This document shows, piece after piece, positions 1 to 60,435 of a DNA stretch of 60,435 nucleotides (within the stretch, counting starts at the first letter, position 1; each line of letters opens with the position of its first letter). The notes under the pieces were generated by a model. It was given only the letters and a program-made list of their open reading frames with translations. It did no database searches and had not been told where the DNA came from. Source of the stretch: Pontiellaceae bacterium (GTDB taxonomy: Bacteria; Verrucomicrobiota; Kiritimatiellia; Kiritimatiellales; Pontiellaceae); contig JAFGVP010000129.1 in assembly GCA_016937945.1 (NCBI GenBank), positions 1 to 60,435 on the forward strand, read 5' to 3'. Made by a program: the position numbers and the translations under genes.

Positions 1-1
1 G

Positions 2-541
2 CCGGTGCAGACGACGACCTTCAACACCAACCTAGCGGCCGAATATCTGGCGGCGGCGGATTACATGTATCGTAACGGGCAGGATGTCGTCGGGATCCGG
101 ATCGGAGAGATCCCCAGCAGCACCGATGTCAGCTACAACGACAAGGATCGCGTGATGCAGATCTACGGCACCAGCGGTTACGATCCGAATAATTATCTCT
201 ACATCAATGCCTACAACAATACGGATACCGCGATGCCCTGCGTGCTCTATCGCTATCAGGTGCCCAACGATCTGTATCTGACCGTCAGCGGCGATGTGGT
301 GCAGGTCTCTCCGCTCATGGAGGAGATCGCGTGGGGCAAGAACGACTCTGTGACGGTAATATATGATCCCTTCATCGCGGTCACTCGACCGGTGGATACC
401 GGCGTACCGTGGGGCCTCTACCTGATCGATACCCAGCCGGTCGTTCGCGAAGCAACCTACCAGTATCTGCTGCTCCGGCTCGATGAAGAAACCAAGGAGA
501 TCGATCGAATCATTCCGGTCGGCACCGTATCCATTCCCTAA
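2..541 (+). CDS. C-terminal part of an unidentified protein (5' end outside window)
   Basis: The reading frame is open from the first bases of the window to a TAA at 539-541, so this is very probably the tail of a longer gene. A GTG at base 5 could be a start, but no upstream sequence is available to judge it. The visible 180 residues are rich in Tyr, Asn, Asp and Thr and look beta-rich. They show no lipobox, membrane segment or repeat. I do not recognise a family. The next gene starts 18 bp downstream in the same direction and encodes an exported protein, so the two are probably co-transcribed and this one is plausibly also extracytoplasmic (inference). Confidence 0.7.
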   Translation, partial: PVQTTTFNTNLAAEYLAAADYMYRNGQDVVGIRIGEIPSSTDVSYNDKDRVMQIYGTSGYDPNNYLYINAYNNTDTAMPCVLYRYQVPNDLYLTVSGDVVQVSPLMEEIAWGKNDSVTVIYDPFIAVTRPVDTGVPWGLYLIDTQPVVREATYQYLLLRLDEETKEIDRIIPVGTVSIP

Positions 542-559
542 TTACAAGGCGGTAAGGCT

Positions 560-3500
560 ATGAAAAAAACAACCTTGATCCTGGCATGCTGCGGGCTGCT
601 GTCCGCGCACGCTGACTTTGTTTATCGCTCCGGCACGGATTTTCTGACGACCGCCGATCTCGATGGCGACGGCCGCTCCGATCTCGTACTGGTGGACGGC
701 AGCAACGCCACCGTACGCGTCGGCTATCAGCTGACCGCCGGGCAGGCCACCTGGGCGGCCCCGCGGACCCTTGGACTCGATAGCGTCACCGACATCACCT
801 GCGGAAACATACTCAATACCGGATATGATGTGCTGGTGGCCGCCGCGCCGATGCTCAACCGCTGCCAGCTCTATACGTTGGCAAAGCCGACCTCCCCGGC
901 AGTTCCTTCTGCCATCTATTCCACCGGCATCGGTCCCGAATCGGTGGCGGCGATCGATATCGGCGGAACCGGCAATACGGCCAACGATGACCTTGTGGCG
1001 GTCTCCATCATGAACGGCAGCTCGCCCTATCGGGCCACGCGCATCCGCTCGAACGGAACCACGCTTTCCTATCTGGGAACCAGCACGATCAGTCCGTCGT
1101 GGAAACATCTCAATGCCGTTGAATATGCCGCCGGTCTCGAGGGACTGACGGAACTCGACAGTAACGGCACCCTGCGAATCTACAGCTTTTCCAGCGGCAG
1201 CCTGCAGCATCTTGCCGCCGCCTATCCCGGACTCGGCGGCGCGGCGGACTATGTCGCTTATATCCCCGATGGAGCCTCCTCTGTTCACGTGTTGGTCTAC
1301 CTGCCGGGCCAGTCACAGCTCAAGGTCTATGTGCTTACCGAGCCCTCGGCCGGAAGCTATGCTTTTGCGTCGCCGATCTCGTATGATCTCGGCTCGCCGA
1401 TCGATTCCGTCCAGATGGTAGATGGCAACGGCACCACGCGGCTGGCGATCATCTTCAAGGACGGTCAGAGTGTAGCGCTGTATGACTATGACGGCTCCGG
1501 CGCACCGACGTATATGCAGGATCTTGAACCACCGCTCGGACAGCTGGCCATCGCGGCCGTCGCGCTGGGTTCCGATGACTTTGTCCTGATCTCTTCTGAT
1601 ACCGGCGATCTCTCCGGCGCCCTGACCGCCGAGGCCTTTTCCTATTCCGGATCCTCGTTTGTTTCCTCCGGCTCGGAACTGCTGGCTGCCCAGCGCATCG
1701 TGGCGCAGGCCAATGTGATGACGTTTGCCGGCGAACCCTTTGTCGATACCACACCGCAGCGTCTGCAGCTGCTGCGCGGCGGCGACTGGTCGAGCAGTTC
1801 CATGCTTTCAGGCGGCTCGGTGATCGCCGTTACAGAAACCGACGCCGGCCTTCCGACGGGATTGGCCAATCCGCAGGGCGTCGCTCTGGGAACGGCCGAT
1901 GCATCGGCCCTCTACACGCTCGACAATCAGCCCCATGCCGCCATCTCGACCTACTGTTTTGAGCCGGCGCGCGGCGACGAAGTGGTCGGTATTATTCTCA
2001 ATCCCGATCCCGGAAACTATGGAACAACGATCAGCGTCTCGCTTACGCCGCAAAGCGCGGCCACAGTGTATTACCGCACGGGAACGACCGGCGCATGGAC
2101 CAAGTACACCGCGCCGTTCCTGCTCTTCAAGGATACCACGGTTCAATATTATGCCTCCACCACGTCCGGCCAGAGCATCATCCGTGAAGCTCTGTACACC
2201 TTCTCCGAAAATCCCTCGAATCTTGATTCCGACGGCGACGGCGTGCCGGACTATGTGGAAATCGCCTATGGCCTCGATCCGGTCGAAAGCGGCCTCGATT
2301 CCGATGGTGACGGCGTTTCCGACCTCGATGAGCTGCTGAACGGCAGTTCGCCCACCAACAGCGCCTCGGTCATCACCAACCGGACGGAACAGGCCTCCGT
2401 ATATGACCTGTCGCTGACGCCCCGCCCGTATGACGGCGTGCTCAATACGACCGGGAAAGCCGCTCTCAACACCCAGATTCATCTGTACAGTGCCTCCGGC
2501 GGACTGCGCGGATATGCCAAAGCCGCCAATGTCTCGGTGTCCGGCGTAACCATCACCAATCCGACCACCTATTTCGATGCCCTGCCCCGCGCCGAGGAAC
2601 CGCCGTTCCTGACTGCGGTATCCGATTCACGTTTCGATGTGTATGGTATATCTGCTGACAACCAGCGCGGAGTCGAACTGGTCGGTGTTTATTTGCAACC
2701 GGATTCCACCTCGGTTGAGGTCGCCTACGACTATCAGGGCGGCGCACTTGCCACGGAAGCGGCCAACTGGCTGGCAGTGGCACAATCCGCCTATGCCGCG
2801 CAGCTGCGCGATGTGCTCGTGGCGGATATCGGGCTGAACGATGTGCTGGCCGGCATGCTGCTCGAACGCAAGCTGGCCGATCTGCTCTATGAACGCGGCT
2901 CCATTACCAATAACTGGATCTCGCTCTTTAAAGGGCGCTCTTCGGACGGTGCCATGAACGGCTTCCGCGCATCCGATCTGCAGTCGCTCGAATCGGAAGG
3001 ACCTTCGGGTGAAGCGGCCTATTATCTCCCCGGCATGGTGGCCTATTTCAGAACACAGGCGGCGGCACTGCCCGAGCTGCAGACGCTGGTGAGGGATCTG
3101 TATGACAGCTGCAGCGACTATGGACGCAACGCGTCCAACGCCGGAAAGTATCCGCTACCCGTGGATGAACTGCGCAGCTTCCTCTATTCCGGCACCCTGA
3201 ACAGCAACTATCTGGCGGTTTCATCCCAGAGCGTATCCGAAATATCGGACGCCTTCCAGGAAGCAACGGAAATACTGGCCTCTGTTCCGCAGCGCCCGTA
3301 TGCCACCTATACCCTGTCGGTCCGAACCAACTCGTTCGATGCCGTATGCCCGGTGCTCTATTCACTCGGCGGCGTTCCCATGAGCCTCTATTCGGCCGGC
3401 GGAAGCGCCTATCGTTTCCCGGTCACGTTCACCCTGCAGCCGGGAGCACAGGTCAGTGTGACCGCCTATACCGACATGAGCTGGGATCTCTGCCCCGGCA

Positions 3501-3964
3501 CCGATCCGCTGGAGGTGATCGAGTTGAGCCTTACCGCGCTGCCCGTGGCCTCCGGCTCCGATGTCGACGGAAACCTGCTGCCGGATGATTATGAATCCAT
3601 GTTCCTGACCGGCGGCAATGGCGTCGCATCGTCCGATTCGGACGGCGACGGCTACAGTGATCTACAGGAATACCTCGAACAGACCGATCCGAATGACGCA
3701 GGCGACATGCCTGCTGTCGCTATCGCGGACCTGAGTCCGCCGACGGTGCATATCGGATCGCTCTCCGCTTCGACCGCACAGGTTGATATCGACTGGCCGG
3801 AAGCCTATGCCGACGCCTTTATCTTTACACTGGTTTCATCCTCCGATCTGGTGAACGGGACATTCGAAGAGGATATTGAACTGCCGGAAGGCAGCCTCTC
3901 GGGAGAGGTCGATATTTCGGCGGAAGATGTCGGCTACTATCGGGTGCAGATGCAGCTTCGGTAA
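560..3964 (+). CDS. Large secreted protein: FG-GAP/VCBS-like repeats, chitobiase-C-like domain, thrombospondin type-3 repeats
   Basis: This 1134-aa protein opens with a signal peptide (KK, then a hydrophobic core, cleavage near AHA-D at about residue 19). Residues about 25-460 hold FG-GAP/VCBS-like segments such as 'TADLDGDGRSDLVLVDG', the type that forms beta-propellers. Residues about 474-550 resemble the chitobiase/hexosaminidase C-terminal Ig-like domain (VYYRTG...YTAPF...TTVQYYA). Calcium-binding TSP3 repeats lie at about 555-598 and again near 998-1048. The last 50 residues end in 'GYYRVQMQLR', a tail shared with other exported proteins here. The protein is expected at the cell surface or outside the cell. 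No catalytic site is visible, so binding or structure is more likely than catalysis. It follows the partial gene by 18 bp and ends at a bidirectional terminator. Confidence 0.85.
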   Translation: MKKTTLILACCGLLSAHADFVYRSGTDFLTTADLDGDGRSDLVLVDGSNATVRVGYQLTAGQATWAAPRTLGLDSVTDITCGNILNTGYDVLVAAAPMLNRCQLYTLAKPTSPAVPSAIYSTGIGPESVAAIDIGGTGNTANDDLVAVSIMNGSSPYRATRIRSNGTTLSYLGTSTISPSWKHLNAVEYAAGLEGLTELDSNGTLRIYSFSSGSLQHLAAAYPGLGGAADYVAYIPDGASSVHVLVYLPGQSQLKVYVLTEPSAGSYAFASPISYDLGSPIDSVQMVDGNGTTRLAIIFKDGQSVALYDYDGSGAPTYMQDLEPPLGQLAIAAVALGSDDFVLISSDTGDLSGALTAEAFSYSGSSFVSSGSELLAAQRIVAQANVMTFAGEPFVDTTPQRLQLLRGGDWSSSSMLSGGSVIAVTETDAGLPTGLANPQGVALGTADASALYTLDNQPHAAISTYCFEPARGDEVVGIILNPDPGNYGTTISVSLTPQSAATVYYRTGTTGAWTKYTAPFLLFKDTTVQYYASTTSGQSIIREALYTFSENPSNLDSDGDGVPDYVEIAYGLDPVESGLDSDGDGVSDLDELLNGSSPTNSASVITNRTEQASVYDLSLTPRPYDGVLNTTGKAALNTQIHLYSASGGLRGYAKAANVSVSGVTITNPTTYFDALPRAEEPPFLTAVSDSRFDVYGISADNQRGVELVGVYLQPDSTSVEVAYDYQGGALATEAANWLAVAQSAYAAQLRDVLVADIGLNDVLAGMLLERKLADLLYERGSITNNWISLFKGRSSDGAMNGFRASDLQSLESEGPSGEAAYYLPGMVAYFRTQAAALPELQTLVRDLYDSCSDYGRNASNAGKYPLPVDELRSFLYSGTLNSNYLAVSSQSVSEISDAFQEATEILASVPQRPYATYTLSVRTNSFDAVCPVLYSLGGVPMSLYSAGGSAYRFPVTFTLQPGAQVSVTAYTDMSWDLCPGTDPLEVIELSLTALPVASGSDVDGNLLPDDYESMFLTGGNGVASSDSDGDGYSDLQEYLEQTDPNDAGDMPAVAIADLSPPTVHIGSLSASTAQVDIDWPEAYADAFIFTLVSSSDLVNGTFEEDIELPEGSLSGEVDISAEDVGYYRVQMQLR

Positions 3965-3997
3965 CCCAACGGCTCGGAAGCTGTCCCTTCCAAAAAT

Positions 3998-4027
3998 AAA
4001 AAGCCCCGCGCAACGGCGGGGCTTTTT
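3998..4027. terminator. Bidirectional intrinsic terminator between convergent genes
   Basis: GCCCCGC (4003-4009) pairs with GCGGGGC (4016-4022) around a 6-nt loop. The stem is flanked by AAAAA (3998-4002) and TTTTT (4023-4027), so either strand carries a GC hairpin followed by a U-tract. It sits in the 83-bp space between two convergent exported-protein genes and can serve both. Confidence 0.93.
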
Positions 4028-4047
4028 CACATATTTGAACAATCGGC

Positions 4048-6312
4048 TTATTCAGCCGGGGCGGCGCTGCGGACCCGGAAGTACTGAACGTCGCCATCCA
4101 CAGGGATCGTCCATTCGACCGCGTCGCCGGCGTTGGTCCAGGTGGTAAGATCATCCGACTTTTCCAGCTGCAGCGAGAGCGTTGCATTTCCTCCGGTGGC
4201 ATCCACCAGCATCTGGCCGATCGCTACGTCGAGCACGGCGTTGGACGGATAAAGACTGAAAGTGGACGGATTATTGGCGATATAGTCAACAACCGCTGAA
4301 TTGCCATTGGTCGGCGACATATGCTGCGCCACCTCAAACGCGTCATCAAACCCGTCATCATCCGTATCCGCATCCCACGGATCAGAGCCGGCGGCTGCTT
4401 CCTCGATATTCGTCAGGCCATCGCCGTCCGGGTCATCCGAGAAGGTGGCCGTTACCGCTTTGGCGCTGTCCATGGTCAGTTCATACGAAGCAAAACCGCT
4501 GGCATCTCCGCTCCATCCCATGAAGAGCCAGCCGGCCGCAGGCGCGGCAATCAGGTTCTGCGATGAGCCGGCAGCATACCATCCTTCAGCTGGAGTAACC
4601 GATCCGCTTCCGCTTATACTGACCGACAGCAGATAGTTGGTCTGCCAGAGCCAGGTGATGGAGGAATCCGCACTGAGCGTGACCTCCACGGCGTTGCTCG
4701 TCCCGGAAACGGGCACCGAACCCGTGCCGGTCCAGCCGGTGCAGACATACTGCGTGGTTCCGGCCGTGATATCCGCAACGGAGCAGGCAACCGTCGAACC
4801 CGCCGGATAGCTGTGCCCGCCCGCTGCCGGATCGGGCTCGCCCATCGCCGACTGAACTGAAAGGGTTAGCGGCAGAGAGGGTCCGGTGTAGGAGAAATCG
4901 TCAAAATAAACGATCTGACGATCCGCGCTGACCCATGCCGGATCTAGGGCAAACTGGCGTCCGTGAAGCCGGATTTCGGTTACTTTATAATTGGCGGTGC
5001 GCGGAAACGCGTTCGTGTAGGTTCCGGTATCCACAGTAACGGTGAAGACGATCTGCGAAGTCGTGATTGCACACTCAACCGGATACCAGGTCTCGGGCGT
5101 GAAGTCGCCGACATAACGAGCGGTGTAGCCATCGGCAAACTTCAGATGATACATTGTCGAACCGTCCTCCGGTTCAGCAAAGATATTTGCTTCAAACGTG
5201 ACGCCACAGTTGGCGTACCAATATTCCGAGGCGTTGTCGAGTTCGAGTACGCTGACGCTGCCCATTTCCTCGTTGTAGAGATGACTGGCCGGACGGACCC
5301 ATACCGTAAATGAGGCCGTCTGGTTGGACTGCACCAGAACAGGATAAACGGCGCGGCCGTAGGAGTCGGGCAAAACCGATAACGACTGGCTTCCGCTATA
5401 GTACTGCGCACTGGAAACGCGCACCGGATCCGTTGTGGCCCCGTTTCCATCGCGACTCATCCAAGGCGCGAGCGGAGCATTACCCGCCACATACCCCTCC
5501 GCAGCCTCAAATCCGATAGAGGTCGAAAGCGTCCCTTCGTCGGCCGGAGGATAGTACATGATATTGTCCATCTGCCCGGCGTAATAGGCGGTATCGGCCG
5601 TCCAACCCGACTGGCTGACATAAATGGCCAGCGTTTCCGCCAGTTCGGGCGATGCCACATGCATGGGGAGGTTCTCGATAACCGAATCCGTGATCCAGTC
5701 GGTCGTTCCCCGCTCGCGGTAGGAGAGCGTAAAGAGGCCATAGCGCCCATCATCATCCTGCCAGGACCAATCGATTTTCCCCTGGAATTCATACCACTGG
5801 TCAACCAGCAGGCTATCCCCGTCAACGGTGGTTCCGGTGCCATCCACAAATATGCAGTAAGGCGAGGCGGTCCGGATCGAATGCGAACTGTTGTCCTGGT
5901 GCAGTCCGAAACTGAAAAACCGGTTGTTTACGGATTGATCGTAGAAGGCCAGCTGAGAATCGCTCACGCCTTCGTAGGTCGGGTAGGGAGTGGTCGTCCG
6001 GCCTTCAAACTGAAAGTAGACTTCTGTCTGGTTGGTAGAAAAAACAATCGGCATGGGACGACATGCCGCATCGAAAAGGTTCTGCCAATCTCCGACTGCG
6101 ATCTGATTGGTGCCCGTTCCGTCATCGCCGACCTTCACGCCTAATCCCAGCGTACCCGGCAGTTGCTCCCACGGCGCAGGTAGATAGCCTGCATTCGAGG
6201 ACTCAAAATTCTCCAGCAACGTCAGTTGCGGCCCGGCCGCCCTTGTCTGGACGACAGTCGTCCCCAACAAGGATACTGCGAGAGCGGCCACCAATTTTCG
6301 TTTTGCTTGCAT
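4048..6312 (-). CDS. Secreted protein: two concanavalin-like domains, bacterial Ig-like repeats, thrombospondin type-3 repeats
   Basis: I place the start at the ATG at 6312, giving 754 aa. GGAG lies 6 nt upstream and the first residues (MQAKRKLVAALAVSLLGTT) form a signal peptide; the open frame continues 27 codons further up without such features. Residues about 30-235 and 245-440 look like two LamG/concanavalin-type beta-sandwiches (each with 'FE....Y......W' openings). Residues about 480-625 hold two 'bacterial repeat' modules (W.W.T.Y.L.V...G.G.V..A; F.GWSGDA). TSP3 calcium repeats follow at about 626-660. The C-terminus has the shared 'SDDLTTWT...VQYFRV' module. No enzyme motif is visible. 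Role inferred: surface attachment or glycan binding. It lies 261 bp downstream of the 2241-aa gene, beyond that gene's terminator, so it likely has its own promoter. Confidence 0.82.
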   Translation of the reverse strand: MQAKRKLVAALAVSLLGTTVVQTRAAGPQLTLLENFESSNAGYLPAPWEQLPGTLGLGVKVGDDGTGTNQIAVGDWQNLFDAACRPMPIVFSTNQTEVYFQFEGRTTTPYPTYEGVSDSQLAFYDQSVNNRFFSFGLHQDNSSHSIRTASPYCIFVDGTGTTVDGDSLLVDQWYEFQGKIDWSWQDDDGRYGLFTLSYRERGTTDWITDSVIENLPMHVASPELAETLAIYVSQSGWTADTAYYAGQMDNIMYYPPADEGTLSTSIGFEAAEGYVAGNAPLAPWMSRDGNGATTDPVRVSSAQYYSGSQSLSVLPDSYGRAVYPVLVQSNQTASFTVWVRPASHLYNEEMGSVSVLELDNASEYWYANCGVTFEANIFAEPEDGSTMYHLKFADGYTARYVGDFTPETWYPVECAITTSQIVFTVTVDTGTYTNAFPRTANYKVTEIRLHGRQFALDPAWVSADRQIVYFDDFSYTGPSLPLTLSVQSAMGEPDPAAGGHSYPAGSTVACSVADITAGTTQYVCTGWTGTGSVPVSGTSNAVEVTLSADSSITWLWQTNYLLSVSISGSGSVTPAEGWYAAGSSQNLIAAPAAGWLFMGWSGDASGFASYELTMDSAKAVTATFSDDPDGDGLTNIEEAAAGSDPWDADTDDDGFDDAFEVAQHMSPTNGNSAVVDYIANNPSTFSLYPSNAVLDVAIGQMLVDATGGNATLSLQLEKSDDLTTWTNAGDAVEWTIPVDGDVQYFRVRSAAPAE

Positions 6313-6517
6313 ACCATGCTCCAAGGGTTGGTCGGATAAGCCCGACGTGTTTGATTTCCGAATATCCGGCACAAAATCCCGTGTCAAACACATTGAAAAA
6401 AAAGATATACGCGATCATTATAATCACAATATATTCATTTTATTCAAAAATCTCGCTGCGCGCACGCCCCGGCAAGCAGCCTTCATAAACGCTAATCAAA
6501 GCTGGCAATTCACCGAC

Positions 6518-6549
6518 AAAAAACCGGCATCCCGCATAGGAATGCCGGT
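6518..6549 (-). terminator. Intrinsic terminator of the 2241-aa gene
   Basis: On the minus strand an 8-bp stem, ACCGGCAT/ATGCCGGT (6523-6530 and 6542-6549, 11-nt loop), is followed at once by TTTTTT (complement of 6518-6523). It lies 24 bp past the stop codon of the gene ending at 6574. The rest of the 6313-6573 gap is AT-rich and should contain the promoter of the next leftward gene; I could not assign -35/-10 boxes with confidence. Confidence 0.9.
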
Positions 6550-6573
6550 CAGAATGCAATTTCGGCTGGAATC

Positions 6574-9500
6574 CTATTTCATCTGCACCCGAACGCGGTA
6601 AAAGCGTTCGGAGGAATAGTCCTGATCTTCGATTAGCAGCATGCCATCCACGCCGTCGGCCCGAATCAGCTCGCTCCACTGCGCATCGTCGAGCCGGTCT
6701 TTGTATTCGATGATATATTCGCGCCCGATCAATGAGGGAATATTCAGCTGGAATCCGCCCGGATTCAGCACCGCCGGCGGAAGCGTGAACGGATCGCTGG
6801 GAACAGAAGGGTTGGTGCCGATAATGATTTCGTGTCCATCCGGAATGCCATCATTATCGGTATCCGGCCGCTGCGGGTCGGTGCCCAGCGCGGCCTCTTC
6901 ATCGTCGGTCAGGCCGTCGCCGTCGCTATCCTGTCCCGAACCGGATCCGCCCAGAGGATTGGTTGCCAGGGCCACTTCGTCGCCATCCGGAATCCCGTCG
7001 CTATCCGTATCGGCGAGCAAGGGAGAGGTGTTGATTCGCTGCTCCAGCAGATTGATCAACCCATCGCCGTCGGAATCTGCATTGCCGGTCACCGCACCGA
7101 TGCTGCCCCAGTACTGGAGTTCCCAGCTGTCCAGCAGACCGTCGCCATCTGCGTCCGTGGTCTGCAGATCAAAGACCTCGACACCGGAACCGGTCCCGAC
7201 GAAAAGCGAGTTTTCATAAACCGCCATATCCGGGGCTTCCCACATATTGGTCGTTGACCAGGAAGTCAGCGGTTGCGGGCTGAACGGATCGGTTACCTGA
7301 AGCGGCATGAATCCGCCGACATCCGCCTCTCCTTTGACGGCGGCGACCCACCACGAATCGTTCTGCACCGCACCGGAAACGGAGGACCATTCCGCCGGCA
7401 GTACCCGTTCCTCAACGGACACCAGCTGGTTCCCTTCCTTTTCGAGCTTCACCCAGACCGGTTGCCCGTTCCGGACGCCCACGGCACATATCGATTCCCC
7501 GACGATCCGGAATGAGCCGGCAGTAAATCCGGCGTCGTTCCAATAGGCTTCCACGCTCGGACTTCCCACATAACCGAAATCCCACAGGACACATCCGCCG
7601 GTTTCCCGACCGCAGACCATCCAGGCATTGGTTGAACAGGCAAACTCCCCGGGGAACGGCCCGGTCGCCATGGTACTGAGATTGGTCAGCGTCCCATCCG
7701 CCATCATCTCAAAAAGGTTGATATTGTTTTTCCAGCCGTAAGGTCCGTCATCGGCAAGCAGGAAGGTTCGATCGCCCGACCACCAGTGGACCTGCAACAG
7801 CTGCATGTGGCCGAAATCGGTTCCGGCGATTCCCTTGTCTGCAACAATCACGGGGTTCGAGATGTCCGAGACATCCAGCACCGTCAAGCCGCCGCTGTGC
7901 CCGACATAAAGCCGATTGCCTATGCGCACGATTCCGCTCGGCTCAATCGTTCCCGAAACCCATCCATTATCCACATAACAGTTCCAGGACCCGACCTGCG
8001 TCAGGTTTTCCGGATCGGAGGCATCCAGGATCAACAGGCCATCTTCCCAACCGGCCATCACATACAGGTTGGTACCGTCGTGATACTTCACCCCGTATCT
8101 CCAGACGTCACCGCCGGTACTCCACGAAGCCCGGTTGGTGATTGAACCGGTCGAAGGTTGAGGGACATTCAGCGGATCGAATCCGAAACGGAATTCATAC
8201 CCATCCGGCAGGCCATCGCCGTCGGTATCCGCCTGCGTCGGGTCGGTACCGATCTGATACTCCTCCGCCACACTCAGCGAATCCTGATCGCCGTCCCCTC
8301 CGGCATCGCTCTGCTCCGCATCCAGTATGGAATAGCGCATTTCATACCAGTCCGGCAGGCCGTCGCCATCCGTATCCGCCAGCGCATCCGCACCAAACGG
8401 AGTGACCGGAATCATGGTTCCGGCGCTTCCGGAAAGCCACAGCGAACCATCGGCCTTCTGAGCCATGAAGGTGGTGTTGTAGGACGAGGGATTTTTCCTG
8501 ACGCCGACCCAGTCGCGTCCGCTCCCGATCTGTGCCGGGTTGGAATCCGCGCTCGTCCACTGCCAAAGCGTGTTGTCCGATCGAACGGCCACGCCGGACT
8601 CATGGGAGCCGCTCATCGAGATCCAGCGGTCATACTCGGACCCGCGCACCGACGGCAGATACTGGCTGGAGGTAAGATACTTCAGGACTCCATCCGCCGA
8701 CAGGAACATCCGCTCCATGCTCGGATTCAGTTCCGCGGCAATCCAGCCCCGCGTGGCGGCATTCAACGTCGTCATCGGAGCCTGATAATTATAGCCGCCG
8801 CCCCAATACACGGTTGATTCCGCGCCGTTGGTATCCATCAGCGAAACCATGTTGTAATAATCGCCGGCAACAAGCCGGATGACCTGAGCACCATCATATT
8901 CGGACGGAAGCGCCAGCGGTTGCGGGGTGTAGTAATAGGAATCGGTATAACTGCTGTCGAGACCCAGCCCGTTATAGCGGTTGTCACCCCAAACCCAGAG
9001 AGATCCGTCTGTCCGTTGAGCCAGGGCATGATAATACCCCAGCGAAAACGCCGCCCACTCCCCGGCCGGCTCAATCAGGGTGGGTTCATGGGTTTCAAGC
9101 AACTCATCACCCAGGCCCAACGGGCCATAGGGATGACGGCCCCAGGAAAACAGATCTCCATCCGCATTCAAGGCCATCGCCATGTCCCACTGTCCGGCCT
9201 CGACGGCCACCCAGTTTGCATTGGTGCCGATCTGCTGCGGCTCGGAACGCGTAAGGGTATCGCCCAGTCCCAGCTGACCGCTGCTGTTGCCGCCCCACGA
9301 CCAGAGCGTGCCGTCCCGCGCAATCGCCAGATAGAACCCGGAGCCGACGCCGTAGTGCAGCACCTGCGCAAATCCGGGAATACCGTCCCCGAATCCCTCG
9401 TCGAACCGCAGCCGGTTTCCGGAATACTCCACGGCGCCGTAATACTTAATTGAGAACAGTTCGCCCATGAACTTCAGGCCGCCGTCGTTCGTGTATCCCG

Positions 9501-12500
9501 AATAAGACTTCCAAGGCGACCAGTATGGAAGCTGAGAGGCATCATAGCCGAACAACCGCCACTGCAACCCGTAGAAAGAGCCCAGATGCTGCCGGAGGAA
9601 GAAATAATCCTTGCCGCCGATTTGATGATAGGTCATGTCCACAAAGGGTCCAAGGCCACCCCGGTCGGGTAGAAATCCGCCGGTTGCCCAGTTCGCTCCC
9701 TGATTGGTGCTGACCATGATTTCGTTATAGCCGGCAGTCCAGTCGCTGATGCCCAAAGTGGCATCATAGCCGCAGGCTATCGCCATTTTACCGTTCAGCT
9801 CAAAGAACGAAAATTCGGTGCGATTACTCAGGAACGAAAGGTCATCCGCCATTTGAATCCAGTTGGTTCCATCGCTGCAGGCCCAGAGATCCTGCTGCCA
9901 GCCGGACGATGTTCCGCCGGCCAGATAGAGTGTATTGTCCTGAACCAAAGTCCTGAAACCGGTACGCTGAGTGCCGTCGCTGACCCACGGAGCATTCGTC
10001 GATACCACCCGCCAGTTACATCCGTTCGAGGAGCTCCAGACCGTTCCATTCGGCGAAACAAAACCCAGCCCGCCCAGCCACGCATGGATTTGCGCTCCGC
10101 TCAGTTCTTCAATCGGAATATCCAGATCTCCAAACGACCAATCCGTTCCATTCTCCGACCATCCGCAGGCCGTTGCGGGAGAAATGGTAGTCGAGAGGTT
10201 GTGATCAAACTGTTCGGCAAAAACCCAGAGCTTACCCAGCTCGGAAACCTGATTGACAATGCGTTCACGGGAATCGCCCCAGGGAAGATTTACGCCCTTG
10301 ATATAAATCCAGTCCTCCGGCACGGACAAAAAGCCCGCGGCAATGACCGATTCGTCTGAAAGCACCGGCATGTTGGGGGAAAGCGGATCGGTTCCCAGCT
10401 GAACTTCCGCGCCGTCCGGTGTGCCGTCGCCGTCCGTATCGGCATTGTTCAGGTCCAGCCCAAGCGCAAGCTCATCGCTGTCCAGAATGCCATCCCCGTC
10501 GGTATCCATGGTTCCGTCCCAACTGAACGACGGATCCAGCCCCAGCACCATTTCATTGCCGTCACTGATCCCGTCACCATCCGTATCCACGTCCACCACG
10601 GCGGAAAAGGTCAAGGCCACCCGACTGCCAAGCTTGAATTCAAAATCCAGCGTTCCGCTCTCCAGACTGCCGGTCAGGCGGAAACGGCAGGTTCCCTGCG
10701 AGTCGCTCACTGCGGGTTGATCCAATCCCATATAAGAACAGGTTACAGCAACCCCTTCCGCCGGCTGGCCGCTACCGTCTTCAACCTGCACTTCCACCAC
10801 GTTACCCGCCCAGACGCCGGGATTCAGGTTGCCGACCACGCCCTGATGAACGGTATAGGCAGCATACGGATCGGCCGCACCGCCGGATGCCTGAATTACA
10901 ACGCCCTGAGACTGAATCCACGACCGCAGCTTCGGCAGGTTCAGGGAAATCTCGCTCGGCGTCAGAAATCCGTACTCTTCCCCCACTTCCCGCTTCTTTT
11001 CATACCAGCGCGCGCCGATCAGCGCATCCACCGTTTCGACATGCTGGTCAAAAACCAGATGCCCCTTCAGCGGATCGGTTTCATAGCCGACGTAGGACTC
11101 GAGATATTGATAGTACGGCACATTCTGGGCCGTCAGCAGGTCATCCGTCAGTTCCCGGCCCTCTTCGATGAGCTCACTGAAATCCGACATCCAGCCGGAG
11201 ACCGAATCCAGATACCCCATGAAATTGCTCATGTCGGCAACCAACTCGGGAAAGGTCAGCCGGACATTATTGATGAGTACGCCATACTTTTCCGGTTCCA
11301 TGCAGGCGCGCAGGTCGACCTCAATCAGCGCCAGCGTATCATACAGCACGCCCGGATTCCCGGTGTTGTATCCGATGCCCCAGGAATCGCCGCGGAATGA
11401 AAGCATCCGCGTCGCGACCTGCTCCCACTTGTCCGCCATGTTGCCCAGGTTCTGGTTAAACGCCAGATCCTCCTCAATCAACTCTGCAGCCTGCCAGCAT
11501 TTATCGTACAGCCCCTTGGCATGCGCGTCCGCCAGCTCCGCCGCCAGCGGAGCCGCCTCCAGAATATCGGTGATATCCAGATAGATTCGGTCAAAGTGTG
11601 CCAGCGTAACCGTGCCGCCCACAAAATCGGTAAACGTCATGCTGACAAACTCGGCCTTCGGCAGCGTGACGGGATGACTCTCCAGCCAGGCATTCAGGTC
11701 GGCGACCTTGCTCGAAATCTCCGACACACCGGCACCCAGCACCGCAGCATCGTCCGCCAGCTCGTTGAGGCTTTCCGCAAAGGCATCGGCTTCGTCGCAG
11801 AACGCTTCCAGATTATCCCCGCAGGCCCGCAGCGAATCTTCCGTCAATGCCGCGACCGCATACGACTGCGCGCCCCGCCGATACGGCGTATCGAGCCACG
11901 CGGCATGGGACCGGTTGGCCTGGGCCGCCCGCGAGGCATCGGCATAGAGCGCCGCGCCGTTTTCCCATAGGTTTTCATAGAACGTCATGACGCCTTCGAC
12001 GCCATCCCTGATCGAAGGACGCGCAATCACCTGACTTCCATTCAGCCGCCCCGGATAGACATATCCGGAAAATCCGCTCATGGAATCATAATCCACCTGA
12101 ATCCCGGACTGCCAGGGCAGGTTGTAGATGCAGCGCCGGTTTGGGTCGAGATCTGCGGAGACTGATGCATTCGCCAGATTACCGGTCAGCGTAGACGGAG
12201 GAATCACCAATCCATCCAACCCGGTGGCGATCGAATCGATCAGCGACTGCAGGGCCGCTTTTCTGCTGTTCAGTTCCGCCAGGTCGGCAACCCGCTGGTC
12301 GTACAGTGCGGTATAAACGGCATAAGCCGCTTCGTACCGGGCAAATTCCGGCGGATTATCCCCCGGATAAGAATCATCGGCATTCGAATCAATCTCCGCC
12401 GCCAGCGCAATCCCCGGCGCCCACTCAATCGATCCCTCGTTTAATCCGCTGACCACCGCATTGATCGCCGTGATGAACGGAGTGGCGCTCCATGCCGGCT

Positions 12501-13299
12501 CGGGATCCGGCGGCGGGACCACCACTTCGGAAAGCTGTTTATAGGTTAATTGGCGATAAACCGCCCACTCGCGCAACTCATCAATATCCCCCTTCAGGGC
12601 CTGAACGATATATTTTGAAATGGTGATGCGCAGCCAAAGCGTATCCAGCTCGTTCAGGAGGTTTTCCAGCGACGTCACCGCCGCCCGCAGGTTCTGCAGT
12701 TTGTTAAATCCCGCCTCCAGATCGGCCGCACGGCCTTGGGCATCGCTGATCGTGGCCTGCAATCCACCTCCGGTGGCATACATGCCGATCCAGTCCCAGG
12801 CACCGGTAGAGGAGGCCATGTTATAATAATCCGTAAAGGTGACCACCGCCGTCGCCGTAATCGAAATGGCCTGCTGCAGCTTGCCCAGCTGCAGCCATTC
12901 CCTCGCGGTTGAAAGATTTTCGCTGATCTCCTTGGTTTTCAGGTTCAGCTCCATCAGCTGCGTGTTGTACAAAGGGGTGTTGAATCCGTTGGGATAGGGA
13001 TCGATCTCAGGCACAACCCAGTCCGGATACTGCAGTTTGGTGGCACGAATGAATTCCGCCAGCTGCGCATGCTTTTTCAGGGCGGCAATGGCCTCCTGCA
13101 GCTTCGTTTGGGCCGTGTTTACATCCTGATCGATCACGGCCTGCTCCGCCGCCTTGATCGCATCATTGATCTCGGCAATATAGATGGCCGCTAAATCCCG
13201 ATCATCCGCTCGCACCTGCCCGCAGCAGAAAAAACACACCCCAACCAGAATAAGAAAAAACCCCCGAAAACGAGAGCCGAATAACTTATCGCAATACAT
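6574..13299 (-). CDS. Giant secreted mosaic protein: helical N-terminus, RCC1-like propeller, LVIVD repeats, three TSP3 blocks
   Basis: This 2241-aa protein has a signal peptide (residues 1 to about 31, GFFLILVGVCFFCCG, cleavage near VRA-DD). Residues about 35-310 and 450-800 are Ala/Leu/Glu-rich and helical, probably coiled coil. An Ig- or carboxypeptidase-regulatory-like domain lies near 830-900. TSP3 calcium blocks are at about 903-973, 1635-1713 and 2046-2153. Residues about 1040-1210 resemble BNR/Kelch segments ('TNQGANWATGG'), and about 1310-1620 carry RCC1-type units ('DGTLWSWGGNSSGQLGLGD'). Residues about 1733-2040 contain LVIVD-type units ('GLLILDASDPENLTQVGSW'). The tail ends 'ERFYRVRVQMK', the module shared with its neighbours. 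RBS GGGGA lies 9 nt before the ATG. Expected location: cell surface or exterior. No catalytic residues are recognisable; a multi-propeller binding scaffold is the most likely reading. Confidence 0.85.
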   Translation of the reverse strand: MYCDKLFGSRFRGFFLILVGVCFFCCGQVRADDRDLAAIYIAEINDAIKAAEQAVIDQDVNTAQTKLQEAIAALKKHAQLAEFIRATKLQYPDWVVPEIDPYPNGFNTPLYNTQLMELNLKTKEISENLSTAREWLQLGKLQQAISITATAVVTFTDYYNMASSTGAWDWIGMYATGGGLQATISDAQGRAADLEAGFNKLQNLRAAVTSLENLLNELDTLWLRITISKYIVQALKGDIDELREWAVYRQLTYKQLSEVVVPPPDPEPAWSATPFITAINAVVSGLNEGSIEWAPGIALAAEIDSNADDSYPGDNPPEFARYEAAYAVYTALYDQRVADLAELNSRKAALQSLIDSIATGLDGLVIPPSTLTGNLANASVSADLDPNRRCIYNLPWQSGIQVDYDSMSGFSGYVYPGRLNGSQVIARPSIRDGVEGVMTFYENLWENGAALYADASRAAQANRSHAAWLDTPYRRGAQSYAVAALTEDSLRACGDNLEAFCDEADAFAESLNELADDAAVLGAGVSEISSKVADLNAWLESHPVTLPKAEFVSMTFTDFVGGTVTLAHFDRIYLDITDILEAAPLAAELADAHAKGLYDKCWQAAELIEEDLAFNQNLGNMADKWEQVATRMLSFRGDSWGIGYNTGNPGVLYDTLALIEVDLRACMEPEKYGVLINNVRLTFPELVADMSNFMGYLDSVSGWMSDFSELIEEGRELTDDLLTAQNVPYYQYLESYVGYETDPLKGHLVFDQHVETVDALIGARWYEKKREVGEEYGFLTPSEISLNLPKLRSWIQSQGVVIQASGGAADPYAAYTVHQGVVGNLNPGVWAGNVVEVQVEDGSGQPAEGVAVTCSYMGLDQPAVSDSQGTCRFRLTGSLESGTLDFEFKLGSRVALTFSAVVDVDTDGDGISDGNEMVLGLDPSFSWDGTMDTDGDGILDSDELALGLDLNNADTDGDGTPDGAEVQLGTDPLSPNMPVLSDESVIAAGFLSVPEDWIYIKGVNLPWGDSRERIVNQVSELGKLWVFAEQFDHNLSTTISPATACGWSENGTDWSFGDLDIPIEELSGAQIHAWLGGLGFVSPNGTVWSSSNGCNWRVVSTNAPWVSDGTQRTGFRTLVQDNTLYLAGGTSSGWQQDLWACSDGTNWIQMADDLSFLSNRTEFSFFELNGKMAIACGYDATLGISDWTAGYNEIMVSTNQGANWATGGFLPDRGGLGPFVDMTYHQIGGKDYFFLRQHLGSFYGLQWRLFGYDASQLPYWSPWKSYSGYTNDGGLKFMGELFSIKYYGAVEYSGNRLRFDEGFGDGIPGFAQVLHYGVGSGFYLAIARDGTLWSWGGNSSGQLGLGDTLTRSEPQQIGTNANWVAVEAGQWDMAMALNADGDLFSWGRHPYGPLGLGDELLETHEPTLIEPAGEWAAFSLGYYHALAQRTDGSLWVWGDNRYNGLGLDSSYTDSYYYTPQPLALPSEYDGAQVIRLVAGDYYNMVSLMDTNGAESTVYWGGGYNYQAPMTTLNAATRGWIAAELNPSMERMFLSADGVLKYLTSSQYLPSVRGSEYDRWISMSGSHESGVAVRSDNTLWQWTSADSNPAQIGSGRDWVGVRKNPSSYNTTFMAQKADGSLWLSGSAGTMIPVTPFGADALADTDGDGLPDWYEMRYSILDAEQSDAGGDGDQDSLSVAEEYQIGTDPTQADTDGDGLPDGYEFRFGFDPLNVPQPSTGSITNRASWSTGGDVWRYGVKYHDGTNLYVMAGWEDGLLILDASDPENLTQVGSWNCYVDNGWVSGTIEPSGIVRIGNRLYVGHSGGLTVLDVSDISNPVIVADKGIAGTDFGHMQLLQVHWWSGDRTFLLADDGPYGWKNNINLFEMMADGTLTNLSTMATGPFPGEFACSTNAWMVCGRETGGCVLWDFGYVGSPSVEAYWNDAGFTAGSFRIVGESICAVGVRNGQPVWVKLEKEGNQLVSVEERVLPAEWSSVSGAVQNDSWWVAAVKGEADVGGFMPLQVTDPFSPQPLTSWSTTNMWEAPDMAVYENSLFVGTGSGVEVFDLQTTDADGDGLLDSWELQYWGSIGAVTGNADSDGDGLINLLEQRINTSPLLADTDSDGIPDGDEVALATNPLGGSGSGQDSDGDGLTDDEEAALGTDPQRPDTDNDGIPDGHEIIIGTNPSVPSDPFTLPPAVLNPGGFQLNIPSLIGREYIIEYKDRLDDAQWSELIRADGVDGMLLIEDQDYSSERFYRVRVQMK

Positions 13300-13531
13300 A
13301 TACGACCGTCCCCTTTATCCGCGCACAACCATTTACTTCCGACTCATGATCAGCACACGCTGTCTGCCAAACATTTAGCTTTCAAATGAAAAATAGGCAA
13401 GGGGTTATTCCGTACTGTTTATACGTATTATATGCATGAGTTTATACGGGTTTTCCGTCAGATAAAGTCGCTCGCTCATTTGCTTCCGGAAATCCTCGAT
13501 GGCACCACGAAATACCGAGCTGCTCCCGCAT

Positions 13532-13578
13532 AAAAAATGCGCCGGAATTGCGGAGCACTGTTCTCCGCTATTCCGGCG
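13532..13578 (-). terminator. Intrinsic terminator of the trpB2 gene
   Basis: The minus strand folds into a long hairpin. CGCCGGAAT (13540-13548) pairs with ATTCCGGCG (13570-13578) and GCGGAG (13550-13555) with CTCCGC (13563-13568), with one mismatch between them and a 7-nt loop. A T6 run follows (complement of 13532-13537). It starts 28 bp after the trpB2 stop. The rest of the 13300-13606 gap must hold the promoter of the 2241-aa gene; otherwise I see nothing in it. Confidence 0.9.
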
Positions 13579-13606
13579 TCTTCGTCTGAAACCCGATGGA
13601 TTTACC

Positions 13607-14971
13607 CTACGGCATCGGCAGACCATCCATGGAATGTTCCGACCGTTCCAGCAGCTCATCCGGCAGCGGATAATCCTGCAGGTTGCCATCGAGGTAAGCT
13701 TCATAACCCTTCAGGTCCATGAGACCGTGACCGGACCAGTTCATCAGGATGGTCTTTTCCTTGCCTTCTTCCTTCGCGCGCAGCGCTTCGCGAATCGTCT
13801 GCGCAATCGCGTGCGAGGTTTCCGGCGCCGGAATAAATCCTTCTGTGCGGGCAAACTGAACGGCGGCTTTGTAGCACTCCGTCTGACCAACGGATGAGGC
13901 TTCAATCAGCCCTTCCTTCAGGGCGTGGCTGACCATCGGCGCCATGCCGTGGTAGCGCAGTCCGCCCGCATGCAGCGGCGGCGGCACAAAGGTGTGGCCC
14001 AGACTGTGCATCGGCAGCAGCGGCGTCATCATGGCGACATCGCCGGAGTCATAGCGGAACTTAGCGCGCGTCAGCGTCGGGCAGGCTTCCGGCTCGGTGC
14101 CGATAATCCGGATGTCATCGCCATGAATCTTGTCGTTGATATACGGGAAGGCCAGACCGGCAAAGTTGGAGCCGCCGCCGGCGCAGCCGATCACCACGTC
14201 GGGCGTATCGCCGATTTTCTTCATCTGCGCCTGCGCTTCGAGACCGATGATGGACTGATGCAGCATGACATGATTGAGCACGGAACCGAGGGCATAACGG
14301 GTATCTTCCGCCTGAACACACTGCTCGATCGCCTCAGAAATCGCAATCCCCAGGCTGCCGGGAGTGTCCGGATCTTCCGCCAGAATTCTGCGGCCGACTT
14401 CGGTTTCCATGCTCGGCGACGCCACGCAATTTCCGCCCCAGGTACGCATCATCACTTTGCGGAATGGTTTCTGGTCGAAACTGATGCGCACCATGAACAC
14501 CTTACACTCAATACCGCCGACCAATGCACAGGCAAAGGAGAGCGCGGAGCCCCACTGGCCGGCACCGGTTTCGGTGGTCAGCTTTTTAATGCCGAACTGC
14601 TTGTTATACCACGCCTGCGCCACCGCCGTATTGGGCTTGTGCGAACCGGCCGGGGAAACGCCTTCGTTCTTGTAAAAAATCTTGGCCGGAGTCCCGAGCG
14701 CCTTTTCCAGACGACGGGCACGGTAAAGCGGCGTCGGGCGCCAGATCTTATAGTAGCCGAGAATATCTTCCGGAATATCGATCCAGCGCTCCGTGCTGAC
14801 TTCCTGCTCAATCAGATTCATCGGGAAAACAGGTGCCAGCGCCTCCGGCCCGATCGGGTTGCCGTTAATGTCCACCGGCGGCAGCATCGGCGTGGTAAAA
14901 TCCGCTGCCAGGTTATACCACTGCCGCGGCAGTTCATCTTCCGTTAACGTGACCTTGATATATTCACTCAT
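13607..14971 (-). CDS. trpB: TrpB2-type tryptophan synthase beta chain (PLP enzyme)
   Basis: This 454-aa PLP enzyme condenses indole and serine to tryptophan in TrpB families. Visible motifs are the PLP lysine in 'AGSHKPNTA' (K112), the catalytic-glutamate segment 'TETGAGQWG' (E134; QWG instead of QHG is typical of the TrpB2 subgroup), and the phosphate-binding loop 'GCAGGGSN' (265-269). The extended N-terminus and the length (about 450 aa versus about 400 for TrpB1) also indicate TrpB2. RBS AGGGGGA lies 4 nt upstream of the ATG. No trpA or other trp gene is adjacent, which is usual for TrpB2, thought to work as a stand-alone indole salvage enzyme or with other partners. It is followed by a strong terminator and appears monocistronic. 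Confidence 0.93.
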
Positions 14972-15076
14972 GCATTCCCCCTGATGTTATTGGTTAGGAT
15001 AAAAAACAACGGACAGTCGTACCGCGAAATCCTTTTCAAGTCAAGAAACGCACACGCCCGACCGGCAGTTTACACC

Positions 15077-16525
15077 CTAGACCAGCTTCCAGCGGAAACC
15101 CGCCTTGGCCGCCATGCGTAGCAGCACCGCCCCGTGGCGCCAGCGGCTGATATTGGTATCGCCATAGGTGCGGGCACCGTAACGAATAGGTATCTCCAGC
15201 ATTTTCAGGTTGGCGCGGGCCGCGCCGAAGAGCAGATCAAAGTCGCCGAAGGGATCAGCAAGCCCGAAGAAGGCACGATCGCGTGCGATCTGTTCATACT
15301 CCTTTTTCCAAAGGACCTTGGTGCCGCACAGCGTATCGCGAACCGGCTGTCCCAACAGCCACGAAAAAAGCATGCCGAAAAACCGGTTCCCGACCATGTT
15401 CCAGAAACGCATCGATCGGTCGCCCAGCGGATAAACCAGACGGACTCCGTTGATAAACTCGCCCCGCCCCGAAACCAGCGCTTCATAAAACCGCGGCAGA
15501 TCCTCCGGCGCGACCGTTCCATCGGCATCAAGAATCATCAGGATGTCTCCCGAAGCCATTTCGAATCCGAGTCGGACGGCATCGCCTTTCCCTTCCCCCG
15601 TCTGCCGGGCATACCTGCAGGCACGCTCCGGATGAGCCGCCACCTGCAGCTCGATCTCGGCATAGGTTTCGTCCGATGAATGCCCCTCAATAAAGATAAT
15701 CTCCGTGCCTGCACCCATTTCCGGAATGCGCTCCAGCAGACCGGCAATATTCCCGGCCTCGTTGCGCGCCGGAACAATCACGGAGACCACCGAGATCTCT
15801 TGCAGCGGAACCGGCGCCGGACGAGCAACATAGAAATGGGTCAGGTCAAATGCCCGGAATCCCGGAAGATGCGCCAGCACCCGATTAAACAGAGGCGCCA
15901 GAAGCGGAATCGGCAGCGGCAGCAGCATGGCCGGCCGATGGTGCACCACCTCCAGCCCGGACAAAGCAAACAGGTTCCGGATATCCTCCGGCGTCAGCCA
16001 GTTCTGCTGCGGCACCGGATGCAGCAGCCCCATCCGCCTCGCCAGAGAGAGCACCGGACTCCAGAGATTATTGTGAAAGTTGAGCACGATGCGAGTGCTG
16101 CGGTGGCAAACCCTGCATACCGCTTCAAGCAGTTGCTGAACATCCCAAAGCTCATTCACCAGATCCGACAGAATCACATAATCAAACGGCTCGCCGGACG
16201 GCAGCTCGCGTCCATCCAGCTCGATAAATACAAGTTCCGGATATTTCCGGCGCGCCTGCTGCAACTGCGCCGGCGCAAGATCGAGACCGAGACCGTATAC
16301 CGGCGCCAGCGCATGCAGCAGGTCGCCCTGTCCGCAGCCGATCTCCAGCACCCGCGCGCCGGACGGAATAAAAAGACGGTAATAGCGTTGCAGCAGCTTC
16401 TGATAAGCTCCGCCCAATCGACGACCGCGCGCCAACTGCGGCGCAAGCTGATCATAATGTATGCGACAGGCCGACTCATGTTCGGTACGGGACTGCGATT
16501 CTCTGATTTCATGGATTGGCGACAT
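15077..16525 (-). CDS. Fusion of SAM-dependent methyltransferase and DPM1-like family 2 glycosyltransferase
   Basis: This 482-aa protein joins two catalytic units. Residues about 20-235 form a class I methyltransferase, with SAM-binding loop 'VLEIGCGQGDLL' (59-70) and acidic post-motif 'LDLAPAQ'. Residues about 245-482 form a GT-A family 2 glycosyltransferase, with 'SVIVPARNEAGNI' at the start, the metal/donor motif DADGT (333-337), and a C-terminal half resembling polyprenyl-phosphate mannosyl/glucosyltransferases (GNRFFGMLFSWLLG; DTLCGTK). It has no obvious membrane anchor. Likely role: transfer of a hexose to a polyprenyl phosphate, or glycan modification; the methyltransferase substrate is unknown. 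It is divergent from the epimerase/TMTC operon, and the two could form one lipid-linked-sugar pathway, since TMTC-like GT-C enzymes use polyprenyl-phosphate sugars (inference). No clear RBS precedes the chosen ATG. Confidence 0.85.
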   Translation of the reverse strand: MSPIHEIRESQSRTEHESACRIHYDQLAPQLARGRRLGGAYQKLLQRYYRLFIPSGARVLEIGCGQGDLLHALAPVYGLGLDLAPAQLQQARRKYPELVFIELDGRELPSGEPFDYVILSDLVNELWDVQQLLEAVCRVCHRSTRIVLNFHNNLWSPVLSLARRMGLLHPVPQQNWLTPEDIRNLFALSGLEVVHHRPAMLLPLPIPLLAPLFNRVLAHLPGFRAFDLTHFYVARPAPVPLQEISVVSVIVPARNEAGNIAGLLERIPEMGAGTEIIFIEGHSSDETYAEIELQVAAHPERACRYARQTGEGKGDAVRLGFEMASGDILMILDADGTVAPEDLPRFYEALVSGRGEFINGVRLVYPLGDRSMRFWNMVGNRFFGMLFSWLLGQPVRDTLCGTKVLWKKEYEQIARDRAFFGLADPFGDFDLLFGAARANLKMLEIPIRYGARTYGDTNISRWRHGAVLLRMAAKAGFRWKLV

Positions 16526-16625
16526 AGCGCGACCAATCTATCCGCTCCGGCATGCTGAAACCACCCCAATCTTGACTGTACTGCACGGCCATCTACACTG
16601 TCCCGGATATGCAATGGAGCAAAAC

Positions 16626-17606
16626 ATGCGGGCGTTGATCACGGGGGCATCCGGCTGGGTCGGTCATGCACTCGTCTGTGCGTGGGCAGAGCGGCATGGC
16701 CGCGATTCACTTCAGCTGCTGCTTCCGCCCGAACCGCTGCACGCATTGGAAGCGGAACGTGCGAAGTCTCTGGAAACCGATGGCTTCCGGATTCTGTATC
16801 ACGACCTGCTCAATCCGGCACTTCCGGTCGAGGTGATAGAACCCTTCGATGTCCTGATCCACCTCGCGGCCCATACACGTACGGAGGAAAAGAGCGATGC
16901 TGTTCACGTCAATGATCGTGGAACACACTACCTGCTCGATGCTCTCAGGCCGCGACTGAAAGGTAAACGAGTCCTCTTTACCGGAACCATTGCCTGCTTC
17001 GACCGCTTTCCCCCGCCGGAAGGCGGCTACCGCGAATCCGATGCCCCGACGCCGCTCATCCCTTATGGAAAAACCAAGCTCGAAGCGGAAGCCATTCTGA
17101 AGCAGCACGCCATACAGTCCGGCTTCAGCTGGACCATCCTGCGCCTGCCGACCGTCTACGGTCCCGGCTACCGCCCCGGAGGACTGTTTGACCTGATTGC
17201 CGCCGGACACCCGTTCACGCGCATCAACTGGCCCGGCCGCCTCAGCCTGCTTTTTGTCGATGATCTCGCAACGCTGATTCTCGAATTGTGCCGGACCGGC
17301 GCGGCCACCGACACCTGTCTGCATGTAGCCGATCCTGAGCCGGTGGCCTATGCGGAACTCTTCTGCAAACCTCCGGCGGTTCCATTGCCGGCCTCATCGG
17401 CCCGATTCATTCGCGCCTTGATCGTTCCCCTGCTCCGGCGCCCGATGCTGCCCTACCCGCTCTTCATCAGCGGATGGCGGCTGTGTCACCTGCTGGGCGA
17501 CAGCATGGCTTTTAATACCGGTTGCCTGCAGCAGCTTGGCCTGATGCCGATTACAGAACGGAAGGAAGGAATGCGCCGGACTTACCAAAAGGAGCCGACC
17601 GCATGA
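16626..17606 (+). CDS. NAD-dependent sugar epimerase/dehydratase (extended SDR)
   Basis: I place the start at ATG 16626 (326 aa), with GGAG 6 nt upstream and the Rossmann strand immediately following (MRALITGASGWVGHAL). The frame is open further upstream, but that part overlaps the divergent promoter region and has no RBS. The glycine-rich NAD loop GASGWVG lies at residues 7-13. The catalytic Tyr/Lys pair is in 'IPYGKTKLEAE', and the family signature 'LRLPTVYGPGYRPGG' follows. Extended SDR proteins of this kind epimerise, reduce or dehydrate nucleotide-sugars in the cytoplasm; the substrate cannot be deduced. It overlaps the next gene by ATGA, so the two are translationally coupled. A link to surface glycosylation is likely. 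Confidence 0.87.
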   Translation: MRALITGASGWVGHALVCAWAERHGRDSLQLLLPPEPLHALEAERAKSLETDGFRILYHDLLNPALPVEVIEPFDVLIHLAAHTRTEEKSDAVHVNDRGTHYLLDALRPRLKGKRVLFTGTIACFDRFPPPEGGYRESDAPTPLIPYGKTKLEAEAILKQHAIQSGFSWTILRLPTVYGPGYRPGGLFDLIAAGHPFTRINWPGRLSLLFVDDLATLILELCRTGAATDTCLHVADPEPVAYAELFCKPPAVPLPASSARFIRALIVPLLRRPMLPYPLFISGWRLCHLLGDSMAFNTGCLQQLGLMPITERKEGMRRTYQKEPTA

Positions 17607-19498
17607 AGCAACGCCTCCATATCGGATTGATTGCCCTAGGACCGGCCCTGCTGGCACTCGTCCTCTATGCCCGCACCGCCGGCTTCGATTTTGTGAACTT
17701 TGACGACAATAACTACTTTTACGACAACCCGCACGTCACAAGCGGACTGACGATGGAAAATATCCGATGGGCCTTTGAGATCCACGGACCGAGCATGTGG
17801 GTTCCGCTCACCTGGCTCTCGCACCAGACCGCAGTCCAGCTGTTCGGGATCGAACCCGGCCCGCACCATCTGATCAATGCCCTGCTGCATGCCGCCAATG
17901 CGGCCCTCCTCTTTCTGCTGGTTCGGCGCTGGAGCGGTAAAACCTCCGCCGCACTTATTGCCGCCGCACTGTTTGCCGTTCATCCCATCCATTCCGAATC
18001 GGTGGCATGGATTACCGAACGCAAGGATGTGCTGGCCGGATTCTTCTGTTTCCTGACCCTGCTGGCCTACGACCGCTATGCGCGGAGGCCGCACCTGTTC
18101 AGTTACATCGCGGTGCTCTGCGGCACCCTGCTGGCCAACATGGCAAAACCGCTGGCAGTCACCCTGCCCTGTCTGATGCTGCTGCTCGATTTCTGGCCCT
18201 ACGACCGCCGCCGCCCTTTTCGTATCCTGTTGGAAAAAGTGCCGCTCTTCGCGATTGTCGCCTTTTCCGCCTGGATGACCACCCGCTGCCAGCTCTCGAT
18301 TCATGCCATCGGCAGCAGCACTGACTTTCCCCTCGGCGGACGGCTGGCCAACAGCGCCGTTGCCTATGCCACCTATCTCAGCAAGCTCGCCTATCCCGCT
18401 GACCTCGCAGTGTTTTATCCCTATCCGGATCATCATTCCCACCCCGTACTGATCGCATCCATCCTTTTGCTGGTGCTGATTACCGTCTGGGCACTGCGGA
18501 GATTACGCACGGCCCCGTGGAATCTGGTCGGCTGGTGCTGGTTTCTCGGCGCGCTGGTTCCGATGATCGGCATCGTGCAGGCCGGATCGCAGGCCATGGC
18601 CGACCGCTATCTCTATCTTCCGGCCGTCGGATTCTACCTGATCGTGGCCATGCTCTGGGCGCAGAGCCGTTTCTGTCGTGGTGCATCGGTGATCATCGTG
18701 CTCCTGCTGATGGTTGGCAATATCAGCCAGACCGCGGTATGGAAAAACAGCCGCTCCCTGTTTGCACATGCGCTGGCCGTCACGGAGAATAATTATCTGG
18801 CGCATAACAACTATGGCCTCACCTTCCGCACTGAAGGCGATCTCGAAACCGCCCGCCGCGAGTTTGAAGCCTCGATCGCCGCCAACCCCGACTATGCCGA
18901 AGGTCATAACAACCTCGGCATCACCCTTGCCGAACTGGGCGATTTTACCGGCGCCATGCAGCATCTAGGCCGGCTTTCCGATGCCACCGCACTCTATAAC
19001 CTCGGTACCGCCCTGCTGCAGAACGACCAGGCGTCCATGGCAGAGCACTGGCTGCTTAATGCCCTCGATATCGATCCGGATAATCCTGATATTCTCTATA
19101 ACATCGGTTGCGCGCTGCAGGCCCAGCTTCGCTATACCGAGGCCATTGCGGCCTTCGACTCCGTGCTGTCACAAATAACCAATCATGTCGGCGCCGGCGT
19201 AAACCGGAACTACTGTCGCCATCAGCTCGATGAGGCCTGGCGCATGCATGAAGAGGGAAACCGGCTGCGCGAAGCCGGGCGACTGATCGAAGCCGAAGCC
19301 GCCTATCGGCAGGCGTTATCCATTAATCCGCGCCTTGCCGAAGCCTACAATAACCTTGGCGTGGTGCTCGGCATGACCGGCCGCCACGGCGAGGCGCTCG
19401 ACTGTTTCAACAACGCCCTGCACATTGCGCCGGATTATCCGGATGCCCGAACCAATGCTGCACAGGCAAGACAGGTATTAATTACTCCGGGATCGTGA
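17603..19498 (+). CDS. TMTC-like integral membrane protein (GT-C fold) with C-terminal TPR domain
   Basis: The start is ATG 17603 (631 aa), inside the ATGA overlap with the epimerase, with GGAG 8 nt upstream. Residues 1 to about 390 hold roughly ten hydrophobic segments. The first extracytoplasmic loop has 'FVNFDDNNYFYDNPHV' (D34, D35), in the position where PMT/TMTC-type GT-C enzymes keep catalytic or metal-binding acids. 'HPIHSESVAWITERKDVL' and 'NMAKPLAVTLPC' are family-typical. Residues about 395-625 form five or six TPR units ending in 'AEAYNNLGVVLGMTGRHGEALDCF'. Family knowledge: eukaryotic TMTCs are O-mannosyltransferases using dolichyl-phosphate mannose. Here a polyprenyl-phosphate sugar donor and a periplasmic acceptor protein are plausible but unproven. 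The 3' end overlaps the convergent repeat-protein gene by 17 bp. Confidence 0.82.
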   Translation: MKQRLHIGLIALGPALLALVLYARTAGFDFVNFDDNNYFYDNPHVTSGLTMENIRWAFEIHGPSMWVPLTWLSHQTAVQLFGIEPGPHHLINALLHAANAALLFLLVRRWSGKTSAALIAAALFAVHPIHSESVAWITERKDVLAGFFCFLTLLAYDRYARRPHLFSYIAVLCGTLLANMAKPLAVTLPCLMLLLDFWPYDRRRPFRILLEKVPLFAIVAFSAWMTTRCQLSIHAIGSSTDFPLGGRLANSAVAYATYLSKLAYPADLAVFYPYPDHHSHPVLIASILLLVLITVWALRRLRTAPWNLVGWCWFLGALVPMIGIVQAGSQAMADRYLYLPAVGFYLIVAMLWAQSRFCRGASVIIVLLLMVGNISQTAVWKNSRSLFAHALAVTENNYLAHNNYGLTFRTEGDLETARREFEASIAANPDYAEGHNNLGITLAELGDFTGAMQHLGRLSDATALYNLGTALLQNDQASMAEHWLLNALDIDPDNPDILYNIGCALQAQLRYTEAIAAFDSVLSQITNHVGAGVNRNYCRHQLDEAWRMHEEGNRLREAGRLIEAEAAYRQALSINPRLAEAYNNLGVVLGMTGRHGEALDCFNNALHIAPDYPDARTNAAQARQVLITPGS

Positions 19499-21509
19499 CC
19501 CGGAAGAAGGCCGCCGGCGGATCCGGTAGAATCTGCACACTGTTGGTACTGAGAGCAACCCAGTCCTGCAGGTTGGTCGAAACGTCCAGATTCCAGCTCA
19601 TTTCAATCATGCCGCTCGGCAGCGCCGCAATCACAACATCGCCCGGCGTTCCATTGAGAATGTCGTTTTCCGTATAGAGTTCAAAATAAGCCCGCTCCTG
19701 CCGGACAAAGGGCAACAGCTCGCTGTCATCCGCAAGCGGGTCCAGATAGCGGGTCACCGACTCCATATAATCATCAAACCCATCGCCATCTGAATCCACC
19801 CGATAGTCAACGGTTCCGAGCAGCGCCTCTTCGACACTGTTCAGGCCGTCGCCGTCGGCATCGGTGATTCCCTTGCTCTGCAAGGCCACCAGGTGTACGG
19901 AATACATCCGGCCCTCTTCCCCCGTTGACGCATATTCATCCGTCACCAGATGCAGCACAGCATCCACGGAATCATTCACTTCGGCATAGGCCGTGACCTG
20001 CAGGTTGGTGGTGGCGCATTCGTGCAGGGTGATCGGGAATACCGCATTCAGATCGAACGATTTGTAGGCGTTTCCATCGAGCCATCCATTCACCAGTGTC
20101 AGGTCCGTAAGCGGGCTGCTTTCTCCCATATCCTGCGACCGGTTTTCCACAGTGATCTCAAATACCATCGGTTGATCATAATTGGTCGTTACCATGGGAT
20201 CTTCCGCATTCCAGGCAAAGCGCGGCCCGACAATGTAGTCCGGCGCATCCGAAACCGCCTCATCAATGATGCGGCACGCGGCGCTGGCCACATAAGAGGT
20301 CGTGCCGGGAGGACATATCAGCCCGCGGGTCGAACCTGACAGGGGAACATAGGTGCCCGGAGCGGCGGCATAAGCTGTTGATGCCCCCGAAACCGACACA
20401 TAATAACCGGGCGGCGCCGGCGTCGGAGCACTGGCACCGATCGTTGCAACAAAAGAACCGGGGGGCGCCATCATGGCGGATGTCGATCCCTCCGCCGGAA
20501 TATAGGTTCCAAGGGGTGCTGGCATGCATACGGTGGCCCCGGATATCGCCACGAAATAACCCACCGGCGCCGGAATACTTGCCGCGGCAGCTGATGCCGG
20601 AACATAGGTTCCCGGAGGGGCCAGAAGGGCAGCCGTGGCGCCCGATGTCGGAATATAACTGCCAGGCGCTGCAGCATAGGCACTGGTTGCGCCGGAGACC
20701 GAAACAAAGTAACCCGGCGGGGCCGGCGTCTGGGCAGAGGCGCCGGACACACTCACAAAGTGTCCGGGATCAGCCAATAAGGCCACCGTTGCCCCTTCCG
20801 TCGGAACATATGTGCCGGGAGGCGCCGCCAACGCCGCTGAGGAGCCTGCATTACTTACATAGTGACCGACCGGAGCCGGAATACATGCGGTGGCTCCTTT
20901 TGTATCAACATAGGTTCCCGGAGGAGCCTGAAGCGCTGCGGAATACCCATAGCCCGGCACATACGATCCCGCCGGAGCCGCAAGTGCTGCCGAAGAACCG
21001 GCACTCGGCGCATAGGTTCCGGGCGGTGCCGGCATCTGGGCGGAGGCGCCGAAGGCCACCACAAAGTGGCCGGGATCTGCCTGGAGAGCGGCCGACGCCC
21101 CGGTCGTCGGAACATACGTGCCGGGCGCGGCGGCAATTGCGACGGAGGAACCCTCCGTACTCACATAATGACCGACCGGGGCCGGATTCGGAGCAGAGGC
21201 ACCCTGTGTTGCAACGTAGGTGCCGACCGGCGCGGGAATCGGCGTTGAATAGCCCGTGCCCGGCACATACGTACCGGCCGGCGCCGCAATTGCCGAGGTC
21301 GAACCGGCGGTCGGGACATAATAACCGACCGGGGCCGCGAGCACGTTGGTTGCACCTGATGTGTAAACAAGGTAACCGGGAGGTGCCGGCACGCCCGGTT
21401 TTTCACCGGTGGCGCTGTAGGTTCCGGGGTCCGTCGGTTCCGCCACGCCCGAATAAACCGAACACAAAAGGGTCAGCGAAGTAAGCTCAATAATATGTCT
21501 GCGCCGCAT
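19482..21509 (-). CDS. Secreted protein built of 17-residue PPGTYVP..GA repeats, with TSP3 repeats and shared C-terminal module
   Basis: A 675-aa protein with a strong RBS (AAGGAGG, 5 nt before ATG) and a signal peptide (MRRRHIIELTSLTLLCSVYS). After one degenerate copy, residues 42-415 are 22 units of exactly 17 residues with consensus A-P-x-G-x-Y-V-x-x-x-G-A-S-x-A-x-x. The units also follow a period of six. Only the last unit carries two cysteines, as in GCC2/GCC3 (Eph-receptor-like) repeats, which the array resembles otherwise. Residues about 420-545 form a beta-sandwich-like segment. TSP3 calcium repeats lie at about 550-585, and the C-terminus is the shared 'NLQDWVAL...AAFFRVTIPE' module. 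Expected location: outer surface or secreted. The array may form an elongated beta-solenoid-like stalk (inference). No enzyme motif was found. Confidence 0.85.
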   Translation of the reverse strand: MRRRHIIELTSLTLLCSVYSGVAEPTDPGTYSATGEKPGVPAPPGYLVYTSGATNVLAAPVGYYVPTAGSTSAIAAPAGTYVPGTGYSTPIPAPVGTYVATQGASAPNPAPVGHYVSTEGSSVAIAAAPGTYVPTTGASAALQADPGHFVVAFGASAQMPAPPGTYAPSAGSSAALAAPAGSYVPGYGYSAALQAPPGTYVDTKGATACIPAPVGHYVSNAGSSAALAAPPGTYVPTEGATVALLADPGHFVSVSGASAQTPAPPGYFVSVSGATSAYAAAPGSYIPTSGATAALLAPPGTYVPASAAAASIPAPVGYFVAISGATVCMPAPLGTYIPAEGSTSAMMAPPGSFVATIGASAPTPAPPGYYVSVSGASTAYAAAPGTYVPLSGSTRGLICPPGTTSYVASAACRIIDEAVSDAPDYIVGPRFAWNAEDPMVTTNYDQPMVFEITVENRSQDMGESSPLTDLTLVNGWLDGNAYKSFDLNAVFPITLHECATTNLQVTAYAEVNDSVDAVLHLVTDEYASTGEEGRMYSVHLVALQSKGITDADGDGLNSVEEALLGTVDYRVDSDGDGFDDYMESVTRYLDPLADDSELLPFVRQERAYFELYTENDILNGTPGDVVIAALPSGMIEMSWNLDVSTNLQDWVALSTNSVQILPDPPAAFFRVTIPE
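20265..21386 (-). repeat. 22 x 51-bp in-frame tandem repeat with six-unit higher-order period
   Basis: The repeat region codes for 22 consecutive 17-residue units with no indel (1122 bp = 22 x 51). Protein-level conservation is strongest for P3/G4, Y6/V7, G11 and A15. Units 7 and 13 both begin ADPGHFV, units 5 and 11 both begin APVGHYV, and units 14/20 and 15/21 are near copies. This implies expansion by a 306-bp (six-unit) block. DNA copies have diverged, so the array is old rather than freshly expanded. Confidence 0.92.
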
Positions 21510-21685
21510 GCAGGCCTCCTTAATAATTACGGAACAGGATACGGACGGGGCATCATAAGGTCAAGTGATAGAACATCATACATTTCTAATGTTTAGTTTC
21601 GCTGACAACCCTTCCATTCCTCGGATTTCTTCCGATCGATCAACATCAAGCGGGCAGCTCTCAGGAAGCCGGACGCGCTGATGGT

Positions 21686-22129
21686 TTATTTTATCCCGAC
21701 GCGTTTGCGGATGAGGGTGTCGATGGAAAAGCGGCCGGCGCCGGTGAAGAGGAGCAGGCCATAGGCCGAAAGATAGATGAGTGCCGGTTCTTTGGCTGCT
21801 CCGGCGCCCATAAAAAGGGGATCGCCCCCATGGATCACAAAAGCCGCGACGGCCATGGTAAACATACTGGGAAGCACGACGAGGCGCGTGCCCAGTCCGA
21901 GCATGATACATGCTGAACAGATCACTTCGCAGAACAGTGCACTGATGAGGCTGAGTTGATGACCCATGCCCAGCGGATCGGGGAAACTTTCCGCCAGTTT
22001 GCTATAGGACATCAGCTTGACCAGACCGTGCCCGAAGAGCATGAAGCCGCCGAATACCAGTCGATGAAGTAGCAGGCCGACGGAAGGGATAGGCATATGT
22101 ACGGGACTTTTCATCATCCAGAATTTCAT
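21686..22129 (-). CDS. DoxX-family integral membrane protein
   Basis: The start is ATG 22129 (147 aa), with GGAG 7 nt upstream; the open frame upstream of it lacks family residues. Four hydrophobic segments are visible. The DoxX signatures are 'LLLHRLVFGGFMLFGHGLVK' near residue 20, 'AFVIHGG' near residue 95 and 'ALIYLSAYGLLLFTGAGRFS' near residue 120. DoxX/YphA-type proteins sit in the inner membrane; members have been linked to thiol or redox homeostasis, and the exact role here is unknown. It is divergently transcribed from mreB across a 274-bp region and has no partner on its own strand, so it is probably a single-gene unit. No terminator with a clear U-tract is visible downstream. Confidence 0.85.
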   Translation of the reverse strand: MKFWMMKSPVHMPIPSVGLLLHRLVFGGFMLFGHGLVKLMSYSKLAESFPDPLGMGHQLSLISALFCEVICSACIMLGLGTRLVVLPSMFTMAVAAFVIHGGDPLFMGAGAAKEPALIYLSAYGLLLFTGAGRFSIDTLIRKRVGIK

Positions 22130-22223
22130 GGGGTCACTCCTTCTATAAAGATTTCCTTTTCTATGCTTTCGACCGACCGGCCGAACCCTTACAGAACCGG
22201 AGTGGTCCCACAATGCATTTTAA

Positions 22224-23432
<1,209 letters not shown>

Positions 23433-23503
23433 TTCTCCCTGAAAACACGCATTCCTGCAGCATTATGCGGTGCTGCGCCCGTCCGCCCTGAAGATCGGGA
23501 CGG

Positions 23504-24337
23504 ATGGTGTTTAGGAACAAAAAAAGTATTATTGCAGTGGCAGCCGTTGTGCTGCTGGTGGTCGTGTTTGTTCCGCTTCCGTCGCTTACCCTGAGAGGCA
23601 AGGGCGTGGTGCGCGGCAGCGTTGCGCCCGCCGAGCGCGCGACATCCGGCATCTGGCGCCGCCTTTCCGAGGCCGGCGCCGCGATCCGGGGTATCGGCGG
23701 AACCGCCGAAAAAAACATGGAACTCTCCCGCGAACTGATCCGCCTGCAGACCGAACTCAACCGCCTGCGGGACGCCGAAGCCGATAATGTCCGCCTGCAC
23801 CGCGCACTCAACTTTTACCGGAAAAAGCCTGACACCATGATCCCGTGCGACATTGTCAGCCGGAACATCAGCGGCTGGTGGAGCACCGTACGGATCGGCA
23901 AGGGATCCCGCGCCGGCATCGATTCCGATCTCGCCGTAATCAGCCCTGACGGACTGGTGGGGAAAACCACGGAGCCCACCCCGTTCACGACTGAAGTTCT
24001 CCTGATTTCCGACCCCGCCTGCCAGGTATCCGCCAAGATTAAGCTGAAGGATAAAGAGGTTTACGGCCTGGTACGCGGTACCGGCAGCAACCTGAAGGGA
24101 GAACCGCGTGCCCGGATTGAGTTCATTAACAAAGACATCCTCGTCAGCGTGAATGATGAAGTGGTGACATCCGGACTCGGTGCCTTTCCGAAGGGCGTGC
24201 ACATCGGCTATGTAGACGAGGTTTATCGCGATAAATCCGGCCTGTTTCAATATGCGGAGATTATCCCGCGTGCCACCGTCGGCCTGCTCGACTATGTTTT
24301 CGTGGTGGTTCCCTCAGCCCGGGAGGTTCCGGAATGA
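23504..24337 (+). CDS. mreC: Rod shape-determining protein MreC
   Basis: This 277-aa protein has one membrane anchor (about residues 8-27, IIAVAAVVLLVVVFVPL), a coiled coil (about 60-105, with NMELSRELIRLQTELNRLRD) and the paired beta-barrel MreC domain (about 110-270, with 'IGKGSRAGIDSDLAVISPDGLVG' and 'VVTSGLGAFPKGVHIGYV'). MreC is periplasmic, links MreB/MreD to PBP2 and activates RodA-PBP2. It is shorter than E. coli MreC (367 aa) because the C-terminal tail is minimal. It is separated from mreB by 71 bp and overlaps mreD by ATGA. The start codon lies just after a GGGACGG stretch. Confidence 0.95.
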   Translation: MVFRNKKSIIAVAAVVLLVVVFVPLPSLTLRGKGVVRGSVAPAERATSGIWRRLSEAGAAIRGIGGTAEKNMELSRELIRLQTELNRLRDAEADNVRLHRALNFYRKKPDTMIPCDIVSRNISGWWSTVRIGKGSRAGIDSDLAVISPDGLVGKTTEPTPFTTEVLLISDPACQVSAKIKLKDKEVYGLVRGTGSNLKGEPRARIEFINKDILVSVNDEVVTSGLGAFPKGVHIGYVDEVYRDKSGLFQYAEIIPRATVGLLDYVFVVVPSAREVPE

Positions 24338-24843
24338 AGCGGCGCGCCTATATGCTGATTCTGATTCTCTGCGGCGCCCTGTTGCAGCAGGTTTTGCCGC
24401 CTATTGCTCCGCTGGGTGGCATGAAACCGCCGATTCTTGCGGCGCTGGCCCTGCATCATGCTCTGCGCAAGGGGTCCCCAGACTTCTGGATGGCCGTCGT
24501 GCTGGCGGCGCTGCTGCAGGATGGGCTGGAGCTGGGCTCCTTTGGTCCGGCGCTGCTGACCTTTCCGGCCATGAGCCTGCTGGCCCGCCGCATTCGTAAT
24601 GAGATATTTTCAGACGGAATCGTTACCCAGCTGGTTATGGGCGCCGGACTGGGCCTGTTTGTCACATTCACCACGCTGATCATCTATTCCGCCACCGGGC
24701 AACGGGCTATTCCGCCGGCGCTGGGTTTTCTGCGACTGGGCGGATCCATGCTGCTGGGCATGGTTACTCTTCCGATCATATCGCGCGGGATTAACTGGCT
24801 GGAATCGCTGATTCCCAAACCCCGGGAGTACGGCTGGCAATGA
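24334..24843 (+). CDS. mreD: Rod shape-determining protein MreD
   Basis: This 169-aa, very hydrophobic protein has five or six membrane segments, the size and profile of MreD. It overlaps mreC by 4 bp upstream and mrdA by 4 bp downstream (ATGA each time), so translation is coupled through all three. 'GMKPPILAALALHHALRKG' resembles the conserved N-terminal half of MreD. Identification rests mainly on position between mreC and PBP2 and on membrane topology, because the family is poorly conserved. It is a component of the elongasome in the inner membrane. Confidence 0.9.
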   Translation: MKRRAYMLILILCGALLQQVLPPIAPLGGMKPPILAALALHHALRKGSPDFWMAVVLAALLQDGLELGSFGPALLTFPAMSLLARRIRNEIFSDGIVTQLVMGAGLGLFVTFTTLIIYSATGQRAIPPALGFLRLGGSMLLGMVTLPIISRGINWLESLIPKPREYGWQ

Positions 24844-27011
24844 AGGTAAGGCATAAAAGAGAAGCGAGCATTCTGGTCATCTGGTCCGTCCTGGGCCTGA
24901 TGCTGACCGGCATGGGCACGCTTGTGGCTGAGCTTTGGCAGCTGCAGGTGCAGAACCAAAGCGGATTCGACGAAGCATTCCGAAACCAGAGTGTCCGGCG
25001 CGTCCGGCTGCCGGCGGTCCGCGGACGCATCTACGACACCCACGAAGAGTGCCTGGCCGACAGCGTTCCCAACTACTGCATCGCCATCTATACCGCCGAA
25101 CTGCGATCCCCGCGATCGGGCGTGGCCAATACACTGGAGCTGGTGCATGAAATCCGGCAGCGCATCGGCCGAGAAGCGGATGTCTCGTTCGAGGATATCA
25201 AGCGCCACATGGCGCTCTCACCGCACCAGCGGCTGGAAGCCTGGAAAAACCTGACGCCGGCGGAAATTTCCAAATGGCGCGCCGCATTCGAGGTGTGGAC
25301 GGCACCGCAGGAGGGCTCCTTCCGCCGGACCCGTGTTCCCGGGCTCGACCTCGGCCGCCCCATTGAGGGCAGTTCCATCATGATCGATACGGCCGAGCTG
25401 GATCAACGCCCGACCCGTACAAGGGCCAACACGCTGGAACTGGTCTATACGATTGCAGAGCGGATCGGGAAGCCGGTGGAAATCGACCTTCAGGACATTA
25501 AGAACCATATCTATGCCCGACGTCCCCTGCCCCTGCTGGCGTGGGAAAATATTGATGCCGCCACCATGGCCAAATGGGCGGATACCTGCTCCAACCTGAC
25601 GGGAACCGATATTTATTACAAACCCGACCGTACCTATCCGGAAGGCGAAAATCTCTCCCATCTGATCGGCTTCACGCGTGAGGCGGATGAAATTCAGGAG
25701 GAACAGGGAGAACACATCGATTTTGACATGCGCGGACTCGAGGGCATCAAAGGACTGGAAAGCACCTATAACGATCTGCTCGGTGGCGAGCCCGGCTATA
25801 AACTGGTCCAGATCGATGTCTCCGGCTTTCATCACCGCGACCTGCAGGAAAAGGCGCCGCGCCCCGGCGGCGACCTGATGCTGACGATTGACCGGAATAT
25901 ACAGCGATTTGCGACGGAGGCACTTGCAATGCGACAGGATGGCGAAGTGCCGGACCAGCCCGTACGCGGCGCCGTCGTCGTACTGGATCCCAACAACGGG
26001 GATGTTCTGGCGCTGGCCAGCTCGCCCTCGTTCGATCCTAATAAATACATGACTTCCGCGCCGTACCGCATCGCCCTGAACAACGATCCATCCGGACGGG
26101 CCAATAACCGGGCGGTTTACGGGCAGTATCCGCCGGGCAGCACCTTCAAACCGATTGCAGCGCTGGGCGTTCTGCGCGAATATCCGGAATATGCGGAAGT
26201 CACCCACGTCTGCGAATATCCGTGGTATGTGGACAAAGAGCGCCATCGCTACAAAAAACGCTGCTGGGTGCATCCGTCCGAACACGGCGAGATCACCCTG
26301 CGTCAAGCCCTCATGTTTTCCTGCAACTGCTATATGTATGAGATGGCGCTGGAGGTCGGGTTCGAACCGATTCACTCCATGGCTGAAGAGATGGGCATCG
26401 GCCAGTACGCCGGCCTGTTCCCCGACCTTGAGGAACCGCCGGCGCAAAAGAATTCTTCCTACGGCAACCTGCCTGACAAGGCGAACAACAAGATCGACCT
26501 CTGCAACATGGCGATCGGCCAGGGCGCCATCACCGCCAGTCCGCTCCAGATGGCCATGGTGGCGGCGACCATTGCCAACGGCGGCACGCTTTATCGTCCG
26601 CGTCTGGTGCGCAAGTGGCGGACCGGCCCCATGGAGGAGTATAACTACAATCCCACCTGGGCCATCCGGCGCATTGATATTCCCATGGAAGCCCTCGAAC
26701 TGGTGCGTGGCGGCATGTTCGATGTAGTGAACGATCCCTATGACGGCACCGCCAAGAAAGCGCAGGTGCCCGGGGTCACGATTGCGGGCAAAACCGGCTC
26801 GGCCCAGTACAGAAAAGTGGTCAACGGGGAAACCGTCGGCAGCGTTCATGCCTGGATGATTTCGTTCGCACCGTATGATTTCCCCCGCTATGCCGTGGCT
26901 ATGATGGTCGAGGACGGGGTCTCCGGCGGTCGAACCATCGGCCCGCGCCTGAGCTATCTCTACAGCAGGATTTTTGAATATGACGGCACACTCAAGAAGG
27001 AGGTTATGTGA
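24840..27011 (+). CDS. mrdA: Penicillin-binding protein 2 (elongasome transpeptidase) with duplicated pedestal segment
   Basis: This 723-aa class B PBP has one membrane anchor (about 10-32) and cross-links lateral wall peptidoglycan with RodA. Catalytic motifs are complete: SxxK 'PPGSTFKP' (S434, K437), SxN 'FSCNCY' (S494-N496) and KTG 'AGKTGSAQY' (651-653). The N-terminal 'RGRIYDTHEECLADS' is the usual PBP2 start of the pedestal domain. The protein is about 90 residues longer than E. coli PBP2 (633 aa). The extra length is explained by an internal tandem duplication: residues 81-153 and 180-253 share 'TAEL...ANTLELV..I..RIG' and later 'DIK.H...L.AW.N...A...KW'. It overlaps mreD and is followed immediately by rodA. 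Confidence 0.95.
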   Translation: MKVRHKREASILVIWSVLGLMLTGMGTLVAELWQLQVQNQSGFDEAFRNQSVRRVRLPAVRGRIYDTHEECLADSVPNYCIAIYTAELRSPRSGVANTLELVHEIRQRIGREADVSFEDIKRHMALSPHQRLEAWKNLTPAEISKWRAAFEVWTAPQEGSFRRTRVPGLDLGRPIEGSSIMIDTAELDQRPTRTRANTLELVYTIAERIGKPVEIDLQDIKNHIYARRPLPLLAWENIDAATMAKWADTCSNLTGTDIYYKPDRTYPEGENLSHLIGFTREADEIQEEQGEHIDFDMRGLEGIKGLESTYNDLLGGEPGYKLVQIDVSGFHHRDLQEKAPRPGGDLMLTIDRNIQRFATEALAMRQDGEVPDQPVRGAVVVLDPNNGDVLALASSPSFDPNKYMTSAPYRIALNNDPSGRANNRAVYGQYPPGSTFKPIAALGVLREYPEYAEVTHVCEYPWYVDKERHRYKKRCWVHPSEHGEITLRQALMFSCNCYMYEMALEVGFEPIHSMAEEMGIGQYAGLFPDLEEPPAQKNSSYGNLPDKANNKIDLCNMAIGQGAITASPLQMAMVAATIANGGTLYRPRLVRKWRTGPMEEYNYNPTWAIRRIDIPMEALELVRGGMFDVVNDPYDGTAKKAQVPGVTIAGKTGSAQYRKVVNGETVGSVHAWMISFAPYDFPRYAVAMMVEDGVSGGRTIGPRLSYLYSRIFEYDGTLKKEVM
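25080..25598 (+). repeat. Internal tandem duplication within mrdA
   Basis: Residues 81-153 (25080-25298) and 180-253 (25377-25598) of PBP2 align end to end with a single one-residue gap. By hand I count about 28 identical positions of about 73. The shared core includes ANTLELV, RIG, DIK, AW and KW. The copies have drifted well apart, so the duplication is old and probably shared by relatives. Confidence 0.85.
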
Positions 27012-28186
27012 TGAATGGAATTCATCCAAAGCGCCTTGACTGGGTAATGCTCGGAACGATTTTGATGCTGATCGGGCTGAGCGTGGCCTTCATTTTCAGC
27101 GCGCAGTTTAAATCGGATGATGTATACGGCAATAACTGGCTGAAGCAGCTGGTTTTTGCCGGCATGGGGTTGTGCGCCTATTTCGGGCTGGTCTGGTACG
27201 ACTACAACAACGTGGCGCGGCTGGCCTGGTTTATTTATGGCGGCGCTATGGTGCTCCTGCTGCTCGTATTCGTCTTTCCGGCCGTGAACGGAGCACATCG
27301 CTGGATTCCGCTTCCGGGCTTTACGCTGCAGGCCTCGGAAATCGGCAAGATTGCGGTGGTGATCGGCCTTTCGGCTTACCTTTCGGCGCCGGACCGCGAC
27401 ATGGACGAGTGGAAAACCTTTTTCACGGCGGCGGCGATTGTCGGCGTTCCCTTCCTGCTGATTGCGGCGGAACCGGACCTGAGTACTTCGCTCACGCTTG
27501 CACCGATCACGCTGGCCATCATGCTCTACTGCGGCCTGCAGCGGCGTCTGCTGCTCATCGGCGCCGCAGCAGTAGTCCTGATGGCGACGTTGATCTGTTT
27601 CTGGATCAAGTATGAGGACTCGCCGGAAATCAGGGCCCTGCCGAAGGAGGAACAGCCGCGTATCATACTGCCGCGCATGCCGTTCCTTGCGGATTACCAG
27701 AAGGGCCGCATCAAGGTGTTCCTCACCGAGGATCACGACCTTGCCAACGCCGGATGGAACAAGCTGCAGTCGCAGATCGCCGTAGGCTCCGGCGGCCTGG
27801 CCGGCAAAGGCTACCTGAACGGGACTCAGAACATTCTGGGCTTTCTGCCCCGGACGGTGGCGCCCACGGATTTTATCTTCTGCGTGATTGCGGAAGAGAC
27901 CGGATTTCTGGGTGGAGCGGGTTTTGCCCTGCTCTACTCGCTGTTGTTAGGACGATGTATGTGGGCCTCGATTAAGGCCCGGGATGAGTTTGGGCGGCTC
28001 GTGGCGCTGGGAATCGGCGTCATGTTGTTCTGCCATGTGTTTGTGAACATTGCGATGACGATCGGTATTCTGCCGATCACGGGATTGCCGCTGCCCCTGA
28101 TGAGCTACGGCGGATCCTTCATGATTAGCATCATGATCGCGCTCGGATTGGTACAGAGTGTGTACCACCGAAGAAGAATTAGATAA
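27011..28186 (+). CDS. rodA: Peptidoglycan glycosyltransferase RodA (SEDS family)
   Basis: I choose ATG 27011 (391 aa). It overlaps the last base of the mrdA stop and has GGAGG 7 nt upstream; a GTG one codon earlier is the alternative. About ten membrane segments are present. Family signatures are 'LPGFTLQASEIGKIAVVIGL' (about residues 100-120), the large periplasmic loop with 'LQSQIAVGSGGLAGKGY' and 'FLPRTVAPTDFIFCVIAEETGFLG' (about 250-300), and the C-terminal 'PLPLMSYGGS'. RodA polymerises glycan strands from lipid II and pairs with PBP2, encoded just upstream. The loop after the central membrane helices (EDSPEIRALPKEEQPRI) is somewhat long and charged. The operon continues into rng after 11 bp. 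Confidence 0.95.
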   Translation: MNGIHPKRLDWVMLGTILMLIGLSVAFIFSAQFKSDDVYGNNWLKQLVFAGMGLCAYFGLVWYDYNNVARLAWFIYGGAMVLLLLVFVFPAVNGAHRWIPLPGFTLQASEIGKIAVVIGLSAYLSAPDRDMDEWKTFFTAAAIVGVPFLLIAAEPDLSTSLTLAPITLAIMLYCGLQRRLLLIGAAAVVLMATLICFWIKYEDSPEIRALPKEEQPRIILPRMPFLADYQKGRIKVFLTEDHDLANAGWNKLQSQIAVGSGGLAGKGYLNGTQNILGFLPRTVAPTDFIFCVIAEETGFLGGAGFALLYSLLLGRCMWASIKARDEFGRLVALGIGVMLFCHVFVNIAMTIGILPITGLPLPLMSYGGSFMISIMIALGLVQSVYHRRRIR

Positions 28187-28197
28187 GGAGAGAGACC

Positions 28198-29784
28198 ATG
28201 TTTAAAAAGCTGAAATCCTTTGGCGGAAACAAGCGTGAGCAAAAGGAAATCATTATTAATATCGAACCGCTTGAAACGCGTGTGGCCGTACTCGATGACG
28301 GCCGGCTCGATAACTTTCACATTGAGCGGCCGGACGACAACCGTATCGTCGGCAGCATTTTCAAGGGCAAGATCCAGAATCTGGAAGACGGCCTGCAGGC
28401 GGCATTCGTGGATATCGGACTCAAAAAGAATGCCTTTATCCACTACTGGGACATGATTCCGGAGGATGCCGCCCGCCTTGAACGCGAAGAGGGAATCCGC
28501 GCCAAGAATTCCACTTCGCGCCGCAAGAAATACAAACCCGGCGAAATGGAAAAGATTTTCCCGATCGGTTCGGAAATCATTGTGCAGGTCACCAAGGATG
28601 CCATCGGCACCAAGGGCCCGCGCGTGACGGCCAACCTGAGTATTCCCGGCCGCTTCCTGGTCATGATGCCGGGCACGCACCTGAAGGGTATTTCGCGCAA
28701 GATTGACGACATCAAGGAGCGCAACCGCCTCAAGAAGATTCTCACCCGCCTGCCGGTTCCGGAAAACCTCGGCCTGATCGTCCGTACCGCCGGTTCCGGC
28801 ACCCGCAAGGTCAGCTTTGCCCGCGATGCGCGTACCCTGTTCGAAATCTGGAACGACATCGAAAAAGGGATCAAGGAAACGCCGGCGCCGTGCTGCCTCT
28901 ATTCCGAGCCGAAGCTGGCCGAACGGGTGGTCCGCGACTACCTGACGGAAGACATCGACCGGATCTACATCGATAACCGCGAAATGTATGAAATCACCCG
29001 CCAGATCATTGCCAAATTTTCGCGGCGCTCGCGGAACTGGGTGCAGCTCTACGGTGGCGAAGAACCGATCTTCGACTATTTCGAAGTCGAAAAGCAGATT
29101 GAATCGGCGTACCGCCGTAAGGTCTGGATGAAGTCCGGCGCCTACCTGATCTTCGATGAAACCGAAGCGCTCGTGGCGATCGACGTCAATACCGGACGGC
29201 ACAAGGGCAGCAAGTCGCAGGAAGAAGCAATTCTTGAAGTGAATCTGGAATCCGCCGAGGAAGTCGCCCGTCAGCTGCGCCTGCGTAATGTGGGCGGTCT
29301 GGTGATCGTCGACTTCATCGACATGAAGTCGAAACGCGACCAGACGGCCGTCTACCGGGCTCTCAAGGAAGCGTTGAAAAAGGACCGTGCCCGCACAAAC
29401 GTTTTGCAGATTTCCCAGCTCGGCCTGCTCGAAATGACGCGTCAGCGCGTGGAGGAAAGTATCTACACTTCGGCCTACACCGACTGCCACTACTGCCGCG
29501 GCCGCGGCCGCGTAAAATCCCCGCTCTCCATGAGCGTCGAAATCCAGCGCCGCGTCAGCGAATGCATGCGCAAGGATCGCAACGGAACGCACTCCATGCG
29601 CGTCACCGTGAATCCGCAGGTGCTTGACCGCCTCCGCAAGGAAGACGAACAGGCGCTCATCGACATGGAGCAGAAGTTCCACGGCCATCTCACCTTTGTC
29701 TCGGATGCCCACTTCCACATCGAGGAGTTCACCATCATCAACGACGACAACGGCCGGGAACTTTTCTCTAGTATCGAGAGCTGA
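28198..29784 (+). CDS. rng: Ribonuclease G/E family endoribonuclease
   Basis: This 528-aa protein is RNase G-sized, without the long scaffold tail of RNase E. An S1 RNA-binding domain lies at about residues 38-130 ('GSIFKGKIQNLEDGLQAAFV'). Catalytic metal-binding aspartates are D329 in 'VAIDVNTG' and D372 in 'VDFIDMKSKRDQ', 43 residues apart as in E. coli RNase E (303/346). The Zn-link 'DCHYCRGRGR' follows near 430. It cleaves single-stranded AU-rich RNA with 5'-monophosphate preference and takes part in rRNA maturation and mRNA decay in the cytoplasm. RBS AAGGAG precedes the ATG. It lies 11 bp after rodA; in E. coli rng (cafA) also follows mreBCD, so the link with shape genes is conserved. 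Confidence 0.96.
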   Translation: MFKKLKSFGGNKREQKEIIINIEPLETRVAVLDDGRLDNFHIERPDDNRIVGSIFKGKIQNLEDGLQAAFVDIGLKKNAFIHYWDMIPEDAARLEREEGIRAKNSTSRRKKYKPGEMEKIFPIGSEIIVQVTKDAIGTKGPRVTANLSIPGRFLVMMPGTHLKGISRKIDDIKERNRLKKILTRLPVPENLGLIVRTAGSGTRKVSFARDARTLFEIWNDIEKGIKETPAPCCLYSEPKLAERVVRDYLTEDIDRIYIDNREMYEITRQIIAKFSRRSRNWVQLYGGEEPIFDYFEVEKQIESAYRRKVWMKSGAYLIFDETEALVAIDVNTGRHKGSKSQEEAILEVNLESAEEVARQLRLRNVGGLVIVDFIDMKSKRDQTAVYRALKEALKKDRARTNVLQISQLGLLEMTRQRVEESIYTSAYTDCHYCRGRGRVKSPLSMSVEIQRRVSECMRKDRNGTHSMRVTVNPQVLDRLRKEDEQALIDMEQKFHGHLTFVSDAHFHIEEFTIINDDNGRELFSSIES

Positions 29785-29829
29785 AAAACCACATCCTGTG
29801 AACTTTAAGCCAGAAAAGGGGTAAACATC

Positions 29830-30864
29830 ATGAGCGTAGCAAGAACGGCATTCGGACACACAACGCGTGGAGAAGAAGTGGACGAGTATATCCTGAAAAA
29901 CGCTTCCGGGATGAAGGTCAAGGTTATCACCTACGGAGCAGCGATCGTTTCGATCGAAGCGCCGGACGCAAAGGGTCACATGGCGGATGTGGTTCTTGGA
30001 TTTGATGATATGGCTGGCTACCTCAGCACGGGAAACCCCTATTTCGGCTGCTGCTGCGGACGTTTTGCCAACCGGCTGGCCAAAGGGACCTTCACGATTG
30101 ACGGCACTGAATATTCGGTTGCCATCAACAATGGTCCCAACGGCCTGCACGGGGGGCTGGTCGGGTTCGACAAAAAAGTCTGGAAGGCGGAAATTGTCGG
30201 CGACGGCGCCGTTAAGCTCTCGTTGCTGAGTCCCGATGGTGAAGAGGGCTATCCGGGCAATCTCGCGGTGGAGCTGATTTATACGCTGACCGATGAGAAT
30301 GAACTGAAGCTGGAATACCGTGCCACGACGGACCGGAAGACGATTCTCAACCTGACCAACCACAGTTATTTCAACCTGGCAGGAAGCGGTTCGGTGCACA
30401 ACCACCTGATCCACATCAATGCCGACCGCTACACGGTGGTCGACGAGCATTCCACGCCGACCGGCGAGCTGCGTCCGGTGGCCGGCACGGAAATGGATCT
30501 GCTGGAAGCGACCCCGATCGGGAAGAATATCCATCAGGTGCAGGGTCTTGGCTACGACCATAACTACTGCATCAACCAGGCGGCAGCTGGCGAGCTGACG
30601 GTTGCGGCGTTTGTTGTGGAACCGCACAGCGGACGTACGATGGAATGCCTGACCACGGAACCCGGGGTGCAGTTTTACACCGGCAACTACATCGAGCATG
30701 TGAAGGGAAAGAACGGGGCGATTTATGACAAACAGGAAGGCTTCTGCCTGGAAACCCAGCACTATCCGGACAGCCCGAACCATCCGGAATTCCCGTCCAC
30801 GGAACTGAAACCCGGCGATACCTACACCCAGACCACCATCTACCGCTTCGGTGTGCAGGACTGA
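29830..30864 (+). CDS. galM: Aldose 1-epimerase (galactose mutarotase)
   Basis: This 344-aa protein matches the usual GalM length. It interconverts alpha and beta anomers of hexoses in the cytoplasm. Conserved elements are 'GRFANRLAKGTFTIDG' (77-92), the catalytic histidine in 'NLTNHSYFNLAG' (H178), 'GYDHNYCI' (241-248), 'TTEPGVQFYTGNY' and the catalytic glutamate in 'GFCLETQHYPDSPNHP' (E308). No signal peptide is present. It lies 45 bp after rng and is likely the last gene of the shape operon transcript, since a strong terminator follows. No other galactose genes are nearby, so it may serve general sugar catabolism. Confidence 0.95.
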   Translation: MSVARTAFGHTTRGEEVDEYILKNASGMKVKVITYGAAIVSIEAPDAKGHMADVVLGFDDMAGYLSTGNPYFGCCCGRFANRLAKGTFTIDGTEYSVAINNGPNGLHGGLVGFDKKVWKAEIVGDGAVKLSLLSPDGEEGYPGNLAVELIYTLTDENELKLEYRATTDRKTILNLTNHSYFNLAGSGSVHNHLIHINADRYTVVDEHSTPTGELRPVAGTEMDLLEATPIGKNIHQVQGLGYDHNYCINQAAAGELTVAAFVVEPHSGRTMECLTTEPGVQFYTGNYIEHVKGKNGAIYDKQEGFCLETQHYPDSPNHPEFPSTELKPGDTYTQTTIYRFGVQD

Positions 30865-30928
30865 GCAGGATTCTAAGGAACCGGTGATTCTATGTGACGG
30901 TCCGGGGGCGTTGGATCGCCCGCAGGAT

Positions 30929-30970
30929 CAGGAGACTGTTTCGAACAGAAGCAGTCTCCTGTTTGTTTTC
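30929..30970 (+). terminator. Intrinsic terminator after galM
   Basis: CAGGAGACTG (30929-30938) and CAGTCTCCTG (30952-30961) form a perfect 10-bp stem with a 13-nt loop, followed by TTTGTTTTC. It closes the mreB-to-galM transcription unit and insulates the efflux operon downstream. Confidence 0.92.
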
Positions 30971-31057
30971 CAAACCCATTATCCAGAGCGTACGACGCAA
31001 GGCCGATAGATTCCGATTCAACATTGGATCCAAACGAAAGCCTTGACTCTGCACACA

Positions 31058-31103
31058 ATTCAATTACTCAATTGAATTTATTAATTCAATTAGAGGATTG
31101 AAT
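31058..31103 (+). promoter_or_regulatory. Two tandem 20-bp palindromic operators upstream of tetR
   Basis: The first site, 31058-31077, has arms ATTCAATT and AATTGAAT around a 4-bp centre. The second, 31084-31103, has arms ATTCAAT and ATTGAAT and ends one base before the start codon, covering the RBS (AGAGG). The two 20-mers match at 16 of 20 positions, starts 26 bp apart. TTGACT at 31043-31048 is a candidate -35 element. Paired palindromes next to a TetR gene are the usual arrangement for autorepression; binding by this regulator is inferred. Confidence 0.85.
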
Positions 31104-31104
31104 C

Positions 31105-31755
31105 ATGGCGACTCCTTCAAAACGCAGGAATAAGACCTGCTTGAAACTGCTCGATGCAGCATCCGAAATCTTTGCCCGGAAAGGTTTCCGTGACACGACG
31201 GTTGCTGAAATCTGCGAGGCCGCCGGCGCTAATATTGCTGCGGTTCATTATCATTTCGGGGATAAAGAAACGCTCTACGAAGAGGTCTGGCGCTATGCCT
31301 TTTCCATCAGCGAAGAGGCGTACCCGATCGATGGCGGCGTTCCGGATGATGCTTCGGTCGAGGAACTGCTTTTCGGTTATGCCTCCGCCGTGCTGAACCG
31401 CATTTTTTCCGAAGGGCCGGAAGGCCGGGCCGCCCGGCTGTTTTGTCAGGAAATGGCGGCGCCGACGCTTGCGCTCGAACGGATCCTGAACGAAGCCATC
31501 CTTCCGCAGCATCAGCAGGTTGAAAAAATCGTCATAAAGGTGCTGGGCAGCGATATTCCTGATCCCCTGCTGCAGCTGGGCAAACACAGCATCGCCGGAC
31601 TCTGCGCGTTCTTTAATTTCAGTGCTCCGCTCCGGGAAATCGTAATGAAACGCAAGACCCTGACCCCCTTTGAGATCGAATTTATCGCCCATTACGTGGC
31701 CCGTTTTTCGTATGGCGGGCTGATGGCCGTGAAAGACGGGATGGGTCTCATATGA
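31105..31755 (+). CDS. TetR/AcrR family transcriptional regulator (CerR-like C-terminus)
   Basis: This 216-aa protein has an N-terminal TetR helix-turn-helix at about residues 10-56 ('LDAASEIFARKGFRDTTVAEICEAAGANIAAVHYHFGDKE', split here only by description: helices 1-3 with the YHF motif). The ligand-binding half resembles the CerR/DUF1956 type ('EGRAARLFCQEMAAPT', 'FFNFSAP'). It is expected to repress its own operon through the two palindromes just upstream and release them on binding an unknown small molecule. Its stop overlaps the start of the outer-membrane factor gene (ATGA), so regulator and pump are one transcript and any derepression also raises repressor level. Confidence 0.92.
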   Translation: MATPSKRRNKTCLKLLDAASEIFARKGFRDTTVAEICEAAGANIAAVHYHFGDKETLYEEVWRYAFSISEEAYPIDGGVPDDASVEELLFGYASAVLNRIFSEGPEGRAARLFCQEMAAPTLALERILNEAILPQHQQVEKIVIKVLGSDIPDPLLQLGKHSIAGLCAFFNFSAPLREIVMKRKTLTPFEIEFIAHYVARFSYGGLMAVKDGMGLI

Positions 31756-33305
31756 AGACCGGGCACGCGCCTTTATGGATTGCTCCCGCCCTGCTGCTTG
31801 GCGGCTGCACGCTTTTTTCCCCGCCCGACCGCAGCGAACTGAAAACCGACCTTCCAGCCGCATTTTCACAGGCGGGCGAAGGGATCGTGAGCAATGATGT
31901 ATGGTGGACCGATTTTGGATCGCCGGAGCTGAATGCGCTGATCGAAGAAGTACTGACCGAAAGCCCGTCGATTCAGCAGGCCTGGGCGCGCCTGCAACAG
32001 GCCGAGGCCATGGCGCGACAGGTAGGAGCCGCCCGGTTGCCGACGGTCGGCTATTTTGCAGATGCCAAAGTAACGAAAGCAAAGATCCCCTCTCCGCTTG
32101 CGGATATCCAAAGCACGCTGGAAGACTATACGGAATCATCGCTCCCCTTCAATCAGGACACGCTCGAACAGATCCGCAGTTCGTGGGAAAACATTACCGG
32201 AACAACACTTCCATCAAGCCAGGCGCTGCCGGAAAATATTTATTCTACATGGGAAAGCTATGACATCGGCCTGAGCGCGGGCTATGAAGTGGATTTATGG
32301 GGACGGGTCCGGTCGCAGACCGAGGCGGCCACGCTGGACCGGGCGGCATCACAGCAGGATCTCGATGCGGTTGCCATGACCCTCACGGCACAGGTGGCGG
32401 AACTCTGGGCCGGCATTATTTCCCAGCGGAACCAGACGGAGCTGATTCGTCAGCAGCTGGAATCGAACAAAAAACGGCTGGAACTGATTGAGCTGCACTT
32501 CCGGCAATCGACCGCCGGCGCTCTGGATGTCCTGCAGCAGCGGCAGGTGGTGGAAGCGGATCGATCCCGGATTCCCCTCTATGCAGTGAGTGAAACCCTG
32601 CGTGAGAACCAACTGGCCGTTCTGCTGGGGCGCACCACCGCAAATGCCCCGGAAATCCGTCAGAGCAACCTTCCCGTTCCGGAGCCGCTGCCGGCCACCG
32701 GGATTCCGGCGGATCTGCTGGCCAACCGGCCGGACGTCCAGTCGGCATGGCTTCGACTTCTGGCCGCTGACCTGCGCGTAAGCTCGGCAAAAGCGGACCG
32801 GCTTCCGGCGATCCGCCTCACCGCCACCGCCTCTTATGGAAACAGCCCCGTTGAGTTTTCGGACATTCTGGATAACTGGGCCGCGAATCTGGCCGCCGGG
32901 CTGACCGGTCCGCTTTTCGACGGAGGACGGCGCAAATCCGAAGTACGCCGAGCCCGGGCCGTGGCGGATGAACGAATTGCGGCTTATCGGAATACGGTAC
33001 TCAATGCGATCAGGGAAGTGGAGGATGCGTTGGCGAAAGAGGCGGCGCAGCGGGAATACATGGAGGCGCTCGAACGACGGCTGGAGACGGCGAGGGCCTC
33101 GTACAATGAAGCGGTGAACCGCTACCTCAACGGCGCTCTCGACTATACTGCGGCCCTGTTCCAGCTCAACACACTGCAGGGCGTCGAACGCGAAACCGCA
33201 GAGGCTCGTTATACCCTGTTTATCTACCGCATTGCGCTCTATCGCGCACTGGGCGGACATCCGATTCATCACGCTGTATCTGCCAAACCGGAGACCGATT
33301 CATGA
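31752..33305 (+). CDS. Outer-membrane efflux lipoprotein (OMF, NodT/OprM-like)
   Basis: This 517-aa lipoprotein precursor has lipobox LLGGC (acylated Cys19). The mature part has the two OEP repeats typical of TolC/OprM channels. 'VWWTDFGSPELNALIEEVLTES' opens the first (about residue 51), with 'GYEVDLWGRVR' (about 177) as the conserved OprM signature. 'ANRPDVQSAWLRLLAADLRV' opens the second (about 330), followed by 'AGLTGPLFDGGRR'. An unusual stretch at about residues 110-165 (between 'FADAKVTKAKIPSPL' and 'STWESYDIGL') is rich in Ser and Asp and appears inserted in the first extracellular loop. It forms the outer-membrane exit duct of the pump encoded downstream. It overlaps both neighbours by 4 bp. 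Confidence 0.94.
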   Translation: MKTGHAPLWIAPALLLGGCTLFSPPDRSELKTDLPAAFSQAGEGIVSNDVWWTDFGSPELNALIEEVLTESPSIQQAWARLQQAEAMARQVGAARLPTVGYFADAKVTKAKIPSPLADIQSTLEDYTESSLPFNQDTLEQIRSSWENITGTTLPSSQALPENIYSTWESYDIGLSAGYEVDLWGRVRSQTEAATLDRAASQQDLDAVAMTLTAQVAELWAGIISQRNQTELIRQQLESNKKRLELIELHFRQSTAGALDVLQQRQVVEADRSRIPLYAVSETLRENQLAVLLGRTTANAPEIRQSNLPVPEPLPATGIPADLLANRPDVQSAWLRLLAADLRVSSAKADRLPAIRLTATASYGNSPVEFSDILDNWAANLAAGLTGPLFDGGRRKSEVRRARAVADERIAAYRNTVLNAIREVEDALAKEAAQREYMEALERRLETARASYNEAVNRYLNGALDYTAALFQLNTLQGVERETAEARYTLFIYRIALYRALGGHPIHHAVSAKPETDS

Positions 33306-34453
33306 AAAAAGTATTCACCATACTGATCTGCCTTTGCCTGCTGATCTCGGCGGCAGCCATCTCGGCGGCCCTCATCATTACCGCCCCGAAAGCGGAAAAA
33401 AGTGATCAGGTCAAAACGGTGCCGCTGGTGGAAACCATGCCGCTTCAATCCTCCAATGAAATCCTTGTGCTGGAGGCGGCGGGCGCAGTCCTTCCGGCCG
33501 AAGAGGTCATATTGAGAGCCCGCATCAACAGTGAGGTCGCAGCACTTCACCCGGAGTTTATCGAGGGCGGCATGGTCCATAAAAACGACACCCTGTTGAC
33601 GCTGGACCCGCAGGATTATGAGCTGGCATTGGCTCAGGCCAGATCAAGCCTTGAGCAGGCGCGTCTTGCACTGGCACTGGAAAAAGGACAGCAGGATATC
33701 GCCCGGCGTGAATGGGCAATGCTGGATATCGAGCGCACCGCAACGGATGACGAAGAGGCGCTGGCCCTTCGCATTCCACACCTGCAGGCCCGGGAAGCGG
33801 CACTGGAAGCCGCCGAAGCCGCCTATAAAAAAGCGGAGATCAATCTTGAGCGGACACAGATCAAAGCCCCGTTTAATGCCGTCGTCACCGTTCGCAACGT
33901 CAATATCGGCTCGCAGGCATCCGTACAGGATATTCTCGGCGGAATTGCCGGAACCGATGCGTTCTGGATCAAGGCATCGATTCCGGTCGATCGGCTTCCC
34001 CTGCTCCATATTCCCGGCAGCGAAGTCTCGGCGGTCTCTGTCAGCGGCGCGGCGCATCGGGGAACCGTGGTCCGGCGCATGGCGCAGCTGACGAAGAACG
34101 GACGCATGGCGCAGGTGCTGATCGAAGTGGACGACCCGCTGTGCCTGACGCCGGAAAAGAAGGATATCAAACCGCTGCTGCTCGGCGAATATGTCCGGCT
34201 TTCGATTCAGGGTGATGAACTGCAGCAGGTTTTCCGGATCCCGCGCAAGGCGCTGCGCGAAGGGGATACGATCTGGATTGCCACCGCGGAAAACACGCTG
34301 TCGATCCGCACGGTGAACATCCGCTGGAGGGATAGTGATTCGCTGCTGATTGACGGCCCCATCAAAGATGGCGAGCGCCTGATTGTATCGGCGCTCACCG
34401 CCCCGATTGACGGTATTGAGCTACAGCCCGAAAATGGAAGCGAAGCACGATGA
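33302..34453 (+). CDS. RND efflux periplasmic adaptor (MFP/HlyD family)
   Basis: This 383-aa protein has a single N-terminal membrane segment (about residues 4-28) with no lipobox. The barrel-sandwich/lipoyl halves flank a helical hairpin: 'INSEVAALHPEFIEGGMVHKN' (about 77-97), then an Ala/Glu-rich coiled coil at about 105-185 ('LALAQARSSLEQARLAL'), then 'KAPFNAVVTVRNVNIGSQ' (about 190-207). Beta-barrel and membrane-proximal domains follow. The adaptor bridges the inner-membrane RND pump and the outer-membrane factor. It is translationally coupled to both neighbours by ATGA overlaps, so the complex is made in balanced amounts. Confidence 0.93.
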   Translation: MKKVFTILICLCLLISAAAISAALIITAPKAEKSDQVKTVPLVETMPLQSSNEILVLEAAGAVLPAEEVILRARINSEVAALHPEFIEGGMVHKNDTLLTLDPQDYELALAQARSSLEQARLALALEKGQQDIARREWAMLDIERTATDDEEALALRIPHLQAREAALEAAEAAYKKAEINLERTQIKAPFNAVVTVRNVNIGSQASVQDILGGIAGTDAFWIKASIPVDRLPLLHIPGSEVSAVSVSGAAHRGTVVRRMAQLTKNGRMAQVLIEVDDPLCLTPEKKDIKPLLLGEYVRLSIQGDELQQVFRIPRKALREGDTIWIATAENTLSIRTVNIRWRDSDSLLIDGPIKDGERLIVSALTAPIDGIELQPENGSEAR

Positions 34454-37400
34454 ACGATCTTTCCCGAAGAAAAACGGTGGCCGGCGGTGCCATTGCATGG
34501 ATGGCCAGCAATCCGGTGGCGGCCAACGTGCTGATGGTCATCCTGTTTTTCGGCGGACTATTGATGGCCCTCCATATTAAGCAGGAATTCCTGCCGACGG
34601 CGGAAATTGATGTCGTCAGCGTAAAGGTCCTCTATCCCGGTGCCAGCCCGGAAGAGGTGGAACAGGGCATTCTGCTCGCAGCCGAAGAAGCGGTGCGCGG
34701 AATCGACGGCGTCAAAAAGGTCTATGCCGGCGCATACGAGGGCGTTGGAACCGTGGCGGTACAGGTGCTCAGTTCGTACGACTCCTATCAGGTGGCGAAC
34801 GACGTCCGCAACCAGATCGACCGGATCACCACCTTCCCGCAGGATGCTGAAAAGCCGATCATTGAAGTGGAGCTGATGACACCGACGGTTCTCGACCTCA
34901 TCGTTGCCGCCGACCTTCCTCCCGGCGAACTGCGCGAACTGGGCGAACGGATCCGCGAAGCCCTGCTGACCCATCCGGGCATCACCCGACTGCACCTGAA
35001 CAATGTCCGCGAACACGAAATCGCTATCGAAATTCCGCAGGAAACCCTGCGAACCTACGGGATCACCCTCCAGCAGGTGGCAATGATGATTTCCCGCAAC
35101 TCCGTGGAGCTGGCCGGCGGCGGAATGCGCACCGATCAGGGCGAAATCCTGGTACGCGTGAACGATCGGCGCGACTTCGGCCCCGAATTTTTCGACATTC
35201 CGATCATTTCCTATCCGGATGGAACGGAAGTCAAACTCGGCGAGATTGCCACCATTTCCGATGCATTTGATGAGTCGGACAAAGCCACCTTTTTCAATGA
35301 AAAGCCGGCGCTGAGCATTACCGTTTACCGCGTCGGCAACCAGACACCGCTGACGGTGGAGGAAGCGGTGAAGGAAGTGGTTGAAAAACAGCGCAGCCTG
35401 CTTCCGGACGGGGTCGACATCAACCTGCAGAACAATCAGGCCACGATGTACCGCGACCGCATGCAGCTGCTGCTCGAAAACGGCATCTACGGTCTGATTC
35501 TGGTTTTTCTGCTGCTGGGAGCATTTCTCGAACTGCGGCTCGCCTTCTGGGTGATGCTCGGGATTCCGATCTCGTTTCTCGGAACGTTTCTGTTCATGCC
35601 GATGGCGGATGTCAGCCTGAACATGATCACCATGTTTGCCTTCCTGATTGCGCTCGGAATCGTGGTTGACGACGCCATTGTGGTTGGGGAAAACATTTAT
35701 TACTACCATCAGGACGGCATGCCGTTCCTCAAGGCCGCGGCAATCGGTGCCAAAGAGATTGCGGGGCCGGTGACCTTCAGCGTACTGACCAACATTGTCG
35801 CCTTCCTGCCGCTCTGCTTCGTGCCCGGCGTAATGGGCAAATTTTTCAAGCACATTCCCGTGGTCGTCTGCACCACCTTTGCCATTTCGCTGATTGAATC
35901 GATCTTCATTCTTCCGGCGCATCTGGCGCACCAGAGCAACCGGAACAAAACCGGCCGCCTGCACCGCGCCCAGCAAAAATTCAGCCACGCCTTCATTCGC
36001 TTCGTGAGGAACATCTATGCGCCGATCCTCGATAAAGTACTGACCCATCGCTACATCACCTTCAGCGCCGGACTGGTTATCCTGATCCTGACACTCGGCA
36101 TGCTCATCAGCGGCCGCATGGGATGGGAGCTCTTCCCGAATGTGGATGCCGGCGTGGTCGGCTGCGACTATACCCTGCCCTACGGCGCGCCGGTGGCCGA
36201 TACCATGGCGGTGCGTGAGCGAATTATTGCCAGTGCCAAACGGACCGCGGAGCTGATTGAACAGGAAACCGGCAGACAGGTCCTGAAAAATATCTTTTCG
36301 CAGGTCGGCGCCGGCGGCGGCCATGCCGGAAACGTCTATTGTGAACTGGATTATACCGAAGACTGCCCCGTTTCATCCAAGGAGTTTGAAACCCGCTGGA
36401 GGAAGGAAAACGGCGAGATTGCCGGCCTGAAAACCATCCGCTTTATCTCCAGCTTCGGCGGTCCGGGCGGCAACCCGAATGATATCACGCTGGAGATTTC
36501 GCATTCCGACATGGAAACCCTGCAGACCGCCTGCACAGAACTGGCCGAGGCGCTGGGCGACTATAACGGCATGGTGCACGATATCGACGACGGCTTTACC
36601 CCCGGAAAGCCGCAGATCGACTTAAAGGTTAATGCCGCCGGCCGCAGCCTCGGGCTGACCTCCGGAGACATTGCCCGGCAGGTCCGCAACTCCTATTACG
36701 GTTCTGAAGCCATTCGCCAGCAGCGCGGCCGCAACGAAATCAAGGTCAAGGTTCGCCTGCCCGAGGCCGAACGGGATACCGAATACAGTCTCGAAGAGAT
36801 GGTGGTCCTCACGCCGGCCGGAACCGAGGTTCCGCTGCGGGAAGTGGTGCAGGAACATCGCGGGCGCGCGTATACCTCCATCCACCGACGCAACGGACTG
36901 CGCACACTGAGCGTTACCGCCAACGTGACCCCGAGCGACCAGACCGGCCGCATTCTTAAGATCCTGGAAGACGAGCTCCTGCCCGAACTGATGAAGAAAT
37001 ATGACGGGTTGAGCTATGCCTACGACGGCCGGCAGGCCGACCAGATTGAGAGCGTTACCGGATTGATGAAAGGACTCGTTGTTGCGCTGCTCTGCATTTA
37101 TGCGCTGCTGGCCATTCCGTTCAAAAGCTATCTCCAGCCGCTCATCATCATGGTCAGCATTCCCTTCGGTATCGTGGGCGCCGCGATCGGCCACTACATC
37201 ATGGGCTACAGCTTCTGCCTGTTGAGCCTTTTCGGCGTGGTGGCACTCTCCGGCGTGGTGATCAACGATGCGCTGGTCTTCATTGACTATGCAAACCGGC
37301 GCCGACGCGACGGTCTTAACATGCACGACGCGATTATTTCAGCCGGCGTCCAGCGCTTCCGGCCCATCATCCTGACCACACTCACCACCTTTTTCGGACT

Positions 37401-37590
37401 GACGCCGATGATATTCGAGACCTCGCTGCAGGCGCGCTTCCTGATTCCAATGGCGATCTCGCTCGGCTTCGGCATCCTGTTTGCAACCGGCATCACCCTG
37501 CTGCTCATTCCGGCACTCACCATGATTATTGAAGACATCAGCAGGCCGTTTCAGAAAAAGACGGAGGATGACGCTCTGACCACAGAGTGA
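34450..37590 (+). CDS. RND family efflux transporter, inner-membrane pump (AcrB/HAE1-like)
   Basis: This 1046-aa protein has the RND length and twelve expected membrane helices in two homologous halves. Membrane helix 4 carries the proton-relay pair in 'LGIVVDDAIVVGENI' (D407, D408), exactly where AcrB has them. N-terminal 'NPVAANVLMVILFFGGLL' is helix 1, and 'VLYPGASPEEVEQGILLAAE' is the conserved porter-domain start. The C-terminal half has 'LFGVVALSGVVINDALVFIDYANRRR'. It exports substrates from the periplasm or inner membrane using the proton motive force. Substrates are unknown; the sequence clusters by eye with the broad AcrB-like group rather than CusA metal pumps, since no Met triad is apparent. 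It is last in the tetR operon and ends 9 bp from a convergent gene. Confidence 0.95.
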   Translation: MNDLSRRKTVAGGAIAWMASNPVAANVLMVILFFGGLLMALHIKQEFLPTAEIDVVSVKVLYPGASPEEVEQGILLAAEEAVRGIDGVKKVYAGAYEGVGTVAVQVLSSYDSYQVANDVRNQIDRITTFPQDAEKPIIEVELMTPTVLDLIVAADLPPGELRELGERIREALLTHPGITRLHLNNVREHEIAIEIPQETLRTYGITLQQVAMMISRNSVELAGGGMRTDQGEILVRVNDRRDFGPEFFDIPIISYPDGTEVKLGEIATISDAFDESDKATFFNEKPALSITVYRVGNQTPLTVEEAVKEVVEKQRSLLPDGVDINLQNNQATMYRDRMQLLLENGIYGLILVFLLLGAFLELRLAFWVMLGIPISFLGTFLFMPMADVSLNMITMFAFLIALGIVVDDAIVVGENIYYYHQDGMPFLKAAAIGAKEIAGPVTFSVLTNIVAFLPLCFVPGVMGKFFKHIPVVVCTTFAISLIESIFILPAHLAHQSNRNKTGRLHRAQQKFSHAFIRFVRNIYAPILDKVLTHRYITFSAGLVILILTLGMLISGRMGWELFPNVDAGVVGCDYTLPYGAPVADTMAVRERIIASAKRTAELIEQETGRQVLKNIFSQVGAGGGHAGNVYCELDYTEDCPVSSKEFETRWRKENGEIAGLKTIRFISSFGGPGGNPNDITLEISHSDMETLQTACTELAEALGDYNGMVHDIDDGFTPGKPQIDLKVNAAGRSLGLTSGDIARQVRNSYYGSEAIRQQRGRNEIKVKVRLPEAERDTEYSLEEMVVLTPAGTEVPLREVVQEHRGRAYTSIHRRNGLRTLSVTANVTPSDQTGRILKILEDELLPELMKKYDGLSYAYDGRQADQIESVTGLMKGLVVALLCIYALLAIPFKSYLQPLIIMVSIPFGIVGAAIGHYIMGYSFCLLSLFGVVALSGVVINDALVFIDYANRRRRDGLNMHDAIISAGVQRFRPIILTTLTTFFGLTPMIFETSLQARFLIPMAISLGFGILFATGITLLLIPALTMIIEDISRPFQKKTEDDALTTE

Positions 37591-37599
37591 GCTGCCGGG

Positions 37600-38328
37600 C
37601 TAGATGGCCAGGATTTCGGCATCATCGGATGCCGACGATGAAATGTAGGGCACGGTGCGGTATTCATTCACCTCGCGCAGCCGGGTCAGGATAACATCGA
37701 TCGCATCGAGATCCTTCAAACTGTCATCGATCTCCTCCATATGCTCCATGGATTCCGCACGGTTACGCAACAGATAGAGCCGCATCCGCAAGGCCGTCGC
37801 CGGCTGACCCAGGTGGTGGCATGCGGCGCCGACGCTCTGCAGCATGACCCGCTGGCGTTCGGCATTCAGCAGATCCTGCTGCTGTTTTTCGAGCGCCCGC
37901 CGCAGGTTGCCTTCCAATTTCAGCTTATGTTCGATCACGCGGATCCGCCGATTCATCTGGTTCAGAATCAGGTTCAGACCATCTTCAATACACTGGATCT
38001 CGCTGCTGTCGCTGCTCTGGTAGAGACGAATTGAGTCGGGGATTGATCCGGCCGCAATATTGACAACATAATCGCGAAGCCGGCTGATATTCCGCGCATG
38101 CTTTCTTAGAATGAGCCAACCCGCGATGCCCACGGTCAGCGTCGAGCAAATGATGACAATCAGGGACACCGGATGAACAAGTTCGGAATCCGGATCAGCC
38201 ACCAGAATTCCGGCGTAAAAGCAGACCAGAGCCGGAACAAGCGATAACAGGACCATCGCAATACGGGCCTGAGCAGCCACCCCCAGATTCCTCAAGGAAT
38301 ATACACCGACCTTATTGCTCTTTGCCAT
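37600..38328 (-). CDS. Membrane sensor with HAMP-like and histidine phospho-acceptor (DHp) domains but no kinase domain
   Basis: A 242-aa protein with two membrane helices (about 22-43 and 52-74), a HAMP-like linker (about 75-130), a coiled coil (about 130-165) and a DHp-type helical hairpin (about 160-225). The H-box reads 'VGAACHHLGQPATALRM' (H171/H172). No N, G1 or G2 box follows: the protein ends about 15 residues after the hairpin ('YRTVPYIS...ILAI'), so an ATPase domain is absent and there is no sign of frameshift in the flanking bases. It could be a phosphotransfer or dimerisation partner for another kinase, or respond to a receiver protein. The nearby multi-PAS kinase and the lone response regulator are candidate partners (inference). 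Start ATG 38328 follows an AGGGAGGG stretch. Confidence 0.8.
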   Translation of the reverse strand: MAKSNKVGVYSLRNLGVAAQARIAMVLLSLVPALVCFYAGILVADPDSELVHPVSLIVIICSTLTVGIAGWLILRKHARNISRLRDYVVNIAAGSIPDSIRLYQSSDSSEIQCIEDGLNLILNQMNRRIRVIEHKLKLEGNLRRALEKQQQDLLNAERQRVMLQSVGAACHHLGQPATALRMRLYLLRNRAESMEHMEEIDDSLKDLDAIDVILTRLREVNEYRTVPYISSSASDDAEILAI

Positions 38329-38482
38329 TCTCCCTCCCTAAACCAGCCGATCACCCGCTGGCGCCTAAATTATTAGCAAGAAACGTGCACATAAGTCATG
38401 CGCCCCGCTAAATCGTGAATTTTCACAAATATAACGGCAATCCGGCTTGTTTCATTCGAACCCGAAAACTACGCTGAAGAGG

Positions 38483-39607
38483 ATGAAAATAGGCTTTTCA
38501 ACATTTGTCATGCAGGGGGGGTATTCGGGGATATCCACTTATATTCGCGAACTGCTGCGTTTCCTGCAGATAGAGGACCGAACCAATCGGTACGAGGTGC
38601 TGATGCCGAGACAGGAATGCGACCTCATCGGCCTGACCAATCCCGGATTTTCCAAGCGACTTTCCCCGCCGGTCGTAAACCGTCCGCTGGTCAGTCTGGC
38701 ATGGCATAACAGTGTTTGTGCAAAACTGAGTCGAGATTATGACATTCTGCATATCCCGACGGCACGCCGGATTCCGCTGATCAAGAGCACCCGCGTGGTG
38801 GCAACGGTCCATGATCTGGCCGCATTTTCCATCGAAGCCAAATATGATCGGCCCCGCATGTTCTTCAACCGCCGGATGGTACCGGCGATGATCCGGCGCG
38901 CCGATCACGTGATTACCGTCAGCCGTTTCACCCGCGACGACCTGATACGGCATGCGGGCGTTCCGGAAGAGCGGATCAGCGTCATCTATTCCGGCATCGA
39001 TCATGACCTGTTCCAGCCCATGCCTAAAAATACGGCGCGCGAGCGCCTGCAGGCCGCACACGGACTGGACAAACCGTTTTTTGTGTATGTTTCACGCCTG
39101 GAGCATCCGGGAAAAAACCACATACGGCTGATCGAGGCCTTTGAACGCTTCAAGTTCGAAAACGACAGCGCCCATCAACTCGTGCTTGCGGGAGCCGACT
39201 GGCCCGGCGCGGATTTCATTCGCGCCCGGGCCGCTGCCAGCCCAGTCCGTCAGGATATTATCTTTCCCGGATTTGTTCCCCAAAAATCACTTCCGTTGCT
39301 CTATAACGCCTGCGACCTGATGATTTTTCCCTCCCTTTTTGAAGGGTTCGGCTTCCCGATCCTAGAGGCCGCGGCCTGCGGCGCGCCGGTTATCTGCTCT
39401 GATACCTCGTCGATGAAGGAAATCGCCGGAGATCGGATTCCTACGTTTGATCCGAACCGGGCCGATGCGATTTATCGTGCTATGGAATGCGCGTTATCCG
39501 CCGGCGCCGATGAAAAGCGGATGCAGCGAGGGATCGAATATGCCGCAACCTTTAACTGGCATGAAACCGCCCGCCGTGTGATGGAAGTTTACGAATCGCA
39601 GGGCTGA
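38483..39607 (+). CDS. Family 4 glycosyltransferase
   Basis: This is a 374-aa GT-B enzyme if it starts at ATG 38483; a TTG at 38447 would add 12 residues. The N-terminal half begins 'MKIGFSTFVMQGGYSGISTY', the acceptor-side glycine loop. The C-terminal half has 'FFVYVSRLEHPGKNHIRLIEAF' and the donor-binding E-x7-E region 'FPSLFEGFGFPILEAAACG'. It transfers a nucleotide-sugar hexose with retention, typically for exopolysaccharide, LPS core or O-antigen synthesis. Its stop overlaps the sensor-kinase start (TGATG), so the two are translationally coupled. That is unusual for a glycosyltransferase and suggests the kinase responds to envelope or glycan state (inference). Confidence 0.9.
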   Translation: MKIGFSTFVMQGGYSGISTYIRELLRFLQIEDRTNRYEVLMPRQECDLIGLTNPGFSKRLSPPVVNRPLVSLAWHNSVCAKLSRDYDILHIPTARRIPLIKSTRVVATVHDLAAFSIEAKYDRPRMFFNRRMVPAMIRRADHVITVSRFTRDDLIRHAGVPEERISVIYSGIDHDLFQPMPKNTARERLQAAHGLDKPFFVYVSRLEHPGKNHIRLIEAFERFKFENDSAHQLVLAGADWPGADFIRARAAASPVRQDIIFPGFVPQKSLPLLYNACDLMIFPSLFEGFGFPILEAAACGAPVICSDTSSMKEIAGDRIPTFDPNRADAIYRAMECALSAGADEKRMQRGIEYAATFNWHETARRVMEVYESQG

Positions 39608-42600
39608 TGATACCTACTATGAAACGAATCACTAAAATTCTTATCGGATTTGCCGGACTTCTCCTTGTCGCTCTGGGTCTGCTGCTGCCGTATATGTCGG
39701 GCAATTCATCCGGCATTCTCGAAGACGCCCGGATGGGCTCATTGACCGCAGAGGAACGCGCTTTTTTAAACAACCTGCCGCCGATCCGCATTGGACACAT
39801 TCCGGATACCCCGCCGATCGATTTTCGAAACAGCGTCGGGCAGCGTAAAGGCCTGACCTGGGATTATGTCGCTCTTCTAGAGGAAAAGCTCGGAATCGAG
39901 TTTGAACGGGTCGAGTGCCTCGACTGGGAAAAAGCGCTCAGAGAAGGACAAATTGATCTGGTCGGATCCATCCAGAAAACGCCGGAGCGGGAGGAGACGT
40001 TCCTCTTTTCCAAAACCTACCGTAAAATCAGTATGCTGATTCTGGCGTCCAAAGACGGAAAAGAGGTGATCAGTCTGGACAACATGGAGTCCGGCAGCCG
40101 GTTGTGCGTCGTTGAGGATTCCGCAATGCACGACACGCTGGAAAAATGGAAAGCCTTCCGCCCTGCAAAATATCGTTACGAGCTGATCCCGGTGAAAAAT
40201 GCCCAGCAGGGCATGGCGCTGGTTGCCGCCGGTCAGGTGGAGGCCATGGTAGTGGATGCGGCGGTTTCCCGCTATTACATGCCCCGGATGGGCGTCGATC
40301 TTCGGGTTGCCGGGGATGCCCACTATGACTGGAACCTATCCTTCGCCTCCAGCACCAACTCGCCGCTGCCCACGGAGCTGCTGAATAAGGCGCTGGGCAT
40401 GATTACCACGCAGGAAAAACGCACGCTGGAGCAGCAATGGCCCACCCTGCTCAGTGCCTCGGAGCTGGAAAAAAAACTGCTGATCAAGGTGATCGGCGGC
40501 AGTCTGGCAGTTACCCTGCTTATTATCGGTGCGTCTATTTTCTGGAACCGGACCCTGCGCCGGCAGGTTGCGCGCCACCTGATGGAACTGGGCCGCATGC
40601 AGCTGAGCCATGCAAAAACAGCGATGGCACTCGATGAAAGCGAAGCGCGTTTCCGGAATCTGGTGGAATCCTCCAACGATATTATCTGGGAAATCGACCT
40701 TTACGGAAGCTATGCCTACGTCAGCCCCCGCGTTCAGGATGTGCTGGGTTATGCACCGGACGAACTGCAGGGAAGAAGCATGCTTTCGCTGATGATTACG
40801 GCCGATTCCGCCCGGATGATGGAAACGCTCCGTAAGCGGGGAAGCAGCGGAACGATCGATTGTAACATCAGCACCTGTATCCATAAAGACGGCGGAAAGG
40901 TGGTCCTCGAATCGAGCGGGAAGGTCTTCCTGAATAACGACGGCGAGCCGGCCGGATTCCGTGGCGTCTCCCGCGACATTTCCGAACGCATCGCCTATGA
41001 AGACGCCCTGCGGAACAGCGAAGAACGTTTCAGGAACCTGGTGGAAACCACGTCCGACTGGATTTGGGAAATCGATACAACAGGGCGTTTTACCTATAGC
41101 AGTCCGCAGTCCGACGGGCTGCTCGGCTATAAACCGGATGAGTTGTTGAAGCGGCGTTTCACGGAACTGATGCCGAAGGATGAGTCGGATCGGATCAACC
41201 GGTTTCTGCCCGACCTCATCAACAACGGTCGGCCGATTGATGCACAGCAGGATACCTATCTCCATCGGGAGAAGCGTCCCGTGATTCTGGAAACCAGTGC
41301 CATTCCCTTTTATAATGAAGAATGGGAAATCAAAGGCTATCGCGGAATCAGCCGCGATATCACTGTCCGCGTCGCGGTGGAAAAACAGCTGGCCTTCGAG
41401 CGGAACCTCTTTCATTCCTTCATGGAACATGCGCCGGACCTGATTTATTTCAAGGATACCGAAGGCCGTTTTATTGAGATTAATGCAGCCAAGGCACGCG
41501 AGTTGCGCCGCCCCGTGGAAAAGATTCTCGGCAAAACCGACTTTGATTTTCTCCCGATCGATCAGGCACAGGTACGAGCGGATGACGAAGCCGAGGTAAT
41601 GAAGAACCGCAAGGCGATCCAGAAAGAGGAAAGTGCCGAGACCCCCTCCGGACAACGCTGGTATTACACCACCAAGGTTCCCCGCTTTAATGAAGATGGC
41701 GCGGTGATCGGCACATTCGGAACCTCATGGGATATCACCTACCGAAAGCAGACCGAAGAGCAGTTGCGGCGCCTGCGAACACTGCTCAGCAATACGATCG
41801 ACTCCATGCCGTCAGTCCTGGTGGGGGTCGATGCCGCCGGCCGGGTTATTCAGTGGAACCGGCAGGCCGAAGCGGAAACCGGGCGCTCGGCCGGAAGTGT
41901 GCTCGGGCTTCACCTGCACAATGCGTATCCGGAAATGGAGCAGGAAATCCCGAAGGTGGAAAGAGCGATCCGCGAGAGAATCCCGCAGATCGAACAGCGC
42001 ATCCAGCGGGATCACGATGGCCACGCACGCTACTATGACGTCACCGTATTTCCCCTGACCGGGACGACCGAGGGCGCGGTAATCCGAATGGACGATGTAA
42101 CGGAACGCGTCCTGATCGAAGACAGTATCCGGAATATTGTCGAGGGGGTTTCCGCCGTCGGCCGCCGCTTTTTCGGCTCAATGGTTACGCAGATGGGCCG
42201 GACCGTGGATGCCGATTACACCTATATCAGTGAATTTACGGATGAGGAACACTCCCGCATGCAGACCATTGCGGTTTCGGATGGCGGAGAACTGGCCCCG
42301 AACTTTAGTTACGACGTCGCCCCAACGCCCTGCCGGGAGGTGCTTGGAAAAGCCGGATTCACTTTTGTGGAGGATGTTCTGACGCAGTATCCGGATGTGC
42401 CGTTCCTTCAACAGCACAAAGTGCAAAGCTATATCGGCATTCCCCTGGTGGATTCCGAAAACAGGGAAATCGGCGTGATGGTGGCCCTGTATAAGAACCG
42501 GGTGGAGGATGTGGAGTTTGCCTCATCAATCATGCAGGTCTTTGCCGGCCGGACCGCCGCAGAACTTGAGCGCCTGCAGGCCACCAAGGAGCTGGTCGGG

Positions 42601-43770
42601 CTGCGCAATCTGCTTGAAAACATCATTAACTCCATGCCGTCGATCCTGATCGGGGTCGATGCCGAGGGCCGGGTCATGCAGTGGAACCGGGGCGCGGAAC
42701 AGGCCAGCGGCATTGCCGCGCCGGATGCCCATGGCAAATCGTTGCATCAGGTGTTTGAAAAAATGGATTCCGAACTCGGAAGCGGACTCGATGCGCTCCT
42801 GCACCGGGGCACCCAGCAGCACGAACGGATTCAAACAGCGATCAACGGGGAACCGCGCATCGTGGATGTTACCGTCTATCCGATTTCCGCCGATGGCATG
42901 GAAGGCGCCGTAATCCGTCTGGACGATGTGACCGACCGCGTCCGCATTGAGGAAATGATGGTGCAGTCCGAAAAGATGATGTCCGTCGGCGGTCTGGCCG
43001 CCGGCATGGCGCATGAAATCAATAATCCGCTTGCCGGTATCATTCAGGGACTTCAGGTCATTCGCAACCGCATCATGCTCGACAATCCGCGCAACGCGAA
43101 GAGTGCCGAGGAATCGGGTATCACGCTGGAATCCATCCGGGCCTACATGGATTCGCGCGGACTTCCGGCCATGATTGATTCCGCATCGGAGGCTGCAGAA
43201 CGGGCCGCCCGTATCGTGGATAACATGCTCAGCTTCAGCAGAAAGCAGGGAGCTCAATTTGAACCGCACGACCTGGCCGACATCATTGATCGCAGTATCG
43301 AACTGGCCTCCAACGACTATAATCTCAAGAAGCGTTTCGATTTCCGGCATATCGAGATTGTCCGCAATTTTGACGCCGTCGACCCCGTATCGTGCGAATC
43401 CGGCCAGATCCAGCAGGTACTGCTCAACCTGCTCTCCAACAGCGCGCAGGCCATGGCGGAACAGCCGGAAAACAGTCCGACGCCTCGCCTCGACATCAGC
43501 CTGTACCGGGAGCAGGACATGGCGGTTATCGAAGTGAAGGACAACGGCCCCGGTATGGATGTCGATACCCGCAAGCGCGTATTTGAGCCCTTCTTCACAA
43601 CCAAGGAAGTCGGACAGGGAACCGGTCTTGGGCTTTCAGTCTCCTTCTTCATCATTACGGAAAACCATGGTGGAACACTTCATCTCGACTCCGCACCCGG
43701 ACGGGGGGCCTGTTTTAAAATCCGCCTGCCTTTTGAACACCGGATGGAACGATGGGGATTGCTGTTATGA
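39607..43770 (+). CDS. Multi-PAS sensor histidine kinase with periplasmic solute-binding (SBP3) domain
   Basis: A 1387-aa kinase. A membrane helix (about 7-30) is followed by an SBP_bac_3 ligand-binding domain (about 55-295, with 'IRIGHIPDTPPIDF' and 'EREETFLFSKTYRK'). A second helix (about 299-320) leads to PAS domains starting near 345, 472, 597 and 721, a GAF domain (about 839-985), and a fifth PAS (about 997-1115). The HisKA H-box is 'LAAGMAHEINNPLAGI' (H1136) with a long insertion before helix 2. The HATPase domain (about 1262-1380) has N-box 'LLNLLSNSAQAM' and G-boxes 'DNGPGMD' and 'GTGLGLS'. PAS4 and PAS5 are close paralogues ('IDSMPSVLVGVDAAGRV' and 'INSMPSILIGVDAEGRV'). It is BvgS-like at the front, without receiver or Hpt. 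The single-domain regulator 229 bp downstream is the likely partner. Confidence 0.92.
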   Translation: MIPTMKRITKILIGFAGLLLVALGLLLPYMSGNSSGILEDARMGSLTAEERAFLNNLPPIRIGHIPDTPPIDFRNSVGQRKGLTWDYVALLEEKLGIEFERVECLDWEKALREGQIDLVGSIQKTPEREETFLFSKTYRKISMLILASKDGKEVISLDNMESGSRLCVVEDSAMHDTLEKWKAFRPAKYRYELIPVKNAQQGMALVAAGQVEAMVVDAAVSRYYMPRMGVDLRVAGDAHYDWNLSFASSTNSPLPTELLNKALGMITTQEKRTLEQQWPTLLSASELEKKLLIKVIGGSLAVTLLIIGASIFWNRTLRRQVARHLMELGRMQLSHAKTAMALDESEARFRNLVESSNDIIWEIDLYGSYAYVSPRVQDVLGYAPDELQGRSMLSLMITADSARMMETLRKRGSSGTIDCNISTCIHKDGGKVVLESSGKVFLNNDGEPAGFRGVSRDISERIAYEDALRNSEERFRNLVETTSDWIWEIDTTGRFTYSSPQSDGLLGYKPDELLKRRFTELMPKDESDRINRFLPDLINNGRPIDAQQDTYLHREKRPVILETSAIPFYNEEWEIKGYRGISRDITVRVAVEKQLAFERNLFHSFMEHAPDLIYFKDTEGRFIEINAAKARELRRPVEKILGKTDFDFLPIDQAQVRADDEAEVMKNRKAIQKEESAETPSGQRWYYTTKVPRFNEDGAVIGTFGTSWDITYRKQTEEQLRRLRTLLSNTIDSMPSVLVGVDAAGRVIQWNRQAEAETGRSAGSVLGLHLHNAYPEMEQEIPKVERAIRERIPQIEQRIQRDHDGHARYYDVTVFPLTGTTEGAVIRMDDVTERVLIEDSIRNIVEGVSAVGRRFFGSMVTQMGRTVDADYTYISEFTDEEHSRMQTIAVSDGGELAPNFSYDVAPTPCREVLGKAGFTFVEDVLTQYPDVPFLQQHKVQSYIGIPLVDSENREIGVMVALYKNRVEDVEFASSIMQVFAGRTAAELERLQATKELVGLRNLLENIINSMPSILIGVDAEGRVMQWNRGAEQASGIAAPDAHGKSLHQVFEKMDSELGSGLDALLHRGTQQHERIQTAINGEPRIVDVTVYPISADGMEGAVIRLDDVTDRVRIEEMMVQSEKMMSVGGLAAGMAHEINNPLAGIIQGLQVIRNRIMLDNPRNAKSAEESGITLESIRAYMDSRGLPAMIDSASEAAERAARIVDNMLSFSRKQGAQFEPHDLADIIDRSIELASNDYNLKKRFDFRHIEIVRNFDAVDPVSCESGQIQQVLLNLLSNSAQAMAEQPENSPTPRLDISLYREQDMAVIEVKDNGPGMDVDTRKRVFEPFFTTKEVGQGTGLGLSVSFFIITENHGGTLHLDSAPGRGACFKIRLPFEHRMERWGLLL

Positions 43771-43821
43771 AGCAGGGAGAAAGGCGGCTCTTCTGCTTGA
43801 TTTTCCGCCTCCTCCTGCTTC
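43769..43821 (+). terminator. Stem-loop at the end of the sensor kinase gene (possible terminator)
   Basis: GAAGCAGG (43769-43776) pairs with CCTGCTTC (43814-43821), and AGGCGG (43782-43787) with CCGCCT (43805-43810), with a small internal loop. The stem begins inside the stop codon. The following bases (CGTCTCGAACTCTTTT) are only moderately T-rich, so termination may be partial. The remaining space to 43946 shows no gene. Confidence 0.5.
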
Positions 43822-43946
43822 CGTCTCGAACTCTTTTCATGTTTTAAGAGAAATAGCGACGCACGGACCACCGAATACCTCGAGAACCCCCGGTTTCCGG
43901 CACATTGACGAATCTGGCGGCCGGCTCTAAAACTGAGACAATCAAC

Positions 43947-43976
43947 TTGGGTTTGAATCCGGTTTAGCCTTAGAAT
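43947..43976 (+). promoter_or_regulatory. Candidate sigma70-type promoter for the response regulator
   Basis: TTGGGT (43947-43952) and TAGAAT (43971-43976) are separated by 18 bp and lie 23 bp upstream of the regulator's start codon, beyond the stem-loop that ends the kinase gene. This is a hand match to bacterial consensus only. Confidence 0.35.
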
Positions 43977-43999
43977 GTCCGGATATTTTAAGGAGAATC

Positions 44000-44395
44000 A
44001 TGTCGGACTACTCTTCCATTCGAATACTGGTGATCGACGACGAGCCGGCGATCTGTGCAAGCCTTTCGGCCTTTCTGGAGGATTATGGCTTTGATGCCTC
44101 TACCGCCGAAAGCGCCGAAGAAGCCCTCGACCTGATGAAAAGTAATCAATATGACATCTGCATCGTCGACCTGCGCCTGCCCGGAATGAGCGGCGAGGAA
44201 ATGATCGTTAAGGCCCGTGTTCTGCAGCCGAATCAGCGGCACATCATTTATACCGGGTCTATTTCATATAATCTGTCCGACGAACTCAAGGAACTCGGCA
44301 TGCGGCCGGAGCATGTATTCCTTAAACCGATCCGGGTGCTGACCCTGCTGGTCAAATGCATTAAGGAACTGGCCGCGGAACAGCAACCCGACTGA
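44000..44395 (+). CDS. Single-domain response regulator (CheY/Spo0F-like receiver)
   Basis: This 131-aa protein is a complete receiver fold with no output domain. Acidic pocket D13-D14 ('VIDDEP'), phospho-acceptor D57 ('CIVDLRLPGMSG'), switch threonine T85 ('IIYTGS') and lysine K109 ('VFLKPI') are all present. RBS AAGGAG lies 5 nt before the ATG. It would pass phosphate to, or bind, another protein. The upstream multi-PAS kinase is the obvious donor, and the DHp-only protein at 37600-38328 is a possible next partner in a relay (inference). It lies 16 bp before a glycosyltransferase gene of the glycan locus on the same strand, consistent with co-transcription. Confidence 0.93.
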   Translation: MSDYSSIRILVIDDEPAICASLSAFLEDYGFDASTAESAEEALDLMKSNQYDICIVDLRLPGMSGEEMIVKARVLQPNQRHIIYTGSISYNLSDELKELGMRPEHVFLKPIRVLTLLVKCIKELAAEQQPD

Positions 44396-44411
44396 TTCGA
44401 CGGGAGCAGAA

Positions 44412-45242
44412 ATGTCCAGTCTAGCCATTGTCATGCGCGCAAAAGATGAAATGCCGCATGTCAGGTATGCCCTCCGGCAATTAAAGCGACAGACCATTCA
44501 GGATTTCGAACTGTTTGCCGTCGATTCCGGATCCACGGACGGAACTCTCGACGAGCTCCGACAGCATGCCCACCGGCTCCGGCAGATCAGGCCGGATGAA
44601 TATGTGCCCGGCGCGGTACTCAATCAGGCCATAGCGCAAACGGATAGCGAAATCATTGTTCTGCTGAATGCCGATGCGGTTCCGCGCAGCGCCGACTTTC
44701 TCGAGCAGCTGATCCAACCTTTGCAGGCCCATCAGGCCGATGCCGTTTTTGCCCGGCAGGTTGCCCGCGATGACGCCCGTTTCATTGTCGATTATGACTA
44801 TCAGCGGGCCTATCGGCCGGACCGGATGGAACCGACGTTCTTTTCCGCCGTTGCCTGCGCCTTCCGTCGCTCGCTTTGGGAAACCTGCCGCTTTCGTGAA
44901 ACCGGTTATGCTGAAGATCTTGCGTGGGCCGAAAGTGTGGTCGCGTCAGGCGCCCGCCTTCGGTTTGTTCCCGAGGCCGTTGTGGAACACTCACACAACT
45001 ATTCCCTGAAGGGCCTTTTCCGCAAGCGCTTCCGGCAGGCAATGACCTTCGGAACCCGCCCGATATTACTGAAACAGCTGACGGCCTTCCTGCGTGAAAT
45101 CGTGCGCGATCTGCTCTATGCGGTACGAAAAGTCAAGCTGCAGACCATTCCGTATAACATCGTGTACCGCATCATGCTTCACGCCGGTGTATATCAGGGC
45201 CTTCGGAGCGGATGGAAAAAACGCACCGGAAACAGGCCCTGA
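44412..45242 (+). CDS. Family 2 glycosyltransferase
   Basis: This 276-aa GT-A enzyme has N-terminal 'LAIVMRAKDEMPHVRYALRQL' and nucleotide-binding 'VDSGSTDGTLDEL' (about 37-49), with the metal motif in 'IVLLNADAVP' (NADA in place of the common DxD). A C-terminal 'EDLAWAESVVASG' (about 168-180) is the catalytic-base segment and 'VVEHSHNYSLK' follows. The layout resembles rhamnosyltransferase-type GT2 enzymes. The C-terminus is basic and amphipathic (RKVKLQ...GWKKRTGNRP), which suggests peripheral membrane binding. RBS GGGAG is 5-6 nt upstream. It ends 5 bp before the end of a convergent GT2 gene. Confidence 0.9.
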   Translation: MSSLAIVMRAKDEMPHVRYALRQLKRQTIQDFELFAVDSGSTDGTLDELRQHAHRLRQIRPDEYVPGAVLNQAIAQTDSEIIVLLNADAVPRSADFLEQLIQPLQAHQADAVFARQVARDDARFIVDYDYQRAYRPDRMEPTFFSAVACAFRRSLWETCRFRETGYAEDLAWAESVVASGARLRFVPEAVVEHSHNYSLKGLFRKRFRQAMTFGTRPILLKQLTAFLREIVRDLLYAVRKVKLQTIPYNIVYRIMLHAGVYQGLRSGWKKRTGNRP

Positions 45243-45247
45243 TATTT

Positions 45248-46294
45248 TCAGGCCGCGCGCAGCAGGCGGCTTTTAATGGTGTAGCGCATCATAAACAGGC
45301 CGCGTACCAGATACCGGACAAAAGGCGTATGGCAGGCCAGATAAATCATGCGTTCAGGCGGCGGGAAGGGATAATCGCCGCTTGCGTGCAACCGGTTAAT
45401 CTCTTCAAGATCGCCGCTCAAAAGAGCATAACGGTTGCAGTTTTTCACCTTCAGGGCCCGGATCTCGTTGATGGGAATTTCATACCGCTCTCCCAGAAGA
45501 ATCCCCAGATTGGAGGCACGATTGACAAAGCTGTAGCGCTTCTTTGCCGATATCGAGTTGGATTCCGAATGCGGCAGAATCCGGTACGTAATCAGTGAAT
45601 CTTCGATATAGTGGAAGGAACCGATGCCGGCCAGCTCACACCAGCTCGGGGTATCGCCCATCGGAAGCGCCCGGAAAACCTCGGTATTCCGCTCCATAAT
45701 ATCCAGCAGGTCGGCGGTTCGCATGAAGGTCGTGCTGGCCACAATGTGAAAATCATTCCGAATAAGATCCAGCCGCAACTGAGAGAGTACGTCATACACC
45801 GGCGGGTGCCATCCGCGGGAGTGATTCAGTCGGCAAATCCGGTTCCCGGTCGCCTGATCAAGCTGGTCATAGTCGGAATAGACCAGCGCCACCGACGGGT
45901 CCTTTTCCATCACATCATACTGTTTCTGAAGCTTGAGCGGATCGCTCCAGATATCATCGCCATCACACAGCGCCACATACTTTCCGCGGCACATACGCGT
46001 AGTTTCGATATAATTGTAAACCCCCTGCGATGCATACGCCTCGCGCCCGGGTGATTTCTGGCTGCGCAGTTCGAGCCGGATGCGCCCCGGATAGCGATTT
46101 ACATATTCCCGGCAGATGTCGCGCGTACCGTCGGTCGACTCATCCTCGCCAACACAGATTTCATAAGCAAACGTTGTCTCCTGGGCCAGCAGACTGTCGA
46201 GGCATTCCCGGATGTAGGGCGCATGATTATAGGTGATCAGATTGACACTGACCTCCGGCGCCTTTTCCATACCCTCCGACTTTGTCCCCAACAT
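45248..46294 (-). CDS. Family 2 glycosyltransferase
   Basis: This 348-aa GT-A enzyme begins with 'VSVNLITYNHAPYIRECLDSLL', followed by the acidic 'GEDESTDGTRDI' and the donor/metal motif 'YVALCDGDDIW' (DGDD). 'FMRTADLLDIMERNTEVFRALPMGDTPSW' is typical of capsule/LPS glycosyltransferases. The start is uncertain. ATG 46294 has GGGAG 9 nt upstream; 46300, 46315 and 46270 are alternatives. The frame stays open into the upstream gene, but that part is antisense-frame noise. It follows the 306-aa FemAB-like gene by about 95 bp on the same strand and is the last gene of that leftward operon. Confidence 0.88.
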   Translation of the reverse strand: MLGTKSEGMEKAPEVSVNLITYNHAPYIRECLDSLLAQETTFAYEICVGEDESTDGTRDICREYVNRYPGRIRLELRSQKSPGREAYASQGVYNYIETTRMCRGKYVALCDGDDIWSDPLKLQKQYDVMEKDPSVALVYSDYDQLDQATGNRICRLNHSRGWHPPVYDVLSQLRLDLIRNDFHIVASTTFMRTADLLDIMERNTEVFRALPMGDTPSWCELAGIGSFHYIEDSLITYRILPHSESNSISAKKRYSFVNRASNLGILLGERYEIPINEIRALKVKNCNRYALLSGDLEEINRLHASGDYPFPPPERMIYLACHTPFVRYLVRGLFMMRYTIKSRLLRAA

Positions 46295-46388
46295 AGCCAT
46301 ATTCTCCCATTCCATTAATTGCTGAATCGCCCATTCTTGAGCAATTTTTACGCCATGATCTGAAATAGAATTCCGAGAACTGAAAAGA

Positions 46389-47309
46389 TCAGCCGAACTC
46401 GCCGGCCCGGTAGGCGGGAAAATAGCCGCCATCCGCCGCGCCGGATGCAAAGGACAAATTTCGGTAGGCATCAGGATTAATGATGCGTCCGCAAAAATAG
46501 ACGGGATGCAACTCACTGCTCCACCCCTGCTTATAGCGCGACAGCCCGTCAGAGCCCTTGCTGCAAAGTCCGGCACCGCCACCGATATCGAGCCATTTGG
46601 CTTTTCCTGAAAAGTACTCGAAGGAAGCATAGTCGAGCGCGTAGAAGGCCCCGCACGTATAGCCCTCTTTATTCACCGCGCCCAGATGACAATGCACCAC
46701 GTCATCCTGAATAAAATAGAGTTGTGCCCCGAGCATTCGTTCCCCGCAGAAGGCCTGCAATACCACAATCTCCGGCATACTCAGCAACCGCTCAAACGAG
46801 CGCAACGAAAATGAACGGATCCCATTGATCTCATAGCGCTTACGCAATTCATCATAGAGACGGTCCCATTCCGAAGCAAAACCGGCCGGATCGATGCAGC
46901 GCTCAACCCGGATATCCCGCAGCGCCAGCCGCGCTTCCCGGCGATGATGTTTCGTGCCGATCTTCTCCAGCGGATTTTCGAGCCCGATTACATAGTGCTG
47001 CTTATAGTTAACCACATGATCAAAGGTCGATTTCAACAGCGCCGGCGTGTAAGCCGCGTAGGGATCGGCAACCAGCGAGACGCTCACGATGCTTTCCGGT
47101 AACGCGGCGAGATCCGCCTCCAGCGCGCTCCAATCCCGACAGAAAAAAAGCGGGTAGCAGCCCATGGCATCAAAAAACGGCGACCCGGAAATCGGCCGTT
47201 TCAGCAGATAGCCGTCGCAGCGGGGCAGATGAAGCAGTTCGCCGAATTCATCGAGCGATTCAGCGTAGGCCCGACTTGCATATCCGCGGTTATGGTCAGA
47301 CGGACTCAT
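46389..47309 (-). CDS. FemAB/BioF2-like GNAT-fold acyltransferase (copy 2)
   Basis: The start is ATG 47309 (306 aa), with GGAG 7 nt upstream; it overlaps the end of the upstream gene by 14 bp. The fold matches Acetyltransf_6/FemAB: 'GTKHHRREARLALRDIRVER' (the basic helix), 'WDRLYDELRKRYEINGIRSF', 'GERMLGAQLYFIQDDVVHCHLGAV' and the C-terminal 'YKQGWSSELHPVYF'. FemAB-type enzymes use aminoacyl-tRNA, and BioF2-like relatives in polysaccharide loci are thought to acylate or aminoacylate glycans. The acceptor here is unknown. It is cytoplasmic, with no membrane segment. It is in one operon with a second FemAB-like gene and an ABC exporter. Confidence 0.83.
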   Translation of the reverse strand: MSPSDHNRGYASRAYAESLDEFGELLHLPRCDGYLLKRPISGSPFFDAMGCYPLFFCRDWSALEADLAALPESIVSVSLVADPYAAYTPALLKSTFDHVVNYKQHYVIGLENPLEKIGTKHHRREARLALRDIRVERCIDPAGFASEWDRLYDELRKRYEINGIRSFSLRSFERLLSMPEIVVLQAFCGERMLGAQLYFIQDDVVHCHLGAVNKEGYTCGAFYALDYASFEYFSGKAKWLDIGGGAGLCSKGSDGLSRYKQGWSSELHPVYFCGRIINPDAYRNLSFASGAADGGYFPAYRAGEFG

Positions 47310-48429
47310 TTTGCTGCTCCGCGGCTTCCGGTGGCTTGCCGCCAACCATCACCTTTCGTTTCAATTTCCGTGCCAGCCAGCGCAACGCCAGATATTGGTT
47401 TTTCCAGCCCATGCGCCGGACTACAACATCTTTTGTCTGCTCAATCCGGCAGGCCCACGGATTGTTATAGCCCGCAAAACCAGCCAGATAATCGCCTTCC
47501 GTAAAACCTCTCCCATGAAACGAGCGGATCAGCCAGACCGAGTTAATGGTGCCCGGCGAAAGCTCGCGGTATTCCGGATCGTAGGTACCGTGGGCAAAAT
47601 AGACGCGATCTCCGAACGCATAGGCAATCTCGACGGAAATAACCCGATCACGATCATACAGCATTCCGAAGTATAGGCGCCCGGCAGCCGCAAGTTTTGG
47701 AAAGAGATCATGATAGAATTGCTGCTTTTTCGGATGGGAAACAAACCGGCCGGCCTTCCAGCTGATCATTTCTGTCGCAATGTACGCATTCAGGCATTCT
47801 TCTGCATCGGCGGGATCGGAGGTGATTTTATAGACCAGATTATCCCCCAGCTTTCGTTCGAGCTTCCGGGTATGCTTGCGCAGCTTTCGGTGCCCGTTCC
47901 AGAATTCGTCCCAGTCGCCGTCGAGCTGCACAATGGGCGACTCCGGCCCCGCCTTGGCTCTGGTCCAGTAACGCGGCCCTGGAAAGAGCGTCCGAAGGTT
48001 TTTAACCAGGTACGAGTCCGGCCAGAATTCGTCCAGATCCAGCATATCCCACTCGCGGCCCATTCGCTTTACATAGGATGCAAACTCTGTCCAGCAGACC
48101 TCCTCACATCCCCGCCGGATAATGGGATACGGCTTGTCCACGTCGGTTTTGCTGGTGGTAATCCCATGGGCGAGCAGGCGCATCTCAACGCCGTCGCAAC
48201 GTTCCCGATGGATACTCAGTGGAAAAATCGCCGACAGCTCCCCGTTTGCATCGTCGCGCATAAACAGGAAAAAGATCGGCTCATCGCCTTGAAAATGGAC
48301 GCACGAGGTATAAACAAAATCGAAGAGCGAATAGACGGTCGGTCGGGAACTTTCCGCCAGCAGTGCATCCCACTCGTCGCGCCGCGCTTCGAGCGCAGGC
48401 GAAAAATCGACCCGTTCCGTCGTCAGCAT
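47296..48429 (-). CDS. FemAB/BioF2-like GNAT-fold acyltransferase (copy 1; CelD/BcsL-like)
   Basis: A 377-aa protein with the Acetyltransf_6 layout. The N-terminal domain has 'FDFVYTSCVHFQGDEPIFFLF'. The conserved basic helix is 'GHRKLRKHTRKLERKLG' (about 180-196), followed by the GNAT core 'GRLYFGMLYDRDRVISVEIAYAFGDRVYFAHGTYD' (about 255-290). The C-terminal lobe includes 'AGFAGYNNPWACRIEQTKDV'. Relatives occur in exopolysaccharide and cellulose loci and transfer acyl or aminoacyl groups to sugars or lipids. It starts within the TGATG overlap with the ABC exporter upstream and overlaps the second copy downstream, so all three are coupled. The two FemAB-like proteins are diverged, implying different acceptors (inference). 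Confidence 0.83.
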   Translation of the reverse strand: MLTTERVDFSPALEARRDEWDALLAESSRPTVYSLFDFVYTSCVHFQGDEPIFFLFMRDDANGELSAIFPLSIHRERCDGVEMRLLAHGITTSKTDVDKPYPIIRRGCEEVCWTEFASYVKRMGREWDMLDLDEFWPDSYLVKNLRTLFPGPRYWTRAKAGPESPIVQLDGDWDEFWNGHRKLRKHTRKLERKLGDNLVYKITSDPADAEECLNAYIATEMISWKAGRFVSHPKKQQFYHDLFPKLAAAGRLYFGMLYDRDRVISVEIAYAFGDRVYFAHGTYDPEYRELSPGTINSVWLIRSFHGRGFTEGDYLAGFAGYNNPWACRIEQTKDVVVRRMGWKNQYLALRWLARKLKRKVMVGGKPPEAAEQQNESV

Positions 48430-50159
48430 CAGGCTTTGCCTCCGGACTGCATTTCGAGCTCAAGATCAATCAGCTTATCGGCGTGCTCCATCACGGACGG
48501 TCGATGGGAAACAAAGATGATGGTCATATCCTCAACCGCCTTGAGCCGGTCGAGCACGCGGGTTTCGGTCCCTAAGTCGAACGCATCCGTACTTTCATCC
48601 AACAGCAGGATGGCCGGATTGCGGTACAGGGCCCGGGCAATCCCGAGCTTCTGAATCTGGCCGCTGCTGAAGCAGAGACCGTCGTCGCCATACGCGGTTT
48701 CATACCGGCGCGGCAGTCCTTCGATCACATCGTCGAGTTCGACCAGCCGGCAGACTTCGTGAACGCGTTCGCGATCGATCTCATCCGGCTCAATCCCCAG
48801 TGCAATATTTTCGTACATGCTCAGGCGGATCACATTGACCGATGCCGGCACCAGCCCGATCCGGCTCTGCCACCAGGCGGAGGAATAGGCATCCACCTCG
48901 ACATCATCGGCAATAATGGCACCGGCCCCCGGATGATACAGCCCGGAAAGCAGGTTCAGCACGGTTGATTTCCCGCAGCCAGTGCGCCCTTTGATGCAGG
49001 TAAACCGGTTGATCGGGAATTCGAGGCTCAACCGATCCATCCGGAAAGGACTGCTTTCGCCAAAGTCGAAACAAATGTCCCGCAGGATAATACGGCGGTC
49101 AATCCGATGCGCCTCGCCGTCCTGAACTTTCACCTCGGGCATGAGCACCAGCGAGCGGGAAACCTCTTCAAGAATCGCGGTGTCATACCAGATATTCTCA
49201 ATCCGGTCGAAAATACTGGCAAGCGACGGAACCAGCCGATACGCCGCCACCGCATACATTCCGATAATCGTGACCGGCTGCGTATCGCCGCTGGAAAAGA
49301 GCGTGAAGTAGATCGAAAGCGACAGAATAATGCTGAACACCACGATTTCCAGCAGGTAGGCCGGCATGTCGCTGACCAGCGAACGCTTCAGGCTGTTACG
49401 CACCATCTTCCCGCTGGTTTTATAATAGCGGTTCACAAAATAGTCCGAAACCCCCGCAAGCTTGATCTCCTTATGCAGCGTCAATGCTTCGAGTACATGA
49501 TTGAAAAGGCTCGCCTCCAGCCTGGCGTGGCGTTTTCCGTAGCGCTCAAGGAAACGGGAAATCAGTTTATTGATCAGCAGGTGAACGACCAGCAGGACGC
49601 CGAACACAATCAGCGTCACGCTCCAATTGACCAGCAGTAGCAGTACCACCACAAACCCGGAAATGATCATCTCGGAAATCAAGTCCAGCATCGAAAAGAG
49701 CGTTCGGATGATGACCCGCTTCACATCGGAAAGGATTTCCTTGGCCCGCTCGGCACTGTTGCGGCGCTCGAAGATCAGCGAATCGATGCCCAGATAATTC
49801 CGGAGCAGGCGGGTGGAGAGTTGCTGTTCCATTTTTGATCCGAAGATTTCGCCGTACCAGTTATCGCAGGCGCTGATCACGTTTCCGGCAATCAGCAGTC
49901 CGAGGCCCATCAAGCCAAAGGCAATAACCGCCCCGCCATACGAAGTAACCCCCGTCAGCTCACAGAACCGGATAATGTATTTGTTGGTGTGCAGGATTTC
50001 CGGCTCGGTGATGAGTCCGACAAACGGAAGGATTGAGGCAATGCTCGCCGCACTGAGCAGGCCGTTTACCATGGAGATCAGCAGAATCAGCAGCAGCTTG
50101 CGCCGGTCCGACGAATCCATGAGGTCATAAATCAAACGAAATTTTTTCAGAAGATGCAT
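48429..50159 (-). CDS. ABC exporter, fused membrane and ATPase domains (MsbA/PglK-like flippase)
   Basis: This 576-aa half-transporter has six membrane helices (about residues 20-300). The nucleotide-binding domain has Walker A 'CIKGRTGCGKST' (about 390-398), Q-loop region 'GLVPASVNVIRLSMYENIA', a degenerate signature 'CFSSGQIQKLGIARALY' (FSSGQ instead of LSGGQ, about 497-501), Walker B 'AILLLDESTDAFD' and H-loop 'FVSHRP'. The arrangement is like PglK/MsbA flippases that move lipid-linked oligosaccharides or lipid A across the inner membrane. The Q-loop segment lacks the usual Gln ('LVPASVNV'), as noted in findings. It is the first gene of the leftward operon with the FemAB-like pair and a GT2. 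Confidence 0.9.
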   Translation of the reverse strand: MHLLKKFRLIYDLMDSSDRRKLLLILLISMVNGLLSAASIASILPFVGLITEPEILHTNKYIIRFCELTGVTSYGGAVIAFGLMGLGLLIAGNVISACDNWYGEIFGSKMEQQLSTRLLRNYLGIDSLIFERRNSAERAKEILSDVKRVIIRTLFSMLDLISEMIISGFVVVLLLLVNWSVTLIVFGVLLVVHLLINKLISRFLERYGKRHARLEASLFNHVLEALTLHKEIKLAGVSDYFVNRYYKTSGKMVRNSLKRSLVSDMPAYLLEIVVFSIILSLSIYFTLFSSGDTQPVTIIGMYAVAAYRLVPSLASIFDRIENIWYDTAILEEVSRSLVLMPEVKVQDGEAHRIDRRIILRDICFDFGESSPFRMDRLSLEFPINRFTCIKGRTGCGKSTVLNLLSGLYHPGAGAIIADDVEVDAYSSAWWQSRIGLVPASVNVIRLSMYENIALGIEPDEIDRERVHEVCRLVELDDVIEGLPRRYETAYGDDGLCFSSGQIQKLGIARALYRNPAILLLDESTDAFDLGTETRVLDRLKAVEDMTIIFVSHRPSVMEHADKLIDLELEMQSGGKA

Positions 50160-50386
50160 AGAATCCCGGCCGGTTTAAATAAACGTCATTCCCGATATAC
50201 GCTACATTTTTGGCAGGATAGGCAATTGAAGGACTCAGGCAACCACAAAGACAAAAACATTCTATGAACGAAATGATTCCTCTGCCGCCAATGAAACTTT
50301 TCCTTGTCTTGGCCTACCGGCTGCCCTAGCTTTTTAACGGTTATTCAACCCAAGCCCCTGCGGGCGGAACGGTGGTGTTGTCCGGT

Positions 50387-51064
50387 ATGAAGACCCCTGC
50401 AACCTATACGAAAAATCTGTACCGCCTGCCATTGGCGCTGACAACCCAGCATATCTGCATTGAACGGCACCTGTCGGACCTGATGGCGATCGAAAACGCC
50501 TGCTTTCCCGGCCAGATGCAGGAGTGCGAAAAAAATTTCCGGGAATTCTTTTCCTCCGAATACTCCGCCGGACTCATCCTCTATCATGACAAAAAGCCCA
50601 TCGGATACTTCTCCGGCACGCACATCTGCGAAGAATATGCGGCAGACCTGATTGCCTCTTTTCCCGAGGTCGCCGAGGCTCAGGATGTTACCTTCTATCT
50701 CGAAAGCATTGCCATTCTGGACGAATACCGATCCATCACAGCGGTCGATATTCTCATTCATGATCTGGCCTGTTTCCTTCGGCAGTTTGATTATCGCTAC
50801 TGTGTGATGCACGTTCGGCAGCGACACGGGCTCGACCGCCTTGCACGGCTGCGCTACCACGCCAGAAAACTTAAAACCTACGATAACTGGTTTGGATTTG
50901 ACGAACCCTTTGCCGCCATGTGGGTCGAGGTGGACAAAGTTCCGGTCCTTCCGCGTCCCGCACGAAAGGTTTACAGCCTGCTGCGGCGCCTGCGCCGGAA
51001 GTTCCTGAACCTGTCGGGGCGAAAAAACACTCAATCGGCCGCCGGCCGGAAAGCGGAGGGCTGA
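50387..51064 (+). CDS. GNAT-like N-acyltransferase
   Basis: I choose ATG 50387 (225 aa); a GTG at 50372 is possible, and neither has a strong RBS. The central part follows the GNAT pattern: 'HLSDLMAIENACFPGQM', 'AGLILYHDKKPIGYFSG', then 'VTFYLESIAILDEYRSITAV', where the beta-4/alpha-3 acetyl-CoA segment usually lies. The RxxGxG/A pyrophosphate loop is not canonical, being replaced by EYRSITA. 'FDYRYCVMHVRQRHGLDRLARL' follows. The acceptor is unknown. It is divergent from the ABC exporter and lies 3 bp before the DUF418-like gene, so it is the first gene of the rightward half of the glycan locus. The basic C-terminus (about 180-225) may contact membrane. Confidence 0.72.
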   Translation: MKTPATYTKNLYRLPLALTTQHICIERHLSDLMAIENACFPGQMQECEKNFREFFSSEYSAGLILYHDKKPIGYFSGTHICEEYAADLIASFPEVAEAQDVTFYLESIAILDEYRSITAVDILIHDLACFLRQFDYRYCVMHVRQRHGLDRLARLRYHARKLKTYDNWFGFDEPFAAMWVEVDKVPVLPRPARKVYSLLRRLRRKFLNLSGRKNTQSAAGRKAEG

Positions 51065-51067
51065 ACA

Positions 51068-52189
51068 ATGAATGCTCCCGCAGAGGTAAAAAGCGTGGAA
51101 CGGATGGTCGGAATCGACCTGGCCCGGTGTATTGCCATCATCGGCATGATGATCATCAACTTTAACGAAACGATCGCACGTTCGTACGAAGGATCCGGTC
51201 TGCTGCTGCACTTTGTCCGCTTTATCCCCGGCCGCGCCGCCGTAACGTTTGTGATGCTCGCCGGCATCGGAATGTCCTTCATGGGGCGCCGCGCACGCCT
51301 TTCAGGCGATTCCCTGCTGCGCCGCAAGGTTCGTACCAGCCTCCTGAAGCGCGCAGGCCTCCTTTTTTTGATCGGGATGATTTTTGTGATCAGCTGGGAA
51401 GGCGACATCCTGCATTTCTACGGCGTTTTCATTTTTACCGGTGCATTGATGCTTTTCTGGCCGGCGCGCTGGCTGTGGGCCTGTACTGTCCTGCTGAATA
51501 TCGGTTTTGTTGCCATGCTGATGACCTTCTCGTATGGCGTTGGGTTTGACTGGGAAAACGACCTGAATCTGGTCAACTTCTGGACGATCAAGGGATATGC
51601 CCGCAATCTGGTATTTGACGGCTGGTTTCCGATCTTTCCCTGGTTTGGTTTCCTGCTGATGGGAATCTGGGCCGGACGTCTGGACCTGCGCAGTCACTCC
51701 GTTCTGCTCCGCCTCGGACTGGGCGGAGGACTGGTATTCATTGTGGCTGAAGTGGCATCGCGGGTACTGTCCGGCTATCTGGAGAGCACATTCCCCGGGA
51801 TGAGGCATATAGTGATTCAAGGGCTGGTCGGACGTGGCTGCCTGCCGCCGGGCCCGCTGTTTTTTCTTTCAACGGCCGGCGGTTCGCTCCTGCTGATCAC
51901 TCTCTGCCTCTTCATTGCCGAAAAATACCGGAAAGCCCGCTGGATGGAACCGCTGGTAGCCACCGGCCAGTTTGCCTTCACCATTTATCTTGCCCACGTA
52001 TATCTGGTCATCATTCCGTTACTTTACCTTGGATGGGAGGATGTCCCGATCTCTCAGTCTGTGGCGACCGCACTCACCGCCTGCGCAATTTTCATGGTGT
52101 TCAGTACGCTGTGGAAAAAGCGGTTCGGACGCGGACCGCTCGAATGGGTTATGCGGCGCGTGGCAAACGGGAACCCGACGGCATCCTGA
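51068..52189 (+). CDS. DUF418-like integral membrane protein (putative membrane acyltransferase)
   Basis: This 373-aa protein has about ten membrane helices. The N-terminus 'RMVGIDLARCIAIIGMMIINF' and 'FVMLAGIGMSFMGRRARL' match the DUF418/DUF1624 (heparan-alpha-glucosaminide acetyltransferase-like) superfamily, as does C-terminal 'FGRGPLEWVMRRV', a DUF418 hallmark. 'FHFYGVFIFTGALM'-type helices lie around residue 118. Superfamily members are thought to move acetyl groups across or within the membrane onto glycans. GGAGGG lies about 8 nt before the ATG. It sits between a GNAT-like protein and a nucleotidyltransferase-fold protein on the same strand. Together with the GNAT gene it could acylate the periplasmic face of a glycolipid (inference). 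Confidence 0.8.
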   Translation: MNAPAEVKSVERMVGIDLARCIAIIGMMIINFNETIARSYEGSGLLLHFVRFIPGRAAVTFVMLAGIGMSFMGRRARLSGDSLLRRKVRTSLLKRAGLLFLIGMIFVISWEGDILHFYGVFIFTGALMLFWPARWLWACTVLLNIGFVAMLMTFSYGVGFDWENDLNLVNFWTIKGYARNLVFDGWFPIFPWFGFLLMGIWAGRLDLRSHSVLLRLGLGGGLVFIVAEVASRVLSGYLESTFPGMRHIVIQGLVGRGCLPPGPLFFLSTAGGSLLLITLCLFIAEKYRKARWMEPLVATGQFAFTIYLAHVYLVIIPLLYLGWEDVPISQSVATALTACAIFMVFSTLWKKRFGRGPLEWVMRRVANGNPTAS

Positions 52190-52239
52190 CCGATTCGCTT
52201 CGTGACAATTTGCCGTCTACTCTTCAGGATGAGTCCCGT

Positions 52240-53223
52240 ATGGCCATTTACACCCAGACAGGATCCGAAAAGCTTGATGCAAAAATCGATGCCGATCTGA
52301 GGCAGATCATGCAGGCCGCCGAACCATACAGTATTGCCGGTATTCTGCTGGGCGGATACGGACGCGGCGACGGGACTCCGTTTATGGGGCTCGACGGTAT
52401 CCAGCAACCGTTCAACGACTATGATCTCGTCGTGGTGGTTGAGCACCTGAACCGTTCCGTGCGCCGGACCTTCAAAAACCTTGAGTCCGAACTATCGGAA
52501 AAACTCGGCATTCCGGTCGACCTCTATCCGTATCGCCGGAGCCACCTTTCCCATTGCGAGTTTTCGCTCCTCAACTATGAAATGAAATATGGCCACAAGG
52601 TGATCTGGGGCGATGCAGGCATTCTCAACGCCATGCCCGATTATCCGAAGGATGCCATTCCGCGATCCGAAGGCTCGCGCCTGCTGCTGAACCGAGGGAA
52701 ACTGCTGCTCGATATTAAACAGCGTCTTGCTGATCCGTCGCCGCTGACCGATGAAGAGCGCATTCGCTTCATCAAATTTATCCACAAAGTCCTGCTCGCC
52801 TTCGGCGATGCCTCCCTGATTGCCGCCGGCCGATACGACATTTCCTACGCCGTAAAAGAAATGCGCTTCCCGGATATCGGGTTATGTCCCGATCGCAATT
52901 ATGTGGTCGAGGGCTATCACAAAGCTATCGAGCTCAAAACCCGGGGCAACTATTACGATCTGCTGCCGAATTATGATATCGCGGCGGAATATGAAGTCGC
53001 GCGCACCGTTTTTGTTCATTTTATGCCGTGGTATCGTAAACAGGTTTCCGGCGGCGAAGGATCGCCGCTGAAAAACCTCTTGATGAATCTTAAATGGCGG
53101 AAGTGCCTCTGCACGGCACATCCACGGGAGTCGCTCTATGATGCGGTCACGAATCTGCTGCAGGGCTCCGAAGCAACCATGACGGAGGAAGAATTCCGAC
53201 GAATGCAAAGGAGGTTCTCCTGA
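52240..53223 (+). CDS. Nucleotidyltransferase-fold protein
   Basis: The start is ATG 52240 (327 aa), with AGGAT 9 nt upstream; the frame is open further upstream but overlaps the DUF418 gene. It carries the polymerase-beta-like signature 'ILLGGYGRGDG' (38-45) and catalytic acids D60 and D62 in 'NDYDLVVVVEHL', with a third acid probably D93 in 'GIPVDLYPY'. The remainder is helical ('RLLLNRGKLLLDIKQRLAD', 'LPNYDIAAEYEV'), as in aminoglycoside-nucleotidyltransferase-like enzymes. The substrate is unknown. It overlaps the next gene (TGATG), an alkaline-phosphatase-fold protein. A coupled nucleotidyltransferase and phosphodiesterase suggests transfer or removal of a nucleotidyl or phospho-substituent on a glycan or lipid (inference). 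Confidence 0.78.
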   Translation: MAIYTQTGSEKLDAKIDADLRQIMQAAEPYSIAGILLGGYGRGDGTPFMGLDGIQQPFNDYDLVVVVEHLNRSVRRTFKNLESELSEKLGIPVDLYPYRRSHLSHCEFSLLNYEMKYGHKVIWGDAGILNAMPDYPKDAIPRSEGSRLLLNRGKLLLDIKQRLADPSPLTDEERIRFIKFIHKVLLAFGDASLIAAGRYDISYAVKEMRFPDIGLCPDRNYVVEGYHKAIELKTRGNYYDLLPNYDIAAEYEVARTVFVHFMPWYRKQVSGGEGSPLKNLLMNLKWRKCLCTAHPRESLYDAVTNLLQGSEATMTEEEFRRMQRRFS

Positions 53224-54383
53224 TGAAAAAGGAAAAGCTCAGTCTCTTTATCTTCATCGATGCCTTCGGTTGGGAGGTCCGGCAGCGCCATCTTTCATTC
53301 CTGAAAGATCTGACACTCGACAGCCGACCGCTTGAAACCATCTTCGGCTATTCCTCCGCCTGCGACCCTTCCATCATTTCCGGCCTGACGCCGGCGCAAC
53401 ACGGGCTCTGGTGTTCCTATTATTATGATCCGGAAAACAGCCCGTTCAAATGGACACGCCCATTGCAGATCCTGCCCGATGCGCTCTTCCGGCGTGGCCG
53501 CGTACGACATCATATGAGCAAATGGATTAAGAAAAAGTGCGGTATTACCGGATATTTTCAGCTTTATGCCGTTCCGTTTGAGCACCTGCCGCTCTTTAAC
53601 TATGCCGAACGAAAACGCATCTGGGAACCGGATGGACTGCCGCGTGGCAAAACCGTGTTTGACCGGATGGCGGAAGCCGGCATCCCCCATTATGTCCACG
53701 ACAGCGGCGTTCCCGACAACCTGCGCATGGAGCGCCTGATGACCGACATACAGGATCAACGCATCGATTTTGCCTACTGCTCGCTTGGCAAGCTCGATGC
53801 TCTGATGCATGCCGAAGGAAATGATTCACCCTCAATCAGCACGCTCCTCGAATGGTACGATCAACAGATCCGGGCCCTGCTGGCAACGGCCGAAGAAAAC
53901 TACGAAGAGGTTGCGTGGTATTGCTTTACCGACCATGGGATGCACAACGTGGTTGAAAGCTACGACCTGATCGCGGAGATCGAAGCCCTCGGCCTTGAAT
54001 GGAACCGCGACTATATCGCCTTTTACGACTCCACTATGGCCCGCATCTGGATATTCAACGATACCGCCCGCGAAACGATTGTCCGAGAGCTCTCAAAACA
54101 TCCCAAAGGTCGTATTCTATCCGAAAACGAGCTGAAAACCTTCGGCGTCTATTTTGAGGACGGACAGTATGGCGACCTTATTTTTCTGATGAATTCCGGC
54201 GTCCAGATTGCGCCTGGGTTCATGGGGATCAAAGCGTGCAAAGGCATGCACGGCTACCATCCGGCGGATCCCGACTCGTTGGCCGCCATCGCGTCAAACC
54301 GGCCGATTCCGCCGGACATTACTAAAATCCAGCACATCCACCGGCTCATGCTCAACGAACTCGGAATTCAGGAAACCAGCTGA
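53223..54383 (+). CDS. Alkaline-phosphatase superfamily protein (type I phosphodiesterase/nucleotide pyrophosphatase-like)
   Basis: This 386-aa protein has RBS AAGGAGG 8 nt before the ATG. Metal/nucleophile features of the NPP-type fold: D13 in 'LFIFIDAFGW', the nucleophile segment 'FGYSSACDPSIISGLTPAQHG' (S44 at the position of the usual Thr; described by residues 42-61), 'WYCFTDHGMHNV' (about 233-244) and the late His in 'KGMHGYHPAD'. No signal peptide or membrane segment is seen, so it is probably cytoplasmic, unlike most phosphoethanolamine transferases. Family members hydrolyse phosphodiesters or transfer phospho-groups. It is coupled to the nucleotidyltransferase-fold gene. Its 3' end overlaps convergent aat by 16 bp. 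Confidence 0.82.
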   Translation: MKKEKLSLFIFIDAFGWEVRQRHLSFLKDLTLDSRPLETIFGYSSACDPSIISGLTPAQHGLWCSYYYDPENSPFKWTRPLQILPDALFRRGRVRHHMSKWIKKKCGITGYFQLYAVPFEHLPLFNYAERKRIWEPDGLPRGKTVFDRMAEAGIPHYVHDSGVPDNLRMERLMTDIQDQRIDFAYCSLGKLDALMHAEGNDSPSISTLLEWYDQQIRALLATAEENYEEVAWYCFTDHGMHNVVESYDLIAEIEALGLEWNRDYIAFYDSTMARIWIFNDTARETIVRELSKHPKGRILSENELKTFGVYFEDGQYGDLIFLMNSGVQIAPGFMGIKACKGMHGYHPADPDSLAAIASNRPIPPDITKIQHIHRLMLNELGIQETS

Positions 54384-55183
54384 CTTCCCGGCTCCGCCGG
54401 AATCCATTTGCCGACATCCAGCCGCTCGTCGACGCTCCATTTCCCCCTGCGCGTTTCCGGTGTCGCCACTTCACGGAGCAGTTCAATATATCTCCGGCGC
54501 GGAATCAGCTCATAACCCAGCCGACGGAAATGTTCTTCAAACGCCTGTACATCATTGATGGCATAGCCCCAGTGCTGCAGGTGGCAGTTCAGATAGGCGC
54601 ACGCTACTTTCATTGTATTGTTTTCCAGCGAAAAGGCGGATTCGGATAAGAACATGCGCCCCAGATCGACTCCGAAGATTCCTCCAACAAGCTGACCCTC
54701 CTGATTCCAGACTTCGACGGAATGAGCGTGCCCCGCTTCATGCAGTGCCAGCTCCACCGCAATGCGTTCCGGATTCAGCCAGGTCCAATCGCGCTCACTG
54801 CACGCCTTTACCACGTCCTCGAAAGCGGTATCAAACGTGACACGATAACGGCCGGACTGGATCAATGGCCGCAGCCCTTTTCCCATTCGCATCTTTTCCA
54901 GAAAGAGAACCATGCGCGGATCGCACGAAAGCCATTCAATCGGGTGCTCTTCATAAAATGGATAAACGCCCTTCGAATATGCAAATAGCAACGTTTCAGG
55001 CGTCAGCTTTCCGCCCACGGCCACCAGTCCATGCGGCTTGCGCGGTGAAAAACGGACCGGAAGAAAACCGCCTCTGGGCGGCGGTGGGAAAAAGAGGCAT
55101 TGCAACCGCACCCGCGCATAACCGAGCTTATGAAACAGGCCCAGCCTACGCACCCATCCCGGCAATTTGTAAGATATCCCCAT
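54368..55183 (-). CDS. aat: Leucyl/phenylalanyl-tRNA--protein transferase
   Basis: This 271-aa protein transfers Leu or Phe from aminoacyl-tRNA to N-terminal Lys/Arg of proteins, marking them for ClpS/ClpAP degradation in the cytoplasm. Family signatures are 'GLVAVGGKLTPETLLFAYSK' (about 52-71), 'GVYPFYEEHPIEWLSCDPRM' (about 72-91), 'HSVEVWNQEGQLVGGIFGVD' (about 155-174) and 'GRMFLSESAFSLENNTMK'. The family usually reads GESMFS; here SESAFS. The N-terminus (GISYKLPGWVRRLGLFHK) is about 35 residues longer than in E. coli Aat. It is the only gene on its strand here. It is convergent with the phosphodiesterase-like gene and divergent from the esterases across 110 bp. Confidence 0.94.
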   Translation of the reverse strand: MGISYKLPGWVRRLGLFHKLGYARVRLQCLFFPPPPRGGFLPVRFSPRKPHGLVAVGGKLTPETLLFAYSKGVYPFYEEHPIEWLSCDPRMVLFLEKMRMGKGLRPLIQSGRYRVTFDTAFEDVVKACSERDWTWLNPERIAVELALHEAGHAHSVEVWNQEGQLVGGIFGVDLGRMFLSESAFSLENNTMKVACAYLNCHLQHWGYAINDVQAFEEHFRRLGYELIPRRRYIELLREVATPETRRGKWSVDERLDVGKWIPAEPGSQLVS

Positions 55184-55293
55184 CGTTTTATCACCCGCAG
55201 AAATCGGTATAAATAAAGCAGTGAATTAAAGAGGATACAATCATCGCCTTGACTGAATTGCCATATGTCGCTCAAATGATTGCGGAGTTATTT

Positions 55294-56184
55294 ATGATAA
55301 AACTGTTCTCCAGCCATCGCCCCTTCTGCCCGGGTCTGTTTCTGACAGCCTGTATTTTTTCCGTGATTCCGTTCAGTACGCAGGCGCAAAGTGACCGGGA
55401 ACCGGAGGCCCACGATTTTGCGGAGCCGGCCGATCTGTCGCTTCCGACCCTCTTTATTATCGGCGATTCCACCGTTCGCAACGGAAACGGAACCGGTAAA
55501 AACGGGGAGTGGGGCTGGGGCGATTTTCTGGCGCCCTACTTTGACCGGTCGAAAATCAACATCGCAAATAATGCCCTGGGCGGTACCAGCACGCGCACCT
55601 TCTATCGCGACCGCTGGCCGACGGTTAAATCGATGATCCGGCCCGGCGATTTCGTAATCCTCCAGTTTGGACATAACGATGCGAGCCCCGTGAATGAAGA
55701 GATGACCGACTCCGGCGCCCGTTCCCGGGGAACCATCGACGGGATCGGCTCGGAAATGCAGTCGATCACCAACATTCTGACCGGTCAGTTTGAGGTGGTT
55801 CACTCCTTCGGCTGGTATGAAAAACAGTTTGTGCTCGAAACCCGCATGCGGGGCGCCCGCCCGATAATCTGCTCCCTGATTCCGCGGAATACCTGGAGGG
55901 ACGGGAAAGTCGTGCGCCATGCCGACTCTTATGCCGGATGGGCCGGCGAAGTTGCCCGTATTGAAAATGTGCCTTTTGTGCACCTGAACGAAATCGTGGC
56001 GGCGCGTTACGATCAGCTCGGGCCGGAAGGAACAGATCCGATGTTTGTTCCCGGCGCCGGACCGCACACCAGTCGAGCCGGAGCCGAACTGAATGCATCC
56101 TGTGTGATTTCCGCGCTCAAGGCCCTGCCCGCCAACCCGCTTGCCCCGTTCTTTTCAGAAAAGACCGAATCGATTACTCCGTAA
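55294..56184 (+). CDS. Secreted SGNH hydrolase, rhamnogalacturonan acetylesterase-like (copy 1)
   Basis: The start is ATG 55294 (296 aa), with GGAG 6 nt upstream; a signal peptide follows (SSHRPFCPGLFLTACIFSVI, cleavage near TQA-Q). Block I nucleophile serine is in 'LFIIGDSTVRNGNG', block II glycine in 'NNALGGTSTRTF', and block III 'ILQFGHNDASP' supplies the oxyanion Asn. The C-terminal catalytic His is in 'PGAGPHTSRAGAE'; the Asp three residues before it, usual in DxxH, is not present there. It would de-acetylate pectin-type or other acetylated polysaccharide in the periplasm or outside. It has a paralogue 13 bp downstream, same strand, so an operon. Confidence 0.88.
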   Translation: MIKLFSSHRPFCPGLFLTACIFSVIPFSTQAQSDREPEAHDFAEPADLSLPTLFIIGDSTVRNGNGTGKNGEWGWGDFLAPYFDRSKINIANNALGGTSTRTFYRDRWPTVKSMIRPGDFVILQFGHNDASPVNEEMTDSGARSRGTIDGIGSEMQSITNILTGQFEVVHSFGWYEKQFVLETRMRGARPIICSLIPRNTWRDGKVVRHADSYAGWAGEVARIENVPFVHLNEIVAARYDQLGPEGTDPMFVPGAGPHTSRAGAELNASCVISALKALPANPLAPFFSEKTESITP

Positions 56185-56197
56185 AATAGGAACTATC

Positions 56198-57049
56198 ATG
56201 AAAAAATATATCTCCACACTCGCCGTTATGCTCTGCTGCTCCGCCGGTTTCGTACAGGCCGACGATGATCGCCCGATTGTCGATGCATCCAGGCTGAAGG
56301 ATGAAAAGAGCGAAAACTCTGCACTGCCGACCCTCTATCTGGTGGGAGACTCCACCGTGCGCATCGGCGGAGGAAACAAGGCGATGGTTGGCTGGGGTGA
56401 ACGGATTGCGCCGCTTTTTGATGCGGAAAAAATCAACGTGGTAAATCGGGCCATCGGCGGGCGCAGCGCGCGGACCTACTTTACTGAAGGCCGGTGGCAG
56501 ACGGTCGCCGACGCGCTCAAGCCGGGCGATTTCGTGATTATCCAGTTCGGTCATAATGACGGCGGCCGGGTCGGAGATCCTTCCAACAAGCATCGCGCGG
56601 ACGCTCCGGGAACCGGCGACGAAACCCTGCCCGATAAAATGGAGGACGGCACCATTGAACAGGTGCACACCTATGGCTGGTATCTGAAACAGTTTGTCAC
56701 ATCAGCCAAAGCCAAGGGAGCCACCGTAGTCATCTGTTCGCCGATTCCGCATAAAAACCGCTGGGAAAACGGTCGCGACTTTGCCGACCACGCCGGCTGG
56801 GCAAAAGAGGTGGCCGACAAAAACGGGGCTCTCTTCATGGATCTCACGATGGTGATTACCGACGCCTACAGGAAACTCGGTATGGAAAAGGTGGAAACCT
56901 ATTTTGCGGACAAGGGCACGCATACGAACGAGGAAGGCGCTGTTTTCAATGCGAAATGCGTCGTATCCGGCCTGCAGGGTCTGCGCGGAAATCCGTTTAA
57001 GCGTTTCCTTTCCAAAGAGGGCCGCACCATAAAGGCTTACAGAAACTAA
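56198..57049 (+). CDS. Secreted SGNH hydrolase, rhamnogalacturonan acetylesterase-like (copy 2)
   Basis: The start is ATG 56198 (283 aa), with AGGA 6-7 nt upstream and a signal peptide (KKYISTLAVMLCCSAGFVQA-D). Blocks: 'LYLVGDSTVRIGGGNKAMVG' (nucleophile Ser), 'NRAIGGRSARTYF', 'IIQFGHNDGGR', and 'FADKGTHTNEEGAVFNA' with the catalytic His. 'TYGWYLKQFVTSAKAKGATV' and 'VICSPIPHKN' are typical of the CE12-like group. It is clearly a tandem paralogue of the preceding esterase, in the same order of motifs. The Asp before His is one position off the standard DxxH spacing. Likely acts on acetylated polysaccharide outside the inner membrane. Confidence 0.9.
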   Translation: MKKYISTLAVMLCCSAGFVQADDDRPIVDASRLKDEKSENSALPTLYLVGDSTVRIGGGNKAMVGWGERIAPLFDAEKINVVNRAIGGRSARTYFTEGRWQTVADALKPGDFVIIQFGHNDGGRVGDPSNKHRADAPGTGDETLPDKMEDGTIEQVHTYGWYLKQFVTSAKAKGATVVICSPIPHKNRWENGRDFADHAGWAKEVADKNGALFMDLTMVITDAYRKLGMEKVETYFADKGTHTNEEGAVFNAKCVVSGLQGLRGNPFKRFLSKEGRTIKAYRN

Positions 57050-57060
57050 CCGGAATTTCC

Positions 57061-57282
57061 ATGGAAGAGCTTTCCCCCGATCCTGAATTCCTGCTGGAGC
57101 TGGCCGAAGCGCGCATGCCTTTCGGGAAATATAAAGGCCGGCGTCTGATTGATCTTCCGGAACCCTATGTGGTCTGGTTCCGCCAGAAGGGTTTTCCCGC
57201 CGGAAAACTTGGTCAGCAGCTCGAAACCGTCTATGTCATCAAGGCCAACGGCCTGGAGCACCTGTTCACCAAACTGCGATAA
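57061..57282 (+). CDS. DUF3820 family protein
   Basis: This 73-aa protein has the whole-length family pattern 'MPFGKYKGRRLIDLPEPYVV' and 'GFPAGKLGQQLETVYVIKAN', then 'GLEHLF'. DUF3820 proteins are small, cytoplasmic and widespread in Gram-negative bacteria; the function is not established. It starts 11 bp after the second esterase, so it is possibly on the same transcript, though a functional link is not expected. No strong RBS is visible. Confidence 0.88.
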   Translation: MEELSPDPEFLLELAEARMPFGKYKGRRLIDLPEPYVVWFRQKGFPAGKLGQQLETVYVIKANGLEHLFTKLR

Positions 57283-57355
57283 ATCAGAAAATTCGCTTCG
57301 TATAGGACCGGATCGCTCCTATTATATCGCCATAGTAATCAAAAGGAGTAGCATC

Positions 57356-57823
57356 ATGGATTCACTCGAAGGAAAAAAGGCGCCGGCGTTCACGCTGGAA
57401 GGAAGCGACGGCAGGAAACATTCCCTGAAGGATTATGCCGGTAAAAAGGTCGTGATCTACTTCTATCCAAGGGACAATACCCCCGGCTGTACGAAAGAGG
57501 CCTGCGGGTTCCGCGACCTGAACAACGAAATCGCGGATCAGAACACCGTGGTACTCGGCGTCAGCAAGGACAGCCTTGCATCGCACGATAAGTTTATCGA
57601 CAAGTTTGAGCTGCCGTTCGTTCTGCTATCCGACCCGGAAACCGGAATGATGCAGAAATACGGCGCCTGGGGCGAAAAGGTGCTCTACGGCAAAACCTCT
57701 ATCGGCTGCATCCGGTCCACCGTGATCGTTGACGAAAACGGCAAGGTGATCAAACACTGGCGGAAAGTTCCAAAAGCCGACGCCCACCCGCAGAAAGTGC
57801 TAGAATTTCTTCAGAGCCTGTAG
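57356..57823 (+). CDS. bcp: Thioredoxin-dependent peroxiredoxin (Bcp/PrxQ)
   Basis: The start is ATG 57356 (155 aa), with AAAAGGAG 7 nt upstream; the frame is open further up but that part overlaps the DUF3820 gene. The peroxidatic Cys45 lies in 'FYPRDNTPGCTKEACGFRD' with resolving Cys50 five residues later, the PrxQ/Bcp pattern. 'VLGVSKDSLASHDKFIDKF' and 'LPFVLLSDPE' are conserved. It reduces H2O2 and organic hydroperoxides in the cytoplasm using thioredoxin. It is separated from DUF3820 by 73 bp and followed by a stem-loop. Confidence 0.96.
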   Translation: MDSLEGKKAPAFTLEGSDGRKHSLKDYAGKKVVIYFYPRDNTPGCTKEACGFRDLNNEIADQNTVVLGVSKDSLASHDKFIDKFELPFVLLSDPETGMMQKYGAWGEKVLYGKTSIGCIRSTVIVDENGKVIKHWRKVPKADAHPQKVLEFLQSL

Positions 57824-57830
57824 CTTTTTG

Positions 57831-57873
57831 ACGGGATAACAGGAAGCCTTTACAGGGGGACCTGTTATCCTGT
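57831..57873. other. Long stem-loop between convergent genes, without U-tract
   Basis: ACGGGATAACAGG (57831-57843) pairs with CCTGTTATCCTGT (57861-57873) over 13 positions with one G-T pair, around a 17-nt loop. Neither strand has a run of T after the stem (TGAATTAAAAC on the plus side, CAAAAAGC on the minus side). It could still end both transcripts or protect mRNA 3' ends; it could also be a small interspersed palindrome. Confidence 0.6.
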
Positions 57874-57878
57874 CTGAA

Positions 57879-58100
57879 TTAAAACCACCAGATGCCGCGT
57901 TTACGGGGATTTCCGTAGGAAGCGAAGTCGTCTCCGGATTCCTTCAGGACCGCATCGAACTCCGCCTCGGTAAAGTCATACCCTTCTTTGTTGGCTTCGG
58001 CGACAAAGGCCGTTTTGGGTTCCAGTGTGTCATATTTCAGCCGGAAATCATAATTTTCACCGCCGGCAATCAAAAACCGTTCTACTTCTTCTTTAGCCAT
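57879..58100 (-). CDS. Nif11-like small protein with RKRGIWWF C-terminus (possible RiPP precursor)
   Basis: A 73-aa protein with a clear RBS (AGGAG, 7 nt before ATG). Residues 1-52 follow the Nif11/leader-peptide pattern: 'MAKEEVERFLIAGGENYDFR', then 'AFVAEANKEGYDFTEAEFDA' and 'VLKE'. Nif11-like leaders precede modified peptides in many bacteria. The usual double-Gly cleavage site at the leader end is not seen; instead the chain ends 'SYGNPRKRGIWWF', basic then strongly aromatic. No radical SAM, LanM-like, YcaO or peptidase-transporter gene lies in the window, so a maturation partner is not shown. It could instead be a stand-alone Nif11-domain protein. It is a single gene on the minus strand with its promoter in the 58101-58617 region. 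Confidence 0.75.
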   Translation of the reverse strand: MAKEEVERFLIAGGENYDFRLKYDTLEPKTAFVAEANKEGYDFTEAEFDAVLKESGDDFASYGNPRKRGIWWF

Positions 58101-58617
58101 TTTATTTCTCCTGGTTCTTTCAATAATGCTCTGTCTTCAAAGCTGCTCTCCCTATATCACAAGGTGTGCCAATTGACAGAAGCGACCCGCCAAATGCGCA
58201 ATGCATTACAAATAAATGAATTACAAGAACATTGACTTTCACATCCGCACGTTTACTTCCGGAAATAATTGTCGAATCACTTCTGGGCGGAAAATATCGG
58301 ATCACATAAACCGCTAGGATAATGCTATTTACAATTATGCTGACAATCATTTCCGATTAATGGGCTTTGCCACAAAAACCGAACGTTCCCGTTAATCATT
58401 CGTCAACATTTTTGGTCTGCGACGGAATTTATATCCGGAAACTCTTGGCATTCCCCGTGATACATCGAATGAGGCCCCTAGAAAACAATGGCATAATCCA
58501 CCTTGTACCAACGCATTACAGGCCTCTCGACCATGTTTAACTCTATTTTATGGATTTGAAGTATGACTTACCTGTATTAGATTGAGCCTAGGTTTTTTCT
58601 AACAAAAGGCTTCGCAT
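58101..58617. other. Gene-free 517-bp region
   Basis: No convincing coding region lies here. Minus-strand codons at 58120-58350 stay open for 76 codons but have no RBS or family features. The stretch is visibly more AT-rich than the genes. It must contain the promoters of the Nif11-like gene (leftward) and of the secreted jelly-roll protein (rightward). I found no tRNA-like fold, direct repeat or terminator in it. Confidence 0.6.
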
Positions 58618-60435
58618 ATGAAACTTCATGGAATTGATAAACTGGTACTGTTTTTCCTTTGCTGCGGCATGCTCGGTTTTGCCGATGCCCAGATTCTCTA
58701 CGACAACTTCTCCAGTGATTCCGGAATCTGGAATAAAGAAGGAACGTGGACGATCACCGCCGGAACGGCAACGGACAGCCCGTCACAGAATTATGCAAAT
58801 AACACCGATACATCACTCACCCTTTCCGCACCACTCGATCTCGGCGCCGCCGTCAGGCCGGCTCTGCTGATTCAGCACCGTTACGCCATTGAACCGGTAT
58901 ACGATGCTGCCATTATTGAGGCGTCAACGAATCAGGGTAGCTCCTGGGAGGAACTGGAGCGCTTTTCCGGCAATGTTCAGTCGTTCCAGCAAACGCTGGT
59001 CGATCTTTCCTCCTATTCGGGTGAGTCCGACTTCCTGATCCGCTTCCGGCTGCTGACCGACAACTCTGTCGTCCATGACGGATGGTATATTGACTCGGTA
59101 CTGATCGATGAAATTCCCGATCCGGCAACCATCACATCCGTAACCAATAACGGCCTCAGCTCTGTAACCGTTGAATGGTCTGCCCCGACAGAAAAAGCAG
59201 TGGAAAGCTACACGGTTTATCGAACCCTCTCGGCCGACACTCCGATTTCAAAAGCAGTTCTGGTCGGAACGACAGATAACGCAACCCTGAGCATCACCGA
59301 CTATTCCATTGCGCCGAAAAGCACACTTTTTTACCGCGTTAAAGCCGCTGATTCGTATGGACTATACTCCCTGAGTGAGCCGGCCGGAATAACACTTCCG
59401 GCCGGAATGGACTATCCGTTTCTCGACACGGGCGAAGTCGGACCCACCTATTGGAAGGCAACCGGCAGCTGGGCATTGGCTCCGGAACCGGGCAACCCGT
59501 CCAACACCTGCTGGACAGACTCCCCCGACTCAACCTACACGAATTCCAGCAACACCTCGCTGACCCTTGCGGCGCCGGCTGATTTTTCTGATGTAACCGC
59601 GCCGGTTTTCGCGTTCCGGCAAAAGTATGATCTTCAGAGCGGCGATATCCTCTCCGTCGAAATATCCACAAGCGCCGGCGAGGAGTGGATTTCTCTTCAG
59701 AGTTTTACCGCCGGCACCTCAACCAATGAATGGACTCAGGAAAATATATCACTGGCCGATTATATCGGTGAAGAACAGGTTCTTATTCGCTTTCTCCTGA
59801 CCACCACCGCATCCGGCGTGGCTGACGGCGTCTGGCTCGATAACATCGCCATCGCCGAAGCGCCGAGCGCGGTCACGTCCCTCATCATTGATGAAGTTCA
59901 ATCTCATTCCGTTCGCCTGAGCTGGCCGAAGAATAATGATGTCCTCTTTTCGCACTATGCGGTTTATCGCGAAAAGGGCGCCTCCGGCGCGGATTTCCAC
60001 AGCGAACTGGCAGCCGAAATTCCGGATCAATCTCAGATCGAATATACCGATAGCAACCTGCTGCTGAACACCGACTACGCCTATCGCGTTTATGCGGTAT
60101 CCAGCTACAAAACCCTTTCAATCGAGGCTCAGGAGGCAACCGTCCAGACAGAAAATCATCCAGCACCGTTCTCTGACGATTTTGAAAGCGGCACCAACGG
60201 CTGGGTTCTAACAGGAAACTGGAACATTGAGACCAACGAGTCCGGCGCATTCCTCTGCGATTCGCCCTACAGCTCATACGATAACAACCTGAACTATGAC
60301 GACAACTATGCCCGGACCGCAGTCGATCTCTCCGACGCCGAATGGCCGGTGCTCACCTTCTCCGACGCCTTCAGCTTTACCGGAAACGACCGCGGATACC
60401 TCCAGATCTCCAAGGACGGTTCCAACTGGAGCACA
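58618..60435 (+). CDS. Large secreted protein of alternating jelly-roll (MAM-like) and fibronectin-III domains, 3' end outside window
   Basis: ATG 58618 opens a frame of 606 codons running off the window end. A signal peptide is clear (LVLFFLCCGMLGFADA, cleavage near residue 25). Residues about 26-160, 263-411 and 515 onwards are jelly-roll domains of the type found in immune-inhibitor-A-like proteins, with 'SGIWNKEGTWTITAG', 'TSLTLSAPLDL', 'IIEASTNQGSSWEELE' and 'DGWYIDSVLI'. Residues about 168-260 and 415-511 are fibronectin-III-like ('VEWSAPTEKAVESYTVYRTL', 'YRVKAADSYGLYS'). The two domain types alternate regularly. It is probably extracellular and modular; a catalytic or anchoring domain may lie beyond the window. 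AAAGG lies about 9 nt upstream of the start. It resembles the other surface proteins at 0.5-21.5 kb in style. Confidence 0.85.
   Translation, partial: MKLHGIDKLVLFFLCCGMLGFADAQILYDNFSSDSGIWNKEGTWTITAGTATDSPSQNYANNTDTSLTLSAPLDLGAAVRPALLIQHRYAIEPVYDAAIIEASTNQGSSWEELERFSGNVQSFQQTLVDLSSYSGESDFLIRFRLLTDNSVVHDGWYIDSVLIDEIPDPATITSVTNNGLSSVTVEWSAPTEKAVESYTVYRTLSADTPISKAVLVGTTDNATLSITDYSIAPKSTLFYRVKAADSYGLYSLSEPAGITLPAGMDYPFLDTGEVGPTYWKATGSWALAPEPGNPSNTCWTDSPDSTYTNSSNTSLTLAAPADFSDVTAPVFAFRQKYDLQSGDILSVEISTSAGEEWISLQSFTAGTSTNEWTQENISLADYIGEEQVLIRFLLTTTASGVADGVWLDNIAIAEAPSAVTSLIIDEVQSHSVRLSWPKNNDVLFSHYAVYREKGASGADFHSELAAEIPDQSQIEYTDSNLLLNTDYAYRVYAVSSYKTLSIEAQEATVQTENHPAPFSDDFESGTNGWVLTGNWNIETNESGAFLCDSPYSSYDNNLNYDDNYARTAVDLSDAEWPVLTFSDAFSFTGNDRGYLQISKDGSNWST

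Follow-up and report, generated by a model that had tools for sequence, protein, structure and literature searches.

Why would a penicillin-binding protein of the elongasome carry part of its pedestal twice? The question is raised by a single gene in a stretch of 60,435 nucleotides from a Pontiellaceae bacterium (contig JAFGVP010000129.1), to which we refer as the window. A first-pass annotation of the window described the gene product as PBP2 with a tandem duplication inside the pedestal, and speculated that the doubling could alter elongasome regulation together with a short MreC protein.

The pedestal is a plausible place for such a change to matter. In Helicobacter pylori, MreC pushes between the anchor and the head of PBP2 and binds a hydrophobic zipper on the head, according to the available part of that report (PMC5626683). 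For Thermus thermophilus and Escherichia coli, it has been proposed that MreC on the pedestal opens PBP2, relieves interface II and activates RodA (PMC10257715, available in part). Activity-altering mutations concentrate at the junction of the pedestal with the extracellular loop ECL4 (PMC8078798), and this contact controls the activity of SEDS proteins (PMC8078798, PMC10257715, the available sections of both).

Identity of the protein and its neighbours

The reading frame at 24840..27011 (+) starts with ATG and encodes 723 amino acids. Pfam Transpeptidase (PF00905) matches residues 377–694 (25968..26921, +) with 193.6 bits, and the catalytic motifs SxxK, SxN and KTG are all intact (STFK at 434, SCN at 494, KTG at 651). 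The N-terminal transmembrane helix is hydrophobic by reading the sequence and occupies residues 11–38 in the AlphaFold model. TIGR03423 (pbp2_mrdA) is the best of 21 NCBIfam matches; its 405 bits fall under the equivalog cut-off of 455, and its best-scoring stretch begins only at residue 209, within the second copy of the repeat described below. Hence, the duplication probably costs profile score. The assignment as an MrdA-type class B penicillin-binding protein makes no use of this cut-off, but is based on the motifs, the best NCBIfam match and the position beside mreC, mreD and rodA, and on these grounds the PBP2 identity given by the first-pass annotation holds. Standard PBP2/MrdA proteins (TIGR03423; PDB 8tj3, 6g9p, 7kis, 5lp4) have the same transmembrane helix, anchor–head–linker pedestal and SxxK/SxN/KTG transpeptidase, and in the elongasome their gene likewise lies beside mreC, mreD and rodA.

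Profile matches give the gene order mreC, mreD, PBP2, rodA. Pfam and NCBIfam profiles identify mreC (23504..24337, +; 277 amino acids). The mreD gene (24334..24843, +; 169 amino acids) is named from its position and a weak TIGR03426 match, 21.4 bits against a cut-off of 34.85, with no Pfam match. The SEDS glycosyltransferase partner gene rodA (27008..28186, +; 392 amino acids) reaches 347.2 bits with TIGR02210, which exceeds the cut-off of 336.7. Upstream of mreC, the frame at 22263–23432 is mreB as judged by eye, and its relatives keep the same gene order at related loci. Farther away, a frame of 675 amino acids (19482–21509, −) consists mostly of repeats of about 20 residues of the type PAPPGTYVPTxGASAA behind an N-terminus that is signal-like by eye; it looks like a repetitive surface protein.

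The internal repeat

The Pfam PBP_dimer profile (PF03717, 79.6 bits) is stretched in PBP2 across residues 57–329 for 172 profile positions. These positions take 819 bases, whereas in the one other PBP_dimer protein of the genome 171 positions take 492 bases. Hence, this second protein is not doubled.

PBP2 contains an internal repeat. When residues 66–165 are aligned to residues 166–280 (local alignment, BLOSUM62), residues 81–147 pair with 180–247 at 29 of 66 identical positions with one gap and a score of 128. Shuffled sequences score 24.9 on average (standard deviation 4.3, maximum 52), and none of 5000 scores as high as the real pair. The homology between residues 81–153 and 180–253, counted by hand as about 28 of 73 identities in the first-pass annotation, is thereby confirmed, with units that slightly exceed those limits: copy A covers about residues 77–175 (25068..25364, +) and copy B about residues 176–262 (25365..25625, +). 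Identities between the copies at the three codon positions are 0.58, 0.64 and 0.45, which shows that the repeat is old and diverged. The protein was also correctly described as about 90 residues longer than E. coli PBP2; PDB chain 8tj3_C (MrdA), which we take to be the E. coli protein, has 633 residues. The distance between the motifs RG.I.D and G..GLE is 241 in the window and 144 in the sister genus, an in-frame insertion of about 97 residues.

The repeated unit of about 97 amino acids corresponds in position and secondary structure to the pedestal's head subdomain. The pedestal of Acinetobacter baumannii PBP2 consists of an anchor (53–68 and 216–243), a head (78–165) and a linker (166–215), as given in the available part of that report (PMC9974482). 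The earlier placement of the doubled piece in the pedestal can therefore be narrowed to the head, the place where MreC docks in H. pylori (PMC5626683, in part). The relatives examined have one head, as do the published PBP2 structures in the available parts of their reports (PMC5626683, PMC9974482), whereas the proteins of this genus carry two in tandem. Two heads, seen both in the sequence repeat and in the model, depart from the single head of a PBP2 pedestal. We do not hold a single head to define the PBP2 family and treat the doubled head as a variant feature. Among the open-licence papers listed in our literature searches, no title or abstract opening describes a doubled PBP2 head.

Distribution across genomes

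A repeat in a single contig could be an assembly artefact, or two such segments could be ordinary in PBP2. The comparison of genomes refutes both explanations, to which we assign a negligible probability. In the family, 29 genomes were searched: that of the window, 27 others of its genus and one from the sister genus. Both copies are present in 25 of the 28 genus genomes, which were assembled separately; 24 of these proteins are full-length and one is cut after residue 554. In the remaining three genomes, PBP2 is cut before residue 158 (one genome) or has no match (two incomplete genomes). The PBP2s of the other 24 double-headed genomes share 53–69% protein identity with that of the window. 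All relatives examined are single-headed. The sister genus, known from one incomplete genome (79%), has a PBP2 that matches residues 1–92 and then, in adjoining DNA, residues 194–564, as expected for one head. In the sister family the main matches start at about residue 193–212 in 13 of 13 genomes (in pieces in G033), again one head. The spacing between RG.I.D and G..GLE is 235–248 in the 25 genus proteins that have both motifs, 144 in the sister genus and 143–144 in 11 sister-family proteins.

The internal repeat itself gives the same picture. Its z-score is 13–32 in 25 of 26 genus PBP2s, the exception (L026) being cut ahead of copy A. Of 55 PBP2s tested outside the genus, none exceeds 5.6; L064 was left out of this test as too short. 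The two highest scores outside the genus belong to L056 (5.6) and L061 (5.5), with motif spans of 149 and 150. Longer spans of 164–182 occur elsewhere in the phylum (L092, L095, L096, L098 and L100–L102), all without an internal repeat. Hence, among the 55 non-genus PBP2s tested by sequence we saw no independent head duplication. Among the matches listed in searches of 192 and 288 genomes, of which a sample was read as sequence, a match running through both copies appears only in the genus. Since these wider searches cover listed matches and a sample of sequences, another lineage may have duplicated its head independently.

Mapped onto its relatives, the second copy thus occurs throughout the genus, while the sister genus and sister family are single-headed. 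The doubled protein is a genuine variant of the known enzyme PBP2, shared across the genus. The genus is most likely Pontiella.

Origin and conservation of the two heads

In a maximum likelihood tree of the heads, all A copies form one clade (support 99/99), all B copies form another (100/98), and A and B group together (99/87). Next to branch off, with weak support (96/38), is the head of the sister genus. The tree was built from 92 segments (24 A, 24 B and 44 single heads) over 89 columns, few per row, so that bootstrap values are not fully settled; it covers 24 of the 25 double-headed proteins and leaves out L028 (complete, with both copies) and the cut L026. Most simply, these sequences are read as the product of one tandem duplication, in frame and about 97 codons long, that took place on the genus stem.

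Mean identities, calculated without L027, are 0.574 among A copies, 0.639 among B copies and 0.308 between A and B; the sister-genus head is 0.28 identical to A and 0.412 to B. Copy A also sits on the longer branch of the tree (1.1 vs 0.74 for copy B). Within the genus (23 proteins), pairwise identity is 0.591 for head A, 0.646 for head B, 0.658 for the transpeptidase and 0.453 for the joint between the heads. Both heads are nearly as conserved as the catalytic domain.

The two copies appear to have kept the ancestral sequence in a complementary fashion. In the columns of strand beta-3, retention is 2.94 for A and 0.42 for B, whereas in the C half it is 1.02 for A and 1.98 for B. Judged by repeat alignment, head tree and model, copy A has kept the ancestral beta-3, has a diverged C half and lacks beta-5; copy B has kept the ancestral C half, and its beta-3 is diverged and short.

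Predicted structure of the pedestal

The AlphaFold model of PBP2 (mean pLDDT 91.7) contains two helical heads. The copies are not structurally unlike, which would have spoken against the duplication: the same helix–helix–strand–helix head is predicted for both. The long strands are distributed unevenly between them (AlphaFold2/DSSP). A long beta-3 is found in copy A only (residues 71–83, including the upstream flank; 25050..25088, +) and a long beta-5 in copy B only (residues 256–265; 25605..25634, +). With one long strand from each copy, the heads most likely lie side by side on one shared stalk in the predicted structure, with the ancestral stalk-facing surfaces split between the copies; the pairing of the strands follows from the lengths of the DSSP elements.

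One could argue that such an arrangement explains itself. If the stalk strands come from different copies, then neither copy can be lost, and the second head may be a neutral ornament fixed by a ratchet, with no new regulatory role. We take this rival to the reading of a rebuilt switch seriously, even if we think it the less probable of the two, at perhaps one chance in a few. Mutual dependence would leave just such a division, with beta-3 retained in A and the C half in B, and the longer branch of copy A also fits. Harder to reconcile with an ornament is the nearly equal conservation of the heads (0.591 and 0.646) and the transpeptidase (0.658).

Changes in MreC and RodA

If the second head serves regulation, then its partners might have changed with it. 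The obvious candidate is MreC, and the first-pass annotation took its 277 residues to be short. This length is ordinary: MreC has 273–280 residues in the genus, 278 in the sister genus and 273–276 in six complete MreCs of the sister family, and neither relative carries the duplication. Of the six regions whose stem branch was measured, MreC has the shortest (0.206). Its identity to the sister family is 0.428 for the genus and 0.480 for the sister genus, a small difference in relative rate. The proposed co-evolution of PBP2 and MreC thus finds no echo in MreC length or rate across the genus, sister genus and sister family; length is equal with and without the duplication, and little change was added on the branch.

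It is therefore improbable, in our view, that the doubled head co-evolved mainly with MreC, for example by binding one MreC per head. The idea has some appeal, since MreC does bind the PBP2 head in H. pylori and since the crystal contained PBP2 and MreC at 1:2. Just one of these MreC molecules touched PBP2, however, according to the available part of the report (PMC5626683).

RodA looks different. Between the end of TM7 and the YQK motif at the start of ECL4 lies a putative insertion zone (about residues 199–224; 27602..27679, +), delimited by length comparison and pLDDT. This stretch measures 29–34 residues in 24 of 24 genus RodAs (the cut L010 left out), 16 in the one sister-genus RodA and 15–16 in 11 of 11 sister-family RodAs; the genus is 13–19 residues longer. 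The sister-genus RodA sits beside a PBP2 C-terminus, on another contig than most of the sister-genus PBP2. AlphaFold is confident about the insertion (pLDDT blocks 87–92), which is poorly conserved in the genus (identity 0.428). Of 18 more distant RodAs, 9 likewise have stretches of 28–31 residues, and no doubled head was seen in those genomes. Together with the poor conservation, this means that the coincidence with the duplication may be chance.

The rest of the pedestal has changed as well. When compared with the sister family, linker and C-terminal anchor show an identity of 0.361 in the genus vs 0.560 in the sister genus. The corresponding values are 0.422 vs 0.508 for the transpeptidase, 0.526 vs 0.609 for RodA with the loop removed and 0.280 vs 0.295 for MreD. 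Switched conserved residues number 12 of 75 outside the heads and transpeptidase (transmembrane region included) and 8 of 92 in the transpeptidase, which is not clearly an enrichment. In the anchor strand, YYLP (residues 296–298; 25725–25733) is found in 9 of 10 single-headed rows compared; the six genus rows compared have FDMR or a similar sequence instead. In comparison to standard PBP2/MrdA, the genus protein differs in a pedestal that is 97 amino acids longer and in an anchor strand changed from YYLP to FDMR.

The longer ECL4 and the faster change in the rest of the pedestal suggest that the RodA-facing side of PBP2 was affected, pointing to RodA and the anchor and linker rather than to MreC. 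That the linker and anchor changed strongly and RodA gained a loop segment on the same branch also argues against a neutral ornament. In known RodA/FtsW pairs with class B penicillin-binding proteins, ECL4 and pedestal exert control (PMC8078798, PMC10257715, the available parts), and the RodA–PBP2 pair is likewise encoded side by side here. Unlike in those pairs, the PBP2 head is doubled and the start of RodA ECL4 is lengthened on the same branch.

Cell shape and division

Three Pontiella strains, Kiritimatiella glycovorans and Tichowtungia aerotolerans are all described as spherical in the available part of the source (PMC10880615). With members and relatives all spherical, the duplication is not correlated with cell shape at this level, and a spherical shape with and without it is also what one would expect of a neutral ornament.

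That the elongasome was altered because FtsZ had been lost was rejected, since a divergent FtsZ is present. In the window's genome it lies at G000:C99:13757-14686 and reaches 205 bits, below the cut-off of 295.2. FtsZ matches occur in 24 of 29 family genomes, none above 295.2, and in the single-contig genome G012 the match falls into two overlapping frames. RodZ may be absent or diverged: RodZ_C (PF13464) has no match in the window's whole genome and matches in 6 of 14 control genomes.

A probably rebuilt elongasome switch

We consider it somewhat probable that the protein is an ordinary elongasome transpeptidase whose partner-facing regulatory surface was enlarged and rebuilt by the head duplication. 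A tandem duplication on the genus stem doubled the pedestal head, and both copies are conserved throughout the genus. According to this reading, the heads would stand side by side on one stalk, dividing the stalk-facing surfaces between them. Doubling the head on a shared stalk would enlarge the surface used for MreC and ECL4 docking and for switching. The duplicated unit is the counterpart of the zipper-bearing, MreC-binding head of H. pylori (PMC5626683, available part). The H. pylori head is single; here the presumed site would be composite, with a strand from copy A and a helix and a strand from copy B. MreC, RodA ECL4 or both could find a second surface on the additional lobe, and the enlarged head surface might retune the closed-to-open switch that controls RodA. 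A more specific version, in which the composite MreC site belongs to one head while the other serves as a new lobe for the longer RodA ECL4 or a second MreC, giving a rewired and possibly bivalent switch in spherical cells, is tentative and has perhaps half the probability of the general one.

The contact between the pedestal, RodA ECL4 and MreC is the proposed switch of wall elongation, and the role of each head surface is unsettled in the available parts of the literature (PMC8078798, PMC10257715). A natural genus-wide doubling of the head, with single-headed near relatives and a change in RodA on the same branch, is a ready-made experiment. Removing heads or swapping them between related proteins could tell which surface is read by MreC and which by RodA. 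Our results also suggest that a small domain can duplicate within a conserved membrane enzyme by splitting stalk strands between the copies. The doubled head also bears on the job of the elongasome in cocci, given the spherical shape of the described relatives. From sequence and model, we predict that the wall-growth switch has probably been rebuilt in this genus.
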